Assembly: GCA_938041325.1 (NCBI GenBank)
Contig: CALIAG010000392.1
Coordinates: 1 to 49,862, forward strand
Reading direction: 5' to 3'
Length of the DNA: 49,862 nt
Source of the DNA: an uncultured Saprospiraceae bacterium
Lineage (GTDB): Bacteria > Bacteroidota > Bacteroidia > Chitinophagales > Saprospiraceae
Shown here piece by piece: positions 1 to 49,862 of the stretch. Numbering within the stretch: the stretch's first letter is position 1; the number at the start of each line of letters is the position of its first letter. A model generated the notes under the pieces. It worked only from the letters and a program-made list of their open reading frames with translations. It did no database searches and had not been told where the DNA came from. A program made the translations under genes and the position numbers.

Positions 1-1218
1 AATGCAAAACCCAATATTTATCTGCCATTGGCTGAAAAGCTTTTGAAGCGTTCAATCAGGTTTGAATTTTCGGAAATCTCTTACGATTTATGTAAGCTTT
101 GTTGGGCTACTTATACGCTTTATTCTCAAAACGAAAAGAAGATAAAGTTTTATAAAAAAAAGATGAACTATTATAAAAAGTTGGCTGAGCTTGAGGATTA
201 TCTATTTGTCGAAACTATTGCAATATTTGGAAAATTAATGCGGACAAAAACTTTGAAAAAAGAATTGCAAGAAGAGTTAAAAGAAATAGAAATAAAATTT
301 CTTGGAATATTCGAAAAACATCAATCCTTTGAAATTTATAGATCCGTTAATAATTTTTTAATAACGAAGTACGAATATGAGAAAGACTTTAATATTGCGT
401 TGGAAAAAGCAAATGAATTTATTGATTATTTAAAATCAAAATCTTTTGATATTTCACATTACTTAATATCGACATATGTAAGAGTAATCTCTTGCTATTT
501 GTATTTCAAAGATTTTGAAAAAGGATCTAAACTATGGCATGATGAAGTACTTCCTCAGTTTAATGAAATATCTACTAGTCGAAGTAACAAACACATCTCA
601 TTAGTATATTTGATTTTGTGTTTCCACACTAAAAATTATCAGGAAGCATACAATGTTTTTTTATTAATGAAAAAACAGATTGGATCTCAGAAATCTTATT
701 GGATTGTGGAAGATGTAAGTATTATCGAAGCATATATAGAATACTTGATTTTAGAAGGATTGATAATTGTAAATGAAGGAAAAGTTAGGAAGTTTAGAAT
801 CTCAAAGTTTTTAAATGAAGTCCCAGAATACTCAAAAGACAAAAGAGGAAATAATATTTCTATTTTGATTATTCAACTCCTCTTTTTACTTCAAAAGAAA
901 AAATATTCTGAAGTAACGGATAGAGTAGAAGCACTCAACATGTATAGACACCGTTACCTCAAAGACAATGGCCATTTTAGAAGCAATTGTTTTATTAAAA
1001 TGCTCCTGCTTTTACCGGAATCTAAATACCACAAACAAGGTTTTTTGAGGAAAGCAGATAAGCTTTTTAGAAAATTGCTAAACCATCCATTGGAATCTTC
1101 TTTGGAAACAACAGAGTTTGAGATTGTTCCTTACGAACACCTCTGGGAAATATTAACTTCAACGCTTGAAAATAAATTTGTCAAAGAGACGAAATTAGTT
1201 CGCAATAGCCACCAATAA
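1..1218 (+). CDS. Hypothetical helical-repeat (TPR-like) protein, 5' end outside window
   Basis: The reading frame is open from the first base, so the gene begins upstream of the window; the TTG at 28 is only the first possible internal start. About 405 residues are visible. They are rich in Lys, Glu, Leu, Phe and Tyr and look all-helical, with paired amphipathic helices spaced as in TPR-type solenoids (for example the stretch around KNYQEAYNVF). There is no signal peptide or membrane segment. I recall similar proteins of unknown function in Saprospiria-type genomes, but cannot verify this. The 3' end overlaps the convergent hybrid kinase gene by 24 bp. Function is unknown; helical-repeat structure is inference. 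Confidence 0.6.
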   Translation, partial: NAKPNIYLPLAEKLLKRSIRFEFSEISYDLCKLCWATYTLYSQNEKKIKFYKKKMNYYKKLAELEDYLFVETIAIFGKLMRTKTLKKELQEELKEIEIKFLGIFEKHQSFEIYRSVNNFLITKYEYEKDFNIALEKANEFIDYLKSKSFDISHYLISTYVRVISCYLYFKDFEKGSKLWHDEVLPQFNEISTSRSNKHISLVYLILCFHTKNYQEAYNVFLLMKKQIGSQKSYWIVEDVSIIEAYIEYLILEGLIIVNEGKVRKFRISKFLNEVPEYSKDKRGNNISILIIQLLFLLQKKKYSEVTDRVEALNMYRHRYLKDNGHFRSNCFIKMLLLLPESKYHKQGFLRKADKLFRKLLNHPLESSLETTEFEIVPYEHLWEILTSTLENKFVKETKLVRNSHQ

Positions 1219-3138
1219 CTGCATGATTTTAGCATACAAATCTTCTGGCATAAATGGCTTAGCTAGATAATCATTAAACCCAATTTCAAAACATTTATCT
1301 GCCTCTTGCTTTGACATGTTTGCCGTTAACGCAATGATGGGAATAGAGCTTTCTTCACGGATTTTTGTTGCAGATTCCATTCCATTCATCACTGGCATTT
1401 GTAAATCCATAAGGATTAAATCATAGCCGTGTTCTCTAAATTTTTCAAGTCCAATTAAACCATTTTCAGCGATATCTACAGTGACATTATCTGTCCAAGT
1501 AGTCAAAACTTTTTTGGTTGCAATCTGATTTAGAAAATGATCTTCTACCAATAATATTTTTGTTGGAATAGTAGGTTTCTCTCCCGAGATAAACTTAAGT
1601 TTTGTTACAGTCTTTATCGGAATTCGAATATCAATACAAAGACCAGTTTTTGTTCGTTCTACGCTAAGAGAACCAGATAAAACATTTACCAATTTGGAAG
1701 CAATTGCCATACTGAATTGCACGGTATCATTGCTTTCGCTATCCTGGTCGTTATAGACACTCAAAATTTGTTCTGCATCTCTAAGCTCTTCAAATCTTTC
1801 ATCCGAAATTTCACCGGATTGATCTTTAATTGAAAAGGCAAGAACGTTTTCATTTAATCCTTGGCCAGGTAGGCTGTTAATAGACATTTCTATTTGACCA
1901 TTAACCTTAGTATTTTGAACTGCGTTTTCGATTAGATTATAAAATACTTGAGTAAGTTTATTATTATCACTGATTATTTTTTCAGGAATGTTTTCGTCTA
2001 TTTTAAAATCCAACTTGACATTCGCATTTTCAGTTTTAATTTTCACAACTTTTTGAATGCCCTGCAAAAAGTTTTTGAGGTTAAACTCTTCTTCTTCAAC
2101 TTTAATCTCTTCATTGGCCAAGACAGAAAAATTCAACAGATTGTTAACCATCAAAGACAAATCGTCAACGGAAATTTTTAAACCATCCAAAAACTCTTTT
2201 TGCTGTGAAGACATAGAAGAGTTTTCAAGCAAATACAAAAGATTGACAATAGAGGATAAAGGAGTCCGAATATGAAATCCGATATCAGAAATAGCTTTTT
2301 CTTTTACTTTTGATGTTTTATTAGAAATGTTTTTTTCAATGATCAATTGCTCAGATATTTTACGCTCTGTAATATCCTGCAATGCACCCACCAAAAGGAT
2401 TTTTGAATTGGTGTCTTCGTAATATACTTTGGCCTGAATGGCAACGTATTTTATATTCCTTCCATCCACGATAATCCGATGCTCCAACTTATGCATTTGG
2501 CCATCCTTAGTTGCTGCTTCGAAAAAAGATTCTACTTTTTCTTTATCTTCTAAATGCACATAACGTATATAATCAGAAAGCGTCGGAGAAAGAGAGTTGG
2601 CTCTGAATCCAAAGACCCGAAAAATCTCATGGGTCCATTTCATTTTATTAGAAACAATATCCATTTCCCAATTACCAAACTTAGCCATTTCCTGCGCTTC
2701 TACATATCTCTTTTCACTTAAAGCTAGATTTCTAGCAGTACTTTCTAATTTTATTTGAGTCTTAAATCTTTGAATAGAATATCGAATACTTCTTCCCAAT
2801 GTTTTTCCATCAAATTGACCTTTTACCAAAAAGTCCTGTGCGCCTGCCTTTACAGATTGATTGCCAACAATCTCATTGTTAATCCCCGTTAAAACAATAA
2901 TGGGGAGAACAGGAAATTTTTCAATAAAACTTGAAAGTGTTTTGAATCCTGTACTATCTGGCAAAGACAAATCCAATAAGACGAGGTCTATTTCTTTATT
3001 TTTAGCTATATCAATACCATCAAACAGCGTTTCCGCATGATGCAGATCATGTTTGACAGAAGATTCTTTCAAATGCAACTGGATTAAGTTAAAATCTCCA
3101 GGATTATCTTCGATTAATAGAATAGATGTTTTCATCAT
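1195..3138 (-). CDS. Hybrid sensor histidine kinase (REC-PAS-HisKA-HATPase-REC)
   Basis: A 647-residue cytoplasmic protein with no membrane segment. Residues 1-125 are a receiver domain (acidic pair E10/D11, phospho-acceptor D56). A PAS domain follows at about 140-260, then a HisKA dimerisation helix with H289 in FHIRTPLSS. The N box of the ATPase domain is visible (NLIENAVQN, 401-409), but the glycine boxes are poor: DQSGEIS replaces the usual DxGxGI, and no GTGLGL is present near 470-480. The C-terminal receiver (about 525-645) is intact, with D578 and K627. It lies 53 bp downstream of a response regulator gene and is probably co-transcribed with it. It likely takes part in a phosphorelay; the signal is unknown, and kinase activity is doubtful. 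Confidence 0.9.
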   Translation of the reverse strand: MMKTSILLIEDNPGDFNLIQLHLKESSVKHDLHHAETLFDGIDIAKNKEIDLVLLDLSLPDSTGFKTLSSFIEKFPVLPIIVLTGINNEIVGNQSVKAGAQDFLVKGQFDGKTLGRSIRYSIQRFKTQIKLESTARNLALSEKRYVEAQEMAKFGNWEMDIVSNKMKWTHEIFRVFGFRANSLSPTLSDYIRYVHLEDKEKVESFFEAATKDGQMHKLEHRIIVDGRNIKYVAIQAKVYYEDTNSKILLVGALQDITERKISEQLIIEKNISNKTSKVKEKAISDIGFHIRTPLSSIVNLLYLLENSSMSSQQKEFLDGLKISVDDLSLMVNNLLNFSVLANEEIKVEEEEFNLKNFLQGIQKVVKIKTENANVKLDFKIDENIPEKIISDNNKLTQVFYNLIENAVQNTKVNGQIEMSINSLPGQGLNENVLAFSIKDQSGEISDERFEELRDAEQILSVYNDQDSESNDTVQFSMAIASKLVNVLSGSLSVERTKTGLCIDIRIPIKTVTKLKFISGEKPTIPTKILLVEDHFLNQIATKKVLTTWTDNVTVDIAENGLIGLEKFREHGYDLILMDLQMPVMNGMESATKIREESSIPIIALTANMSKQEADKCFEIGFNDYLAKPFMPEDLYAKIMQLLVAIAN

Positions 3139-3191
3139 TTACAACTAGTTTACGTTTTCTTGTATTAAAAATTTCTCGAAGAGAGGAACAG

Positions 3192-3632
3192 TTAAATCAT
3201 TGTAGGCAGAATTGCCGTTCTCAACCAAAAATCTTCAATTCGTTGAATAATATCAAAAAACTTATCGAAGTCTACAGGTTTGTTGATATAGCAGTTTACG
3301 TGGAGGTTATAACTCTTTATAATGTCTTGTTCTGCATTAGATGTAGTTAAAACAACAACAGGTATTCTTTTTAAATTGGGCTCCGATTTGATGTATTCTA
3401 GGACTTCTCTTCCATCTTTTTTAGGTAGATTCAAGTCGAGAAGTATTAAATCAGGCGTAACAACTTCTTCGTATGGCGATTCTTTCTTTAAAAACTTTAT
3501 AGTTTCAACACCATCCATAACCAATTCAAGGTTAACGTCCATTTTACCTTCTTTGAAAGCTTCTTGGGTTAACCGAACATCCCCCGGATTGTCTTCAATC
3601 AGTAAAATATTTACAGGTCTTGATTTCTTCAT
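3192..3632 (-). CDS. Single-domain response regulator (CheY-like, Rcp1 type)
   Basis: A 146-residue stand-alone receiver domain with no output domain. Conserved residues are visible: the acidic pair E13/D14, phospho-acceptor D66 in LILLDLNLP, the Thr/Ser region VVLTTSNA, and K118 in INKPVD. The longer loop after the first strand and the GREVLEYIK signature are typical of Rcp1-like regulators that partner phytochrome-type kinases. It is the promoter-proximal gene of a two-gene unit with the hybrid kinase, 53 bp apart, so it probably accepts or shuttles phosphate for that kinase or for a distant one. The start at 3632 is ATG directly followed by a Lys-rich N terminus. Confidence 0.9.
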   Translation of the reverse strand: MKKSRPVNILLIEDNPGDVRLTQEAFKEGKMDVNLELVMDGVETIKFLKKESPYEEVVTPDLILLDLNLPKKDGREVLEYIKSEPNLKRIPVVVLTTSNAEQDIIKSYNLHVNCYINKPVDFDKFFDIIQRIEDFWLRTAILPTMI

Positions 3633-4073
3633 TTTATAATGTTTTTGTCAAAAATCCTTTATAATAAAAAGGATTTGAAAAGCAAGTGTGGCTAAGGGGG
3701 AGTTTGCTTTCAATTGCTTTTACTCGTATGCGGTAATAAATACACCTTAAATTTGAACGAGGCCTTATTCAAAAAGTTGCGGAGTTTTCACGATGTTGTA
3801 CTCACATTTATAAGGATAATTTTATACTGATCTATTGCCTTGTCACATCTTTTGGTGATAGAGTGCTAAATTCCAGTACACTAAAAATAATGAATTATTT
3901 TCATATTAAGTTTTTATTTCAGTACCATCAGGTAGTATTTCTTCGTGTGCTTTTCTTTGAGAAGAGTAGAAAAAGCATTTTATAGCGAGAAGTTAATTGG
4001 GTTATATTGAATCGTCAAGCTGTTAATTCAATACTTTTTTACTGAAATTAGGAAAAGGTGCTGTTGTCTTTTT
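3633..4073. other. Intergenic region, no gene seen
   Basis: A 441-bp AT-rich gap between two minus-strand genes. No open frame with coding character is visible on either strand. It should hold the promoter of the response regulator (minus strand), but no clear TAnnTTTG box was found. A weak inverted repeat (ATTGAAT ... ATTCAAT, about 4008-4033) with a short T run after it points along the plus strand, where there is no gene to terminate. Confidence 0.5.
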
Positions 4074-5603
4074 TCAATGGTGTGTTTTCATTTGTAAGCT
4101 TTGATAATCCACTTTATGGGTACTCGTTTTTGGAATTGCTTCTAAAAAATGAAAATGATCTGGAAGCATGTACCGTAGTAGGTGGGTCATGCAATATTGT
4201 TTTAGCTGAAAAGTTTTAATCGGCTGGGAAGTTGAATTAAGGACAACGAAAGCATTTATTTGTGTTTCGCCGCTTTCCAATCCATTGGCAATAACTGCCG
4301 CTTCTAGTAAGGCTGGATGACTGTTCAATATCTGTTCAATTTCTCCGAGTTCAATACGGTATCCGCGGCGTTTGACCATACGATCACGTCGCCCAATAAA
4401 AATATAATCAAGTCGATCATCTAATTCAACGATGTCACCAGTTCTGTACCATTTTTGTCCGTTTTTATCTTCCAAAAAAGCAGCAGCGGTTTTTTCTTTC
4501 TGCTTAAAATAGCCAGGCATTACGGAAGCGCCTTTTACAACCAATTCACCGCGCTGTCCTTTTTCAATTGGTTTAAAGCTTTCCTCCCAAATTCGACATT
4601 CTACATGATTGCAGGAGGTGCCAATCGGAAAAGGCGTATTTTGATCAAGAGGTATTATTTCTGGTAAACGAAAATAAGTGACAACATTCGTTTCAGTAGG
4701 CCCATAAAGGTTATAAAAAGTAACCTGATTCCATGCTGATTTTAATCCTTTTAATGGCTCGATGTGAAAGACTTCACCAGCAAAAAGAACCAAATTTAAA
4801 CTGCTGTGATCGTATCGGTCTATTTTTCCATACTGTAAAATCAATTTCAAAACACTTGGAGTGCTATACATCACTGATATCTTGTATTCAGAAATCAATG
4901 AAGAAATTAGCAACGGATTTTTTGCAGTTTTTTGATCGAATAAAATAAGTGTACCGCCATGTAAGAGACTAACATATAAATCAAAAATCGATAAGTCAAA
5001 ATGAAAAGGAGCAATAGAAGAAAATATTTCGTGATCTGCGAAAGTAAAGGTTTCAGCGCACCACTGGATGAAGCTTAGCGCATTTCGATGCGTTATCATT
5101 ACTCCTTTAGGATTCCCTGTTGAACCTGATGTATAAAGGAGGTAAGCAAGGTCGCTTGGGAAGCTTTCTACCACCGGTGAATCATAGGTACAAAGCAATA
5201 GTTTTAATTGAGGAAGGCCCGGAATGTCGATGGTGTCAGTTACTCCCTTGAATGTTGATTTATACGAATCAATCAAGTTGTCTAGTATGAAAATAGCCGC
5301 TACCTGGCAGTCAGTAAAGATGTAAGCATTCCTACTAACTGGAGCAGTATCATCAACGGGAACATAAACGGCATCTGTATGTAAAGTGGCTAAAACAGCA
5401 ACCACTTTGTCACAGGATTTAGGCAGATAAATACCTATGCGATCACTGGCTTTGATATTATGATCGCTGAGCAATTGACTGAGTGAAGTAATTTTATCAA
5501 ATAGTTTAGAGTAATTGATTTGCTCTTTTTCAGGAGTTATAACGGCAGTCCGATTCGGGTAATTTTCTTTGGCTTGTACAAGTATATCTTTTAATGAAAC
5601 CAT
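4074..5603 (-). CDS. AMP-forming amino-acid adenylating enzyme, prolyl-AMP ligase-like (PltF/PigI type)
   Basis: A 509-residue ANL-superfamily enzyme that should activate a carboxylic acid as acyl-AMP and load it onto a carrier protein thiol. Core motifs are clear: A3 at about 156-168 (LYTSGSTGNPKG), A5 NLYGPTE at 298-304, A7 YRTGD at 386-390, A8 around GRRDRMVKRRGYRIELG at 404-420, and the A10 lysine K497 in THKVDY. There is no fused condensation or carrier domain, so it is a stand-alone A protein. The next gene upstream is an acyl-CoA-dehydrogenase-like protein; this pairing is characteristic of prolyl-carrier-protein to pyrrolyl modules (PltF/PltE, PigI/PigA, Bmp4/Bmp3). Proline specificity is inferred from context. 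DltA-like D-alanine activation is the main alternative. Confidence 0.8.
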   Translation of the reverse strand: MVSLKDILVQAKENYPNRTAVITPEKEQINYSKLFDKITSLSQLLSDHNIKASDRIGIYLPKSCDKVVAVLATLHTDAVYVPVDDTAPVSRNAYIFTDCQVAAIFILDNLIDSYKSTFKGVTDTIDIPGLPQLKLLLCTYDSPVVESFPSDLAYLLYTSGSTGNPKGVMITHRNALSFIQWCAETFTFADHEIFSSIAPFHFDLSIFDLYVSLLHGGTLILFDQKTAKNPLLISSLISEYKISVMYSTPSVLKLILQYGKIDRYDHSSLNLVLFAGEVFHIEPLKGLKSAWNQVTFYNLYGPTETNVVTYFRLPEIIPLDQNTPFPIGTSCNHVECRIWEESFKPIEKGQRGELVVKGASVMPGYFKQKEKTAAAFLEDKNGQKWYRTGDIVELDDRLDYIFIGRRDRMVKRRGYRIELGEIEQILNSHPALLEAAVIANGLESGETQINAFVVLNSTSQPIKTFQLKQYCMTHLLRYMLPDHFHFLEAIPKTSTHKVDYQSLQMKTHH

Positions 5604-5682
5604 AAATTTTAGGTTCTAATTTTTACAAATAACACACTAAAGCCTGCTTCCAATAGTTTGCAGAATAGCCTTGTGAACAGAA

Positions 5683-6828
5683 TCAAATCCCCATCCACTT
5701 AGCAATAATATTTCGCTGAATTTCCGAAGTCCCTGAGTAGACCGTAGCACTCATCGCATCCCGCATATTGCGTTCAATTTCGCTGCCTTCCACATAAGCC
5801 TGACTGGCATAAATTTGCATCAAACGAACAGTCATATCTTTGTACAATTCGCTTACCAAGAGTTTACTCATAGAAGCGTCCATCGCGACTTTTTTTCCGC
5901 TATCCAGTTTTTGCGCAGTCTGATAATTGACTAGGCGTGCCGCTTCCAAATGAGCTTTCATATCGACCAATTGATGTGCGATAGATTGGTACTTGCCAAT
6001 TGATTTTCCACCAGACTTACGTTTTTTTACAAATCGAATAGTTTGTTCCAAAAGGCGTTGCATAGTGCCCAGGTGAAGTGCGCCCAGACAAATGCGTTCC
6101 CATTCCATAGATTGATTAAAAATGATACCACCAGCACCAGCTTCGTTTAATCTATTTTCTGTTGGAACAAAAGCATCATGTAGTTGAACCGTTCCGGTCG
6201 TGCAAGTACGCAATCCTGTTTTTTGAATTGATTCAATATTAAAAGATTGTTTTCCCTTTTCCAGTAAAAAAGCAGTAATGCCTCCATAGAATCCTTTGTC
6301 GGGATTGCTAAGAGCGTAGGTAAGTATAAGGTCAGCAATAGGTGCGTTGGCACAAAAGGTTTTATGGCCGTTGAGGAGATAACCATTGTTGCTTTGCTGA
6401 GCGGTGGTTTTGAGTTCGAATGCATCTGAACCGCTTTGCACTTCAGTCATCGCGTTTGCAGCAATCATCTTTCCCATACATAAATCAGGGAGCAGCCTTT
6501 GTTTTTGTGCTTCCGAACCATGCAACCAAATCGGAACAACACAGGCCAATAGATGCGCAGCAATCGAAAAATTCAATCCATTATCCTTACTGCCATAGCC
6601 CAATGCTTCCAGTGCCAATACAGTGCTAAGTGCATCCAATCCCTTTCCTCCATATGCTTTCGGGACAGCGAGCCCTTGCAGCAAAAGGGTGCCACATTGA
6701 TCCCATCCTGCACGATCAAAAACAGAGTTGGCATCACGACTTGCAATGTCTTTGCCGAGCATCTGTCCTGCAAATTCAATAATTTGTTGTTTGAAATTTT
6801 CTTGTTCCTGGTTTAACCCAAAGTTCAT
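5683..6828 (-). CDS. Acyl-CoA dehydrogenase-like flavoprotein, prolyl-carrier-protein dehydrogenase-like (PltE/PigA type)
   Basis: A 381-residue FAD enzyme with the full acyl-CoA dehydrogenase fold: N-terminal helical domain, the middle beta domain with AMTEVQSGSD at about 126-134, and a C-terminal helical domain ending in GTSEIQRNIIAKW. The glutamate usually found just before this last motif in medium-chain enzymes is Ser here (YSGTSEIQ). A glutamate sits instead at 244 in MEWERI, the helix-G position used by isovaleryl-CoA and prolyl-carrier dehydrogenases. NGHKTFCANAPIADL also resembles PltE-type proteins as I remember them. It lies 79 bp upstream of the adenylating enzyme. Predicted reaction: oxidation of a carrier-bound prolyl group to pyrrolyl; short branched acyl-CoA oxidation remains possible. 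Confidence 0.75.
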   Translation of the reverse strand: MNFGLNQEQENFKQQIIEFAGQMLGKDIASRDANSVFDRAGWDQCGTLLLQGLAVPKAYGGKGLDALSTVLALEALGYGSKDNGLNFSIAAHLLACVVPIWLHGSEAQKQRLLPDLCMGKMIAANAMTEVQSGSDAFELKTTAQQSNNGYLLNGHKTFCANAPIADLILTYALSNPDKGFYGGITAFLLEKGKQSFNIESIQKTGLRTCTTGTVQLHDAFVPTENRLNEAGAGGIIFNQSMEWERICLGALHLGTMQRLLEQTIRFVKKRKSGGKSIGKYQSIAHQLVDMKAHLEAARLVNYQTAQKLDSGKKVAMDASMSKLLVSELYKDMTVRLMQIYASQAYVEGSEIERNMRDAMSATVYSGTSEIQRNIIAKWMGI

Positions 6829-6882
6829 CGTTTTTTTGTTTTCTTGTTCTGTCGAATGGCTTAAGCATATTTACTTTTCTAC

Positions 6883-7122
<240 letters not shown>

Positions 7123-7156
7123 TCAAATTTGTTTTTGTTAGGGGGGATTACTATGC

Positions 7157-7181
7157 TTTGTACGGAATTTTTTAGTACAAA
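7157..7181. repeat. Inverted repeat TTTGTAC-N11-GTACAAA
   Basis: Perfect 7-bp arms around an 11-bp AT-rich spacer, in the 266-bp divergent gap between the halogenase remnant (minus) and the polyprenyl synthase (plus). The dyad is of a size used by dimeric repressors and could also form a small hairpin. No function is demonstrated. Confidence 0.4.
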
Positions 7182-7376
7182 TTTTATTATTAAACATACC
7201 TAAATTTTTCTAGAATAAAGATGATGTCTTTAACAAAAAGATAATCGAGGTGTTATAATTTAAATTGATTAATAGCTTGACTATTTCAAGAACCATTTCA
7301 ATATTATTTTCCGATATTTGCATCTTTTATTATTCATTTAGGAATAGCCCATAGTTTTTCAAAGCACCTCTATTTT

Positions 7377-8354
7377 ATGATTACATTTAAAAAAGCACAA
7401 CAATCATTTCTTCAATATTTGGACGAAAATCAACTTCAAAAAAGTCCTATTGAATTATACGAACCGATCAACTACATAATGGGCTTAGGAGGTAAAAGAG
7501 TAAGACCGACATTGCTTTTAATGGGCTATGGTTTATTTGATTCTGAAATTGAAAAAGTATTGCCTGCTGCTTATGGAATTGAACTCTTCCATAATTTTAC
7601 ATTGCTACACGATGATATAATGGATGAAGCGCCACTTCGAAGAGGAAAGGCCACCGTCCATTCGAAATATAATATCAATACTGGAATCTTATCTGGCGAT
7701 GCTATGTTAATCCAGAGTTATGAATATATAATGAGACTAGCGCCACACGAGAATTTGACAGAAGTCCTTCATACTTTTAATAAAGTGGCAATAGAGGTTT
7801 GTGAAGGCCAGCAAATGGATATGAACTTTGAGACAACCAATGATGTTCAAATTGAGCAATATTTAAAAATGATTGAGCTCAAAACGGCGGTTTTATTAGC
7901 AGGGGCACTTAAAATGGGGGCTTTGTTTGCAGGAGCAAATAAAGAGGATGCCAATGATATCTATCAATTTGGACGAAACATAGGAATTGCTTTTCAATTA
8001 CAGGATGACATTTTAGATAGCTATGGTGATCCTGAAAAGTTTGGTAAAAAAGTAGGTGGAGATATTATCCAAGGCAAAAAGACTTACCTCGTGTTGAAGA
8101 CATTTGAATTATGCAAAGCAGATGAAAAACAAAATTTCATAGACCTTCTTCAAGATCATTCCATGAAGGAAGAAGATAAGGTAATGAAAGTAAAAACGAT
8201 ATTCAACAGCTTAAACATTAGATCATTGGCAGAAAAGCTAATGATTACTTATCAGGATACTGCTTTCCAATTCTTAGATAAGATAAAAGTCGATAGGGAA
8301 AGAAAACAAGAATTAAGAGATTTAGCTAATGCCCTATTGGCAAGAGATAATTAG
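7377..8354 (+). CDS. Short-chain polyprenyl diphosphate synthase (probable GGPP/FPP synthase)
   Basis: A 325-residue trans-isoprenyl diphosphate synthase that condenses isopentenyl diphosphate with an allylic primer. The first aspartate-rich motif is LLHDDIMD (D79, D80, D83) and the second is QLQDDILD (D210, D211, D214). GGKRVRP at 38-44 provides substrate-binding residues. The aromatic residue F74, five positions before the first motif, and the absence of an insertion in that motif point to a short product such as C20, though chain length cannot be fixed by reading. It is monocistronic, with a near-consensus -7 box (GATATTTG) at 7313-7320. It could supply GGPP for the carotenoids made by the cluster at 37469-40057, or quinone side-chain primers. 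Confidence 0.85.
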   Translation: MITFKKAQQSFLQYLDENQLQKSPIELYEPINYIMGLGGKRVRPTLLLMGYGLFDSEIEKVLPAAYGIELFHNFTLLHDDIMDEAPLRRGKATVHSKYNINTGILSGDAMLIQSYEYIMRLAPHENLTEVLHTFNKVAIEVCEGQQMDMNFETTNDVQIEQYLKMIELKTAVLLAGALKMGALFAGANKEDANDIYQFGRNIGIAFQLQDDILDSYGDPEKFGKKVGGDIIQGKKTYLVLKTFELCKADEKQNFIDLLQDHSMKEEDKVMKVKTIFNSLNIRSLAEKLMITYQDTAFQFLDKIKVDRERKQELRDLANALLARDN

Positions 8355-8833
8355 ATTCTTTGCCATTACAACAATTGCTGTGAATAGAATCAAGTGCTAA
8401 AATAATTTGACCATTCTGTGGGCTTTTAATATTTCAAGACTGTAGTGTGCTCGTATTATTTATTAGCCAATACTAATATTATAGCTGTTGTCCGACCGAA
8501 GCGGGATCACATTTCTCTAAAATAGATTAAGTATTTGTGGTAGAAGAAGAAAAATTATAGTTTGGCTTGCTCTTGTAGGTTAAATGAAGTGATTTTGCAT
8601 AAAAAACATAAAAAAAAGGAGCAACCACGAAAAAGCGGTTACCCCTCACACTATGAAACACTATATTTTGAATTGACACTTCTCAGGTTTGTTTTTCCCG
8701 ATGTTGCCAAATTTTTTCAACTATTTTGATATAAAGGTAAAAACTTATTTTAGTTTATACAACTAATCATTTGAATATAAATACAATATGTAGCCTTGCC
8801 TGTTGATAAACCTAATTATTCTGAACACATTCT
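8355..8833. other. Intergenic region between convergent genes
   Basis: A 479-bp AT-rich gap between the 3' ends of the polyprenyl synthase and the acetyltransferase. I see no coding frame. The only strong structure is the minus-strand terminator at 8610-8645. No matching plus-strand terminator was recognised after the polyprenyl synthase. Confidence 0.6.
8610..8645 (-). terminator. Rho-independent terminator for the acetyltransferase gene
   Basis: Read on the minus strand, 8645-8635 pairs with 8628-8618 over 11 positions (three are G-U wobbles) around a six-base loop, followed directly by eight T residues. It lies about 190 bp downstream of the GNAT stop codon. The wobbles make it a hairpin only in minus-strand RNA, which fixes its direction. 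Confidence 0.75.
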
Positions 8834-9292
8834 TCAAAAGAAAAGTTTACCATTGTACCAATCTTTTTCTATCGTCGCTCCATTCTTTTCATAGAACTTG
8901 ATAGCAGGCTCATTCCAGTCCAATACTTGCCATTTTACGAGTTTCGCTCCTTTTTGTTCTGAAATCTTTAAAAATTTATTAAAAATAAGCTGACCTAAGC
9001 CGTTTTTTCTGTGTTTTTGGGTGATCACAAAGTCTTCTAAATACATCATTTTACCTTTCCAAGTCGAAAAAGTTGGATAGTACAAAGCCATCCCGACTAT
9101 TTTTTGCTCAGGCATGGTGAGACCCACTATAGCTTCAAATAAACCCGATTTGAAGTGTTCTTCATAATCATTCACTGTTGTTGCAACCTCGTCGGGCAGC
9201 TTTTCATAAAAAGCCAATTCTTTTACAAGGTCAAATATACCTGGCAGATCAGCCTCAGTGGCAAGACGTACTTCGTAATCCATTTTTTTCAT
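8834..9292 (-). CDS. GNAT-family N-acetyltransferase
   Basis: A 152-residue acetyl-CoA-dependent acetyltransferase of the diamine-acetyltransferase-like (SSAT) branch. Strand 4 and motif A are visible in MYLEDFVITQKHRKNGLG, with the acetyl-CoA pyrophosphate-binding segment HRKNGLGQLIF. Motif B is WNEPAIKFYEKNGA near the C terminus, with the Tyr often acting as general acid. An in-frame ATG at 9316 would add eight residues (starting MSRKSCFF), but the ATG at 9292 gives the usual start directly before the first strand (YEVRLATEAD), so I prefer it. The substrate is unknown: a polyamine, amino acid or small amine. It is divergent from the ribosomal operon, with 246 bp between the starts. Confidence 0.85.
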   Translation of the reverse strand: MKKMDYEVRLATEADLPGIFDLVKELAFYEKLPDEVATTVNDYEEHFKSGLFEAIVGLTMPEQKIVGMALYYPTFSTWKGKMMYLEDFVITQKHRKNGLGQLIFNKFLKISEQKGAKLVKWQVLDWNEPAIKFYEKNGATIEKDWYNGKLFF

Positions 9293-9380
9293 AAAAAAAC
9301 AACTTTTTCGACTCAATTCACGCTCAAATTTTAGAGATATTTTGAATTTAAAATTCTATCTAAATAAATTGAAATTCATC

Positions 9381-9411
9381 TTTGTTTTACGGCAAATTAG
9401 TCGTATCTTTG
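9381..9411 (+). promoter_or_regulatory. Promoter of the rpsL-rpsG-fusA operon
   Basis: A -33 TTTG at 9381-9384 is followed after exactly 19 bp by a -7 box TATCTTTG at 9404-9411, matching the Bacteroidota primary-sigma consensus TTTG-N19-TAnnTTTG. Transcription should begin near 9416, leaving a leader of about 120 nt before rpsL. The leader contains a long T tract (9487-9496), and I recognise no known ribosomal-protein leader fold in it. Confidence 0.85.
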
Positions 9412-9538
9412 CAATCGCTTTTAAAAGGGAGGAAAACCTTGGTTTATTTTTAATTATTTAGGCCATTGATAATCAGTAAATTATCTTTCTTTTTTTTAGC
9501 TCATTTGACTTAAAGATAAAAAATAATAAAATTCGAAT

Positions 9539-9910
9539 ATGCCTACAATCAATCAACTAGTAAGAAAAGGCAGAAAAAAATTGGTTACAGCCAGTAAATC
9601 CAGAGCTTTGGATTCATGCCCTCAGAAAAGAGGAGTGTGTACTAGAGTTTATACGACTACACCAAAAAAACCTAACTCTGCTTTGAGAAAAGTAGCAAAA
9701 GTAAGGTTGACAAACGGTATAGAAGTAATCGCCTATATTCCTGGAGAAGGTCACAATTTGCAAGAACACTCAATTGTTTTGCTTAGAGGTGGAAGAGTAA
9801 AGGATTTACCAGGAGTTCGATATACAATCGTTCGTGGTGCCTTGGATACAGCGGGTGTAACTGATAGACTTCAGAGTCGTTCGAAATATGGTACAAAGAG
9901 ACCTAAATAA
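9539..9910 (+). CDS. rpsL: 30S ribosomal protein S12
   Basis: A 123-residue protein of the decoding centre of the small subunit. It opens with [14 protein letters not shown] and contains [18 protein letters not shown] and [12 protein letters not shown]. The two lysines whose substitution gives streptomycin resistance in other bacteria (about K43 and K88) are both present, so this is a wild-type-like allele. Length is normal. It is the first gene of the operon, 127 bp downstream of the -7 box, with rpsG 40 bp behind it. No Shine-Dalgarno sequence precedes the ATG; the upstream stretch is A-rich, as is usual in this phylum. Confidence 0.99.
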
Positions 9911-9950
9911 TTAACAGAGCATATATTTTAGCTTTATATAATAGAAAGTC

Positions 9951-10418
9951 ATGCGTAAAAGAAAACCAAAATTAAGGGTAATTCAGCCAGATCCACGATT
10001 TGGTGACGAATTGGTAACTCAGTTTGTTAACAACTTGATGATTCAAGGAAAAAAGTCTGTAGCATTCTCTACTTTTTATGATGCAATGGATTTGATTCAA
10101 AAAAGAACAAACGAAGATCCTCATGCTATTTGGAAGAAAGCTTTGAATAACGCAATGCCGCAAGTAGAAGTTAGAAGCCGTAGAGTAGGAGGAGCAACAT
10201 TTCAAATTCCAACAGAGATTAGAGCTAAAAGAAAAATTTCTATCGGAATGAAGTGGTTAATCAAATTTGCAAGAGGAAGAAGTGGTAAAGGAATTGCAGA
10301 AAAATTATCAGCTGAATTGATTGCAGCAAGTAAAGGCGAAGGTGCAGCAGTGAAAAGAAAAGAAGATACGCACAAAATGGCTGAGTCAAATAGAGCTTTT
10401 GCTCACTTTAGAATTTAA
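9951..10418 (+). CDS. rpsG: 30S ribosomal protein S7
   Basis: A 155-residue primary 16S rRNA-binding protein that nucleates assembly of the 30S head and lines the E site. The sequence has the [17 protein letters not shown] start and the [20 protein letters not shown] core, which contacts the 3' major domain. The C-terminal segment [14 protein letters not shown] is intact. In proteobacteria S7 represses the str operon by binding the rpsL-rpsG spacer. Here that spacer is only 40 bp and I see no comparable structure, so this mode of control is not supported by the sequence. Confidence 0.99.
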
Positions 10419-10463
10419 TTTATAAAATTATATATCCCATAGAAGCTTTTTTAAATTAATATC

Positions 10464-12599
10464 ATGGCTAGAGATCTTAAATTAACGAGAAATATCGGAA
10501 TTGCCGCTCACATTGATGCCGGTAAAACAACGACAACAGAACGTGTACTATATTACACAGGGTTGAGCCATAAAATTGGTGAAGTTCACGATGGTGCCGC
10601 TACGATGGATTGGATGGAGCAAGAGCAAGAAAGAGGTATTACCATTACTTCTGCTGCAACCAAAACTGAATGGACCTGGAAGGATGATGTATATACTGTA
10701 AACATTATTGACACTCCTGGTCACGTGGATTTTACCGTTGAGGTAGAACGATCTCTTCGTGTATTAGATGGTACTGTTGCTTTATTTTGTGCAGTATCTG
10801 GTGTTGAGCCTCAATCTGAAACAGTTTGGAGACAAGCAGATAGATATAAAGTTCCTAGAATTGGTTTCGTAAACAAAATGGATAGAACAGGTGCAGATTT
10901 CTTGCATGTTGTAAATGATGTTCGCGAAAAATTAGGTGCTAATGCAATTCCATTGCAGATTCCAATTGGAGCTGAAGAATCATTCGTAGGAGTTGTTGAT
11001 CTTTTGACTGGAAAAGCAATGATCTGGGATGATGAAACACAAGGAATGACTTTCAAAGAAGTTCCAGTGCCAGACGATTTAGTAGAAGTAGTTGCTGAAT
11101 ACAGAGAAAAATTGGTTGAGGCAGTAGCGGAATACGATGAAGCCTTAATGGAAAAATTCTTTGAGGATCCAGACAGTATTACAATTGAAGAAATGAGAGC
11201 GGCAATTAGAGCTGCTGTAACAGATATGGCTATCTGCCCAATGATGTGCGGATCTGCTTTCAAAAATAAAGGAGTTCAGGCATTACTTGATGCAGTTTGT
11301 GCATTTTTGCCTTCACCATTAGATATTGAAGCAGTAGAAGGAATTGATCCTAGAACAGATGAGCCTACTTTAAGAAAACCAAGTGTAGATGAACCGTTTG
11401 CAGCTTTGGCTTTCAAAATTGCAACTGATCCATATGTAGGTCGATTGGCTTTCTTTAGAGTTTATTCTGGAAAATTACCTGCAGGATCTTATATCCTTAA
11501 CAATAGATCAGGTAACAAAGAAAGAATTTCTAGAATTTACCAAATGCACGCCAATAAGCAAAATCCAATTGATGTTGTTGAGGCTGGAGATATCGCTGCA
11601 GGTGTAGGATTCAAAGACATCAGAACTGGGGATACTTTAAGTGATCTTGATAACCCAATTGTCTTGGAAAGCATGACTTTCCCAGATCCTGTTATCGGGG
11701 TAGCAATTGAGCCTAAAACTCAAAAAGACCTTGATAAACTAGGTATGGCTTTAGCAAAATTGTCTGAAGAAGATCCTACGTTTAAAGTAAGATATGATGA
11801 AGATACCAACCAAACCGTCATTAGCGGAATGGGAGAGTTGCACTTAGAGATTATCGTTGATCGTTTGAAAAGAGAATTCAAAGTTGAATGTAATCAAGGA
11901 CAACCTCAGGTTAACTATAAAGAAGCACTTACAAAAGCTGTAACTCACCGTGAAAGATTGAAAAAACAATCAGGTGGTTCTGGTTTGTTTGCAGATATGG
12001 AATTCGAATTGTCTCCTGCAGATCCAGAATTTTTGGAATCGGATGATTTCAAAAATGGAAAAGAAAAGTTACAGTTTGAATGGGCAATCTTTGGTGGATC
12101 AATCGACAAAAATTACCAAAAACCTATCAAAGATGGATTCAAATCCATGATGGACAATGGTATTTTAGCTGGATACAACATCGACTCTATGAAAGTACGA
12201 GTTTATGATGGAGGTATGCACGCAGTGGATTCAAAACCTATCGCCTTTGAATTATGTGCGAAAGAAGGATTCAAAGCAGCAGCTTCTAAAGCAAAGCCAG
12301 TATTGATGGAGCCAATAATGAAATTGGAGGTTGTTACTCCTGATGATTATGTTGGATCTGTAATTGGTGATTTGAACAGAAGAAGAGGTCTTCCAAAAGG
12401 ACAAGAGCCAAGAACTGGTGGTGCAGTCGCTGTGCAAGCAGATGTACCTTTATCTGAAATGTTTGGATATGTTACTTCTTTGAGAACAATTACATCTGGT
12501 AGAGCATCTTCTACAATGGAATTTTCTCACTACGCTCCTGCTCCAAAATCAATTGCAGAGGAGATTATTGACAAAGCAAAAGGCACTGTAAAGGCCTAA
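10464..12599 (+). CDS. fusA: Translation elongation factor G
   Basis: A 711-residue GTPase that drives tRNA-mRNA translocation and, with ribosome recycling factor, splits post-termination ribosomes. The G domain shows [10 protein letters not shown] (15-24), the switch region [18 protein letters not shown] (83-91) and NKMD (137-140). Domains II to V follow in the usual order, ending with [14 protein letters not shown] and [15 protein letters not shown]. No internal disruption is seen. It sits 45 bp after rpsG and is followed by a hairpin and then rpsJ. The tuf gene that often follows fusA in other phyla is absent from this locus. Confidence 0.98.
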
Positions 12600-12613
12600 A
12601 AAGTAAATCATGG

Positions 12614-12640
12614 GGAGCAGTTTTTTACGCTGCTCCTTAT
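12614..12640 (+). terminator. Hairpin after fusA, terminator or attenuator
   Basis: GGAGCAG (12614-12620) and CTGCTCC (12630-12636) form a perfect 7-bp, GC-rich stem around a nine-base loop in the 72-bp fusA-rpsJ gap. It is followed by a weak AT-rich tract (TTATTTATAT) rather than a clean T run, so partial termination seems more likely than complete termination. Confidence 0.6.
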
Positions 12641-12671
12641 TTATATAATTATTGATCATTGAAAAAGGGTT

Positions 12672-12980
12672 ATGAATCAGAAAATTCGAATCAAGCTACG
12701 TTCTTACGATCACAATTTAGTTGATAAGTCAACTGAAAAAATCGTTAAGACAGTTCGCAACAGTGGCGCTGTTGTAACTGGCCCGATTCCGCTGCCCACG
12801 GAAAAAAAGATTTTTACCGTGTTGCGATCACCGCACGTTAACAAAAAATCTCGTGAGCAGTTCCAGTTGCGAACACACAAGAGATTAATTGAAATTTACA
12901 CCCCTACCCAGAAAACGGTAGATGCACTTTCTAAGTTGGAATTGCCCAGTGGAGTAGACATTCAAGTGAAATTAACGTGA
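12672..12980 (+). CDS. rpsJ: 30S ribosomal protein S10
   Basis: A 102-residue protein of the 30S head that also acts as NusE in antitermination complexes with NusB. Typical features are [16 protein letters not shown] at the start, [10 protein letters not shown], the loop [15 protein letters not shown], and the C-terminal [11 protein letters not shown]. It opens the S10 set but lies closer to fusA (72 bp) than to rplC (152 bp). A promoter-like box stands before rplC, so rpsJ may be read mainly with the str genes through the intervening hairpin. Its role as NusE would link transcript elongation to ribosomal protein supply; that coupling is inference. Confidence 0.98.
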
Positions 12981-13041
12981 CGAAAGTCCTTTTTTGAAAT
13001 TATTTTTTGGGTTATTGGTATGAACTTCTACAAAAGAAGTC

Positions 13042-13049
13042 TATCTTTG
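13042..13049 (+). promoter_or_regulatory. Candidate internal promoter (-7 box) upstream of rplC
   Basis: TATCTTTG matches the TAnnTTTG consensus exactly and lies 84 bp before the rplC start, in the largest gap of the S10 set. No good TTTG stands at the -33 position. An inverted repeat (13024-13040, ACTTCT-N5-AGAAGT) occupies the spacer region directly upstream of the box. Confidence 0.6.
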
Positions 13050-13132
13050 TGCACTTTTTGAGGCGACTTTAGTTGACTCGAATGTGTTTTAAGATATACG
13101 TATCGTAATCTGTTATTTGAAAAAAAGTAATT

Positions 13133-13789
13133 GTGAACGGAATAATAGGTAAGAAAATAGGAATGACCAGCATCTTTGATGAATCTGGTAACAATTTAGC
13201 TTGTACAGTAGTAGAAGCCGGACCTTGTGTCATAACACAAGTGAAGTCTGAAGATACTGATGGCTACAATTCTCTCCAATTGGGTTTTGGCGAAGCAAAA
13301 GTCAAAAACACTTCTAAAGCTCTTCAAGGGCATTTCGATAAAGCTAGTACAGCACCTAAGCGCAAAGTCATGGAATTCAGAGACTTTGACTTAGATCGTC
13401 TTGTTGTCGCAGAAGGAGCAGAACCAGCACCTAAGTCCTTAGGGTCTGTATTAACCATAACTGATGTCTTCCAAGAAGGTGACATAGTGAACGTTTTTGG
13501 AGTATCAAAAGGTAAAGGTTTTCAGGGAGTTGTAAAAAGACACAATTTTAAAGGTGTCAACGATGCAACTCACGGTCAGCATAACAGACAAAGAGCTCCG
13601 GGTTCTATTGGTGCAGCATCTTATCCAGCGAAAGTATTCAAAGGAATGAGAATGGCAGGAAGAACAGGTGGTAATAGAACTAAAATTACCAACTTGGAAG
13701 TTCTTAAAATTTATCCAGATAAGAATTTAATACTTATCAAAGGAGCAATCCCTGGTCACAAAGGGGCTTTTGTAGTAATCGAAAAGTAA
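13133..13789 (+). CDS. rplC: 50S ribosomal protein L3
   Basis: A 218-residue large-subunit protein reaching towards the peptidyl transferase centre. The start is GTG at 13133, giving [18 protein letters not shown] after the initiator Met; no in-frame ATG fits before the conserved GKKIGMT. The central loop with [15 protein letters not shown] and the segment containing [12 protein letters not shown]-like residues (here [14 protein letters not shown]) are present, including the Gln that is methylated in many bacteria. The gap to rplD is only 7 bp, indicating tight coupling. A candidate promoter lies 84 bp upstream. Confidence 0.98.
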
Positions 13790-13796
13790 TCAGACA

Positions 13797-14411
13797 ATGA
13801 AACTTGACGTAATAAATATCGAGGGTTCTAAAACAGGTAGATCTGTAGATTTACCGGATAGCATATTTGCTGTTGAACCAAATGAGCATGCTGTTTACCT
13901 TGCAGTAAAACAGTACAATGCCAACCAAAGACAAGGAACTTCTAAAGCGAAAGAAAGAGGTGAGGTTAAAGGTTCTACCAGAAAGATTAAAAAGCAAAAA
14001 GGTACAGGTAGTGCTAGAGCAGGTGATATCAAGAATCCTTTGTTTAGAGGTGGAGGACGAGTTTTTGGTCCTAGACCACAAAACTATAACGTTCGCTTGA
14101 ATAAGAAAGTAAAAACTTTAGCAAGAAACTCTGCTCTAAGTAGCAAAGCCGCAAAAGGTGAAATTATTGTTATCGAAGATTTTACTTTTGAAAATCCAAA
14201 AACAAAAGAATACTTAAGCATTCTTTCAAAATTGGATCAACAAAATAATAAGACCCTTTTGGTAACTAGTGATTTGGAGAAAAACCTCCTATTGTCTGCT
14301 AGAAACCTTAAAAGATCAAGCATTGCACGTGTTCAGGATTTAAATACTTTTGAAGTTTTAAATGTGAAAACATTAATAATCTCTGAAAGCGCAATCAGTA
14401 AAATTAAATAA
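13797..14411 (+). CDS. rplD: 50S ribosomal protein L4
   Basis: A 204-residue protein whose extended loop lines the peptide exit tunnel. The loop is visible as GSTRKIKKQKGTGSARAGD followed by PLFRGGGRVFGPRPQNY, and the globular part contains KVKTLARNSALSSKA. In proteobacteria L4 represses the S10 operon through the rpsJ leader; no equivalent leader is evident here because rpsJ follows fusA directly. The gene starts 7 bp after the rplC stop. Length is normal and no substitutions of the tunnel loop stand out. Confidence 0.98.
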   Translation: MKLDVINIEGSKTGRSVDLPDSIFAVEPNEHAVYLAVKQYNANQRQGTSKAKERGEVKGSTRKIKKQKGTGSARAGDIKNPLFRGGGRVFGPRPQNYNVRLNKKVKTLARNSALSSKAAKGEIIVIEDFTFENPKTKEYLSILSKLDQQNNKTLLVTSDLEKNLLLSARNLKRSSIARVQDLNTFEVLNVKTLIISESAISKIK

Positions 14412-14449
14412 ACCATTTTCGACTAATCGAAAATTAGATAGAATTCAAA

Positions 14450-14746
14450 ATGGCAAAGAATATTTTAATCAAACCAATTATTACAGAAAAGGCAGAAGGT
14501 CTTTCTGAGAAATTGAACCAGTACAGCTTTGTCGTTGCAAAAGGCTCGAATAAAGTTGAGATCAAAAAAGAAATTGAAAAGATGTACAGCGTAAACGTTG
14601 AATCTGTCAATACTTTGGTCATGCCTGGGAAAACGAAAAGCAGAAGTTCAAAAAGAACTGTCCTTAAAGGAAGAGTTCCTTCTTTCAAAAAGGCTATAGT
14701 TACTCTTGCACAAGGTGAAGAAATTGATTTCTTCGGAGATATTTAA
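14450..14746 (+). CDS. rplW: 50S ribosomal protein L23
   Basis: A 98-residue protein at the exit of the nascent-peptide tunnel, where trigger factor and the signal recognition particle dock. The sequence opens ILIKPIITEKAEGLSE, the conserved rRNA-binding start, and has the KGSNKVEIKKEIEKMYSVNV helix and the flexible loop TKSRSSKRTVLKGRVPSFKKA. It is of normal length and lies 38 bp after rplD and 48 bp before rplB, in the standard S10 order. Confidence 0.98.
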   Translation: MAKNILIKPIITEKAEGLSEKLNQYSFVVAKGSNKVEIKKEIEKMYSVNVESVNTLVMPGKTKSRSSKRTVLKGRVPSFKKAIVTLAQGEEIDFFGDI

Positions 14747-14794
14747 ATTTGATAAATTCTTAGACCTTTAGGTTCTAAATATAATTAGATAAAG

Positions 14795-15631
14795 ATGCCA
14801 ATTAAAAAGTACAAACCGTTGACTCCAGGTACTCGTTTCAGAGTAGGAAATGCTTATGCGGAAATTACTGCAAGTAAGCCGGAGAAAAGTTTGGTTGCTC
14901 CATTGAAAAAAAGTGGGGGTAGAAACCATGATGGGAAAATGACTGTACGAAACAGAGGTGGAGGACACAAAAGAAAATACCGGATCATTGATTTCAATAG
15001 AAACAAAGAAGGTCTGAACGCTACTGTTTCTAGTATTGAATACGATCCAAACCGTACGGCATTTATCGCTTTGGTACAATACGAAGACAAAGAAAAGAGA
15101 TATATCATTGCTCCTAAAGGTCTTAATGTAGGAGATACAATTCGGTCTGGAAGAGACGCGACTCCTGTAGTAGGTAATGCAATGTATCTTTCAGATATTC
15201 CTCTAGGTGCAGCGATTCATGCAATCGAAATGACACCAGGAAAAGGTGCTGCTTTAGCTAGAAGCGCTGGAACCAATGGCCTACTTGTAGGACGTGAAGG
15301 AAAATATGCAATCATTAAATTACCTTCAGGTGAAGTTAGAAGAATCTTGATGACTTGTAAAGCAACGATTGGTGCTACTTCTAATCCAGATCACGGTCTT
15401 ACAGTACTTGGAAAGGCAGGAAGAAAAAGATGGATAGGACGTAGATCAAGAGTTAGAGGGGTAGCAATGAATCCAGTAGATCACCCGATGGGTGGAGGTG
15501 AGGGTAAATCTTCAGGAGGACACCCAAGATCTCGGACAGGGATTATGGCTAAAGGTCAAAAAACCAGAAATAATAAGAAGTATTCTACTAGTCTTATTAT
15601 TACGAAAAGAAAGAAAAAAAATAAAAAATAA
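14795..15631 (+). CDS. rplB: 50S ribosomal protein L2
   Basis: A 278-residue protein needed for subunit association and peptidyl transferase activity. The N-terminal [15 protein letters not shown], the RNA-binding core with [16 protein letters not shown], and the C-terminal [19 protein letters not shown], which holds the conserved histidine, are all present. The basic tail KRKKKNKK ends the protein. It lies 48 bp after rplW and 46 bp before rpsS. Nothing unusual is visible. Confidence 0.99.
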
Positions 15632-15677
15632 TGTGTTCTTAGTTGCTTAAGTAACAGAACCTAAATAGCATTTTAAT

Positions 15678-15947
15678 ATGGCTAGATCAATTAAAAAAGG
15701 ACCGTACGTTTTTCACAAATTGCTTGGCAAAGTTCATAAAGCAAAAGAGTCAAACAAAAAGATTGTGATCAAAACTTGGTCAAGAGCATCAATGATTATT
15801 CCTGATATGGTAGGTGAAACGATCGCTGTACATAATGGAAAAACATTTGTTCCTGTTTTTGTAACAGAAAACATGGTAGGTCATAAATTAGGAGAATTTG
15901 CTCCTACGCGTACCTTTAGAGGGCACGCAGGTAATCGTAAAAAATAA
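15678..15947 (+). CDS. rpsS: 30S ribosomal protein S19
   Basis: An 89-residue protein of the 30S head that binds with S13 near the intersubunit bridge. The start [18 protein letters not shown], the core [24 protein letters not shown] and the end [14 protein letters not shown] are canonical. It is 46 bp downstream of rplB and 51 bp upstream of rplV. Length matches the family and no oddities are seen. Confidence 0.98.
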
Positions 15948-15998
15948 AAGCAATAGTGATTTTAGTAAATCACTTTCAAATTTTTAAAATAATACAAA

Positions 15999-16403
15999 AT
16001 GGAAGCCGTAGCTAGACTTAGAAATTGTCCGATGTCCGCTCGCAAAATGCGTTTGGTTGTTGACAACATAAGAGGCAAAAAAGTTGACGAAGCTTTGAAT
16101 CTTTTGCGATTCACAAAAAAAGAAGCGTCTGAATGGTTGGAAAAAGTTGTCCTTGCTGCAATCGCAAACTGGGAAAACAAAAATGGTTTGATCGCAGGTG
16201 CTGATGATCACGACCTATTTATAAAAACAGCTTTCGTTGATGACGGCAGAATGCTAAAAAGATTCCGTCCTGCACCACATGGTCGTGCACACAGAATCCG
16301 TAAAAGAACGAATCACGTTACTATTATAGTTGAAAATAGAGTTCCTTTTGCCGGTGAAGAAAATATCGGAAAAGCAACAGCAGCTACTAACGAAGAAGAA
16401 TAA
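15999..16403 (+). CDS. rplV: 50S ribosomal protein L22
   Basis: A 134-residue protein whose beta-hairpin lines the peptide exit tunnel next to L4. The N-terminal ARLRNCPMSARKMRLVVD replaces the usual start of the family but keeps the SxRKxRLV signature. The tunnel hairpin is seen in MLKRFRPAPHGRAHRIRKR followed by NHVTIIV. A short Thr/Glu-rich tail (ATAATNEEE) extends past the core, a common variable feature. Gaps are 51 bp before and 29 bp after. Confidence 0.97.
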   Translation: MEAVARLRNCPMSARKMRLVVDNIRGKKVDEALNLLRFTKKEASEWLEKVVLAAIANWENKNGLIAGADDHDLFIKTAFVDDGRMLKRFRPAPHGRAHRIRKRTNHVTIIVENRVPFAGEENIGKATAATNEEE

Positions 16404-16432
16404 ATTATTTCTAGAGTATTTAATAAACCATT

Positions 16433-17188
16433 ATGGGTCAAAAGACAAATCCAATAGGTAATAGGTTAGGTATCATCAGAGGATGGGAATCTAACTGGTT
16501 TGGTGGAAAAGATTTTGCGGAAAAGGTAGTAGAAGATGAAAAAATCAGAGTCTACATGCGCGCAAGAATCCGTAAAGGAGGAATTGCAAGAATCATTATT
16601 GAGCGTACCTTGAAAAGAATCACAGTTACAGTTCACACTTCAAGACCAGGTATTATCATTGGGAAAGGTGGATCTGAAGTAGATCGTATCCGTGAAGAGT
16701 TGAAAAAACTAACTGGAAAAGATGTTCAAATAAATATCGTAGAGATTCGTAAGCCAGAATTGGATGCGGCTATCGTTGGAGAGTCTGTTGCAAAACAAAT
16801 TGAAGCTCGTATCAACTATAGAAGAGCCATCAAATCTGCAATTGCTTCTACAATGAGAGTTGGTGCTGAAGGAATTAAAGTAAGAATCGCTGGTCGATTG
16901 AACGGAGCAGAGATGGCACGTTCTGAAGAATATAAAGATGGAAGAACTCCTCTTCACACATTTAGAGCAGATATCGATTACGCATTGACAGAAGCACTTA
17001 CTGTTTACGGTAAAATTGGAATTAAAGTGTGGATCTGTAAAGGAGAAGTTTTAGGTAAAAGAGATTTATCACCTAATGTAGGAACAGGCAAGAAGGATAA
17101 AGGTGGAAATAGAGGTGGAAATCGTGGCGGCGGAAATAGAGGTGGTGGAAACCGTGGAGGCGGTGGAAATAGAGGTGGAAGAAATTAA
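16433..17188 (+). CDS. rpsC: 30S ribosomal protein S3 with Gly-Asn-Arg repeat tail
   Basis: A 251-residue protein at the mRNA entry channel, where it contributes to mRNA helicase activity. The KH domain ([17 protein letters not shown]) and the C-terminal S3 domain up to [13 protein letters not shown] are standard. The core is followed by a basic linker (TGKKDK) and then residues 224-251, which consist almost only of Gly, Asn and Arg with five NRGG units. S3 tails are variable, but a regular RGG-like repeat of this sort is unusual and resembles RNA-binding RGG boxes. The repeat is encoded by mixed codons (17099-17185), so it is not a simple DNA slippage tract. Confidence 0.97.
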
Positions 17189-17220
17189 AGATCACGTTAG
17201 ATAATTAGGCGAAAATCCCG

Positions 17221-17228
17221 TACCTTTG
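17221..17228 (+). promoter_or_regulatory. Candidate internal promoter (-7 box) upstream of rplP
   Basis: TACCTTTG fits TAnnTTTG and lies 64 bp before rplP in a 103-bp gap, unusually long for this cluster. At the -33 position only a weak TTAG (17197-17200) is found. A small palindrome (GCTTTTTT/AAAAAGC, 17233-17247) follows, near the expected start of transcription. Confidence 0.5.
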
Positions 17229-17291
17229 CCCTGCTTTTTTAAAAAGCGGATTTCATGGTCGGCTATTTATAGAAATTACAAATTTTAAGAA

Positions 17292-17708
17292 ATGTTACAG
17301 CCAAAAAGAACTAAGTACCGGAAGCAGCAGAAAGGAAGAAATACTGGATTGGCTCAAAAAGGTAGTCAAATCTCCTTCGGCTCTTATGGCTTAAAGTCTC
17401 TTGACAGAGGGTTTCTCACAAACCGTCAGATTGAAGCAGCGCGTATTGCGATGACAAGACATATGAAAAGAGAGGGTAGCGTTTGGATTAGAATTTTTCC
17501 AGACAAACCGATCACAGCAAAGCCTCTTGAGGTACGGATGGGTAAAGGTAAAGGAGCATTGTCTCACTACGTTGCAGTTATCAAGCCGGGAAGAATTATG
17601 TTTGAATTGGATGGTGTATCTGTAGAAACTGCCAAAGAAGCATTAAGACTTGCTGCTCAAAAACTTCCAGTGCAAACTAAGTTTGTTATTCGAAGAGATT
17701 TAAAATAA
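17292..17708 (+). CDS. rplP: 50S ribosomal protein L16
   Basis: A 138-residue protein that helps position aminoacyl-tRNA at the A site. The start [17 protein letters not shown], the core [24 protein letters not shown], and [19 protein letters not shown] with the conserved Arg and His residues are all canonical. It begins directly after a 103-bp gap holding a TAnnTTTG box, so it may head its own transcript as well as being read with rpsC. rpmC follows after 39 bp. Confidence 0.98.
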
Positions 17709-17747
17709 TAATTTACCTCTTTTTATAAAGAGATTAATAATAAGATA

Positions 17748-18002
17748 ATGGCGACTAAAAAATATTTGGAACTACAAGAATTCGTGGATGCTGACTTAGC
17801 AAGCGAATTGGCAGAAACAGAAGTTCAGTACCAAAAATTAAAATTTGACCACGCTATCAAAGGATTGGATAATCCAATTCAATTGCGCGGTGTCAGAAGA
17901 GATATTGCACGTATCAAATCTGAAATTCGTAGAAGAGAAGTGTCTAAAATGACACCTGAGCAAATTGCCAAAAGATCTAGAATTAGAACAAGAAGAAAAT
18001 AA
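17748..18002 (+). CDS. rpmC: 50S ribosomal protein L29
   Basis: An 84-residue protein near the tunnel exit, beside L23. It is two long helices, with the signature IKGLDNPIQLRGVRRDIARIKSEIRRRE in the second half. The first 20 residues and the C-terminal TPEQIAKRSRIRTRRK make it longer than the E. coli protein (63 residues), which is normal for some Bacteroidota. It is flanked by rplP (39 bp) and rpsQ (43 bp) in the standard order. Confidence 0.96.
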   Translation: MATKKYLELQEFVDADLASELAETEVQYQKLKFDHAIKGLDNPIQLRGVRRDIARIKSEIRRREVSKMTPEQIAKRSRIRTRRK

Positions 18003-18045
18003 TTTATTGTTGGTTGTGAATTCAGCTATGCTATCTTTTTAAATT

Positions 18046-18303
18046 ATGACTGAAAAAAAAATAAGAAAACAGAGAGTAGGTGTTGTTACAAGCACTAGTA
18101 TGGATAAATCCATTACAATTTCTGTTCAAAGAAAACTTCAACATGGTGTTTATGGAAAATTCGTTAAGAAAACGAAAAAATTCATGGTACACGATGAGAA
18201 AAATGAATGCAACGTTGGCGATACCGTTAAAATAATGGAAACGCGACCATTGAGCAAACGCAAAAGATGGAGAATGGTAGAAATTCTTGAAAGAGCGAAG
18301 TAA
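18046..18303 (+). CDS. rpsQ: 30S ribosomal protein S17
   Basis: An 85-residue OB-fold protein that binds 16S rRNA early in assembly. The sequence [19 protein letters not shown], the loop [19 protein letters not shown], and [21 protein letters not shown] are canonical. It lies between rpmC and rplN as in other spc sets. Normal length; nothing unusual seen. Confidence 0.98.
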
Positions 18304-18365
18304 TTCAAATTTCAGTAAAATTTCAAAAGATAAAACTGAATTTACTTCAGTAAAAATTTAGAACA

Positions 18366-18731
18366 ATGATACAGCAAGAATCAAGGTTAAAAGTAGCTGA
18401 CAATAGTGGGGCGAAACAAGTGTTATGTATCCGCGTGCTTGGAGGTTCAGGACGTCGTTATGCATCTATTGGAGACCAAATAGTGGTTTCTGTAAAAGAA
18501 GCATCTCCAGGAGGAGTAAAAAAAGGTACAGTTTCAAGAGCAGTAATTGTAAGAACTAAGAAAGAGATCAGAAGAAAAGATGGATCATATATCCGTTTCG
18601 ATGATAACGCTGTTGTTCTATTAACTGAGAATGAAGAACCAAGAGGAACTCGTATTTTTGGACCTGTAGCAAGAGAATTAAGAGACAGAGATTATATGAG
18701 AATCGTATCTCTTGCACCTGAAGTACTTTAA
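18366..18731 (+). CDS. rplN: 50S ribosomal protein L14
   Basis: A 121-residue protein at the subunit interface, a docking point for the silencing factor RsfS. It opens [18 protein letters not shown] and ends with the conserved [24 protein letters not shown]. The beta-barrel core has [15 protein letters not shown] and the [21 protein letters not shown] strand pair. Spacing is 62 bp on both sides. It is identical in length to most bacterial homologues. Confidence 0.99.
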
Positions 18732-18793
18732 TAGAAAAGTGTACGGTTGAGATTACTCAATCTATTTAAACAAAAGAAAAAATACTTTTTATC

Positions 18794-19141
18794 ATGGCTA
18801 AGAAATCATCAAGCATCAAGCGATTCGCGCCCAAAATGAAAATCAAGAAGGGAGACCGCGTTTTGGTTATTGCTGGAGCCGATAAAGGAAAACAAGGTGA
18901 AGTTTTGGAAATTTTACCTCTCAAAAATAAAGCGATTGTCGAACAGGTTAATATTCGTAAGAAGCACCAGAAGCCTACGAATGAAAACCCGGGAGGAATC
19001 AACGAAATCGCAGCTCCGATTCATCTTTCTAACTTAATGTTAATCGATCCTAAAACAGGAGAGCGTACAAGAGTTGGAAGAAAAGTGGAGAACGATAAAA
19101 TAGTAAGATATTCTAAGAAGTCTGGTGAAATTATTAAGTAA
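18794..19141 (+). CDS. rplX: 50S ribosomal protein L24
   Basis: A 115-residue assembly-initiating 23S rRNA-binding protein with a KOW motif ([20 protein letters not shown], about residues 16-35). A further conserved segment is [17 protein letters not shown]. The stop codon TAA overlaps the ATG of rplE by one base (TAATG), the only overlap in the cluster, which suggests translational coupling of L24 and L5. Confidence 0.98.
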
Positions 19142-19698
19142 TGAGCTACCAACCAAGATTAAAGACAAAGTATAAAGAAGAAGTTGTTTCTAAATTAACA
19201 GAACAATTCAGTTATACGACTATTATGCAAGTTCCTAAACTGCTTAAGATCGCTGTCAATCAGGGTCTTGGTGGAGCTACCGCTGATAAAAAAATTGTTG
19301 ACAATGCTTTAAAAGAAATGACCATGATTACAGGTCAAAAAGCAGTGCCTACAGCCGCTAAAAAATCAGTCTCTAACTTTAAGTTGAGAGAAGGGATGAC
19401 AATTGGAGCAAGAGTGACTTTGAGACACGACCAAATGTATGAATTCCTTGACAGACTTATCAGTGTCGCTTTACCACGGGTACGTGACTTTAGAGGAATT
19501 AACGATAAGAGCTTTGATGGAAACGGAAACTATTCCCTTGGTATCAAAGAACAAATCATATTTCCTGAAATTGATTTGGATCAAATTAGTAAAATTTCAG
19601 GTATGGACATCACATTCGTAACAAGTGCAAAAACAGATGCGGAAGCTCTGGCTTTGTTGAAAGAGTTAGGAATGCCGTTCAAAAATCAAAGAAACTAG
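19141..19698 (+). CDS. rplE: 50S ribosomal protein L5
   Basis: A 185-residue protein of the central protuberance that binds 5S rRNA and contacts P-site tRNA. Signatures include [38 protein letters not shown], and [20 protein letters not shown]. The start ATG at 19141 shares a base with the rplX stop codon. The C terminus ends in a standard fashion at [13 protein letters not shown]. Nothing unusual. Confidence 0.98.
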
Positions 19699-19727
19699 AA
19701 AATACTTTAGAATTTTAATCAATAAAA

Positions 19728-19997
19728 ATGGCAAAGAAATCAATCATTGCAAGAGAAAGAAAGCGGGAAAGAATGGTGGCTAAATATGCTGAATTAAGAG
19801 CTCAGCTTAAGAAAGATGGAAAGTGGGATGAGCTGGATAAGCTTCCACGAAATTCTAATAAAATTAGATTGCATAATAGATGTCAATTGAGCGGAAGACC
19901 TAAAGGATATATGAGAATGTTTGGTATTTCTCGTGTTGCTTTTCGTAAAATGGCTTTGGAAGGAAAAATTCCAGGTGTCACGAAAGCAAGTTGGTAA
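19728..19997 (+). CDS. rpsN: 30S ribosomal protein S14, zinc-free form
   Basis: An 89-residue S14 of the long class lacking the CxxC pairs of the zinc-binding form; the single Cys in NRCQLSGRP is the normal one. Conserved parts are the basic start [36 protein letters not shown] and the C-terminal [11 protein letters not shown]. It lies between rplE (29 bp) and rpsH (38 bp). Being zinc-independent fits the equally zinc-free L36 and S4 in this window. Confidence 0.98.
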
Positions 19998-20035
19998 TTA
20001 ATTTAAAGATTTTTTAAAATTATAGACGCTATATA

Positions 20036-20440
20036 ATGGTAGTAACTGATCCAATAGCAGATTATTTGACTCGTATTCGAAATGCACAGCAAGCTGAGCA
20101 TAAGGTCGTTGAAATTCCATCTTCTAAAATGAAGAAGGCTTTAACAGAAATCCTATACGATCAAGGCTTTATTTTGAAATATAAATTTAGCGATGACGAA
20201 GGAAAACAAGGAATAATAAGACTTGCCTTGAAATACGATCCTATTACTAAAAAACCTCTTATCAGAAAATTAGGTCGAATTAGTAGACCAGGTCTTCGTA
20301 AATACATGAAGTCTTCTGATATTCCAAGAATTATAAATGGACTTGGCCTTACCATTGTATCTACTTCACAGGGAGTAATGTCTGGTAAAAAAGCCCAATC
20401 CTTAAATATAGGTGGCGAAGTGATTTGCTACGTTTACTAA
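20036..20440 (+). CDS. rpsH: 30S ribosomal protein S8
   Basis: A 134-residue primary 16S rRNA-binding protein of the platform. The start VTDPIADYLTRIRNAQQ and the end STSQGVMSGKKAQSLNIGG are highly conserved and hold the rRNA-contacting residues. In E. coli S8 represses the spc operon at the rplN-rplE region; no matching mRNA structure was recognised here. It follows rpsN by 38 bp and precedes rplF by 34 bp. Confidence 0.98.
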   Translation: MVVTDPIADYLTRIRNAQQAEHKVVEIPSSKMKKALTEILYDQGFILKYKFSDDEGKQGIIRLALKYDPITKKPLIRKLGRISRPGLRKYMKSSDIPRIINGLGLTIVSTSQGVMSGKKAQSLNIGGEVICYVY

Positions 20441-20474
20441 ATCACTTCCTTTTTTAATTTTTAAAAATTGTGTC

Positions 20475-21029
20475 ATGTCAAGGATAGGAAAAGCACCAAT
20501 TGCAATGCCGGATAAAGTTGAATTTTCAATTTCCAAAGGCAACATGGTGACGATTAAAGGACCTAAAGGTGAGTTACAACAACAAATTGATCCAGACCTT
20601 TCTGTAGAATTGGAAGACGGAAGCTTAGTTGTTAAAAGACCTACAGACCAGAAAAGACACCGTGCTTATCATGGTTTGTACAGATCTTTGCTTTCTAACA
20701 TGGTTACCGGTGTTTCTGAAGGATTTAAGAAAGAAATGGAATTGGTCGGTGTAGGATACAGAGCAGACAATCAAGGGCAGCTTTTAACATTGATGTTAGG
20801 TTACTCTCACCCTGTAATGTTTTATGTTCCGGATGAAGTAAAATTGACAACCGAGACAAAAAAAGGATCTCCACCATTAGTAGTATTAGAAAGTCATGAT
20901 AAGCAGTTGTTAGGTCAAGTAGCAGCCAAGATTCGTGCCTTTAGAAAACCAGAACCTTACAAAGGAAAAGGTATCAGGTTTGTGGGTGAACAAATTAGAA
21001 GAAAAGCAGGTAAAACTGCAGCTAAATAA
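20475..21029 (+). CDS. rplF: 50S ribosomal protein L6
   Basis: A 184-residue protein near the factor-binding site and the sarcin-ricin loop. It has the two-domain repeat of the family, opening SRIGKAPIAMPDKVEFS and containing ELVGVGYRADNQGQLLTLMLGYSHPV. The C-terminal signature is RAFRKPEPYKGKGIRFVGE. The start MSRIGK is unambiguous. rplR follows after only 6 bp, indicating tight coupling. Confidence 0.98.
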   Translation: MSRIGKAPIAMPDKVEFSISKGNMVTIKGPKGELQQQIDPDLSVELEDGSLVVKRPTDQKRHRAYHGLYRSLLSNMVTGVSEGFKKEMELVGVGYRADNQGQLLTLMLGYSHPVMFYVPDEVKLTTETKKGSPPLVVLESHDKQLLGQVAAKIRAFRKPEPYKGKGIRFVGEQIRRKAGKTAAK

Positions 21030-21035
21030 TTTCAG

Positions 21036-21389
21036 ATGAAGCTTACTAATAACGAAAGAAGAAAACGCATTCATTACAGAATTCGTAAGAAAATTAAAGG
21101 TTCTGCTAACCTTCCTAGATTATCTGTTTTCAGAAGCAATAAAGCTATTGAAGTTCAACTTATTGATGATGTGAATGGCCATACATTGCTCGCTGCATCT
21201 TCAAGAGAAAGTGCGGTAGCTTCAGCTGGAAATAAAACGGCAGTTGCTAAAGAAGTAGGAAAATTGATAGCTGAAAAAGCAAAGGCTCAAGATATCGAAA
21301 ACATAGTTTTTGATAGAAGTGGCTATTTATATCACGGTCGTGTTAAAGCTTTGGCTGAAGGCGCTCGCGAAGGAGGTCTTAAATTCTAA
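21036..21389 (+). CDS. rplR: 50S ribosomal protein L18
   Basis: A 117-residue 5S rRNA-binding protein of the central protuberance. The basic N-terminal stretch ([19 protein letters not shown]) precedes the conserved [19 protein letters not shown] and [21 protein letters not shown]. It lies 6 bp after rplF and 12 bp before rpsE, the tightest part of the cluster. Length is normal. Confidence 0.98.
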
Positions 21390-21401
21390 AACGAATCGAA
21401 T

Positions 21402-21929
21402 ATGGCACATAATAATAATAATAAAGGAAAACGTGTACGTCCAACAGACTCTGACTTAAAAGAGAAGTTGGTTAATTTGAACCGTGTTGCGAAAGTCACC
21501 AAAGGTGGACGGACATTTAGCTTTGCTGCAATCGTTGTTGTAGGAGACGGAAAAGGAACAGTTGGACACGGATTAGGAAAAGCAAGAGACGTTTCTGAAT
21601 CAATTGCAAAAGCTGTTGATGATGCTAAAAAGAATTTAATCAAAGTTCCAATTTATAAAGGAACCATTCCACACGAGCAAAAAGGAAAGTACGGAGCTGG
21701 AAAAGTATTTATTAAACCAGCTGGTGCGGGAACAGGTGTAATTGCCGGTGGTGCAATGCGTGCCGTTTTAGAGATTGCTGGTATCCAAAATGTACTTGCA
21801 AAATCTCAAGGATCTTCAAATCCTCACAACGTAGTGAAAGCTACAGTTGATGCTTTGTCGAAATTGAGAAGCCCAATGGATATTGCAAAACAACGCAATA
21901 TTACTATGGAGAAATTATTTAATGGATAG
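21402..21929 (+). CDS. rpsE: 30S ribosomal protein S5
   Basis: A 175-residue protein at the back of the decoding site, involved in accuracy and mRNA unwinding. The N-terminal dsRBD-like domain has [20 protein letters not shown] followed by [19 protein letters not shown]. The C-terminal part has [22 protein letters not shown] run of Asn residues (HNNNNKG) after the start Met is encoded by an AAT repeat and is a minor oddity. The spectinomycin-binding loop around KGGRTF shows no change that I can judge. Confidence 0.98.
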
Positions 21930-21958
21930 TTCCGGAAACGGAGTTTAAATCTACTATA

Positions 21959-22138
21959 ATGGCACAGGTTAAAGTTACTCAAAGAAAAAGCGTAATCGAT
22001 CGTTCTAAAAGACAGAAAGGTACAATGCAAGCTTTAGGGCTTCGCAAAATGAATCAATCTGTTACTCATGAGGCTACACCTCAAATTTTGGGCATGATTG
22101 CTAAAGTGAACCACTTAGTTGAGGTGGAACATTTATAA
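21959..22138 (+). CDS. rpmD: 50S ribosomal protein L30
   Basis: A 59-residue protein read directly from the sequence: ATG at 21959, TAA at 22136-22138. It begins MAQVKVTQRKSVIDRS and contains QKGTMQALGLRKMNQSV, the characteristic L30 loop, then ILGMIAKVNHLVEVE. The size is typical of bacterial L30. It fills the gap between rpsE (29 bp) and rplO (48 bp), exactly where rpmD is expected in the spc order. Confidence 0.96.
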   Translation: MAQVKVTQRKSVIDRSKRQKGTMQALGLRKMNQSVTHEATPQILGMIAKVNHLVEVEHL

Positions 22139-22175
22139 TTGAAAATCGTAATAATATTCATTCCAATCCAATAAA

Positions 22176-22179
22176 GGAG
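22176..22179 (+). promoter_or_regulatory. Shine-Dalgarno-like site before rplO
   Basis: AAAGGAG ends seven bases before the rplO ATG at 22187. This is a textbook ribosome binding site in a cluster where other start codons are preceded by A/T-rich sequence without such a motif. It may be chance or may raise L15 translation relative to its neighbours. Confidence 0.5.
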
Positions 22180-22186
22180 CAATAAA

Positions 22187-22633
22187 ATGGAATTACATAA
22201 TTTAAGACCTGCAAAAGGTTCAGTCAAAAAGAGAAAGCGAATAGCACGTGGTCAGGGATCAGGTAGAGGTGGAACTTCTACTAGAGGTCATAAAGGTCAA
22301 AAATCCCGATCTGGTTATAGCCGAAAGAGAAGTTTTGAAGGTGGGCAGATGCCTCTTCAAAAGCGTGTACCTAAAAGAGGTTTTAAGAACCCAAACAGAG
22401 TTGCATTTGTTCCTCTTAATGTCAGTAGACTTCAAGAAATTGCTGAAAAGTACAACTTGAGCACCATTGATATGGAAACTTTAGTTTCTAATGGTATTGT
22501 CAGAAAAAATGACAAGATCAAAATCCTAGGAAAAGGAAACTTGTCCAATAAATTAACCGTAACTGCACATGCATGTTCTGATAGTGCAAAAACGGCAATA
22601 GAAGGACAAGGCGGTAGTATCACAATCGTTTAA
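22187..22633 (+). CDS. rplO: 50S ribosomal protein L15
   Basis: A 148-residue late-assembly protein of the large subunit. The glycine- and arginine-rich N-terminal extension is typical (KKRKRIARGQGSGRGG, THE segment GHKGQKSRSG, and GGQMPLQKRVPKRGF). The globular C-terminal domain ends with the TVTAHACSDSAKTAIEGQGG segment. It is preceded by a Shine-Dalgarno-like GGAG, unusual for this genome, and followed by a 96-bp gap with hairpin potential before secY. Confidence 0.98.
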   Translation: MELHNLRPAKGSVKKRKRIARGQGSGRGGTSTRGHKGQKSRSGYSRKRSFEGGQMPLQKRVPKRGFKNPNRVAFVPLNVSRLQEIAEKYNLSTIDMETLVSNGIVRKNDKIKILGKGNLSNKLTVTAHACSDSAKTAIEGQGGSITIV

Positions 22634-22673
22634 AAACTGGAATGAATCCTGCAGGGTTATTTTATTCTGCATC

Positions 22674-22707
22674 GGCCTGAATAAAAATCAGGATTTTTCA
22701 TTCAGCC
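22674..22707 (+). promoter_or_regulatory. Alternative hairpins in the rplO-secY gap
   Basis: CCTGA (22676-22680) pairs with TCAGG (22688-22692), followed by ATTTTTC, as in a weak terminator. The same left arm can instead pair with ATTCAGCC (22700-22707) through GGC-TGAAT with one bulged C. The two folds exclude each other, as in attenuators. Both stems are short, so this is a tentative call. Confidence 0.3.
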
Positions 22708-22729
22708 AAATCGAAGCAACAATTTACGG

Positions 22730-24103
22730 ATGAAAAGATTTATCACTACTATACAGAACATTTGGAAAATTAAAGAATTGAGAAATCGAATTCTATTCAC
22801 CATGGCTATGCTAATGGTTTTTAGATTTGGATCATATGTCGTTCTTCCAGGTGTTAACCCTGCAGCATTGGACACAGCTTCAAGCTCAGGTGGAAATGAT
22901 ATTTTAGGTTTGATTAACGTATTTACAGGAGGTGCATTTAACAATGCAGCTGTATTTGCTTTAGGAATTATGCCTTATATCACAGCATCGATTATCATCC
23001 AATTATTGGGTTTTGCTGTTCCTTACTTTCAAAGACTTCAGCAAAGAGAGGGAGAATCTGGTCGTAAAAAATTAAGCCAAATTACTAGATTATTGACAGT
23101 AGCCATTACCTTGGTTCAAGGAGGTGGATACTTGACTTATATTAGTAGCATGCCAGGTGCAGTATCTGGTGCAGTACCACCTTCAATTTGGTGGTTCTCA
23201 AATATAATCATCTTAGCTACAGGTACTATTTTCGCTATGTGGTTAGGAGAGCGTATTACCGATAAAGGTATCGGTAATGGTGTATCTCTTTTGATTACAA
23301 TTGGTATCATTGCAACATTGCCTTCAGCATTAATTTTTGAATTCCAATCACAGTTAGAAACAAGTGGTTTGATTTTATTTGTTGTTGAAATGGCAGTACT
23401 ATTCCTTGTCGTACTAGCTACGGTAATGATTGTACAGGCAGTCAGGAGAATTCCAATACAGTTTGCTAAGCGAATGGTTGGAAGAGGTAGCTCTACAATA
23501 CCAGTAACTGGTGCAAGAGATTACATTCCAATTAAAGTGAATGCAGCAGGGGTTATGCCTATTATCTTCGCACAAGCACTTATGTTTGTACCTGCTTACG
23601 CTGCTCAATTGTTTTCAAGTGGAAACCCAGAGGATGTGAGTAGCTCTAGCTTGATGGCACAATTAAATGATTTTACTTCAGTTCCTTATAACATAATCTA
23701 CTTCCTTTTAGTAGTTATTTTTACCTACGTTTATACAGCATTATTAGTAAATCCACAGCAATATTCTGAATACCTTAAACGTCAAAATGCCTTTATACCA
23801 GGTATTAAGCCAGGTAAGAAAACTGCAGACTTCATTGATAGTATTACAACAAGAATCACCTTGCCAGGATCTGTATTCCTAGGGTTGATATCTATTATGC
23901 CAGCGTTTGCTGCTGGTGCTGGAGTTAATACTGCCTTTGCAATGTTCTTCGGAGGTACTTCTTTGCTAATTCTTGTAGCTGTTGTTTTGGACACACTTCA
24001 ACAAATTGAATCTCATTTATTAATGAGAAAGTACGATGGGTTAGTAAAATCAGGTAGACTTAAAGGAAGAAGTGGTGTACAAGGAATTGGTGCCAGTATG
24101 TAA
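22730..24103 (+). CDS. secY: Protein translocase subunit SecY
   Basis: A 457-residue polytopic inner-membrane protein forming the channel of the Sec translocon with SecE and SecG. About ten hydrophobic segments are visible, starting with RILFTMAMLMVFRFGSYVV. The plug-region and cytoplasmic loops are recognisable (FGSYVVLPGVN, YFQRLQQREGESGRKK, and the large loop with RRIPIQFAKRMVGRG). All exported proteins of the type IX system, including porU, porV and cargo, must first pass through it. It lies in the standard position after rplO; adk, often next to it, is absent. Confidence 0.98.
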   Translation: MKRFITTIQNIWKIKELRNRILFTMAMLMVFRFGSYVVLPGVNPAALDTASSSGGNDILGLINVFTGGAFNNAAVFALGIMPYITASIIIQLLGFAVPYFQRLQQREGESGRKKLSQITRLLTVAITLVQGGGYLTYISSMPGAVSGAVPPSIWWFSNIIILATGTIFAMWLGERITDKGIGNGVSLLITIGIIATLPSALIFEFQSQLETSGLILFVVEMAVLFLVVLATVMIVQAVRRIPIQFAKRMVGRGSSTIPVTGARDYIPIKVNAAGVMPIIFAQALMFVPAYAAQLFSSGNPEDVSSSSLMAQLNDFTSVPYNIIYFLLVVIFTYVYTALLVNPQQYSEYLKRQNAFIPGIKPGKKTADFIDSITTRITLPGSVFLGLISIMPAFAAGAGVNTAFAMFFGGTSLLILVAVVLDTLQQIESHLLMRKYDGLVKSGRLKGRSGVQGIGASM

Positions 24104-24187
24104 TTATTTGCTGTCGTTCGGGGGGAATAAAGAAAAACTTCATTCTTGTCCGTTAGATTGAGCAAAAGAAAAGGATTAAACTCACGA

Positions 24188-25015
24188 ATGATTTTTTATA
24201 AAACTGCAGACGAAATTGAACTCATTAGAGAGAGCTGCCTGTTGGTGTGTAAAGCATTAACGCATGTAGCCTCCATAATAAGACCCGGTATTACTGGTGA
24301 AGAGATAGATAAAGCTGCAGAAGAATTAATCAGAGATCACAATGCTAAGCCTGGATTTAAAGGCTATAGAGGGTTTCCCGCCACACTTTGTATTTCACCT
24401 AACGAAGGCGTAGTCCACGGTATTCCTACCAAAAAAGAATTCCAAAATGGAGATGTAGTTTCTGTAGATTGCGGATCTTATTTGAATGGATTCTATGGCG
24501 ATTCAGCGTTTACATTTGCTTTAGGAGAAGTTGATGAAGCAACCATGGAGCTGCTTCGCGTAACCAACACCTCTTTATACCTCGGTATCGAAAACGCTAT
24601 TGAAGGACGGAGAATAGGGGACATTGGCTTTGCAGTACAAGATTATTGCGAAAATCAACATCCTTATGGTATTGTACGAGAATTAGTTGGCCACGGTATT
24701 GGTAGAGAATTGCATGAGTCTCCTGAAGTTCCAAATTATGGTAAAAGAGGCAAGGGCGCAAAGCTAAAGGAAGGATTGGTTATCGCAATAGAACCAATGG
24801 TGAATTTAGGTACAAAGGATGTCCAACAATCTAATGATGGATGGACCATCATCACAAAAGACAAGAAACCATCTGCTCATTTTGAACATACTGTAGCAGT
24901 GAAAAAGGATAAAGCAGATATACTTTCTAACCACAAATTGATTGAAGAAGCAATACTAAAAAACCCAAATGTCAACAGCGTTGGGGTTAAAAACACCTTA
25001 ACACAAGCCTCTTAA
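24188..25015 (+). CDS. map: Methionine aminopeptidase, type I
   Basis: A 275-residue dinuclear metalloenzyme that removes the initiator Met from nascent proteins. The five metal ligands are in recognisable motifs: VVSVDCGSYLNGFYGDSAFTF (two Asp), GHGIGRELHESP (His), AIEPMV (Glu) and the final SAHFEHTVAV (Glu). The frame stays open upstream to a TTG at 24146, but the ATG at 24188 gives the usual start IFYKTADEIELIR. It lies 84 bp after secY from this start and is followed by a promoter-bearing gap before infA. Confidence 0.97.
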   Translation: MIFYKTADEIELIRESCLLVCKALTHVASIIRPGITGEEIDKAAEELIRDHNAKPGFKGYRGFPATLCISPNEGVVHGIPTKKEFQNGDVVSVDCGSYLNGFYGDSAFTFALGEVDEATMELLRVTNTSLYLGIENAIEGRRIGDIGFAVQDYCENQHPYGIVRELVGHGIGRELHESPEVPNYGKRGKGAKLKEGLVIAIEPMVNLGTKDVQQSNDGWTIITKDKKPSAHFEHTVAVKKDKADILSNHKLIEEAILKNPNVNSVGVKNTLTQAS

Positions 25016-25090
25016 TCAAATCCTTCCCGATTTCTTGTAAATTTTCTTAGTATTTTTTTGTTAAAACAAGCAAGAATTTGCTTTTTTTTG

Positions 25091-25098
25091 TATCTTTG
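25091..25098 (+). promoter_or_regulatory. Candidate promoter (-7 box) upstream of infA
   Basis: TATCTTTG is an exact TAnnTTTG match, only 17 bp before the infA ATG. No TTTG stands at the ideal -33 spacing, though T-rich DNA with TTTG at 25057-25060 and 25077-25080 surrounds it. If used, the infA leader would be about 12 nt or shorter, close to leaderless. Confidence 0.6.
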
Positions 25099-25115
25099 CA
25101 CACCTAAATCAAAAT

Positions 25116-25334
25116 ATGGCAAAGCAAGAGTTAATAAAGCAAGATGGAATTATAGAAGAAGCACTCTCAAATGCAATGTTCAGAGTGCGTCTAGAAAATG
25201 ATCATACTATAGTAGCTACGATCTCTGGAAAAATGAGAATGAATTACATTCGAATCCTTCCAAGTGATAAAGTTGCAGTAGAAATGTCTCCATATGACTT
25301 GTCCAGAGGACGAATCATATACAGATATAAGTAA
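25116..25334 (+). CDS. infA: Translation initiation factor IF-1
   Basis: A 72-residue S1-like OB-fold protein that occupies the A site during initiation. The sequence [19 protein letters not shown], the core [19 protein letters not shown] and the end [13 protein letters not shown] are canonical. It lies between map and rpmJ, the usual place in this phylum. An exact -7 promoter box stands directly upstream, so infA probably begins a transcript running into the alpha operon genes. Confidence 0.98.
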
Positions 25335-25435
25335 ATCATCTTATTCCTTTTTGAATCTCTATTATTTTAAATACTAGAGGTTGATTGAGGGGTTTCGCCA
25401 AATTGAGAAATTAATTTTTAAAATAAAGTACAGTC

Positions 25436-25552
25436 ATGAAGGTAAGAGCATCAATTAAAAAAAGATCAGCAGATTGCAAGATCGTAAGACGCAAAGGAAA
25501 GCTCTACGTCATTAACAAGAAAAATCCTAGGTTCAAGCAAAGACAAGGATAA
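25436..25552 (+). CDS. rpmJ: 50S ribosomal protein L36, zinc-free form
   Basis: A 38-residue protein read directly: ATG at 25436, TAA at 25550-25552. It begins [21 protein letters not shown] and ends NPRFKQRQG. Three of the four zinc ligands of classical L36 (Cys, Cys, Cys, His) are replaced, leaving only Cys14, so this is the zinc-independent form. Length and flanking residues are normal, and the position between infA and rpsM is standard; it is not a decayed gene. Confidence 0.96.
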
Positions 25553-25579
25553 TCTTTTAACTCTTTAATTAAGTATACA

Positions 25580-25957
25580 ATGGCTCGGATATCAGGAGTA
25601 GATTTACCAAGAAACAAAAGAGGTGTTATTGCACTTACTTACATCTATGGAATTGGTGCAACTAAGGCGAAAGAGATCTTAGAGAAAATAGAAGTAGACG
25701 AAAGCACGAAAGTGAGCGACTGGACAGATGAAAGTGTTCGTCAAATCACTCAAATGTTACAGGACGAATATAAAGTGGAAGGTCAATTAAGATCAGAAAC
25801 TCAAATGAATATCAAACGATTGATGGATATCGGTTGTTACAGAGGGCTTCGTCATAGAAAGGGACTTCCGTTAAGAGGTCAAAGAACGCAGACCAACGCA
25901 AGAACGAGAAAAGGAAAAAGAAAAACGGTTGCCAACAAAAAGAAAGCAACTAAATAA
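25580..25957 (+). CDS. rpsM: 30S ribosomal protein S13
   Basis: A 125-residue protein of the 30S head that contacts P-site tRNA and forms intersubunit bridges. The start [15 protein letters not shown], the helix-two-turn-helix core [14 protein letters not shown], and the basic tail [20 protein letters not shown] with KKKATK are canonical. It follows rpmJ by 27 bp and precedes rpsK by 63 bp. Confidence 0.98.
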
Positions 25958-26020
25958 TAAACTTATCAGACTGCTTGATTCAGTGTATTTATACTGGATC
26001 AACTTTTAATCTTCATTATA

Positions 26021-26407
26021 ATGGCGAAAGGCAGAAAAACTAAAAGTAGAAAAGTTAAGGTAGAACCAGAAGGCTTGGCATTTATCAAAGCTTCGTTCAA
26101 CAATATCATTATCTCAATTTGCAACAAGCAAGGACAAGTTATTTCTTGGGCTTCTGCTGGTAAAGCAGGTTTCCGTGGTTCTAAAAAGAACACACCGTAT
26201 GCTGCTCAAGTTGCTGCTGCAGATGCTGCTAAAGTTGCTTACGAATCAGGAATGCGTTCTGCTGAGGTTTTTGTAAAAGGTCCTGGTTCAGGAAGAGAAG
26301 CTGCAATCCGTGCTTTAGATGGCAACGGCATTAAAGTTTCAAGAATCAAAGACGTTACTCCAATACCGCACAACGGTTGTCGTCCACCAAAGAAGAGAAG
26401 AGTTTAA
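26021..26407 (+). CDS. rpsK: 30S ribosomal protein S11
   Basis: A 128-residue platform protein near the E site. Signatures include [37 protein letters not shown], and [15 protein letters not shown], with the conserved C-terminal [16 protein letters not shown]. It is in the standard alpha-operon place between rpsM and rpsD. Nothing unusual. Confidence 0.98.
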
Positions 26408-26440
26408 TCCTATTTTTAAATTAATTCAGGTCAACTAGAC

Positions 26441-27052
26441 ATGGCAAGATATACAGGTCCTAAAACGAAGAAATCAAGAGCTTTCGGCCAATCCCTTTTC
26501 GGATACGATAAATCCTTTGATAAAAAGAATTATCCTCCAGGCCAGCATGGTAACACCAGACGAAGAAAGCAAAAGTCTGACTATGCTAACCAATTAATGG
26601 AAAAGCAGAAAGCTAAATATACCTATGGTGTATTAGAAAGACAATTTAGAAAAACTTTCGTAGCTGCTTCGAGCAAGAAAGGTGTAACTGGTGAAGTTTT
26701 GCTTCAGTTTTTGGAAGCAAGATTGGATAATGTTGTTTTCAGAATGGGTATTGCACCTTCAAGAGCAGCAGCACGTCAGTTGGTTTCACACAAACACATC
26801 CTTTTAAACGGAGTAGTAACAAATATTCCTTCTTGTCAATTGAGAGCTGGAGATGTTGTTTCGGTTAGAGGAAGATCTCAAAACCTTGAGGCAATCAGAG
26901 ACAGCATAACTTCAAAATCAGAAGTTAGAAAATTTGGTTGGTTAGAATGGAACGGTGATCGCAAAGAAGGAGTCTTCTTAGCTTACCCAGAAAGAAGTGA
27001 AATTCCAGAAAAGATCAACGAACAACTTATCGTTGAACTTTACTCAAAATAA
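26441..27052 (+). CDS. rpsD: 30S ribosomal protein S4, zinc-free form
   Basis: A 203-residue primary 16S rRNA-binding protein that nucleates assembly of the 30S body and acts in decoding fidelity. The N-terminal region ([19 protein letters not shown]) lacks the four cysteines of zinc-binding S4. The S4 RNA-binding domain is at about 95-155 ([21 protein letters not shown] then HKHILLNG). In E. coli S4 represses the alpha operon; here two hairpins separate rpsD from rpoA, which could set the expression ratio of S4 and RNA polymerase. Confidence 0.98.
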
Positions 27053-27059
27053 TCTTAAT

Positions 27060-27094
27060 CGAAAATGGTCACAATTATCTTGTGATCATTTTCG
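27060..27094 (+). terminator. First hairpin after rpsD
   Basis: CGAAAATGGTCAC (27060-27072) pairs with GTGATCATTTTCG (27082-27094) over 13 positions with one G-U, around a nine-base loop. It is followed by CTTGTTTTAA, a moderate T tract. It begins 8 bp after the rpsD stop codon. Confidence 0.65.
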
Positions 27095-27113
27095 CTTGTT
27101 TTAATAAGAATCT

Positions 27114-27139
27114 AAGCCGACATCGAAGTCGGTTTTCTT
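27114..27139 (+). terminator. Second hairpin before rpoA
   Basis: AAGCCGAC (27114-27121) pairs with GTCGGTTT (27128-27135) with one G-U around a six-base loop, followed by TCTTA. Together with the hairpin at 27060-27094 it forms a tandem pair inside the 110-bp rpsD-rpoA gap. It could terminate a fraction of transcripts or act as an RNA-processing site. Confidence 0.5.
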
Positions 27140-27162
27140 AAACCTCTCAAGAATACTCGCAT

Positions 27163-28161
27163 ATGAGCATTTTAAATTTTCAAAAGCCCGACAAAATCCT
27201 TCTTCAAAAAGCTACTGATTTTGAAGGTACTTTCGAATTCAAACCTCTTGAACCTGGATTTGGTCAAACTGTAGGTAACTCACTAAGAAGAGTATTGCTT
27301 TCTTCTCTAGAGGGTTTTTCTATTTCTGCTATTCGTATTGCAGGTGTAGAACACGAGTTTTCTACTATCCGTGGAGTCGTTGAAGACGTTGTAGACATCA
27401 TTTTGAACTTGAAACAAATTCGTTTGAAGCAATTGATTTCTGATGAAGACGTGAGTTCAGAAAAAATTTATCTAACTATCAACGGAAAAGAGGAATTTAA
27501 AGCAGGTGATATAGAAGAACACACCAACGTATTCAAAGTTATGAATCCGGATCTTCTTGTTTGCCAAATGGAACCATTCGTAAACTTAGAAATGGAATTG
27601 ACCATTACTAAAGGACGTGGTTATGTTCCTGCTGATGAGAATTTGCCAAAAGATGCTGCAATTGGTGTTATTCCAATTGATGCAATCTATACGCCAATCA
27701 AAAATGTATCCTACCAAGTTTCTAACACACGTGTTGGACAACGTACGGATTATGAAAAATTAACTATAGAAGTAAAAACTGATGGTACTATTCATCCGGA
27801 AGATGCCATTAAAGAAGCTTCAAGAATATTGATTCAACACTTGATGTTGATCACTGATGAAAACATCACATTTGAAGATGCATCAGGTAGAGAAGATAAT
27901 ATCGTAGATGAGCACATCTTACACATGCGTAAATTGTTGAAAACTTCTTTGGAAGACCTCGATTTATCTGTAAGAGCTTACAACTGTTTGAAAGCAGCGA
28001 AAATCAATACGCTTGCTGAAATGGTTCGCTATGATACACATGAATTGTTGAAATTCAGAAACTTTGGTAAAAAGTCATTGGTAGAGATTGAAGAGTTATT
28101 GCAAGAGAAAGGATTGACCTTTGGTATGGATTTGTCAAAGTATAAATTAGACGAAGAGTAA
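27163..28161 (+). CDS. rpoA: DNA-directed RNA polymerase subunit alpha
   Basis: A 332-residue subunit whose N-terminal domain dimerises to start RNA polymerase assembly and whose C-terminal domain binds UP elements and activators. The N-terminal part shows EPGFGQTVGNSLRRVLLSS and the EFSTIRGVVEDV segment. The C-terminal domain shows LDLSVRAYNCLKAAKINTL with the DNA-contacting Arg, then FRNFGKKSLVEIEELL. Both are joined by an acidic linker. Two tandem hairpins separate it from rpsD, and rplQ follows after 85 bp. Confidence 0.99.
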   Translation: MSILNFQKPDKILLQKATDFEGTFEFKPLEPGFGQTVGNSLRRVLLSSLEGFSISAIRIAGVEHEFSTIRGVVEDVVDIILNLKQIRLKQLISDEDVSSEKIYLTINGKEEFKAGDIEEHTNVFKVMNPDLLVCQMEPFVNLEMELTITKGRGYVPADENLPKDAAIGVIPIDAIYTPIKNVSYQVSNTRVGQRTDYEKLTIEVKTDGTIHPEDAIKEASRILIQHLMLITDENITFEDASGREDNIVDEHILHMRKLLKTSLEDLDLSVRAYNCLKAAKINTLAEMVRYDTHELLKFRNFGKKSLVEIEELLQEKGLTFGMDLSKYKLDEE

Positions 28162-28246
28162 AAATATTTTTTTGCAGAAACTTAGTACGTCTTCAGTTGA
28201 AGAGTGGAAAAGTGCTGCGATGATAACCATTTTAAAATTTTAAGCC

Positions 28247-28765
28247 ATGCGGCACGGAAAGAAATTTAACCATCTTGGTAGAAAAGTTGGACACAGAAAA
28301 GCGCTTTTAAAGAACTTATCTTGTGCATTAATTCAACACAAAAGAATTAACACTACAGTAGCTAAAGCAAAAGCTTTAAGAAAGTATTTAGAGCCTGTAA
28401 TGACAAAAGCTAAAAACAATACAACTCACTCAAGAAGGGTAGTATTCTCTTATTTGCAAAACAAAGATGCAGTTAAAGAGTTATTTGATTCTATCGCCGC
28501 GAAAATAAAAGATAGACCTGGAGGATATTTAAGAATCATCAAAACAGGGTTCAGAAAAGGAGATGGAGCAGAAATGGCTATGATTGAAATGGTTGATTAT
28601 AATGAAATCTTTACTTCAGCTTCAAAAAGTGGTGATACAGCTACTGGCTCGAAGAAGAAGACAAGAAGAAGAGGAGGCAAGAAATCTGCTGCCGCAACTA
28701 CAGCAGCTGTTGCTACTGAAGCAGTTGCAGAAGTGGCTGAAGATATCGCAGGAGAAGAAGAATAG
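28247..28765 (+). CDS. rplQ: 50S ribosomal protein L17 with long C-terminal tail
   Basis: A 172-residue protein of the tunnel-exit rim. The core (about residues 1-122) is canonical: [37 protein letters not shown] and [17 protein letters not shown]. It continues in a tail of about 50 residues, first basic ([14 protein letters not shown]) and then rich in Ala, Val and Glu, ending AGEEE. The tail is much longer than in E. coli (127 residues in all); extended L17 tails are known in Bacteroidota. It is the last gene of the supercluster and is followed by a strong terminator. Confidence 0.97.
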
Positions 28766-28793
28766 ATATGAATATACAAATCATATAAGTTTG

Positions 28794-28832
28794 AAAAGGG
28801 CAAATCTGTTAATTAGCAGTTTTGCCCTTTTT
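28794..28832 (+). terminator. Rho-independent terminator of the alpha operon
   Basis: A 15-bp stem with one mismatch (28794-28808 with 28817-28831) around an eight-base loop, followed by a run of T residues. It lies 29 bp after the rplQ stop and is the clearest terminator of the ribosomal cluster. Confidence 0.85.
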
Positions 28833-29001
28833 CATTGTCGGGTGGAAATATTATCTTTACCCAAATTTTGAAAACATACATTCGCTGGCCTAACCAATAT
28901 CCAAGGTATTTTAAAATCTAAGTTCAATAAGTAAATCTGTAAAAAGATAAATTACTTTTTTGGTCCACCATTTTTTAATCTCGAAGAAATAATCTGAAGC
29001 A

Positions 29002-30159
29002 ATGACACTATCAGGAGACAAAAAGAAAAAGCCCGCAATTCTGCTACTTGCAGATGGTACTATTTATCATGGAACAGCAGCGGGGAAAAAAGGTACAACA
29101 ACAGGAGAGATTTGCTTCAATACCGGGATGACTGGTTATCAAGAAGTTTTTACCGATCCTTCCTATTTCGGTCAAATACTAGTGACCACCAATGCGCATA
29201 TCGGTAACTACGGTACGAAGAATAGCGACACAGAATCTGGCGATATAAAAATAGCTGGTCTAGTTTGCAAAAACTTCACCATCCCGTTTTCCAGACAAAT
29301 GGCCGATGAAAGTATACAAGATAATTTCGAAAGAGAAAACCTTGTTGGAATATGCGACGTAGATACTAGAGCCATTGTTAGACATATCCGAAATAAAGGA
29401 GCAATGAATTGTATCATCTCTTCTTCTATATTAGATGTTGATGAATTGAAAAAAGAGCTAGATAAAGTGCCTTCAATGGAAGGTTTAGAACTGGCTTCTA
29501 AAGTGAGTACAAAAGAAAGCTATTTCCTAGGTAACGAATCGGCTCCAATCAAAATCGCAGTTTTGGATTTCGGCATTAAGCAAAACATCCTAAGGTGCTT
29601 TTTAAAGAGAAACTGTTATGTGAAAGTCTTTCCGGCAAAGACTCCTTTTGCAGAAATTAGCGCTTGGAATCCTGACGGTTACTTTTTATCTAATGGACCT
29701 GGTGATCCATCCTCAATGGGGTATGCAGTGGCAACGGTGAAAGAACTTTTGACAACGAACAAACCATTATTCGGCATTTGTTTAGGTCACCAACTATTGG
29801 CTTTGGCTGTTGATATACCAACGTATAAAATGCACAATGGACATCGTGGTATCAATCATCCTGTAAAAAACTTAAATACAGGGAAATGTGAAATTACAAG
29901 TCAAAATCATGGTTTTGGAGTAAGTCCAGAAGCCATCAACGCCAGAAAAGAAGATATTGCTATTACACATATTAATCTCAATGACGATACTATTGAAGGG
30001 ATTAAAATAAAAAGCAAAAAAGCTTTCTCTGTTCAATATCATCCAGAAGCTTCTCCGGGACCACATGACTCACGTTATCTGTTCGATAATTTTATGGAAA
30101 TGATTGCAGAAGATAAAGGAATAGAGATTGAAAGGGTAATCGGCGTTAGTACTGAATAG
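29002..30159 (+). CDS. carA: Carbamoyl-phosphate synthase small (glutaminase) subunit
   Basis: A 385-residue subunit that hydrolyses glutamine and passes ammonia to CarB for carbamoyl phosphate used in pyrimidine and arginine synthesis. The N-terminal domain has GEICFNTGMTGYQEVFTDPSY. The class I amidotransferase domain has the triad Cys260 (FGICLGHQ), His347 and Glu349 (QYHPEASPGPHD). carB is not in the window. It stands alone between the terminator after rplQ and eno. A poor -7-like TATCTTTA lies at 28852-28859, but I could not pair it with a -33 element. Confidence 0.98.
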   Translation: MTLSGDKKKKPAILLLADGTIYHGTAAGKKGTTTGEICFNTGMTGYQEVFTDPSYFGQILVTTNAHIGNYGTKNSDTESGDIKIAGLVCKNFTIPFSRQMADESIQDNFERENLVGICDVDTRAIVRHIRNKGAMNCIISSSILDVDELKKELDKVPSMEGLELASKVSTKESYFLGNESAPIKIAVLDFGIKQNILRCFLKRNCYVKVFPAKTPFAEISAWNPDGYFLSNGPGDPSSMGYAVATVKELLTTNKPLFGICLGHQLLALAVDIPTYKMHNGHRGINHPVKNLNTGKCEITSQNHGFGVSPEAINARKEDIAITHINLNDDTIEGIKIKSKKAFSVQYHPEASPGPHDSRYLFDNFMEMIAEDKGIEIERVIGVSTE

Positions 30160-30304
30160 AATTGTGAGAGCAAACCATTTTAGCAAATTAGAATTGAATC
30201 TAGTACGGTTCAATCTGTTTATATTTTTCTTACCAAATAATCCAAAATTTAATATGCACTGCTTCGAACCAGTGTGATTTTTAAATTCTAAATTAAAAAT
30301 TTAA

Positions 30305-31588
<1,284 letters not shown>

Positions 31589-31604
31589 CAGACTTTTTAC
31601 TACG

Positions 31605-31657
31605 AAACCTGAACCAAGTCCTACTAATCTATAGCTTTGGGACTTGGTTTTGGTTTT
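31605..31657 (+). terminator. Rho-independent terminator after eno
   Basis: AACCAAGTCC (31612-31621) pairs perfectly with GGACTTGGTT (31640-31649). The stem extends outward through a G-U pair, one mismatch and AAACC/GGTTT, giving about 17 positions. A TTTT tract follows. It begins 17 bp after the eno stop. Confidence 0.8.
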
Positions 31658-31672
31658 CTACATATTATCAAA

Positions 31673-31703
31673 TTTGTTAAAGAGTCAATTTTGCTTATCT
31701 TTG
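31673..31703 (+). promoter_or_regulatory. Promoter of the ftsB-like/sucD unit
   Basis: TTTG at 31673-31676 and TATCTTTG at 31696-31703 are separated by exactly 19 bp, a perfect Bacteroidota promoter and the same arrangement as at 9381-9411. Transcription should start around 31708-31711, inside the left arm of the hairpin described next. Confidence 0.85.
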
Positions 31704-31705
31704 CG

Positions 31706-31727
31706 ATCTACCATTTCTATGGTAGAT
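31706..31727 (+). repeat. Perfect inverted repeat at the transcription start of the ftsB-like/sucD unit
   Basis: ATCTACCAT and ATGGTAGAT form a perfect 9-bp stem around TTCT. It begins two bases after the -7 box, so it would form either a hairpin at the very 5' end of the mRNA or a dyad operator covering the start site. The sequence cannot tell these apart. Confidence 0.7.
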
Positions 31728-31798
31728 GAAACACTATTTTAGGAATTAAGACATGTCGATATCCTTTATCTCCATGGTCCTATTTTTAAAAACACACA

Positions 31799-32110
31799 AT
31801 GGCAAAGAGATCAAATCCCCTTCAACCTCTTTTGAATTCGATTCCAGCACCAATTAGAAATCGTTACTTTTTGGTACTTGTATTGTTTTTTGGATGGATG
31901 ATTTTTATTGATAAGCATGATTTTCTTACGCAATATGAATTGCAGGATACGCATAGTGAGTTGCAAAGAGATAAAGTTTATTATTCTGAGAAGATAACAG
32001 AGGTAGAGCAAGACCGCTTTGATCTTGAGCGAAAGAAAGAAAAATACGCAAGAGAACACTATCATCTACATAAAAAGGATGAAGTGATATTTATATTTAC
32101 TGATGAGTAA
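31799..32110 (+). CDS. FtsB/DivIC-family septum formation initiator
   Basis: A 103-residue bitopic membrane protein of the divisome. A short cytoplasmic N terminus is followed by one membrane segment (about 22-38, RYFLVLVLFFGWMIFID) and a periplasmic coiled coil (about 45-90) rich in Glu, Lys, Gln and Arg, ending with an acidic tail. The motif REHYHLHKKDEVIFIF matches the family ending in which a YH-rich stretch follows the coil. It probably bridges FtsL and FtsQ. It is 52 bp upstream of sucD and shares its promoter; the link to sucD looks positional rather than functional. Size and architecture support the call; FtsL, similar in build, is the alternative. Confidence 0.85.
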   Translation: MAKRSNPLQPLLNSIPAPIRNRYFLVLVLFFGWMIFIDKHDFLTQYELQDTHSELQRDKVYYSEKITEVEQDRFDLERKKEKYAREHYHLHKKDEVIFIFTDE

Positions 32111-32162
32111 ATCCTCCTTCAGTTTTTTAAGCAATTTGAATAATCAATTAATTAAGAAATAA

Positions 32163-33035
32163 ATGGCAGTTTTAGTAACTAAGAATTCCAACATTATTGT
32201 ACAGGGTTTTACCGGAAAAGAAGGAACCTTTCATGCAGGACAAATGCTTGAATATGGAACGAATGTAGTCGGTGGCGTAACTCCAGGTAAAGGAGGCAAT
32301 GAACACCTTGGTAAGCCTGTTTTCAATACAGTAGCTGAAGCTGTCAAATCAGTTTCAGCAGATACCACAATCATTTTTGTTCCTCCAGCTTTTGCAGCAG
32401 ATGCTATAATGGAAGCTGCTTCAGCAGGAATCAAAGTAATTATCTGTATAACAGAAGGAATTCCAGTGCAAGACATGGTTAAGGTAAAAGCATATCTTGA
32501 TAACTATGATTGTCGTTTAGTTGGTCCCAATTGCCCTGGTGTAATGACGCCTGGTGAAGCTAAAGTTGGAATTATGCCTGGATTCATTCATAATCCAGGA
32601 AGAATTGGAATCGTATCAAGATCTGGTACTTTGACCTATGAAGCTGTAGATCAAGTAACTAAAGCAGGTCTTGGCCAATCAACATGTATCGGAATCGGTG
32701 GAGATCCTATAGTAGGGACAACCACAAAAGATGCAGTTGAACTTTTAATGAATGATCCAGAAACAGACGGCATCGTCATGATTGGTGAAATCGGAGGAAG
32801 TATGGAAGCAGATGCTGCACGTTGGATCAAAGAGCATGCAACCAAACCAGTAGTTGGTTTTATCGCTGGACAGACTGCTCCAAAGGGAAGAACTATGGGA
32901 CATGCAGGTGCAATAATTGGTGGAGCAGAGGATACAGCCGAAGCAAAGATGAAAATTATGGCGGAATGTGGGATACACGTTGTTAAATCTCCTGCTCAAA
33001 TTGGTGCGACCATGCTTGAAGCCTTAAAAGCGTAA
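32163..33035 (+). CDS. sucD: Succinyl-CoA synthetase (ADP-forming) subunit alpha
   Basis: A 290-residue subunit of the citric-acid-cycle enzyme that makes ATP or GTP from succinyl-CoA. The N-terminal CoA-binding Rossmann domain has [18 protein letters not shown]. The ligase domain has [20 protein letters not shown] and [11 protein letters not shown]. The phosphorylated active-site histidine is H247 in [11 protein letters not shown]. The beta subunit gene sucC is not adjacent, which is common in Bacteroidota. A very strong terminator follows. Confidence 0.98.
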
Positions 33036-33117
33036 ATGAATTTATAAAATACTGACTAACAAGTTTTTAAACAGGGTTGATTTTTCTATTTGATTTTTAA
33101 CCTTGTTCATAATTACC

Positions 33118-33163
33118 TACAAAACTCCTATTGTCTTTCATAAAGGCAATGGGAGTTTTTTGT
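33118..33163 (+). terminator. Rho-independent terminator after sucD
   Basis: An 18-bp stem (33121-33138 with 33142-33159, two G-U pairs) capped by a three-base loop and flanked by a run of six T residues. A weaker hairpin (AACAGGGTT 33070-33078 with AACCTTGTT 33099-33107) precedes it. It lies about 85 bp past the sucD stop. Confidence 0.85.
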
Positions 33164-33253
33164 GGCACAAATTATGCATTTTCAGAATTATATTAATCTA
33201 GTTGAAAAATAATAAAGTTATAGAACTTATTATTTTCATCTACCCCATAGAAA

Positions 33254-34888
33254 ATGAGAAAACAAAGAGTTAGTAATATTGATCTGGTATTTACCCGAAG
33301 ATTCACCCTTATAGGAGCTGTTCTAATTGCGGTTTATACTTTTATAATGAACTTCCTGGATGGGTCGATCAACGATGTACCCATTCCGAGACTTCTGATA
33401 GCTCTGGCATGTATTTCATTCTACATCGGTTCTTATTTTAATGAAAAGCTTCGAATTTACTGTTTACCAATAGTTTATGTCATAGCTTCTTCCTACGTTT
33501 TTACGGCCATTATCATGGCAAATCTCATAAATTTCCAAGTCTACGATACTTCAACCACTACGATTATAGCCTTTGCAATAGGCGGAATGTTTAAGGATAA
33601 AAAAGGATTAAGAATCTACGTAGGATTTATTTTAATCTCCTTTTTAACTTCCTACTTCTTGTGTGCGAACCCAATAATTAGCAGCTCTTATTTTATCGGG
33701 ACCTTATTTTTAATGATGATTCTGGCTTATATTATTTATTCAAGTCGGATTGAGGCGGTGGATTCCTTGACCCGGAGCAGAATGGAGTTTCAACAAAGTG
33801 AAGAACGATTTAGAAATATATTTGAAGGTTCTCCAATTGGCATTATGTTGTTTAATAGCAAATTTGAGATTATAAAAGCGAATCAAGTACTGCAAAAGAT
33901 GTTGGAGTACACTGAGAGCGAATTCATGAATTTGAAATCGATGTCTTTTATTTACAACAAGGATCAGATAAGATTTACAGAGTTTAAAAGGAAAATGGCT
34001 GTCGCCAAAAATAATATTTTGACCTTGGATCAGCGTTGGGTAAAAAAGGACAAAAGTTTGATTTGGGTTCGTGGGACAATTTCCAAAATGGACAGAGATC
34101 AAATGGGCGATGCCTTTTATTTGGCTATGATCGAAGATGTTTCCTTTAAGAAACAAGCAGAAATGAAGTTGAAGGAGTATTCTGAAAAACTAGAAACGCA
34201 GAATAAAGCCCTTGAAGAATTCAGCTACGTTATTTCGCACGATCTTCAGGAACCCTTAAGAATGATATCGAGCTATAGTCAAATAATTCAATCCCGTTAC
34301 ATTTCTCAAATTAAAGAGAAAGAAGCTGCAATGGATTTTAATTATGTAATCGATGGTGTTGGAAGGATGAAAAATCTGATCAAAGACATGCTTGCTTATT
34401 CAAGGTGGAGTGCCAAACCATTTGAATTGGAAAAAATAAATCCAAATGAATTGATGGTTGATGTGATTCAAAATTTAACCATGTCTATAAAGGATCACGA
34501 AGCAGAAGTTTACTGCAGTGATCTTCCAGAAGTACCAACCTCTAAAGTCTTATTCAGTCAGGTTATGCAAAACTTAATTGGAAACGGTTTGAAGTACTCA
34601 CAGAAAGGTCGACGACCAGTTATCCACGTAACAGCAAAACAAAGAGACTTCGATGTATTGTTTTCAGTCAATGACAATGGTCAAGGCTTTGAAGAAAAAG
34701 ACAAGGATCGTATTTTCGGAATTTTCCAAAGATTACATGGCCGACACAGTGAGTACAAAGGAACCGGAATTGGATTGGCGATTTGTAAAAGAATTATTGA
34801 AAAACAAGGCGGTAAGATCTGGGCAGATTCTGAAAAAGGAATAGGTGCAACTTTCTATTTTACCTTACCAAATGGCATGAAAAACTAG
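33254..34888 (+). CDS. Membrane-bound PAS sensor histidine kinase
   Basis: A 544-residue kinase. Residues 17-165 carry about six hydrophobic segments forming a compact membrane sensor with almost no periplasmic loops. A PAS domain follows at about 180-300. The HisKA helix has H329 in SYVISHDLQEPLR, the variant H box seen in bacteriophytochrome-like kinases. The HATPase domain is complete, with NLIGNGLKYS, NDNGQGF and GTGIGLAICKRI. There is no receiver domain or adjacent regulator, so its partner is elsewhere; the Rcp1-type regulator at 3192-3632 is of the class that pairs with such kinases. The stimulus is unknown. Confidence 0.92.
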   Translation: MRKQRVSNIDLVFTRRFTLIGAVLIAVYTFIMNFLDGSINDVPIPRLLIALACISFYIGSYFNEKLRIYCLPIVYVIASSYVFTAIIMANLINFQVYDTSTTTIIAFAIGGMFKDKKGLRIYVGFILISFLTSYFLCANPIISSSYFIGTLFLMMILAYIIYSSRIEAVDSLTRSRMEFQQSEERFRNIFEGSPIGIMLFNSKFEIIKANQVLQKMLEYTESEFMNLKSMSFIYNKDQIRFTEFKRKMAVAKNNILTLDQRWVKKDKSLIWVRGTISKMDRDQMGDAFYLAMIEDVSFKKQAEMKLKEYSEKLETQNKALEEFSYVISHDLQEPLRMISSYSQIIQSRYISQIKEKEAAMDFNYVIDGVGRMKNLIKDMLAYSRWSAKPFELEKINPNELMVDVIQNLTMSIKDHEAEVYCSDLPEVPTSKVLFSQVMQNLIGNGLKYSQKGRRPVIHVTAKQRDFDVLFSVNDNGQGFEEKDKDRIFGIFQRLHGRHSEYKGTGIGLAICKRIIEKQGGKIWADSEKGIGATFYFTLPNGMKN

Positions 34889-34890
34889 TT

Positions 34891-35469
34891 TTACAAAGCA
34901 AGATAAACAGCTAAGGCTACCAACAATCCGAAAATAACCATTGCGAATATAAACCAAGGATTTCCTTTCACATTATTATAAAGCAATTCAACAACTTCTC
35001 TCCACTCTAGATTTCTAATTAAATCTTCTCGTCCAAACATCAGGTATTTTTTATTCCCTTTTCTTCTTTGATCTCCATGCTTTCTTAGAATAAAAAAATC
35101 ATTGCTCAAAAAAGCCAGGTCATAAAACTCACTTTGAGCTACGTTACCATTCACCAATTTATCAATGATCATTGAATTGGATTCAGCAATAGCTTGCCAG
35201 CGTCCACGTACGATAATATCTCCGTCCACAGACAACAAGTATTCCCCTTCGTCTCGAAAGAGATGCAGCACTGCTTCTAGAGCGTTGTCATCGTCTCTTA
35301 TCTCAAGCCATCTATTGGAAGAATAACCTTTTTCTTCAAATTCATAAATATCCTCACTCCATTGCCTTATTTGTGGCAATACATCATCTAAGTATTCATC
35401 GAGCGTATCCTGAATATCCTCAACGACAATAGCGTCTTTAGAAAATTGATTGAAAAACTTTGATTCCAC
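34891..35469 (-). CDS. Tail-anchored protein of unknown function
   Basis: A 192-residue protein I do not recognise. The first 170 residues are soluble and acidic (for example DIQDTLDEYLDDVLPQI and EIRDDDNALEAVLHLFRDEG) with a central beta-rich stretch (YLLSVDGDIIVRGRWQAIA). The last 19 residues are a single hydrophobic segment (WFIFAMVIFGLLVALAVYL) ending at the C terminus, as in tail-anchored membrane proteins with a cytoplasmic head. The 3' end lies only 2 bp from that of the sensor kinase, with no terminator between, so the two transcripts probably overlap. No paralogue is in the window. Confidence 0.7.
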   Translation of the reverse strand: MESKFFNQFSKDAIVVEDIQDTLDEYLDDVLPQIRQWSEDIYEFEEKGYSSNRWLEIRDDDNALEAVLHLFRDEGEYLLSVDGDIIVRGRWQAIAESNSMIIDKLVNGNVAQSEFYDLAFLSNDFFILRKHGDQRRKGNKKYLMFGREDLIRNLEWREVVELLYNNVKGNPWFIFAMVIFGLLVALAVYLAL

Positions 35470-35853
35470 TGATATATCAATTGGTTCCTTCCAAAATTAC
35501 ATGAATTTTCCGTAAAGTTTGACCACCAATGAACTAAATCAAAGAAAATGCTTGAATAAGCGCGCTTAAGTGAGTTGATAGGATTTTAAATCGACTAAGA
35601 AGGGAATTGCTTACTTAAACCAGAAAGGGCTTAGAAATCATCGATAAAGGATCAGAAGAAGCCGTTGTAAAACAGCGAAAAAAAACAGAGAAACAATTGG
35701 AAGTTTGGGACTGAAATTAGTCCAGCTTAAAAAGAAAAAAGGCCACGCCTTTCGACGTGACCTGATTCATTTGGTATTGTGTAAGTTAAATTGGTCTTTG
35801 GAAGATAGCTTTGGGTGATTTGTTCAATCAGCTATCCAAAGGCCTATTTATAT
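35470..35853. other. Intergenic region with a minus-strand terminator
   Basis: A 384-bp gap between two minus-strand genes. It holds the terminator of the UDP-sugar dehydrogenase (35735-35763), a perfect 12-bp palindrome TAAGCGCGCTTA near 35557-35568, and the presumed promoter of the tail-anchored protein gene, for which no clear TAnnTTTG box was found. No coding frame is seen. Confidence 0.55.
35735..35763 (-). terminator. Rho-independent terminator of the UDP-sugar dehydrogenase gene
   Basis: Read on the minus strand, AGGTCACGTC pairs with GGCGTGGCCT over 10 positions (two G-U pairs) around a GAAA tetraloop, followed by six T residues. It lies about 90 bp downstream of the gene's stop codon. 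The GNRA loop and T tract make a confident call. Confidence 0.8.
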
Positions 35854-37215
35854 TTATAATGACTTGTAAGTCATTGTTTTAATCTTACCTCTGTATACTC
35901 CTTTAATATCAAATAATAGTCCAGTTTTGTCACTCATGCTTAAAAAGTCTTCTTCTTTTAAATTTAAATATTCATTGTGACTCACTGCACATACGATAAC
36001 ATCATAGTTGCTAGAAGATTTCTCCTTAAGTTTAAATCCATAGTGTTTTTTTACATCATCAGAATCAGCTAGCGGATCAACAACGTCAATCGTTTTGCAA
36101 TATTTGGAAAGACATTGGACCAAGTCTGCTACTTTTGAGTTTCGGATATCAGTCACATTTTCTTTGAATGTAACACCCATGATCAAAATTTTTGATTCAG
36201 TTGGAAGCTTCCCTTTATTTTTTAATTCTTCTAAGATATTTTGTGCAATCTTGGAAGGCATGTCGTCATTAATCTTTCTGCCTGCGGTAATTAAAGTAGG
36301 GTAGTGGCCTAAATTCAGAGATCTTTGCATCAAATAATAGGGATCTACTCCAATGCAGTGTCCTCCAACCAATCCTGGATAAAATTTTAAGAAATTCCAC
36401 TTTGTACCGGCTGCTTCCAATACATCAAAAGTATTGATCCCTGCTTTTTCAAATATTTGAGACAGCTCGTTCATCAAAGCAATATTGATATCGCGTTGAG
36501 TGTTTTCAACAATCTTCGCAGCTTCCGCTACTTTAATAGTTGTGGCTTTATGAACGCCTGCAGTTATTATGGTTTTATAAACTTCCGCAATGATGTCCAA
36601 ACTTTCAGAATCACTTCCAGAAACGATTTTGACGATTTTGTCAATGGTGTTTTTCTTATCACCTGGATTAATTCTTTCAGGAGAATAACCGATTTTAAAA
36701 TCTTTATTCAATTTTAATCCGCTCACTTCTTCTAAGATTGGAACACAGATTTCGTCTGTACAACCGGGATATACGGTTGATTCAAAGACTACATAATCCC
36801 CTTTCTTTAGGACATTTGCAACAGATTTTGTTGCTCCTTTCAGTGGACCAAGATCAGGCATTTTAAAGGCGTCAATTGGAGTTGGAACAGCAACGATATA
36901 AAATTGTGCCGAAGCCATTTTTTCTCCTTCATGTACAAAATCGATTGTCTTATTTGCAAAGGCACTTGATTCAAGTTCATCACTTGGATCAATATTGTGT
37001 TTCATTAAATCCACACGTTGCTTGTTGATGTCAAACCCGATGACATTCATTTTTTTTGCGAACTCGAGTGCGATAGGTAAGCCGACGTATCCCAAGCCAA
37101 CTATAGCTAGGCTGGCTTTCCGGTTCATTAGATTTTCGAATAGCTCGAAACCATTTTTGTGTTGAATCACCTCGATCGTTGTAGAGGATTTCTGCTTTGT
37201 TGTTAGTCCTATCAT
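35854..37215 (-). CDS. UDP-N-acetylhexosamine 6-dehydrogenase (TviB/WbpO/WbpA-like)
   Basis: A 453-residue NAD-dependent enzyme oxidising the C6 of a UDP-sugar to the uronic acid in two steps. The N-terminal Rossmann motif is VGLGYVGLP (39-47). The middle domain has PGCTDEIC and the Glu/Lys-rich helix IKVAEAAKIVENTQRD. The catalytic Cys is C287 in GLVGGHCIGVDPYYL. DPSDELESSAF is typical of the UDP-GalNAc/GlcNAc branch rather than UDP-glucose dehydrogenases. It would feed a surface polysaccharide or O-antigen pathway, but no glycosyltransferase or epimerase gene is next to it. An ATG 29 codons in (M30) is an alternative start, because residues 1-29 precede the conserved fold. Confidence 0.9.
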   Translation of the reverse strand: MIGLTTKQKSSTTIEVIQHKNGFELFENLMNRKASLAIVGLGYVGLPIALEFAKKMNVIGFDINKQRVDLMKHNIDPSDELESSAFANKTIDFVHEGEKMASAQFYIVAVPTPIDAFKMPDLGPLKGATKSVANVLKKGDYVVFESTVYPGCTDEICVPILEEVSGLKLNKDFKIGYSPERINPGDKKNTIDKIVKIVSGSDSESLDIIAEVYKTIITAGVHKATTIKVAEAAKIVENTQRDINIALMNELSQIFEKAGINTFDVLEAAGTKWNFLKFYPGLVGGHCIGVDPYYLMQRSLNLGHYPTLITAGRKINDDMPSKIAQNILEELKNKGKLPTESKILIMGVTFKENVTDIRNSKVADLVQCLSKYCKTIDVVDPLADSDDVKKHYGFKLKEKSSSNYDVIVCAVSHNEYLNLKEEDFLSMSDKTGLLFDIKGVYRGKIKTMTYKSL

Positions 37216-37468
37216 TTTTTTTTGAAATATATGGTAATGAGAATGTTTCCCGGATTCAACAAATAGTATTGATCCGTAATAAATAAAAAAGTAGGATTGG
37301 TTTTGACTTATTTAAGTTTAGTGGGAAATACAGATAGGTTTATTGGGCTTACCATACATACAAATCAAAAAGGATTCCAAATAAATTTGATGTTCCAAAA
37401 TTGCCTGTCGCAAAAGGAGAGAATTAATGAATATTAAAGCGGAAAATGTATTTAGAGAAGCGGAAAAA

Positions 37469-37936
37469 TTATTTCCAGAATTTTCTTTTTTTGAAATATT
37501 TGCTGTTCACAATTAGAAGACCAAAAGATTCTCCATCTTCTTTTTCTTGTTTTGCGTGATGCGCCCCATGAGCACGAAGGATTGCACGAGAATAGGGATT
37601 GTCAAGATGTTTGAACCAATTGAATCGTCTGTGAATATAGACATCATGGATTAAAAAATAAATGAGTCCATATATCGAAATTCCAACTCCTATAAAGAAC
37701 AACCAAAGGTGTGGAGTGGCAGAACCAAGAACATAGCAAGTCGCACTAGGAATAGCGAAAACAAGGAAAAATAAATCGTTTTTTTCAAAAAAACCATCCT
37801 TTAGGTGAGGCTTGTGATGATCTTCATGCCAGGACCACAATATGCCGTGCATAACGAATTTGTGGGCAAACCAAGCCACAAATTCCATAAAAAGAACAGT
37901 AGCTATCGTAATGAAAAAGTATAAAAGAAAACTCAT
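37469..37936 (-). CDS. crtZ: Beta-carotene 3-hydroxylase
   Basis: A 155-residue membrane di-iron hydroxylase of the fatty-acid-hydroxylase superfamily that adds a 3-hydroxyl to the beta-ionone ring. The histidine clusters are all present: HKFVMH (25-30), HEDHH (37-41), HDVYIHRR (97-104) and HGAHH (123-127). Four hydrophobic segments separate them. It ends a three-gene minus-strand unit with cruF (4 bp upstream) and crtD. In this context it would hydroxylate the cyclised end of a monocyclic carotenoid. Length and motif spacing match bacterial CrtZ. Confidence 0.92.
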   Translation of the reverse strand: MSFLLYFFITIATVLFMEFVAWFAHKFVMHGILWSWHEDHHKPHLKDGFFEKNDLFFLVFAIPSATCYVLGSATPHLWLFFIGVGISIYGLIYFLIHDVYIHRRFNWFKHLDNPYSRAILRAHGAHHAKQEKEDGESFGLLIVNSKYFKKRKFWK

Positions 37937-37940
37937 GATT

Positions 37941-38579
37941 CTACAGTTTTACACTCAAAAGGCCAAAAAATGCGATTTGTAAGATAAACAAGAAAATCGC
38001 TGCTTTGTTGTTGACTTTGTTTACGAAACTAAAAAAAAGAATTTGAATGAGGAAAGCAATTACAAACCAAGATAAATAATTTTCTATCGGCACATGTGGT
38101 TTTTCCCAAGTCCAAAAGCCATAGTGTATGGCGACAGGTTCCATTATGAAATCCAACAGCAATAGCAACAAAGCCCCAAATCCTGATTTTATATAAATAT
38201 TTTGATGAGAAATCAAGTAATTGGCGATCACCCCTCCGCAATAACTCAACATTACCCAGTTAATTCCAATCATCAACGGAGTTTCCCAAAGCTTGAAGCC
38301 AAGTACCGACCCGTAACTGTATTCACCAAATGGAAATCCTGTATTAACACCAAGAACTTCAACTCCAAAACCGATTAAAAAACTACCGATTAAAAATAGG
38401 AAGAAAGAGCGATCCCAGTTTTCGTGATTCCAGAGCATGACGGATAATGAAAGCAATAAATTTAAAGGTGTTAAGCTCAACAAGTCGGGTTCCAATCTCC
38501 ATCCAATCCCTACAATTCCAACGGAATAGAAGACGGTCAAAATGATAATTGAAATGGATAATTTATTTTCTGCAATCAA
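37941..38579 (-). CDS. cruF: Carotenoid 1'-hydratase/hydroxylase, CruF family
   Basis: A 212-residue integral membrane protein with about six hydrophobic segments and no cofactor motif, of the carotenoid synthesis family that contains CruF (1'-hydroxylase of the psi end of gamma-carotene). Conserved charged and aromatic residues sit in loops, notably NTGFPFGEYSYGSVLG, NWVMLSYCGG and DFIMEPVAIHYGFW. It lies 4 bp from crtZ and 20 bp from crtD, so the three are surely co-transcribed. Predicted role: water addition at C1' of the acyclic end. Some members of the family may have other roles, so the symbol rests partly on context. Confidence 0.85.
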   Translation of the reverse strand: MIAENKLSISIIILTVFYSVGIVGIGWRLEPDLLSLTPLNLLLSLSVMLWNHENWDRSFFLFLIGSFLIGFGVEVLGVNTGFPFGEYSYGSVLGFKLWETPLMIGINWVMLSYCGGVIANYLISHQNIYIKSGFGALLLLLLDFIMEPVAIHYGFWTWEKPHVPIENYLSWFVIAFLIQILFFSFVNKVNNKAAIFLFILQIAFFGLLSVKL

Positions 38580-38599
38580 TATTAAAAGAATTTGAAAAT

Positions 38600-40057
38600 T
38601 CAGGAATGAATGAGTTCGTCAATTATTTTAGCGGACAACAAACATAGTGGAATTCCACCCCCGGGGTGAACACTTCCACCACAAAAATACAAGCCTTTTA
38701 TTTTATTAGAAAAATTCGGATGCCTCAAAAAGGCTGCCATCCGGTTATTGGAACTAGTGCCATAAAGAGCGCCCAAATGAGAAGAAGTTCTGCTTTCGAT
38801 TTTTATAGGATCTAGTATATCTTCTTCTTGAATTAAGGGCTCGATAGAAACACCGATTGTTCTTTTGATTTTATTGAGAATATTTTGACGACTTTTCTTA
38901 ATCAATTCCTCCCAGTTTTGACCGGAGTTAAAAGGAACATTGATCATTGTAAACCAATTTTCGCAGTCGGCTGGCGCATCGCCTTTTTCATGCTTACTGG
39001 TGATGTTTATGTAGACTGTTGGGTCGTCAGATATTTTACCGGAATCCAGTAAATCAAATTCTTCTCGATAGTTTTCACTAAAGAGAATGTTATGTAATCC
39101 AAGTTCTTTAAATTGCTTTTTGATGCCCCAATAAAAAATGAGTGCTGAAGTAGATTTGGGTTGGTTAAGGGTTTTATGTGGATGCTTTTCTTTCGGTAAC
39201 AATTGTCGGTAGGCATGAAAAACATCCATGTTGCAAATGACTTTATCGCAATGATGAGTTTGGCTCCCAACGCTAAGTGCATGTGCTGTTTTGTTTTTGA
39301 CCAGTATTTCATTGACTTTCGCATCAAAATGAAAAGTGACTCCTTTTGAAATAGCCAATTGATACAACGTATTTGTAATGGAGTGCATTCCGCCTTTTGG
39401 AAAGAATGCCCCGACCTTGTGTTCGAAATAAGGGATGATGTTTAAAAGACCAGGAGCTTTGTAAGGATTGGAACCATTATAAGTTGCAAATCGATTAAAA
39501 AGCTGAACGAGTTTTGGGTGATCGAAAAGTTGTTTGTTGGTCTTATGCATTGAACGAAACAAGTCCAAACCAGGAATCTTGAACAGGGCTTTTATGACTT
39601 CGAAGTTGGTCCAAGTGTTAAGTTTGTGCAATGAGTTTTCCAAAAATATTTTTCCAGTTACCTCGTACTTTCTTTTACTTTCATCCAACGCTTGGTGTAT
39701 CTGTTGTCCATTCACTCCAAGAACCTTGCTTACTTCTTCTGCAAAAAGATTGGAGTCTGAAAAAGCTTTCAAACGAGTTTGATCTTCCCAGAAATAATGG
39801 CAGACAACTTCAAGTTTTTTATATTGAAAATGGTCGTCAATTTTAACGCCTGCAACTTCAAATAAATCCTCTACATATTGTGCTTGGGTAAATAAAGAAG
39901 GTCCAGCATCAAAGCGATAGTTGCCTAATTTGAATTGGGATAGTTTCCCACCAGGATATGAATTGGCTTCAAAAACTTCTACCTCATGACCTTTTGAAGC
40001 CATTCGAATGGCTGAAGCCAATCCCCCGATTCCCGCGCCTATAATTCCTATTTTCAC
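38600..40057 (-). CDS. crtD: Carotenoid 3,4-desaturase (CrtD-like), phytoene desaturase family
   Basis: A 485-residue FAD-dependent desaturase. The N-terminal dinucleotide motif is IGAGIGGLASAIRMASKG (5-22) with an acidic residue closing the fold (EVFEAN). The middle segment TYNGSNPYKAPGLLNII and GAFFPKGGMHSI resembles CrtD more than the phytoene-to-lycopene enzyme CrtI. The C terminus has the second FAD motif YFCGGSVHPGGGIPL. It heads the three-gene unit with cruF and crtZ. The predicted reaction is introduction of the 3',4' double bond beside a 1'-hydroxyl. A plain CrtI role cannot be excluded without comparison to a second copy elsewhere in the genome. Confidence 0.85.
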   Translation of the reverse strand: MKIGIIGAGIGGLASAIRMASKGHEVEVFEANSYPGGKLSQFKLGNYRFDAGPSLFTQAQYVEDLFEVAGVKIDDHFQYKKLEVVCHYFWEDQTRLKAFSDSNLFAEEVSKVLGVNGQQIHQALDESKRKYEVTGKIFLENSLHKLNTWTNFEVIKALFKIPGLDLFRSMHKTNKQLFDHPKLVQLFNRFATYNGSNPYKAPGLLNIIPYFEHKVGAFFPKGGMHSITNTLYQLAISKGVTFHFDAKVNEILVKNKTAHALSVGSQTHHCDKVICNMDVFHAYRQLLPKEKHPHKTLNQPKSTSALIFYWGIKKQFKELGLHNILFSENYREEFDLLDSGKISDDPTVYINITSKHEKGDAPADCENWFTMINVPFNSGQNWEELIKKSRQNILNKIKRTIGVSIEPLIQEEDILDPIKIESRTSSHLGALYGTSSNNRMAAFLRHPNFSNKIKGLYFCGGSVHPGGGIPLCLLSAKIIDELIHS

Positions 40058-40085
40058 AATTTTGTTTAAGAGCTTAATATAATTG

Positions 40086-40106
40086 ATTCAAAGGAATTCT
40101 TTGAAT
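40086..40106. repeat. Inverted repeat ATTCAAAG-N5-CTTTGAAT upstream of crtD
   Basis: Perfect 8-bp arms around GAATT, centred about 38 bp upstream of the crtD start codon, inside the only plausible promoter region of the carotenoid unit (110 bp between crtD and the next gene). The size and symmetry suit a dimeric repressor or activator site. Function is inferred from position only. Confidence 0.5.
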
Positions 40107-40168
40107 TCAAGTACTAATTTTCGAACAACGAAGATGTAACAAATATTGGAGAAAAGTGTTGTGGGAAT

Positions 40169-43100
40169 TTAGGAAAGTATAGGATCGGATTTTTCTGGCT
40201 CATTGATTTGGACAATAGGCAATTCAACATAGAATTTTGTTCCTTCTCCTATAACGGTTTCGAAATAGATTTTTCCATCTACAGATTCAATGATATTTTT
40301 AGAAATAGCAAGCCCTAGACCAGTACCAGAACTCTTAGTAGTAAAGTTGGGAACAAAGACTTTGTCTTGTTTGTCTTCTGGAATACCGGTTCCATTATCC
40401 TCAACCATGACGGTTGCGATATTATCTTGGCAGTAGAGATTCACTTCTATTTTTGCCCTTCTTCCTTCTGGTATAGCTTGGATGGCATTTTTAATTAAAT
40501 TATTCAATACCCTCATCATATGATTCCTATCTGCAAATACGACTAAGGTTTCAATTGGTAAGTTTAGTTTAACATCAATGTCATTGTTTTCGGAAAACAA
40601 AACATAAACATTATAAACCAATTTATTCAATTCAATCTGTTGATTTTCTGCACGTGGCATTTTTGCAAAGTTTGAAAACTCTGTTGCGATTTGGGCGAGG
40701 TTATCAATTTGCTCAATCAAGGTTCCGGATACTCTTTTCAAAAGAGAGTCTATATTCTCTGGATTGGATTGAAAAGCATGTTGTAAATATTGAATACTCA
40801 GCTTCATTGGAGTAAGCGGATTTTTAATCTCATGGGCAACTTGTTTTGCCATTTCACGCCATGCACCTTCTCGTTCAGATTGCGCCAGTTTGTCTGCACT
40901 TTCTTCCAATTTCTTAATCAGCGTATTGTATTCACCAATTAAATCTCCGAGCTCATCTTTGTTTTTCCAGACCAATCGCTCGTTTCGTTTTCCAAGTTTA
41001 AACTCTTTGAGTTTATCCCCAATTTTCACTAGTGGACGTGTAATGGAATCTGCGACAATGATCGCTAAACCACCGGCAATAAGAAGCAAGAAAACATAAA
41101 CGTTCAATAGTGTACTCATGAAAACGGTTACATCACTTCTCAATTTACTTTGCTTAGAATAGTAGGGCAGTCCCATGTAGGCCACGGTTTGCCTCGAATC
41201 ATTTTGCAATGCAATGTAGGCAGACTTGTAACTCAGGTCGCCCATGCGTTCTTCGTTCTGAATATATTCCGTGAGTCCCTGCCTGGACAATGCTTGAAAA
41301 GCAAGGGCGCCCATCCGCTTAGCAATGATTCCTTTGTTGAAAATATCTTCCTCTGAGGATTTGACTAACTCTCCATTCAAATCATAAACATTCACATCCA
41401 TTCTGTGAATTTTCGAAATGGCTTTTGGGTCCAAAAGCGAAATTATCGTTTGTGAAGAATCAACTTTATTCATTAGAAGTTGAACTTCACGCTTCGCATC
41501 AGAAAGGACAGATTGTGTTTTTCTTTCTAACCTTTTCTCATGATAATCTTCAGAAGAATTCCTGAAAAACCAGACCGTAACAATCCCAATAATTACAAAC
41601 GAAGCAACGATAAGAGAGATTACAGATATTTGAATTCTGTTTTTTAAAGAAGGTTTATTAATGAGAGAAAAATTAAGGGTATTCGGTAGTATATTGAAAA
41701 CAGAATTGACTATTGCAAAAGCTACGATCAATAGAACCAATAATCCGAATATGTAAGAGAACAAAGAAACCGCTTTACTGAGGGTTTCTTTCTCCCGTCC
41801 AATCATCACTATTTTATTATCGGCAGCTCTATAAATTAATTCCGATCGATTGCCTACCGTTATCTCTTTGCTATTGCGTTGGTTGGGCAATTTTTGATAG
41901 TCAACATTTAAAACTGGACCATAAATTTTTCCTTCGTGATCAATGATTTCAAAATTTTCATAAATCGCATATTCATATTTACCAAGATCATGTAAGTTCT
42001 TGTATTGTTGATCAACAATCAATTCGGTATAGACTTTTGATTGCTCCCTTCTTTGTCTGTTGAATTCTAAAACAAAATCAACTGTACTTTCTGAATTAGC
42101 GCCGACTGGAAAATCTACTTTTAATAAATAACTGTTTTTATTGGTATTTGAATTTTGTAAAAAACGCAAATCCTCATTTACCGTTGGCTCCGCATTGGTG
42201 AGTATATTCTCATAGTTTTGATAATCTATACTCTGACCTTTTATTGCAGGTTCTTCTGTATTTTTAAAAGCAAAAACGTTATAACTATAGTTGTAAAATA
42301 AATAATTATTGGTGGTGAAATAACGATTGATTTGTCGCTTGATTTTGTCTTCATCTATTTTAAAAGGAAAAGGTTTTTGAATTTCGTTGATCAAAAATTG
42401 ATCGTTGGAAATTTTGTCCTTTAAATCTATAAATGACTTTTCTGCAATACTATCTCTGAGTACTGACAATTCTTTGGCGTAGTCAAATCGAGTCAATCGA
42501 TCCTTATGCGCATTGTATTTGAACAGTAAAATAGAAGGAAAGGCAGAGAGAATGATAAGCCATATGACCAACCAAGTAAAGTTGATAATATTGCTATCGA
42601 TAAATAAATCAAAAACAAGTATGAATACAAAAGCGATTAATATCAAATAGATGTTGGGAAGTATAAGATTCCCTAAAACCATGATTGGAAAAGCAACCAA
42701 TGTAGCTACCGTCAGAGCACCTAGCCGTTCGTTTCGAGTCAATGCCGTTTTTGCAATTGACATCATCATCCTATGACTAAATAAAAATAGAGCAAGTAGT
42801 AATAAAATAGCTCCTATAATAGCCATTAAAGAATAACGACTTAAATTAAAAACGTTGTCAAAGTCAAAAGTCAGACCGGTATCAAAAACCAAAGATTTGA
42901 ATACACTTGTCAAAAATATTATTCCAATTAAAATGGAAAAATAATTGAGCGTAGTCAAAGCTAACTTTGTTCTTTTTGTTAAATGCTCGAATGAAGTAAC
43001 TTTAAATTCATTATGGAAAAAGATCATGACCCACAGCAGAAGAATAATGTTTACCAGCAAGTCTCCTAATGATCTACTAAATTGAGTCTGAAAATTCGGG

Positions 43101-43945
43101 GTAAATAAATGCAGTTCTGAAAAACGATCCGTCAGTCCGAATTGAATTGAAATCCATCTCAATCCAAAAACGACCAGGATCAAAAAGGCTGCTCCATGCC
43201 AGTTCATGTTATTCCTTCCTACTATTTTTGCCAAACCATTTATAAAAACACCAAGAAAAATGAATGCGATTAAATAAATGGACAGCAATATTCCCAAATT
43301 GGTTTTATCGACAAGATCCTCTTTAGCTTCTAAATAGCATAAGGTCTTACCGTCTTTGGTAATTAAAGGAAAATTAGTTGTTTCTTGTACCAATTCTATA
43401 TTGTCAGGAATATTCGGATTGCCATGAAAATGTTTGTTCAAATATTCACTTTCCAACTCATAATCATGCTTTATTGGAATCATAGCACAGATCGTGTAAT
43501 CATCAATTCCAGGGTGTTTGAAGGATTGATACACCAATTCATAATATCCGTTTCTAAGCTTGACCAGTTTGTTTTGTTTATTTGGAGAGCTGTCTTTAAT
43601 CAGTCCTTTAAAAGGGAGAGCGAGGTTGTTGGTCCAAAAAACCAAGGTATCTTTTTGGAAAATAGCGATTGTGAAATGCTCAGTGCTGAATTTTTCAAGG
43701 AAATCGAAGTCTAATTCCTGTTGCTTAACATCGTTGGATGGGCGATTAAGCTGCCTTTTTATAAACTCCTTTTCGTCAAAGAATGGAGTAATATTCTCTT
43801 CGTGGACATGGAGTTCTTGTTCAATCAAAGAAGAGTACCTTTCCAATCGATTTACCTTATTGCTATACGAATCAAACAGCAACCCAACCAGACAAGTTAG
43901 GAGGAATAATGCAAGAAATGTATAATGCCGTTTGTTCATAAACAA
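40169..43945 (-). CDS. Large polytopic sensor histidine kinase (NtrY-like C-terminal half)
   Basis: A 1258-residue inner-membrane kinase. Segment 1 is at about 9-25, followed by a first extracytoplasmic domain (26-212). About eight membrane segments occupy 215-475, a second extracytoplasmic region runs 476-725, two more segments are near 728-750 and 772-795, a third region spans 796-940, and the last segment is 948-966. A HAMP linker follows (967-1020), then HisKA with H1038 in QVAHEIKNPLTPMK, and a complete HATPase domain (NNLIKNAIQA, EDNGTGIP, GTGLGLAISKN). The kinase core resembles NtrY. There is no receiver or neighbouring regulator. The signal is unknown, but the multiple external regions suggest an envelope-related one. 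Confidence 0.9.
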   Translation of the reverse strand: MFMNKRHYTFLALFLLTCLVGLLFDSYSNKVNRLERYSSLIEQELHVHEENITPFFDEKEFIKRQLNRPSNDVKQQELDFDFLEKFSTEHFTIAIFQKDTLVFWTNNLALPFKGLIKDSSPNKQNKLVKLRNGYYELVYQSFKHPGIDDYTICAMIPIKHDYELESEYLNKHFHGNPNIPDNIELVQETTNFPLITKDGKTLCYLEAKEDLVDKTNLGILLSIYLIAFIFLGVFINGLAKIVGRNNMNWHGAAFLILVVFGLRWISIQFGLTDRFSELHLFTPNFQTQFSRSLGDLLVNIILLLWVMIFFHNEFKVTSFEHLTKRTKLALTTLNYFSILIGIIFLTSVFKSLVFDTGLTFDFDNVFNLSRYSLMAIIGAILLLLALFLFSHRMMMSIAKTALTRNERLGALTVATLVAFPIMVLGNLILPNIYLILIAFVFILVFDLFIDSNIINFTWLVIWLIILSAFPSILLFKYNAHKDRLTRFDYAKELSVLRDSIAEKSFIDLKDKISNDQFLINEIQKPFPFKIDEDKIKRQINRYFTTNNYLFYNYSYNVFAFKNTEEPAIKGQSIDYQNYENILTNAEPTVNEDLRFLQNSNTNKNSYLLKVDFPVGANSESTVDFVLEFNRQRREQSKVYTELIVDQQYKNLHDLGKYEYAIYENFEIIDHEGKIYGPVLNVDYQKLPNQRNSKEITVGNRSELIYRAADNKIVMIGREKETLSKAVSLFSYIFGLLVLLIVAFAIVNSVFNILPNTLNFSLINKPSLKNRIQISVISLIVASFVIIGIVTVWFFRNSSEDYHEKRLERKTQSVLSDAKREVQLLMNKVDSSQTIISLLDPKAISKIHRMDVNVYDLNGELVKSSEEDIFNKGIIAKRMGALAFQALSRQGLTEYIQNEERMGDLSYKSAYIALQNDSRQTVAYMGLPYYSKQSKLRSDVTVFMSTLLNVYVFLLLIAGGLAIIVADSITRPLVKIGDKLKEFKLGKRNERLVWKNKDELGDLIGEYNTLIKKLEESADKLAQSEREGAWREMAKQVAHEIKNPLTPMKLSIQYLQHAFQSNPENIDSLLKRVSGTLIEQIDNLAQIATEFSNFAKMPRAENQQIELNKLVYNVYVLFSENNDIDVKLNLPIETLVVFADRNHMMRVLNNLIKNAIQAIPEGRRAKIEVNLYCQDNIATVMVEDNGTGIPEDKQDKVFVPNFTTKSSGTGLGLAISKNIIESVDGKIYFETVIGEGTKFYVELPIVQINEPEKSDPILS

Positions 43946-44218
43946 AAAGAGTAAGTCTCCGGTCTATAGAATAATCGCAGAATTTGGATTACTTAGTATG
44001 GTAAACGCATCAAATATTAATCCAAATTAATATAAAAAGCCTCTGAAATCTAATTTAATACAGTTTATTCGATTTCGTAATATGTAATTCGGTTTGAATT
44101 ACCTTTACTAGGAGTTTTATATTAACTACTTTTGAACGGAAACAATATAACTTGCGTTTCTTAAAATGGAGGAAACTTTTCTGAAAAGGGGACTTCATGT
44201 TGAAATAATGTAAAAAAT

Positions 44219-44625
44219 AACACTGCAAACTGTTCTATCGCGGTTTTATCTTGGCTAGTCTAAGGTAAAAATGAGGAAAGTCCGGACAACGCAGAGCACC
44301 ACACCACCTAACGGATGGGGTCACGTCTAGGCGTGATACAGAAAGTGTCGCAGAAAATAACCGCCACGCCTTGGCGTGGTAAGGGTGAAAAAGTGCGGTA
44401 AGAGCGCACGGCATGTTTTGGCAACAAAATGTGGGGATAAACCTTGTGGGTTGAAATGCCACGTATATCTCGTTTTGGGTTGCTCGCCCAATGTACGCAC
44501 TTCGGTGAATGCGCGAGAGGGGTAGGCAGATTGATTCCGATTGTGAATTCGGAACTGGATAAATGATAGAGGTTCTTTTGTTTACAAAAGAATACAGAAT
44601 CCGGCTTATAGGTTTGCAGTGTTTT
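44219..44625 (+). ncRNA. rnpB: RNase P RNA (class A)
   Basis: The catalytic RNA that matures the 5' ends of tRNAs. Bounds are set by a perfect 12-bp P1 helix: AACACTGCAAAC (44219-44230) with GTTTGCAGTGTT (44612-44623). The universal conserved regions are present: GAGGAAAGTCCGGAC (44273-44287), ACAGAAA with AACCGCC (44338-44373), and near the end ATAAATGATAGAGG and ACAGAATCCGGCTTATAGG. The size of about 405 nt is right for the class. It is followed by a T8 run (44622-44629). The gap upstream (43946-44218) should hold its promoter, which I could not locate. Confidence 0.96.
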
Positions 44626-45872
44626 TTTTCAAACGCTTAAATATTTCCAAAGATTTGAAATCACTAATTTTCATACTTCCCTTCTTAGCCTTTAGTTATG
44701 TTGCCTTTGCGCAACAAGGTTGTACAGATGCCAGGGCTACGAACTTCGATCTCAATGCAGTCGAGAATGATGGCTCATGTGTTTATGAACAGACTTCGTA
44801 TACACTTGATATTATTACAGCCCTTCCTGAAGTCCTCAGGGAATCTTCCGGTTTATCTTTTACAGATAATCAACTGTGGACTCATAATGACAGTGGCAAT
44901 GAAAATATACTTTATCACATTGATTCACTTTCTGGTGAAGTACAATTCACCGTTACTCTGTCGCTTGGAGAAAATGAAGATTGGGAAGATATGGCAGAAT
45001 CTGATACACATGTTTTTATTGGTGACTTTGGTAACAATGAAGGAGATAGAACGGACCTAAGAATTTACAAAGTGCCGAAATCTAATTTAAATCAAGCAGT
45101 CGCTATTTCGGAACTCATCACTTTTTCTTGGCCAGACCAAACCGACTTCACGCCAAATCCTTTAAACCATAATTTTGATTGTGAAGCTTTTTTTTACTTT
45201 AACGATTCGCTTCATCTTTTTTCCAAAAATTGGGAAGATAATCAGACCAAGCATTATGTTCTTCCTGCAGAAGCTGGGGATTATGTGGCTGAGCAAAAAG
45301 AGACATTCAACGCAGGTGGTTTGATTACCTCAGCCGATGTTAGCGAAGACGGAGTAGTTATTTTATTAGGTTATACCCAAACAGCATTCAACTTTTTTTG
45401 GCTACTTTTTGACTATCCCGATTCTAATTTTTTTAGTGGAAACAAAAGGAAGATAGACCTAGGAAGTTTTTTAAATAATAGCCAAACGGAGGCGGTTGTT
45501 TTTCGAGAGAATGGATATGGATATGTCAGTGCTGAAGTGGAAAATATTTTTAACCAACGGCTGATGTCTTTCCAAACTTCGCAATGGACAGATCCAATTA
45601 TAGTTGGAACCGATAATTTGGAATTGGATTTTTCAGCAAAAGCTTTTCCCAATCCTTTTCAAAATGAAATAATAGTAAAAGGTGATTTTAAAAATACAAA
45701 CGACTGGGTTTTTAAATTGTATAACCAAGTAGGAGAGGAGCTTCATTTGGAAAAAGGAACATTTCGGGAGGATCTAATTGAGCTTCAGCCAGACACCCAT
45801 CTACCAAAAGGAATTTATTTTCTGACAGCTAGATCAGGACTTAAACTAATGCGATTTAAATTAATGAAATAA
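44619..45872 (+). CDS. Secreted protein with type IX secretion sorting domain
   Basis: A 417-residue exported protein. A signal peptide is clear (LIFILPFLAFSYVAFA followed by QQGC). Directly after it comes one copy of the Cys-containing motif GCTDARATNFDLNAVENDG, common in secreted Bacteroidota proteins. A beta-rich central domain (about 60-330) resembles a propeller, with repeated segments such as SSGLSF, NQLWTHNDSGN and EDWEDMA. The end (about 345-417) is a type A sorting domain: FPNPFQNEIIVKG, LYNQVGEEL, LPKGIYFL. The GTG start at 44619 lies inside the 3' end of rnpB; a TTG at 44655 would give a cleaner signal peptide (MKSLIFIL). Molecular function is unknown; it is a likely client of PorU/PorV next door. 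Confidence 0.85.
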   Translation: MFFFKRLNISKDLKSLIFILPFLAFSYVAFAQQGCTDARATNFDLNAVENDGSCVYEQTSYTLDIITALPEVLRESSGLSFTDNQLWTHNDSGNENILYHIDSLSGEVQFTVTLSLGENEDWEDMAESDTHVFIGDFGNNEGDRTDLRIYKVPKSNLNQAVAISELITFSWPDQTDFTPNPLNHNFDCEAFFYFNDSLHLFSKNWEDNQTKHYVLPAEAGDYVAEQKETFNAGGLITSADVSEDGVVILLGYTQTAFNFFWLLFDYPDSNFFSGNKRKIDLGSFLNNSQTEAVVFRENGYGYVSAEVENIFNQRLMSFQTSQWTDPIIVGTDNLELDFSAKAFPNPFQNEIIVKGDFKNTNDWVFKLYNQVGEELHLEKGTFREDLIELQPDTHLPKGIYFLTARSGLKLMRFKLMK

Positions 45873-45904
45873 AAAAAGGCTTGTCCAGATGAACAAGCCT
45901 TTTT
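45873..45904. terminator. Bidirectional terminator between the cargo gene and porV
   Basis: AAAAAGGCTTGT (45873-45884) and ACAAGCCTTTTT (45893-45904) form a perfect 12-bp stem with an eight-base loop. It has T residues on the plus strand and, by symmetry, on the minus strand. It starts at the cargo gene's stop codon and lies 27 bp from the porV stop, so it can serve both convergent genes. Confidence 0.85.
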
Positions 45905-45930
45905 CGTGCGAATCGTTTTATCTAACAATT

Positions 45931-47157
45931 CTATAAATCATCTTCATCACCTCCAAACGCTGCAAAATCAAACAACAAAGAGAAACGAAGTGTATTGTCT
46001 AAAGGATTTCTCTGATTGGTAGTTGGTACAAGGTAAGAGAAGTTCAATCCAAATACATTGTATTTCAATCCTAAACCAATTGTGAAAAATTTACGATTAC
46101 CTTTTGTTGCATGCTCTGTATAGTAACCAGCACGAACTGCAAATTGTTTATCATACCAGTACTCCGCACCGATACCAAACATCAATTCACGTACCTCTTC
46201 AGAAAAGCCTCCTGGCGCATCTCCGAAAGAGCTCAAGACACCTGAGAACAATCCTTTTTCTCTGTAATCAGGAATGCCATTTGTAGGAGCTACATCTTCC
46301 GTACTTGGCGTTGGTACCAATAATTTATTGATATCAGTAGCAATTGTAAAAGAGTTAAACTCATCAAATTCAAAAGTCCAAGCTGCACCGATACCTAAGT
46401 TGGCTGGCAAGAAATCTCTGTTGATTGAATTGGTGTAACTGATTTTACTTCCTAGGTTTGTTATTGCTCCAGCTAAAGTCAGGTTACTTTCTCCTTGGCC
46501 CATTTTAATTGGGGTATTGAAAGTAAGTGATAAATCAGCAGCTCCAGCAACACCTGGTGTAATTTCTACATCTCCAACGACCTGACCAGCAGCCAGGTTG
46601 GAATAGATGAATTTTGGCGTAAAACCTATTGAAAGGTTTGGGGACAATTGTCTTGAATAAGCAAATGCCAGTTCGAATTCATTCGGCCTTCCTGTTCCAA
46701 GCGCTTGTCCATTTTCATCAGTGAAATTGATGTCACCTAATGAAAAATAACGCAAAGACAATCCAACAGCGGAAATATCATTGATCTTTTTAAATCCAGC
46801 TAAATGCGCTAGGTATACATCCTGTAGTCCCAAGGCTCTTAACCAAGGAGTATAGGTTGCTGACATACCAAGATCAGTGTCGATAAAAGCCAATTTTGAT
46901 GCATTGAAGTGCATAGAGTTGGCGTCTGCTGAGGTAGCTATTCCTACATCTCCCATCGAACCGGATCTTGCGTCTGGTGTAATCCTCAAAAAGGGGACTG
47001 CAGTTATAATCGTATTAACACAAGGTGCTCCAGTGGAGGGATTTACCCATTGACCGGATGATACGTTAAATTCGCAATCAAATTGAGCATTTGATACGTT
47101 TGGGAAAAGTAGCAGGGATAGGCTTAATATGAAAAAAGTCTTGAAAAGATTCTTCAT
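45931..47157 (-). CDS. porV: Type IX secretion outer-membrane protein PorV (LptO)
   Basis: A 408-residue outer-membrane beta-barrel of the FadL-like family. PorV collects cargo leaving the Sov translocon and hands it to the PorU sortase. A signal peptide (FILSLSLLLFPNVSNA) is followed by an N-terminal segment with the family signature PFLRITPDARSGSMGDVGIATSADANS, then alternating barrel strands such as ELAFAYSRQLSPNLSIGF and AVRAGYYTEHATKGNRKFFTIGLGL. It ends in an acidic tail. porU lies 179 bp upstream on the same strand, the usual pairing. A -7 box stands 43 bp before the start, so porV can also be transcribed on its own. Confidence 0.95.
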   Translation of the reverse strand: MKNLFKTFFILSLSLLLFPNVSNAQFDCEFNVSSGQWVNPSTGAPCVNTIITAVPFLRITPDARSGSMGDVGIATSADANSMHFNASKLAFIDTDLGMSATYTPWLRALGLQDVYLAHLAGFKKINDISAVGLSLRYFSLGDINFTDENGQALGTGRPNEFELAFAYSRQLSPNLSIGFTPKFIYSNLAAGQVVGDVEITPGVAGAADLSLTFNTPIKMGQGESNLTLAGAITNLGSKISYTNSINRDFLPANLGIGAAWTFEFDEFNSFTIATDINKLLVPTPSTEDVAPTNGIPDYREKGLFSGVLSSFGDAPGGFSEEVRELMFGIGAEYWYDKQFAVRAGYYTEHATKGNRKFFTIGLGLKYNVFGLNFSYLVPTTNQRNPLDNTLRFSLLFDFAAFGGDEDDL

Positions 47158-47199
47158 GTTTTTTTAGTCTATTAAATCTCGTTTTTTAAAAAAGTTCTG

Positions 47200-47207
47200 C
47201 AAATATA
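47200..47207 (-). promoter_or_regulatory. Candidate promoter (-7 box) of porV
   Basis: On the minus strand the sequence reads TATATTTG, an exact TAnnTTTG match, 43 bp before the porV ATG. No TTTG stands at the ideal -33 distance. It would allow porV expression independent of porU. Confidence 0.5.
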
Positions 47208-47336
47208 ATGATTAATAGAAGAAGTTATTGTTTAAAAATCCTCTACTGAAAACATATTTTATTTTGTTCTTTGAAAACAACTGAAAATTAGCAGCATCTA
47301 AATGATGAAAATTAATGCTATTTAACTGTCTTTCAG

Positions 47337-49862
47337 TTACTTCAAAATTACTAGGCGTTCAAAATCACTTTCTGATTTGATGAAACTATCTTCCAGATTA
47401 GGGGTACGTACTTTTACTTTGTACACATAAACGCCTTTTCCTAATCGATCTCCATAGTCATCTGTTCCATCCCAGTTGATGTCATTTACTAGGTTTCCTT
47501 CGCTTTGAACGGTCTCGACAATCGTTTTTACTAATTTACCTGATACAGTAAAAACTTGAATCTGGACATCCATATTTTGTCCGATTCGGTTATGTTCAAA
47601 TTGAAAATTGGTATTAGTCGTAAAAGGATTCGGATAATTCAACACGTGTTTTAAAGCAACTTCCTCACTTCCAGCCACCAAAAATTCGGTGTATCCTTCT
47701 GTGAAATTATTGAAAACATCCCAGGCGGTTACTTTAATGTTGTGTTCTCCTTCTTCAAGGTTATATAGCGGAAAACGTACGCTTCCCTTCCTAAAGTCAT
47801 CTTGCTCAGCTTCGTAGAAATCGTTGAGAATAAACGGATTTTGAGTATTCCCATCTAGTATTGCTGTCAAATCGTGACCAACACTACTTCCTACAACATT
47901 GATACCATTATCATCTGACAACTTGACAAGTAGTGTAGGGTTGGGACTAGTCAAACCTCCAAAAATAAAATCTTCACTATCCATAAAGACTTCTATTTCA
48001 GGGCCTTCATTATCCTCTTCAGCATTTAAATTGGCTCCACCAATGATAATGTCATCATAAAAACCTCTTGCATCAATCGAATTATTTTGAGCATAATAAG
48101 AGATTCTTCCATTTCCAAATGAATAATCAATATCTTTTGGGACTACAAAGGTATAGCTGAAGTTGCCATTCACGACACTTGCTTTTCCTTTAAAAACAAG
48201 GTTCTTTTGAATTTCGAAATCTCTTTGTTCCGATCCTGAGTCTTGTCCAAGTGTTTTAGCAATAATTTTTTTATCAAAAATGGTTGGATACACTTCCCCA
48301 TTGAAATTAGACATAAGCCCTCCATCTAAATCGGTGACTATACCTTCGATCGTAACTGTTTCAAGCGCTTTCAAAGTATCTATAATCCCGCTTGATATAG
48401 GGTTGCCATTAATTTTGGTAGTGCTCACATTATAAGTAGGAATCGCCAAATTCATTGAAGGGTCTCCAAGCAAAGTAAATTTACGGGTATTGGATACACT
48501 TGCTGCCGATGAATTTTTAGCCACTCTAAGAATTTCTCCAATTGGTGGTGAACCCGTAGTTGGATTTGTATAGAAAATAGTATCGAAAACAGAAGTGGTC
48601 AGTTCGAAATTTTGATGAGAATAAACGGCTCTCACTGTAGTGTATAAAGCAATCGCACCTCCATCAGGCTTTAGTATTGCAAGCTCTCCACCGCTCAAAA
48701 GATTGGGTTCATCATATCCTGCAAAAGAGCAAGTTGCTGTGATAAGCAAAGGCATATTATTTATATTATTCCAACTTCGAATGTCCTCAAGTGTAAGAAC
48801 TCTTTCTTGAGCCCATCCTCTAGAACCGCCATGGCCCATATAATTCATGACTAGAGCGCCACGATACATATTTCTATTTAAAGTTTCATTTGCCTTTGGA
48901 AATCTAGCTCCTCCAGAAGTCGACACTTGTGTAAAGGCATCGAAGTAAATTTTGTCTTGATTAAAAACGGGATGAGTAGATTTTGTTGTTGTGGCAAAAT
49001 CATCCGCTTGTCTAATATGTGCATTTCCATCCTCGTCATCCGCTATGAAAACAACTCTATTTCTCCAATCTTTTTTCGCTTCAATGCTATTGTCGTAATG
49101 AATTATTTTATTCACAACTCCTTGAGCCTCTTGCAAGGTCTTAGCCGGAATTCGGCCAACCGCAATATCCATTGCTCCAGAGTTTAAATTACCTCCGTCG
49201 TCCTCACTTAAAAGTGCATAAAAGTCATCAGAAGGAAATCCTTGAATCGGGTCTAAAGAAACATCCGTTTCGTATACCGGGATGAAATTTAACCCTTTGC
49301 CATATATGTCTCGATAATCAAAAGTTCCATCACCCAATAATAACAAGTAATTAAAACGATCAGTACGGTCATATAATAATTTAGCCAGATCTCTAATGGC
49401 ACCAGGATCTTGTGATCCGGAAGAAAACTCATTGTAGATTTCTTCAATTTCTGCAATGGCCACATTCATTCCACTTGTTTGCTCTCTATGTTCTTTCAAA
49501 GAAATTGCAGCTGATTCAAAATCTTTATGATAAACGATTAGCATATCAACATTGTCAATGGAATGTAGATTTTGATTTTCTACTTCGCCAATAAATTCAG
49601 GTTGAGCAAAAGATGCATTTTCATTAAAAACAATAAAAGTTTTGAGTTCATCTGTAGTAACACCAAAGCTCATCTCGTTTCCGGAAGTGCTCGTTTCCAT
49701 TCTACTTGGGTTTTCAGAATTACTGATATCCCAGATTACAGAAGAAGAATTGGTGTTTTTTACTTTAAATGTAGCACTGCTAAAACCTAAAGTTTTGTCA
49801 TCACTAAAAATAGTTTGGTCGTTATAGAGTCTAGTTTCTCTTCTTGCATTTATTTCAATAAA
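47337..49862 (-). CDS. porU: Type IX secretion system sortase PorU, 5' end outside window
   Basis: The frame is open to the right edge of the window, so the ATG at 49700 is internal; 841 residues are visible of a protein that is usually about 1100-1300 long. The part upstream of that ATG contains SVIWDISNSENPSR, a typical PorU stretch. The C25 (gingipain-like) protease domain follows, with the catalytic His in NYMGHGGSRGW (codon 48831-48833) and Cys in ITATCSFAGYDEP (codon 48729-48731). The end of the protein has a sorting-domain-like fold (YPNPFTTNT, then GKGVYVYKVKVRT). PorU removes the sorting domain of cargo at the cell surface and attaches cargo to lipopolysaccharide. porV lies directly downstream. 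Confidence 0.95.
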   Translation of the reverse strand, partial: FIEINARRETRLYNDQTIFSDDKTLGFSSATFKVKNTNSSSVIWDISNSENPSRMETSTSGNEMSFGVTTDELKTFIVFNENASFAQPEFIGEVENQNLHSIDNVDMLIVYHKDFESAAISLKEHREQTSGMNVAIAEIEEIYNEFSSGSQDPGAIRDLAKLLYDRTDRFNYLLLLGDGTFDYRDIYGKGLNFIPVYETDVSLDPIQGFPSDDFYALLSEDDGGNLNSGAMDIAVGRIPAKTLQEAQGVVNKIIHYDNSIEAKKDWRNRVVFIADDEDGNAHIRQADDFATTTKSTHPVFNQDKIYFDAFTQVSTSGGARFPKANETLNRNMYRGALVMNYMGHGGSRGWAQERVLTLEDIRSWNNINNMPLLITATCSFAGYDEPNLLSGGELAILKPDGGAIALYTTVRAVYSHQNFELTTSVFDTIFYTNPTTGSPPIGEILRVAKNSSAASVSNTRKFTLLGDPSMNLAIPTYNVSTTKINGNPISSGIIDTLKALETVTIEGIVTDLDGGLMSNFNGEVYPTIFDKKIIAKTLGQDSGSEQRDFEIQKNLVFKGKASVVNGNFSYTFVVPKDIDYSFGNGRISYYAQNNSIDARGFYDDIIIGGANLNAEEDNEGPEIEVFMDSEDFIFGGLTSPNPTLLVKLSDDNGINVVGSSVGHDLTAILDGNTQNPFILNDFYEAEQDDFRKGSVRFPLYNLEEGEHNIKVTAWDVFNNFTEGYTEFLVAGSEEVALKHVLNYPNPFTTNTNFQFEHNRIGQNMDVQIQVFTVSGKLVKTIVETVQSEGNLVNDINWDGTDDYGDRLGKGVYVYKVKVRTPNLEDSFIKSESDFERLVILK

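Follow-up and report, generated by a model that had tools for sequence, protein, structure and literature searches.

Probable prolyl-to-pyrrolyl enzymes in a Saprospiraceae genome suggest decoration of surface sugars by pyrrole groups, perhaps halogenated

Modules that form pyrrole have been described for antibiotics, toxins, and pigments; their thiotemplated representatives include PltF/PltE/PltL, PigI/PigA/PigG, CloN4/CloN3/CloN5, and Bmp4/Bmp3/Bmp1. In clorobiocin synthesis, as described in PMC11218499, a proline-derived pyrrole-2-carboxyl group is placed on a sugar hydroxyl by CloN4, CloN5, and CloN3, and then CloN2, CloN1, CloN6, and CloN7; there the acylated sugar belongs to a small antibiotic, and the acyltransferase CloN7 acts together with a second carrier. 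Two envelope systems are described in PMC12148441: the Dlt system (DltA, DltC, DltB, DltX, and DltD), in which a carrier thioester is the donor for the MBOAT protein, and the PatA/PatB system of peptidoglycan O-acetylation, in which an MBOAT and an SGNH protein acylate an envelope glycan.

The stretch of DNA analysed here (the window) comprises 49,862 nucleotides of contig C392 from an uncultured Saprospiraceae bacterium. It holds an adjacent pair of minus-strand genes, which a first-pass annotation had read as a prolyl-to-pyrrolyl enzyme pair lacking a carrier protein. Both open reading frames (ORFs) are intact where it had placed them, and the pair reading stands, while the setting beyond the window lay outside its view and the halogenase-type remnant beside the pair had been missed. 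The features are as follows:

3192-3632, minus strand: response-regulator gene, bordering the insertion site on the left (context, outside the pathway) and adjoining the polyprenyl-synthase gene in the relatives G001, G051, and G217
4074-5603, minus strand: stand-alone adenylation enzyme (ligase), 509 aa; intact ORF, TIGR01733 match, code, and tree
5683-6828, minus strand: prolyl-carrier dehydrogenase (381 aa) akin to PltE, PigA, Bmp3, and AnaB, with E244 and S365; models, solved chains, tree, and residues
6883-7110, minus strand: remnant of an FAD enzyme of halogenase type, 75 aa, which aligns to residues 5-33 and 75-113 of a 434-aa relative
7377-8354, plus strand: polyprenyl diphosphate synthase gene, identified by eye and bordering the insertion site on the right (context, outside the pathway)

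Like the thiotemplated pyrrole modules, this system holds a stand-alone proline-type ligase, a dehydrogenase with a catalytic Glu, and a small carrier, to which most relatives add a halogenase-like FAD enzyme. Unlike them, it is accompanied by ABC-2 export, glycosyltransferase, and MBOAT-type genes, and is spread over the window, contig C259, and contigs C79/C209. Contrary to clorobiocin synthesis, it includes a putative membrane MBOAT-SGNH protein, and its acceptor is probably a polymer. With teichoic-acid D-alanylation by Dlt it would share the logic of ligase, small carrier, MBOAT, and SGNH; however, the ligase code is proline-type, oxidation by a dehydrogenase and the action of a halogenase-like enzyme would take place on the carrier, and the MBOAT and SGNH parts would be fused. 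MBOAT and SGNH acyl transfer to an envelope glycan would also be the likeness to PatA/PatB, which differs in using acetyl-CoA as donor, no carrier protein, and two separate proteins.

Profile searches place the ligase among the amino-acid adenylation proteins (TIGR01733, 336 bits against a cut-off of 317.4), and its score with the DltA model TIGR01734 (283 bits) lies below the curated cut-off of 559.85. The specificity code, taken from a sequence alignment instead of the structural model first envisaged, proved to be proline-type (D-L-F-Y-L-A-L-V-V, K). Seven of its nine positions are common to the solved prolyl-carrier ligase 6o6e (DLLYLALVC), whereas DltA 3fcc reads DLMTLCTVA in the same alignment; 6o6e is also the nearest chain to the specificity stretch (102 bits, against 74 and 64 for DltA chains). 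By these comparisons the enzyme is Dlt-ligase-like in logic, yet no DltA, and it is predicted to load L-proline onto a carrier protein. The ligase tree, which like the code table covers ORFs of 430 to 640 aa scoring at least 200 bits and so omits, among others, L082 and C416, groups it with the ligases of two relatives, G132 and G029 (support 97).

The dehydrogenase scores 409 bits with the PigA model and 357 with RedW, compared to at most 229 for the remaining families listed; it is not assigned to PigA because 409 bits falls below the curated cut-off of 500 of the equivalog NF053553. The nearest solved chains are 4irn, 5zw0/6af6, and 6cxt, and the tree places it in one group (support 100) with three solved prolyl-carrier enzymes, leaving the ordinary acyl-CoA dehydrogenases outside, as the pair reading had anticipated. 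The matches come from 46 genomes, that is, two groups of 18 and 28 genomes that share the window genome (G000), plus G268, whose match groups with ordinary acyl-CoA dehydrogenases and was placed in neither. A length filter removed from the tree a second, 639-aa dehydrogenase-like ORF of G135. The proposed PltE/PigA-like placement of the catalytic residues was borne out: E244 is present, and Ser (S365) occupies the usual C-terminal Glu position. Both residues are found in 25/25 rows of the glycan-type dehydrogenases to which this protein belongs, while the 29 rows outside this type carry Asp at position 244 in 28 cases and Ala at 365 in 28.

Of the columns invariant across the other glycan-type rows, the window ligase retains 74/74 and the dehydrogenase 27/28; the same procedure, which is blind to recent loss of function, gives 73/73 to 74/76 for the other glycan-type ligases and 27/27 to 27/30 for the other dehydrogenases. 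Since these columns are kept as in the other rows, the window pair looks like an ordinary glycan-type member. As predicted from sequence, the steps of proline activation and oxidation are well supported, and the pair very probably converts proline to a pyrrole ring.

No carrier is encoded beside the pair, as had been noted: the gaps measure 79 and 54 bases, and none of the 11 PF00550 matches in the genome lies on the window contig. The genome search did, however, recover an intact 82-aa protein on C259 (L051:7664-7912; PF00550, 28.3 bits against a cut-off of 20.8), whose gene is flanked by the gene of an ABC-2 permease on one side and by a small ORF on the other. In G132, G029, and G154 (contig C159) the same slot is occupied by carrier, ligase, dehydrogenase, and FAD enzyme together. 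The protein falls below the cut-off of DltC (TIGR01688, 23.8 bits against 52.35), and its best-scoring family, at 67 bits against a cut-off of 130, is an acyl carrier for ornithine-lipid synthesis. Four of the 11 matches are in short open frames, which were judged by context and eye: apart from that on C259, these are a housekeeping ACP beside a FabF-type gene (C124), a carrier beside reductase and ketosynthase genes (C445), and one beside a receptor-like gene (C480). The remaining matches fall within large frames of C555, C416, and C461. The surroundings on C259 look like a glycan-export, cell-surface sugar cluster, and the 82-aa protein is likely the carrier of the pair, which would load it in trans. 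Among the three alternatives offered in the first-pass annotation, the carrier encoded elsewhere is the best supported, whereas a dead pathway and another substrate are less likely.

Use of another amino acid or another carrier, such as that of the non-ribosomal peptide synthetase (NRPS) cluster on C416, could be argued from the two code positions that depart from 6o6e and from the further carriers in the genome. Nevertheless, the window code is identical in four other glycan-type ligases and one letter away from the commonest glycan-type code, the residues at 244 and 365 set this type apart as described above, and C416 has dehydrogenase and ligase genes of its own from another clade; this explanation is therefore most improbable.

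The FAD-enzyme remnant just upstream of the pair has lost approximately 41 internal residues, including the GES motif, and everything beyond about residue 113. It is without complete FAD and halogenase motifs, and is closest to the subtype of FAD enzymes without WxWxIP. The order of FAD remnant, dehydrogenase, and ligase is the reverse of the carrier, ligase, dehydrogenase, and FAD enzyme found in most relatives. The module of G217 also has a gene order different from that of most relatives. Three of the six relatives examined have the flanking genes directly side by side, leaving no room for the pair, with distances between the aligned parts of 163 (G001), 220 (G051), and 371 bases (G217). 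No repeat of at least 14 nt frames the island, those present there being short, and no transposase was recognised by eye among the window ORFs.

Such an arrangement could mean that the relocation broke the pathway and that the pair is a relict. The adjoining remnant, the separation of the carrier from the pair, and the distribution of the cluster over several contigs are in keeping with this possibility, which nonetheless appears improbable given two full-length ORFs with the conserved columns described above, and an intact carrier and halogenase-like enzyme elsewhere in the genome. Among the fetched loci, the best matches of the ligase, dehydrogenase, carrier, permease, both glycosyltransferases, a 1,000-aa membrane protein, the C209 FAD enzyme, methyltransferase, and sulfotransferase, and both MBOAT-SGNH pieces are in one of two relatives, G132 and G029, each of which keeps these genes within a single 20-kb stretch. 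Other genomes provide the best match for the ABC ATPase and the small ORF (both G154), for two C259 sulfotransferases (G007 and G217), and for the FAD remnant (G336). Most pieces therefore have their closest counterparts in clusters that are contiguous in two relatives, which points to a cluster that came apart, without making the pathway evidently dead.

The remaining pieces, an intact FAD enzyme, a methyltransferase, and an MBOAT-SGNH-like acyltransferase, are encoded on C209 and C79, whose contig ends overlap by exactly 141 bases. Flavin-dependent halogenases carry the motifs GxGxxG and WxWxIP, and the C209 enzyme holds GGGPAG and WLWMIP, although strict WxWxIP occurs in only 11/20 of the FAD proteins compared. 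Its best solved relatives are halogenases (ChlB4, 169 bits; 8zop, 163; CmlS, 158; PltA, 157), and it reaches 102 bits with PF04820 Trp_halogenase (cut-off 21) and 198 of 900 bits with the NCBIfam halogenase CmlS. This enzyme probably halogenates the pyrrole ring. The MBOAT part of the acyltransferase is suggested by an hhalign comparison of 7 with 5 rows (probability 97.5, E 5.6e-12), with no match to Pfam MBOAT and a weak one to DltB (19.1 bits, cut-off 375), while the Pfam SGNH match in L039 scores 32.1 bits, just under the cut-off of 32.9. H362, S632, D827, H829, and H835 (G029 numbering) are invariant across seven MBOAT-SGNH rows. An AlphaFold model of a Hyphomonas MBOAT-SGNH protein, from a two-row alignment, reached a pLDDT of 40, too low for a fold search.

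The draft nature of the assembly (578 contigs, 91% complete, 1.4% contamination) and the shortness of C79 and C209 raise the question of whether C259 or C209/C79 come from another organism, or the window is chimeric. The G+C content of the island (0.39, and 0.43 for the dehydrogenase gene) exceeds that of the window (0.36) and is nearer to that of the relatives' loci (0.38-0.48). However, C259, C79, and C209 have values of 0.37, 0.34, and 0.33, their tetranucleotide correlations with the window are 0.92, 0.83, and 0.73 (0.73 for the 3-kb island itself), and both island flanks, on one contig, are neighbouring genes in relatives; such an artefact is very improbable.

The association with glycan genes extends to other genomes. 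Among 24 other loci of this dehydrogenase type, profile matches above 25 bits in the fetched stretch revealed a carrier in 19, an FAD enzyme in 18, an MBOAT-type protein in 14, and a permease in nine. Four of the five loci without a carrier are at or near contig ends; L041, from Caulobacteraceae, lies away from contig ends and is without ligase and carrier. The stretch fetched from Hyphomonas johnsonii MHS-2 contains carrier, ligase, dehydrogenase, and MBOAT-SGNH, but an FAD enzyme was not seen in it. In 298 sampled genomes of the family, the dehydrogenase type and MBOAT-SGNH occur together in 17, the dehydrogenase alone in one (G039), MBOAT-SGNH alone in two (G184 and G236), and neither in 278, counts that ignore shared ancestry. 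The pyrrolyl thioester could instead end up in a small secreted metabolite, similar to pyoluteorin or the bromopyrroles, with the glycan genes as mere neighbours. Small molecules are the products of the known modules, and a halogenase-like enzyme and a methyltransferase are available. This is unlikely, however, considering the co-occurrence in 17 genomes, the MBOAT-type gene in the same stretch at 14/24 loci, and the 0/24 loci matched by the NRPS profile in the fetched stretches.

The preferred reading, to which we assign a probability of about 0.6, is a pyrrole-2-carboxyl pathway scattered over several loci of one genome, with a Dlt-like transfer to an exported glycan. The window ligase would load L-proline on the 82-aa carrier, and the dehydrogenase would convert prolyl-S-carrier to pyrrolyl-2-carboxyl-S-carrier, using E244 as its base and passing the electrons to FAD. 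The ring would then probably be halogenated by the intact C209 enzyme, and the C209 methyltransferase may add a methyl group. MBOAT-SGNH (C79/C209) would take over the carrier-bound acyl group, pass it through the membrane, and form a glycan ester, the glycan being made and exported by the ABC-2 exporter, glycosyltransferases, and sulfotransferases of C259/C79. The pair would have split from this cluster to reach its present position between the response-regulator and polyprenyl-synthase genes. The whole scheme would follow the logic of the Dlt system, with pyrrole replacing D-alanine. More tentative, and somewhat short of an even chance, is the extension to these bacteria, judged by gene content to be Bacteroidota, and to a few Alphaproteobacteria of an exported surface glycan esterified with proline-derived, halogenated, possibly methylated, pyrrole-2-carboxyl groups via the fused MBOAT-SGNH protein, its genes being scattered in this genome. 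In the literature searched (by title and abstract start, with few subscription journals), neither a description of pyrrole-decorated bacterial glycans nor the ligase code strings were found.

For the interpretation of such loci, a carrier missing from a short window says little about whether the pathway is dead. These observations suggest that surface sugars are decorated by pyrrole groups, perhaps halogenated. If the pathway is tied to the glycan exporter and MBOAT-SGNH, carrier-based envelope acylation would reach beyond D-alanine, to an oxidised and probably halogenated aromatic group; if true, the halogenated cell-surface polymer would represent a directly testable source of organohalogens on bacterial surfaces.

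The ligase and the dehydrogenase of the first-pass annotation were both recovered at their expected positions in the open reading frame listing of the window. Its picture of the locus as a pair stands, except that it had overlooked the remnant of a FAD enzyme beside them:

4074–5603, minus strand: ligase
5683–6828, minus strand: dehydrogenase
6883–7110, minus strand: FAD-enzyme remnant of 75 residues, aligned to residues 5–33 and 75–113 of a 434-residue relative

The dehydrogenase scores 409 bits against the PigA model (cut-off 500) and 357 against RedW (cut-off 650), well over the best other family, acryloyl-CoA reductase (229 bits). Its solved relatives are 4irn (327 bits), 5zw0 (298), 6af6 (295), and 6cxt (247), followed by 4l1f, labelled an acyl-CoA dehydrogenase domain protein, at 216. 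In a quick tree of 64 rows, with SH-aLRT support only, all prolyl-type rows form one group (support 100), and ordinary enzymes and the sequence from genome G268 fall outside, so that the PltE/PigA-like character proposed earlier is upheld. Within this group, the glycan type (25 rows including the window, support 93) adjoins 5zw0 and 6cxt, and the NRPS type (28 rows, support 97) adjoins locus L042 and 4irn; the window joins a seven-row group containing relatives G132 and G029 (support 80). The E244 and C-terminal Ser noted previously are present at columns 244 and 365, as in 25/25 glycan-type rows; in the alignments shown, column 244 holds Glu in 5zw0 and Ala in 6af6. The same genome (G000) carries a second prolyl-type dehydrogenase in an NRPS cluster on contig C416, accompanied by a ligase at the contig end (L050, 11080–12231 and 12228–12784). 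Because Asp and Ala replace the Glu and Ser of pyrrole-forming enzymes in that group (28/29 rows at each column, counting 28 NRPS-type rows and L042), its chemistry may be different.

A profile search identifies the ligase as an amino-acid adenylation protein (TIGR01733, 336 bits, above cut-off), whereas two DltA models give 296 and 283 bits, both far under their own cut-offs. Among solved chains, an L-proline--[L-prolyl-carrier protein] ligase, 6o6e, which we take to be PltF, gives the best single-domain match (290 bits); two-module gramicidin synthetase chains outscore it only through the sum of two domains of ~189 bits each. With the specificity stretch alone, 6o6e ranks first (102 bits) and DltA chains next (74 and 64). 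At what are presumably code positions 235, 236, 239, 278, 299, 301, 322, 330, and 331, the window reads D L F Y L A L V V and 6o6e D L L Y L A L V C, unlike DltA 3fcc (D L M T L C T V A) in the same alignment, in keeping with a proline-type code. Among 21 glycan-type ligases, including this one, DLFYLALVCK is most frequent (seven), followed by the window's DLFYLALVVK (five), and the ligase tree groups the window with G132 and G029 (support 97).

The FAD-enzyme remnant lacks the intervening stretch, GES motif included, and everything past the aligned part; it is nearest to a subtype without WxWxIP (G336, G039, G051). Beside glycan-type modules, a second FAD-enzyme subtype, lacking WxWxIP, occurs in five rows (L060 10134–11450, L063, L065, L079, and L113); it may not be a halogenase. 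The FAD enzymes of G340 and G352 likewise lack WxWxIP. Contig C209 encodes a FAD enzyme that is intact and has both GGGPAG and WLWMIP; it groups with G132 and G029 (support 90), and its closest solved relatives are ChlB4, 8zop (a halogenase), CmlS, PltA, and 5buk (155–169 bits). In pyoluteorin formation, PltA reportedly dichlorinates the pyrrolyl-S-carrier.

Also on contig C209 are genes for a methyltransferase and for the C-terminal portion of a large membrane protein; the N-terminal portion of that protein is found at the end of C79. The ends of both contigs share exactly 141 identical bases, and the pieces are therefore read as one gene split by assembly. By hhalign, the N-terminal half has MBOAT proteins as relatives (probability 97.5, E 5.6e-12), and it weakly matches DltB, although a Pfam search does not call it; the C-terminal domain is SGNH-like. 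H362, S632, D827, H829, and H835 (G029 numbering) are unchanged in seven members of this putative acyltransferase (MBOAT-SGNH).

For the carrier protein missing from the window, whose encoding elsewhere was one of the options given earlier, a likely candidate was found on contig C259 (locus L051) by searching the genome with PF00550; two further proteins are listed with it:

L051:7664–7912: carrier protein of 82 residues with a DSIS motif, one of 11 PF00550 matches
L051:7957–8379 and L056:7331–7663: small, apparently secreted protein of ~110–140 residues, by the module in 6/24 relatives and on C259; the G029 copy has no match in a Pfam search
L051:10618–13659: ~1,000-residue membrane protein near glycosyltransferases, without a Pfam match, found in 8/24 relatives

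The carrier gene is flanked by an ABC-2 permease gene on one side and, ~45 bases further, by a small ORF on the other. The same slot in G132, G029, and G154 (C159) holds carrier, ligase, dehydrogenase, and FAD enzyme before the small ORF, with an additional methyltransferase in G132 and G029. Other genes on C259 encode an ABC ATPase, glycosyltransferases, sulfotransferases, and the 1,000-residue membrane protein; the permease and ATPase, which may be labelled Wzm and Wzt, are an ABC-2 membrane protein and an ABC ATPase in Pfam. Because of this gene content, we infer that the cluster exports a glycan.

Among the loci fetched, the best match falls in G132 or G029 for the window ligase and dehydrogenase; for the carrier, permease, both glycosyltransferases, and membrane protein of C259; for the FAD enzyme, methyltransferase, and sulfotransferase of C209; and for both MBOAT-SGNH pieces. 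It falls elsewhere for the ABC ATPase and small ORF (G154), two C259 sulfotransferases (G007, G217), and the FAD remnant (G336). Composition is compatible with a single genome, the G+C of the island (pair and remnant) being slightly high. On these sequence comparisons, the pieces on the window, C259, and C209/C79 are read as one scattered cluster.

The island occupies ~3.7 kb between response-regulator and polyprenyl-synthase genes, and no repeats framing it were found. Six relatives, each with the module on another contig, were compared at this site, and none of the six stretches (6/6) matches the ligase or the dehydrogenase. The two flanking genes adjoin in G001, G051, and G217, where their aligned parts are 163, 220, and 371 bases apart; in G132 and G029, a sensor-kinase-type gene adjoins the polyprenyl-synthase gene, and neither type of regulatory gene was found in the G191 stretch. 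Past the ribosomal protein operons, the window also holds carotenoid-type genes (37469–40057, minus strand), with phytoene-desaturase-like and hydroxylase-like ORFs recognized by eye.

Of 298 genomes of the family, sampled evenly from a larger set, 46 have a dehydrogenase match at E 1e-60: according to the tree, 18 carry the glycan type and 28 the NRPS type, with G000 in both and G268 in neither. The 24 other glycan-type loci (18 from this sample and three from each of two further searches) were scored for profile hits of 25 bits, a loose threshold, within the stretch fetched for each. A ligase-profile match is present in 21/24 (weak and apart in L082), a carrier in 19, the FAD enzyme in 18, an MBOAT-type protein in 14, a permease in nine, an ATPase in eight, and a methyltransferase in seven. 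Of the five carrier-less loci, L020, L040, L079, and L082 lie at or near contig ends, but L041 does not. MBOAT-SGNH (E 1e-40) occurs in 19/298 genomes, namely 17/18 with the glycan type plus G184 and G236; among the 28 NRPS-type genomes, G000 alone has it. The co-occurrence with the glycan-type dehydrogenase has a Fisher's p of 1.5e-24, uncorrected for kinship. The dehydrogenase is also found together with an MBOAT-SGNH gene in Hyphomonas and a Caulobacteraceae MAG (L039, L041). Since these hosts are judged to lie outside the phylum of the window, transfer between phyla is suggested.

By sequence, the pair belongs to the thiotemplated pyrrole enzymes, yet it stays below the PigA equivalog cut-off. 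The proposed pathway is alike in working to the Dlt system, but is not a member of it, as the DltA, DltC, and DltB cut-offs are not reached. Among the papers listed by a literature search of partial coverage, none was on pyrrole-decorated bacterial glycans. Pyrrole formation starts from proline, which undergoes activation, loading onto a carrier, and oxidation there (PMC10849742), the Dlt MBOAT takes D-Ala from its carrier to a Tyr, then to an SGNH protein and the polymer (PMC12148441), and the pyrrole-2-carboxyl group can go onto a sugar in clorobiocin (PMC11218499). The pathway proposed here would combine pyrrole formation on a carrier, PltA-type halogenation, Dlt-like transfer, and clorobiocin-like acylation of a sugar.
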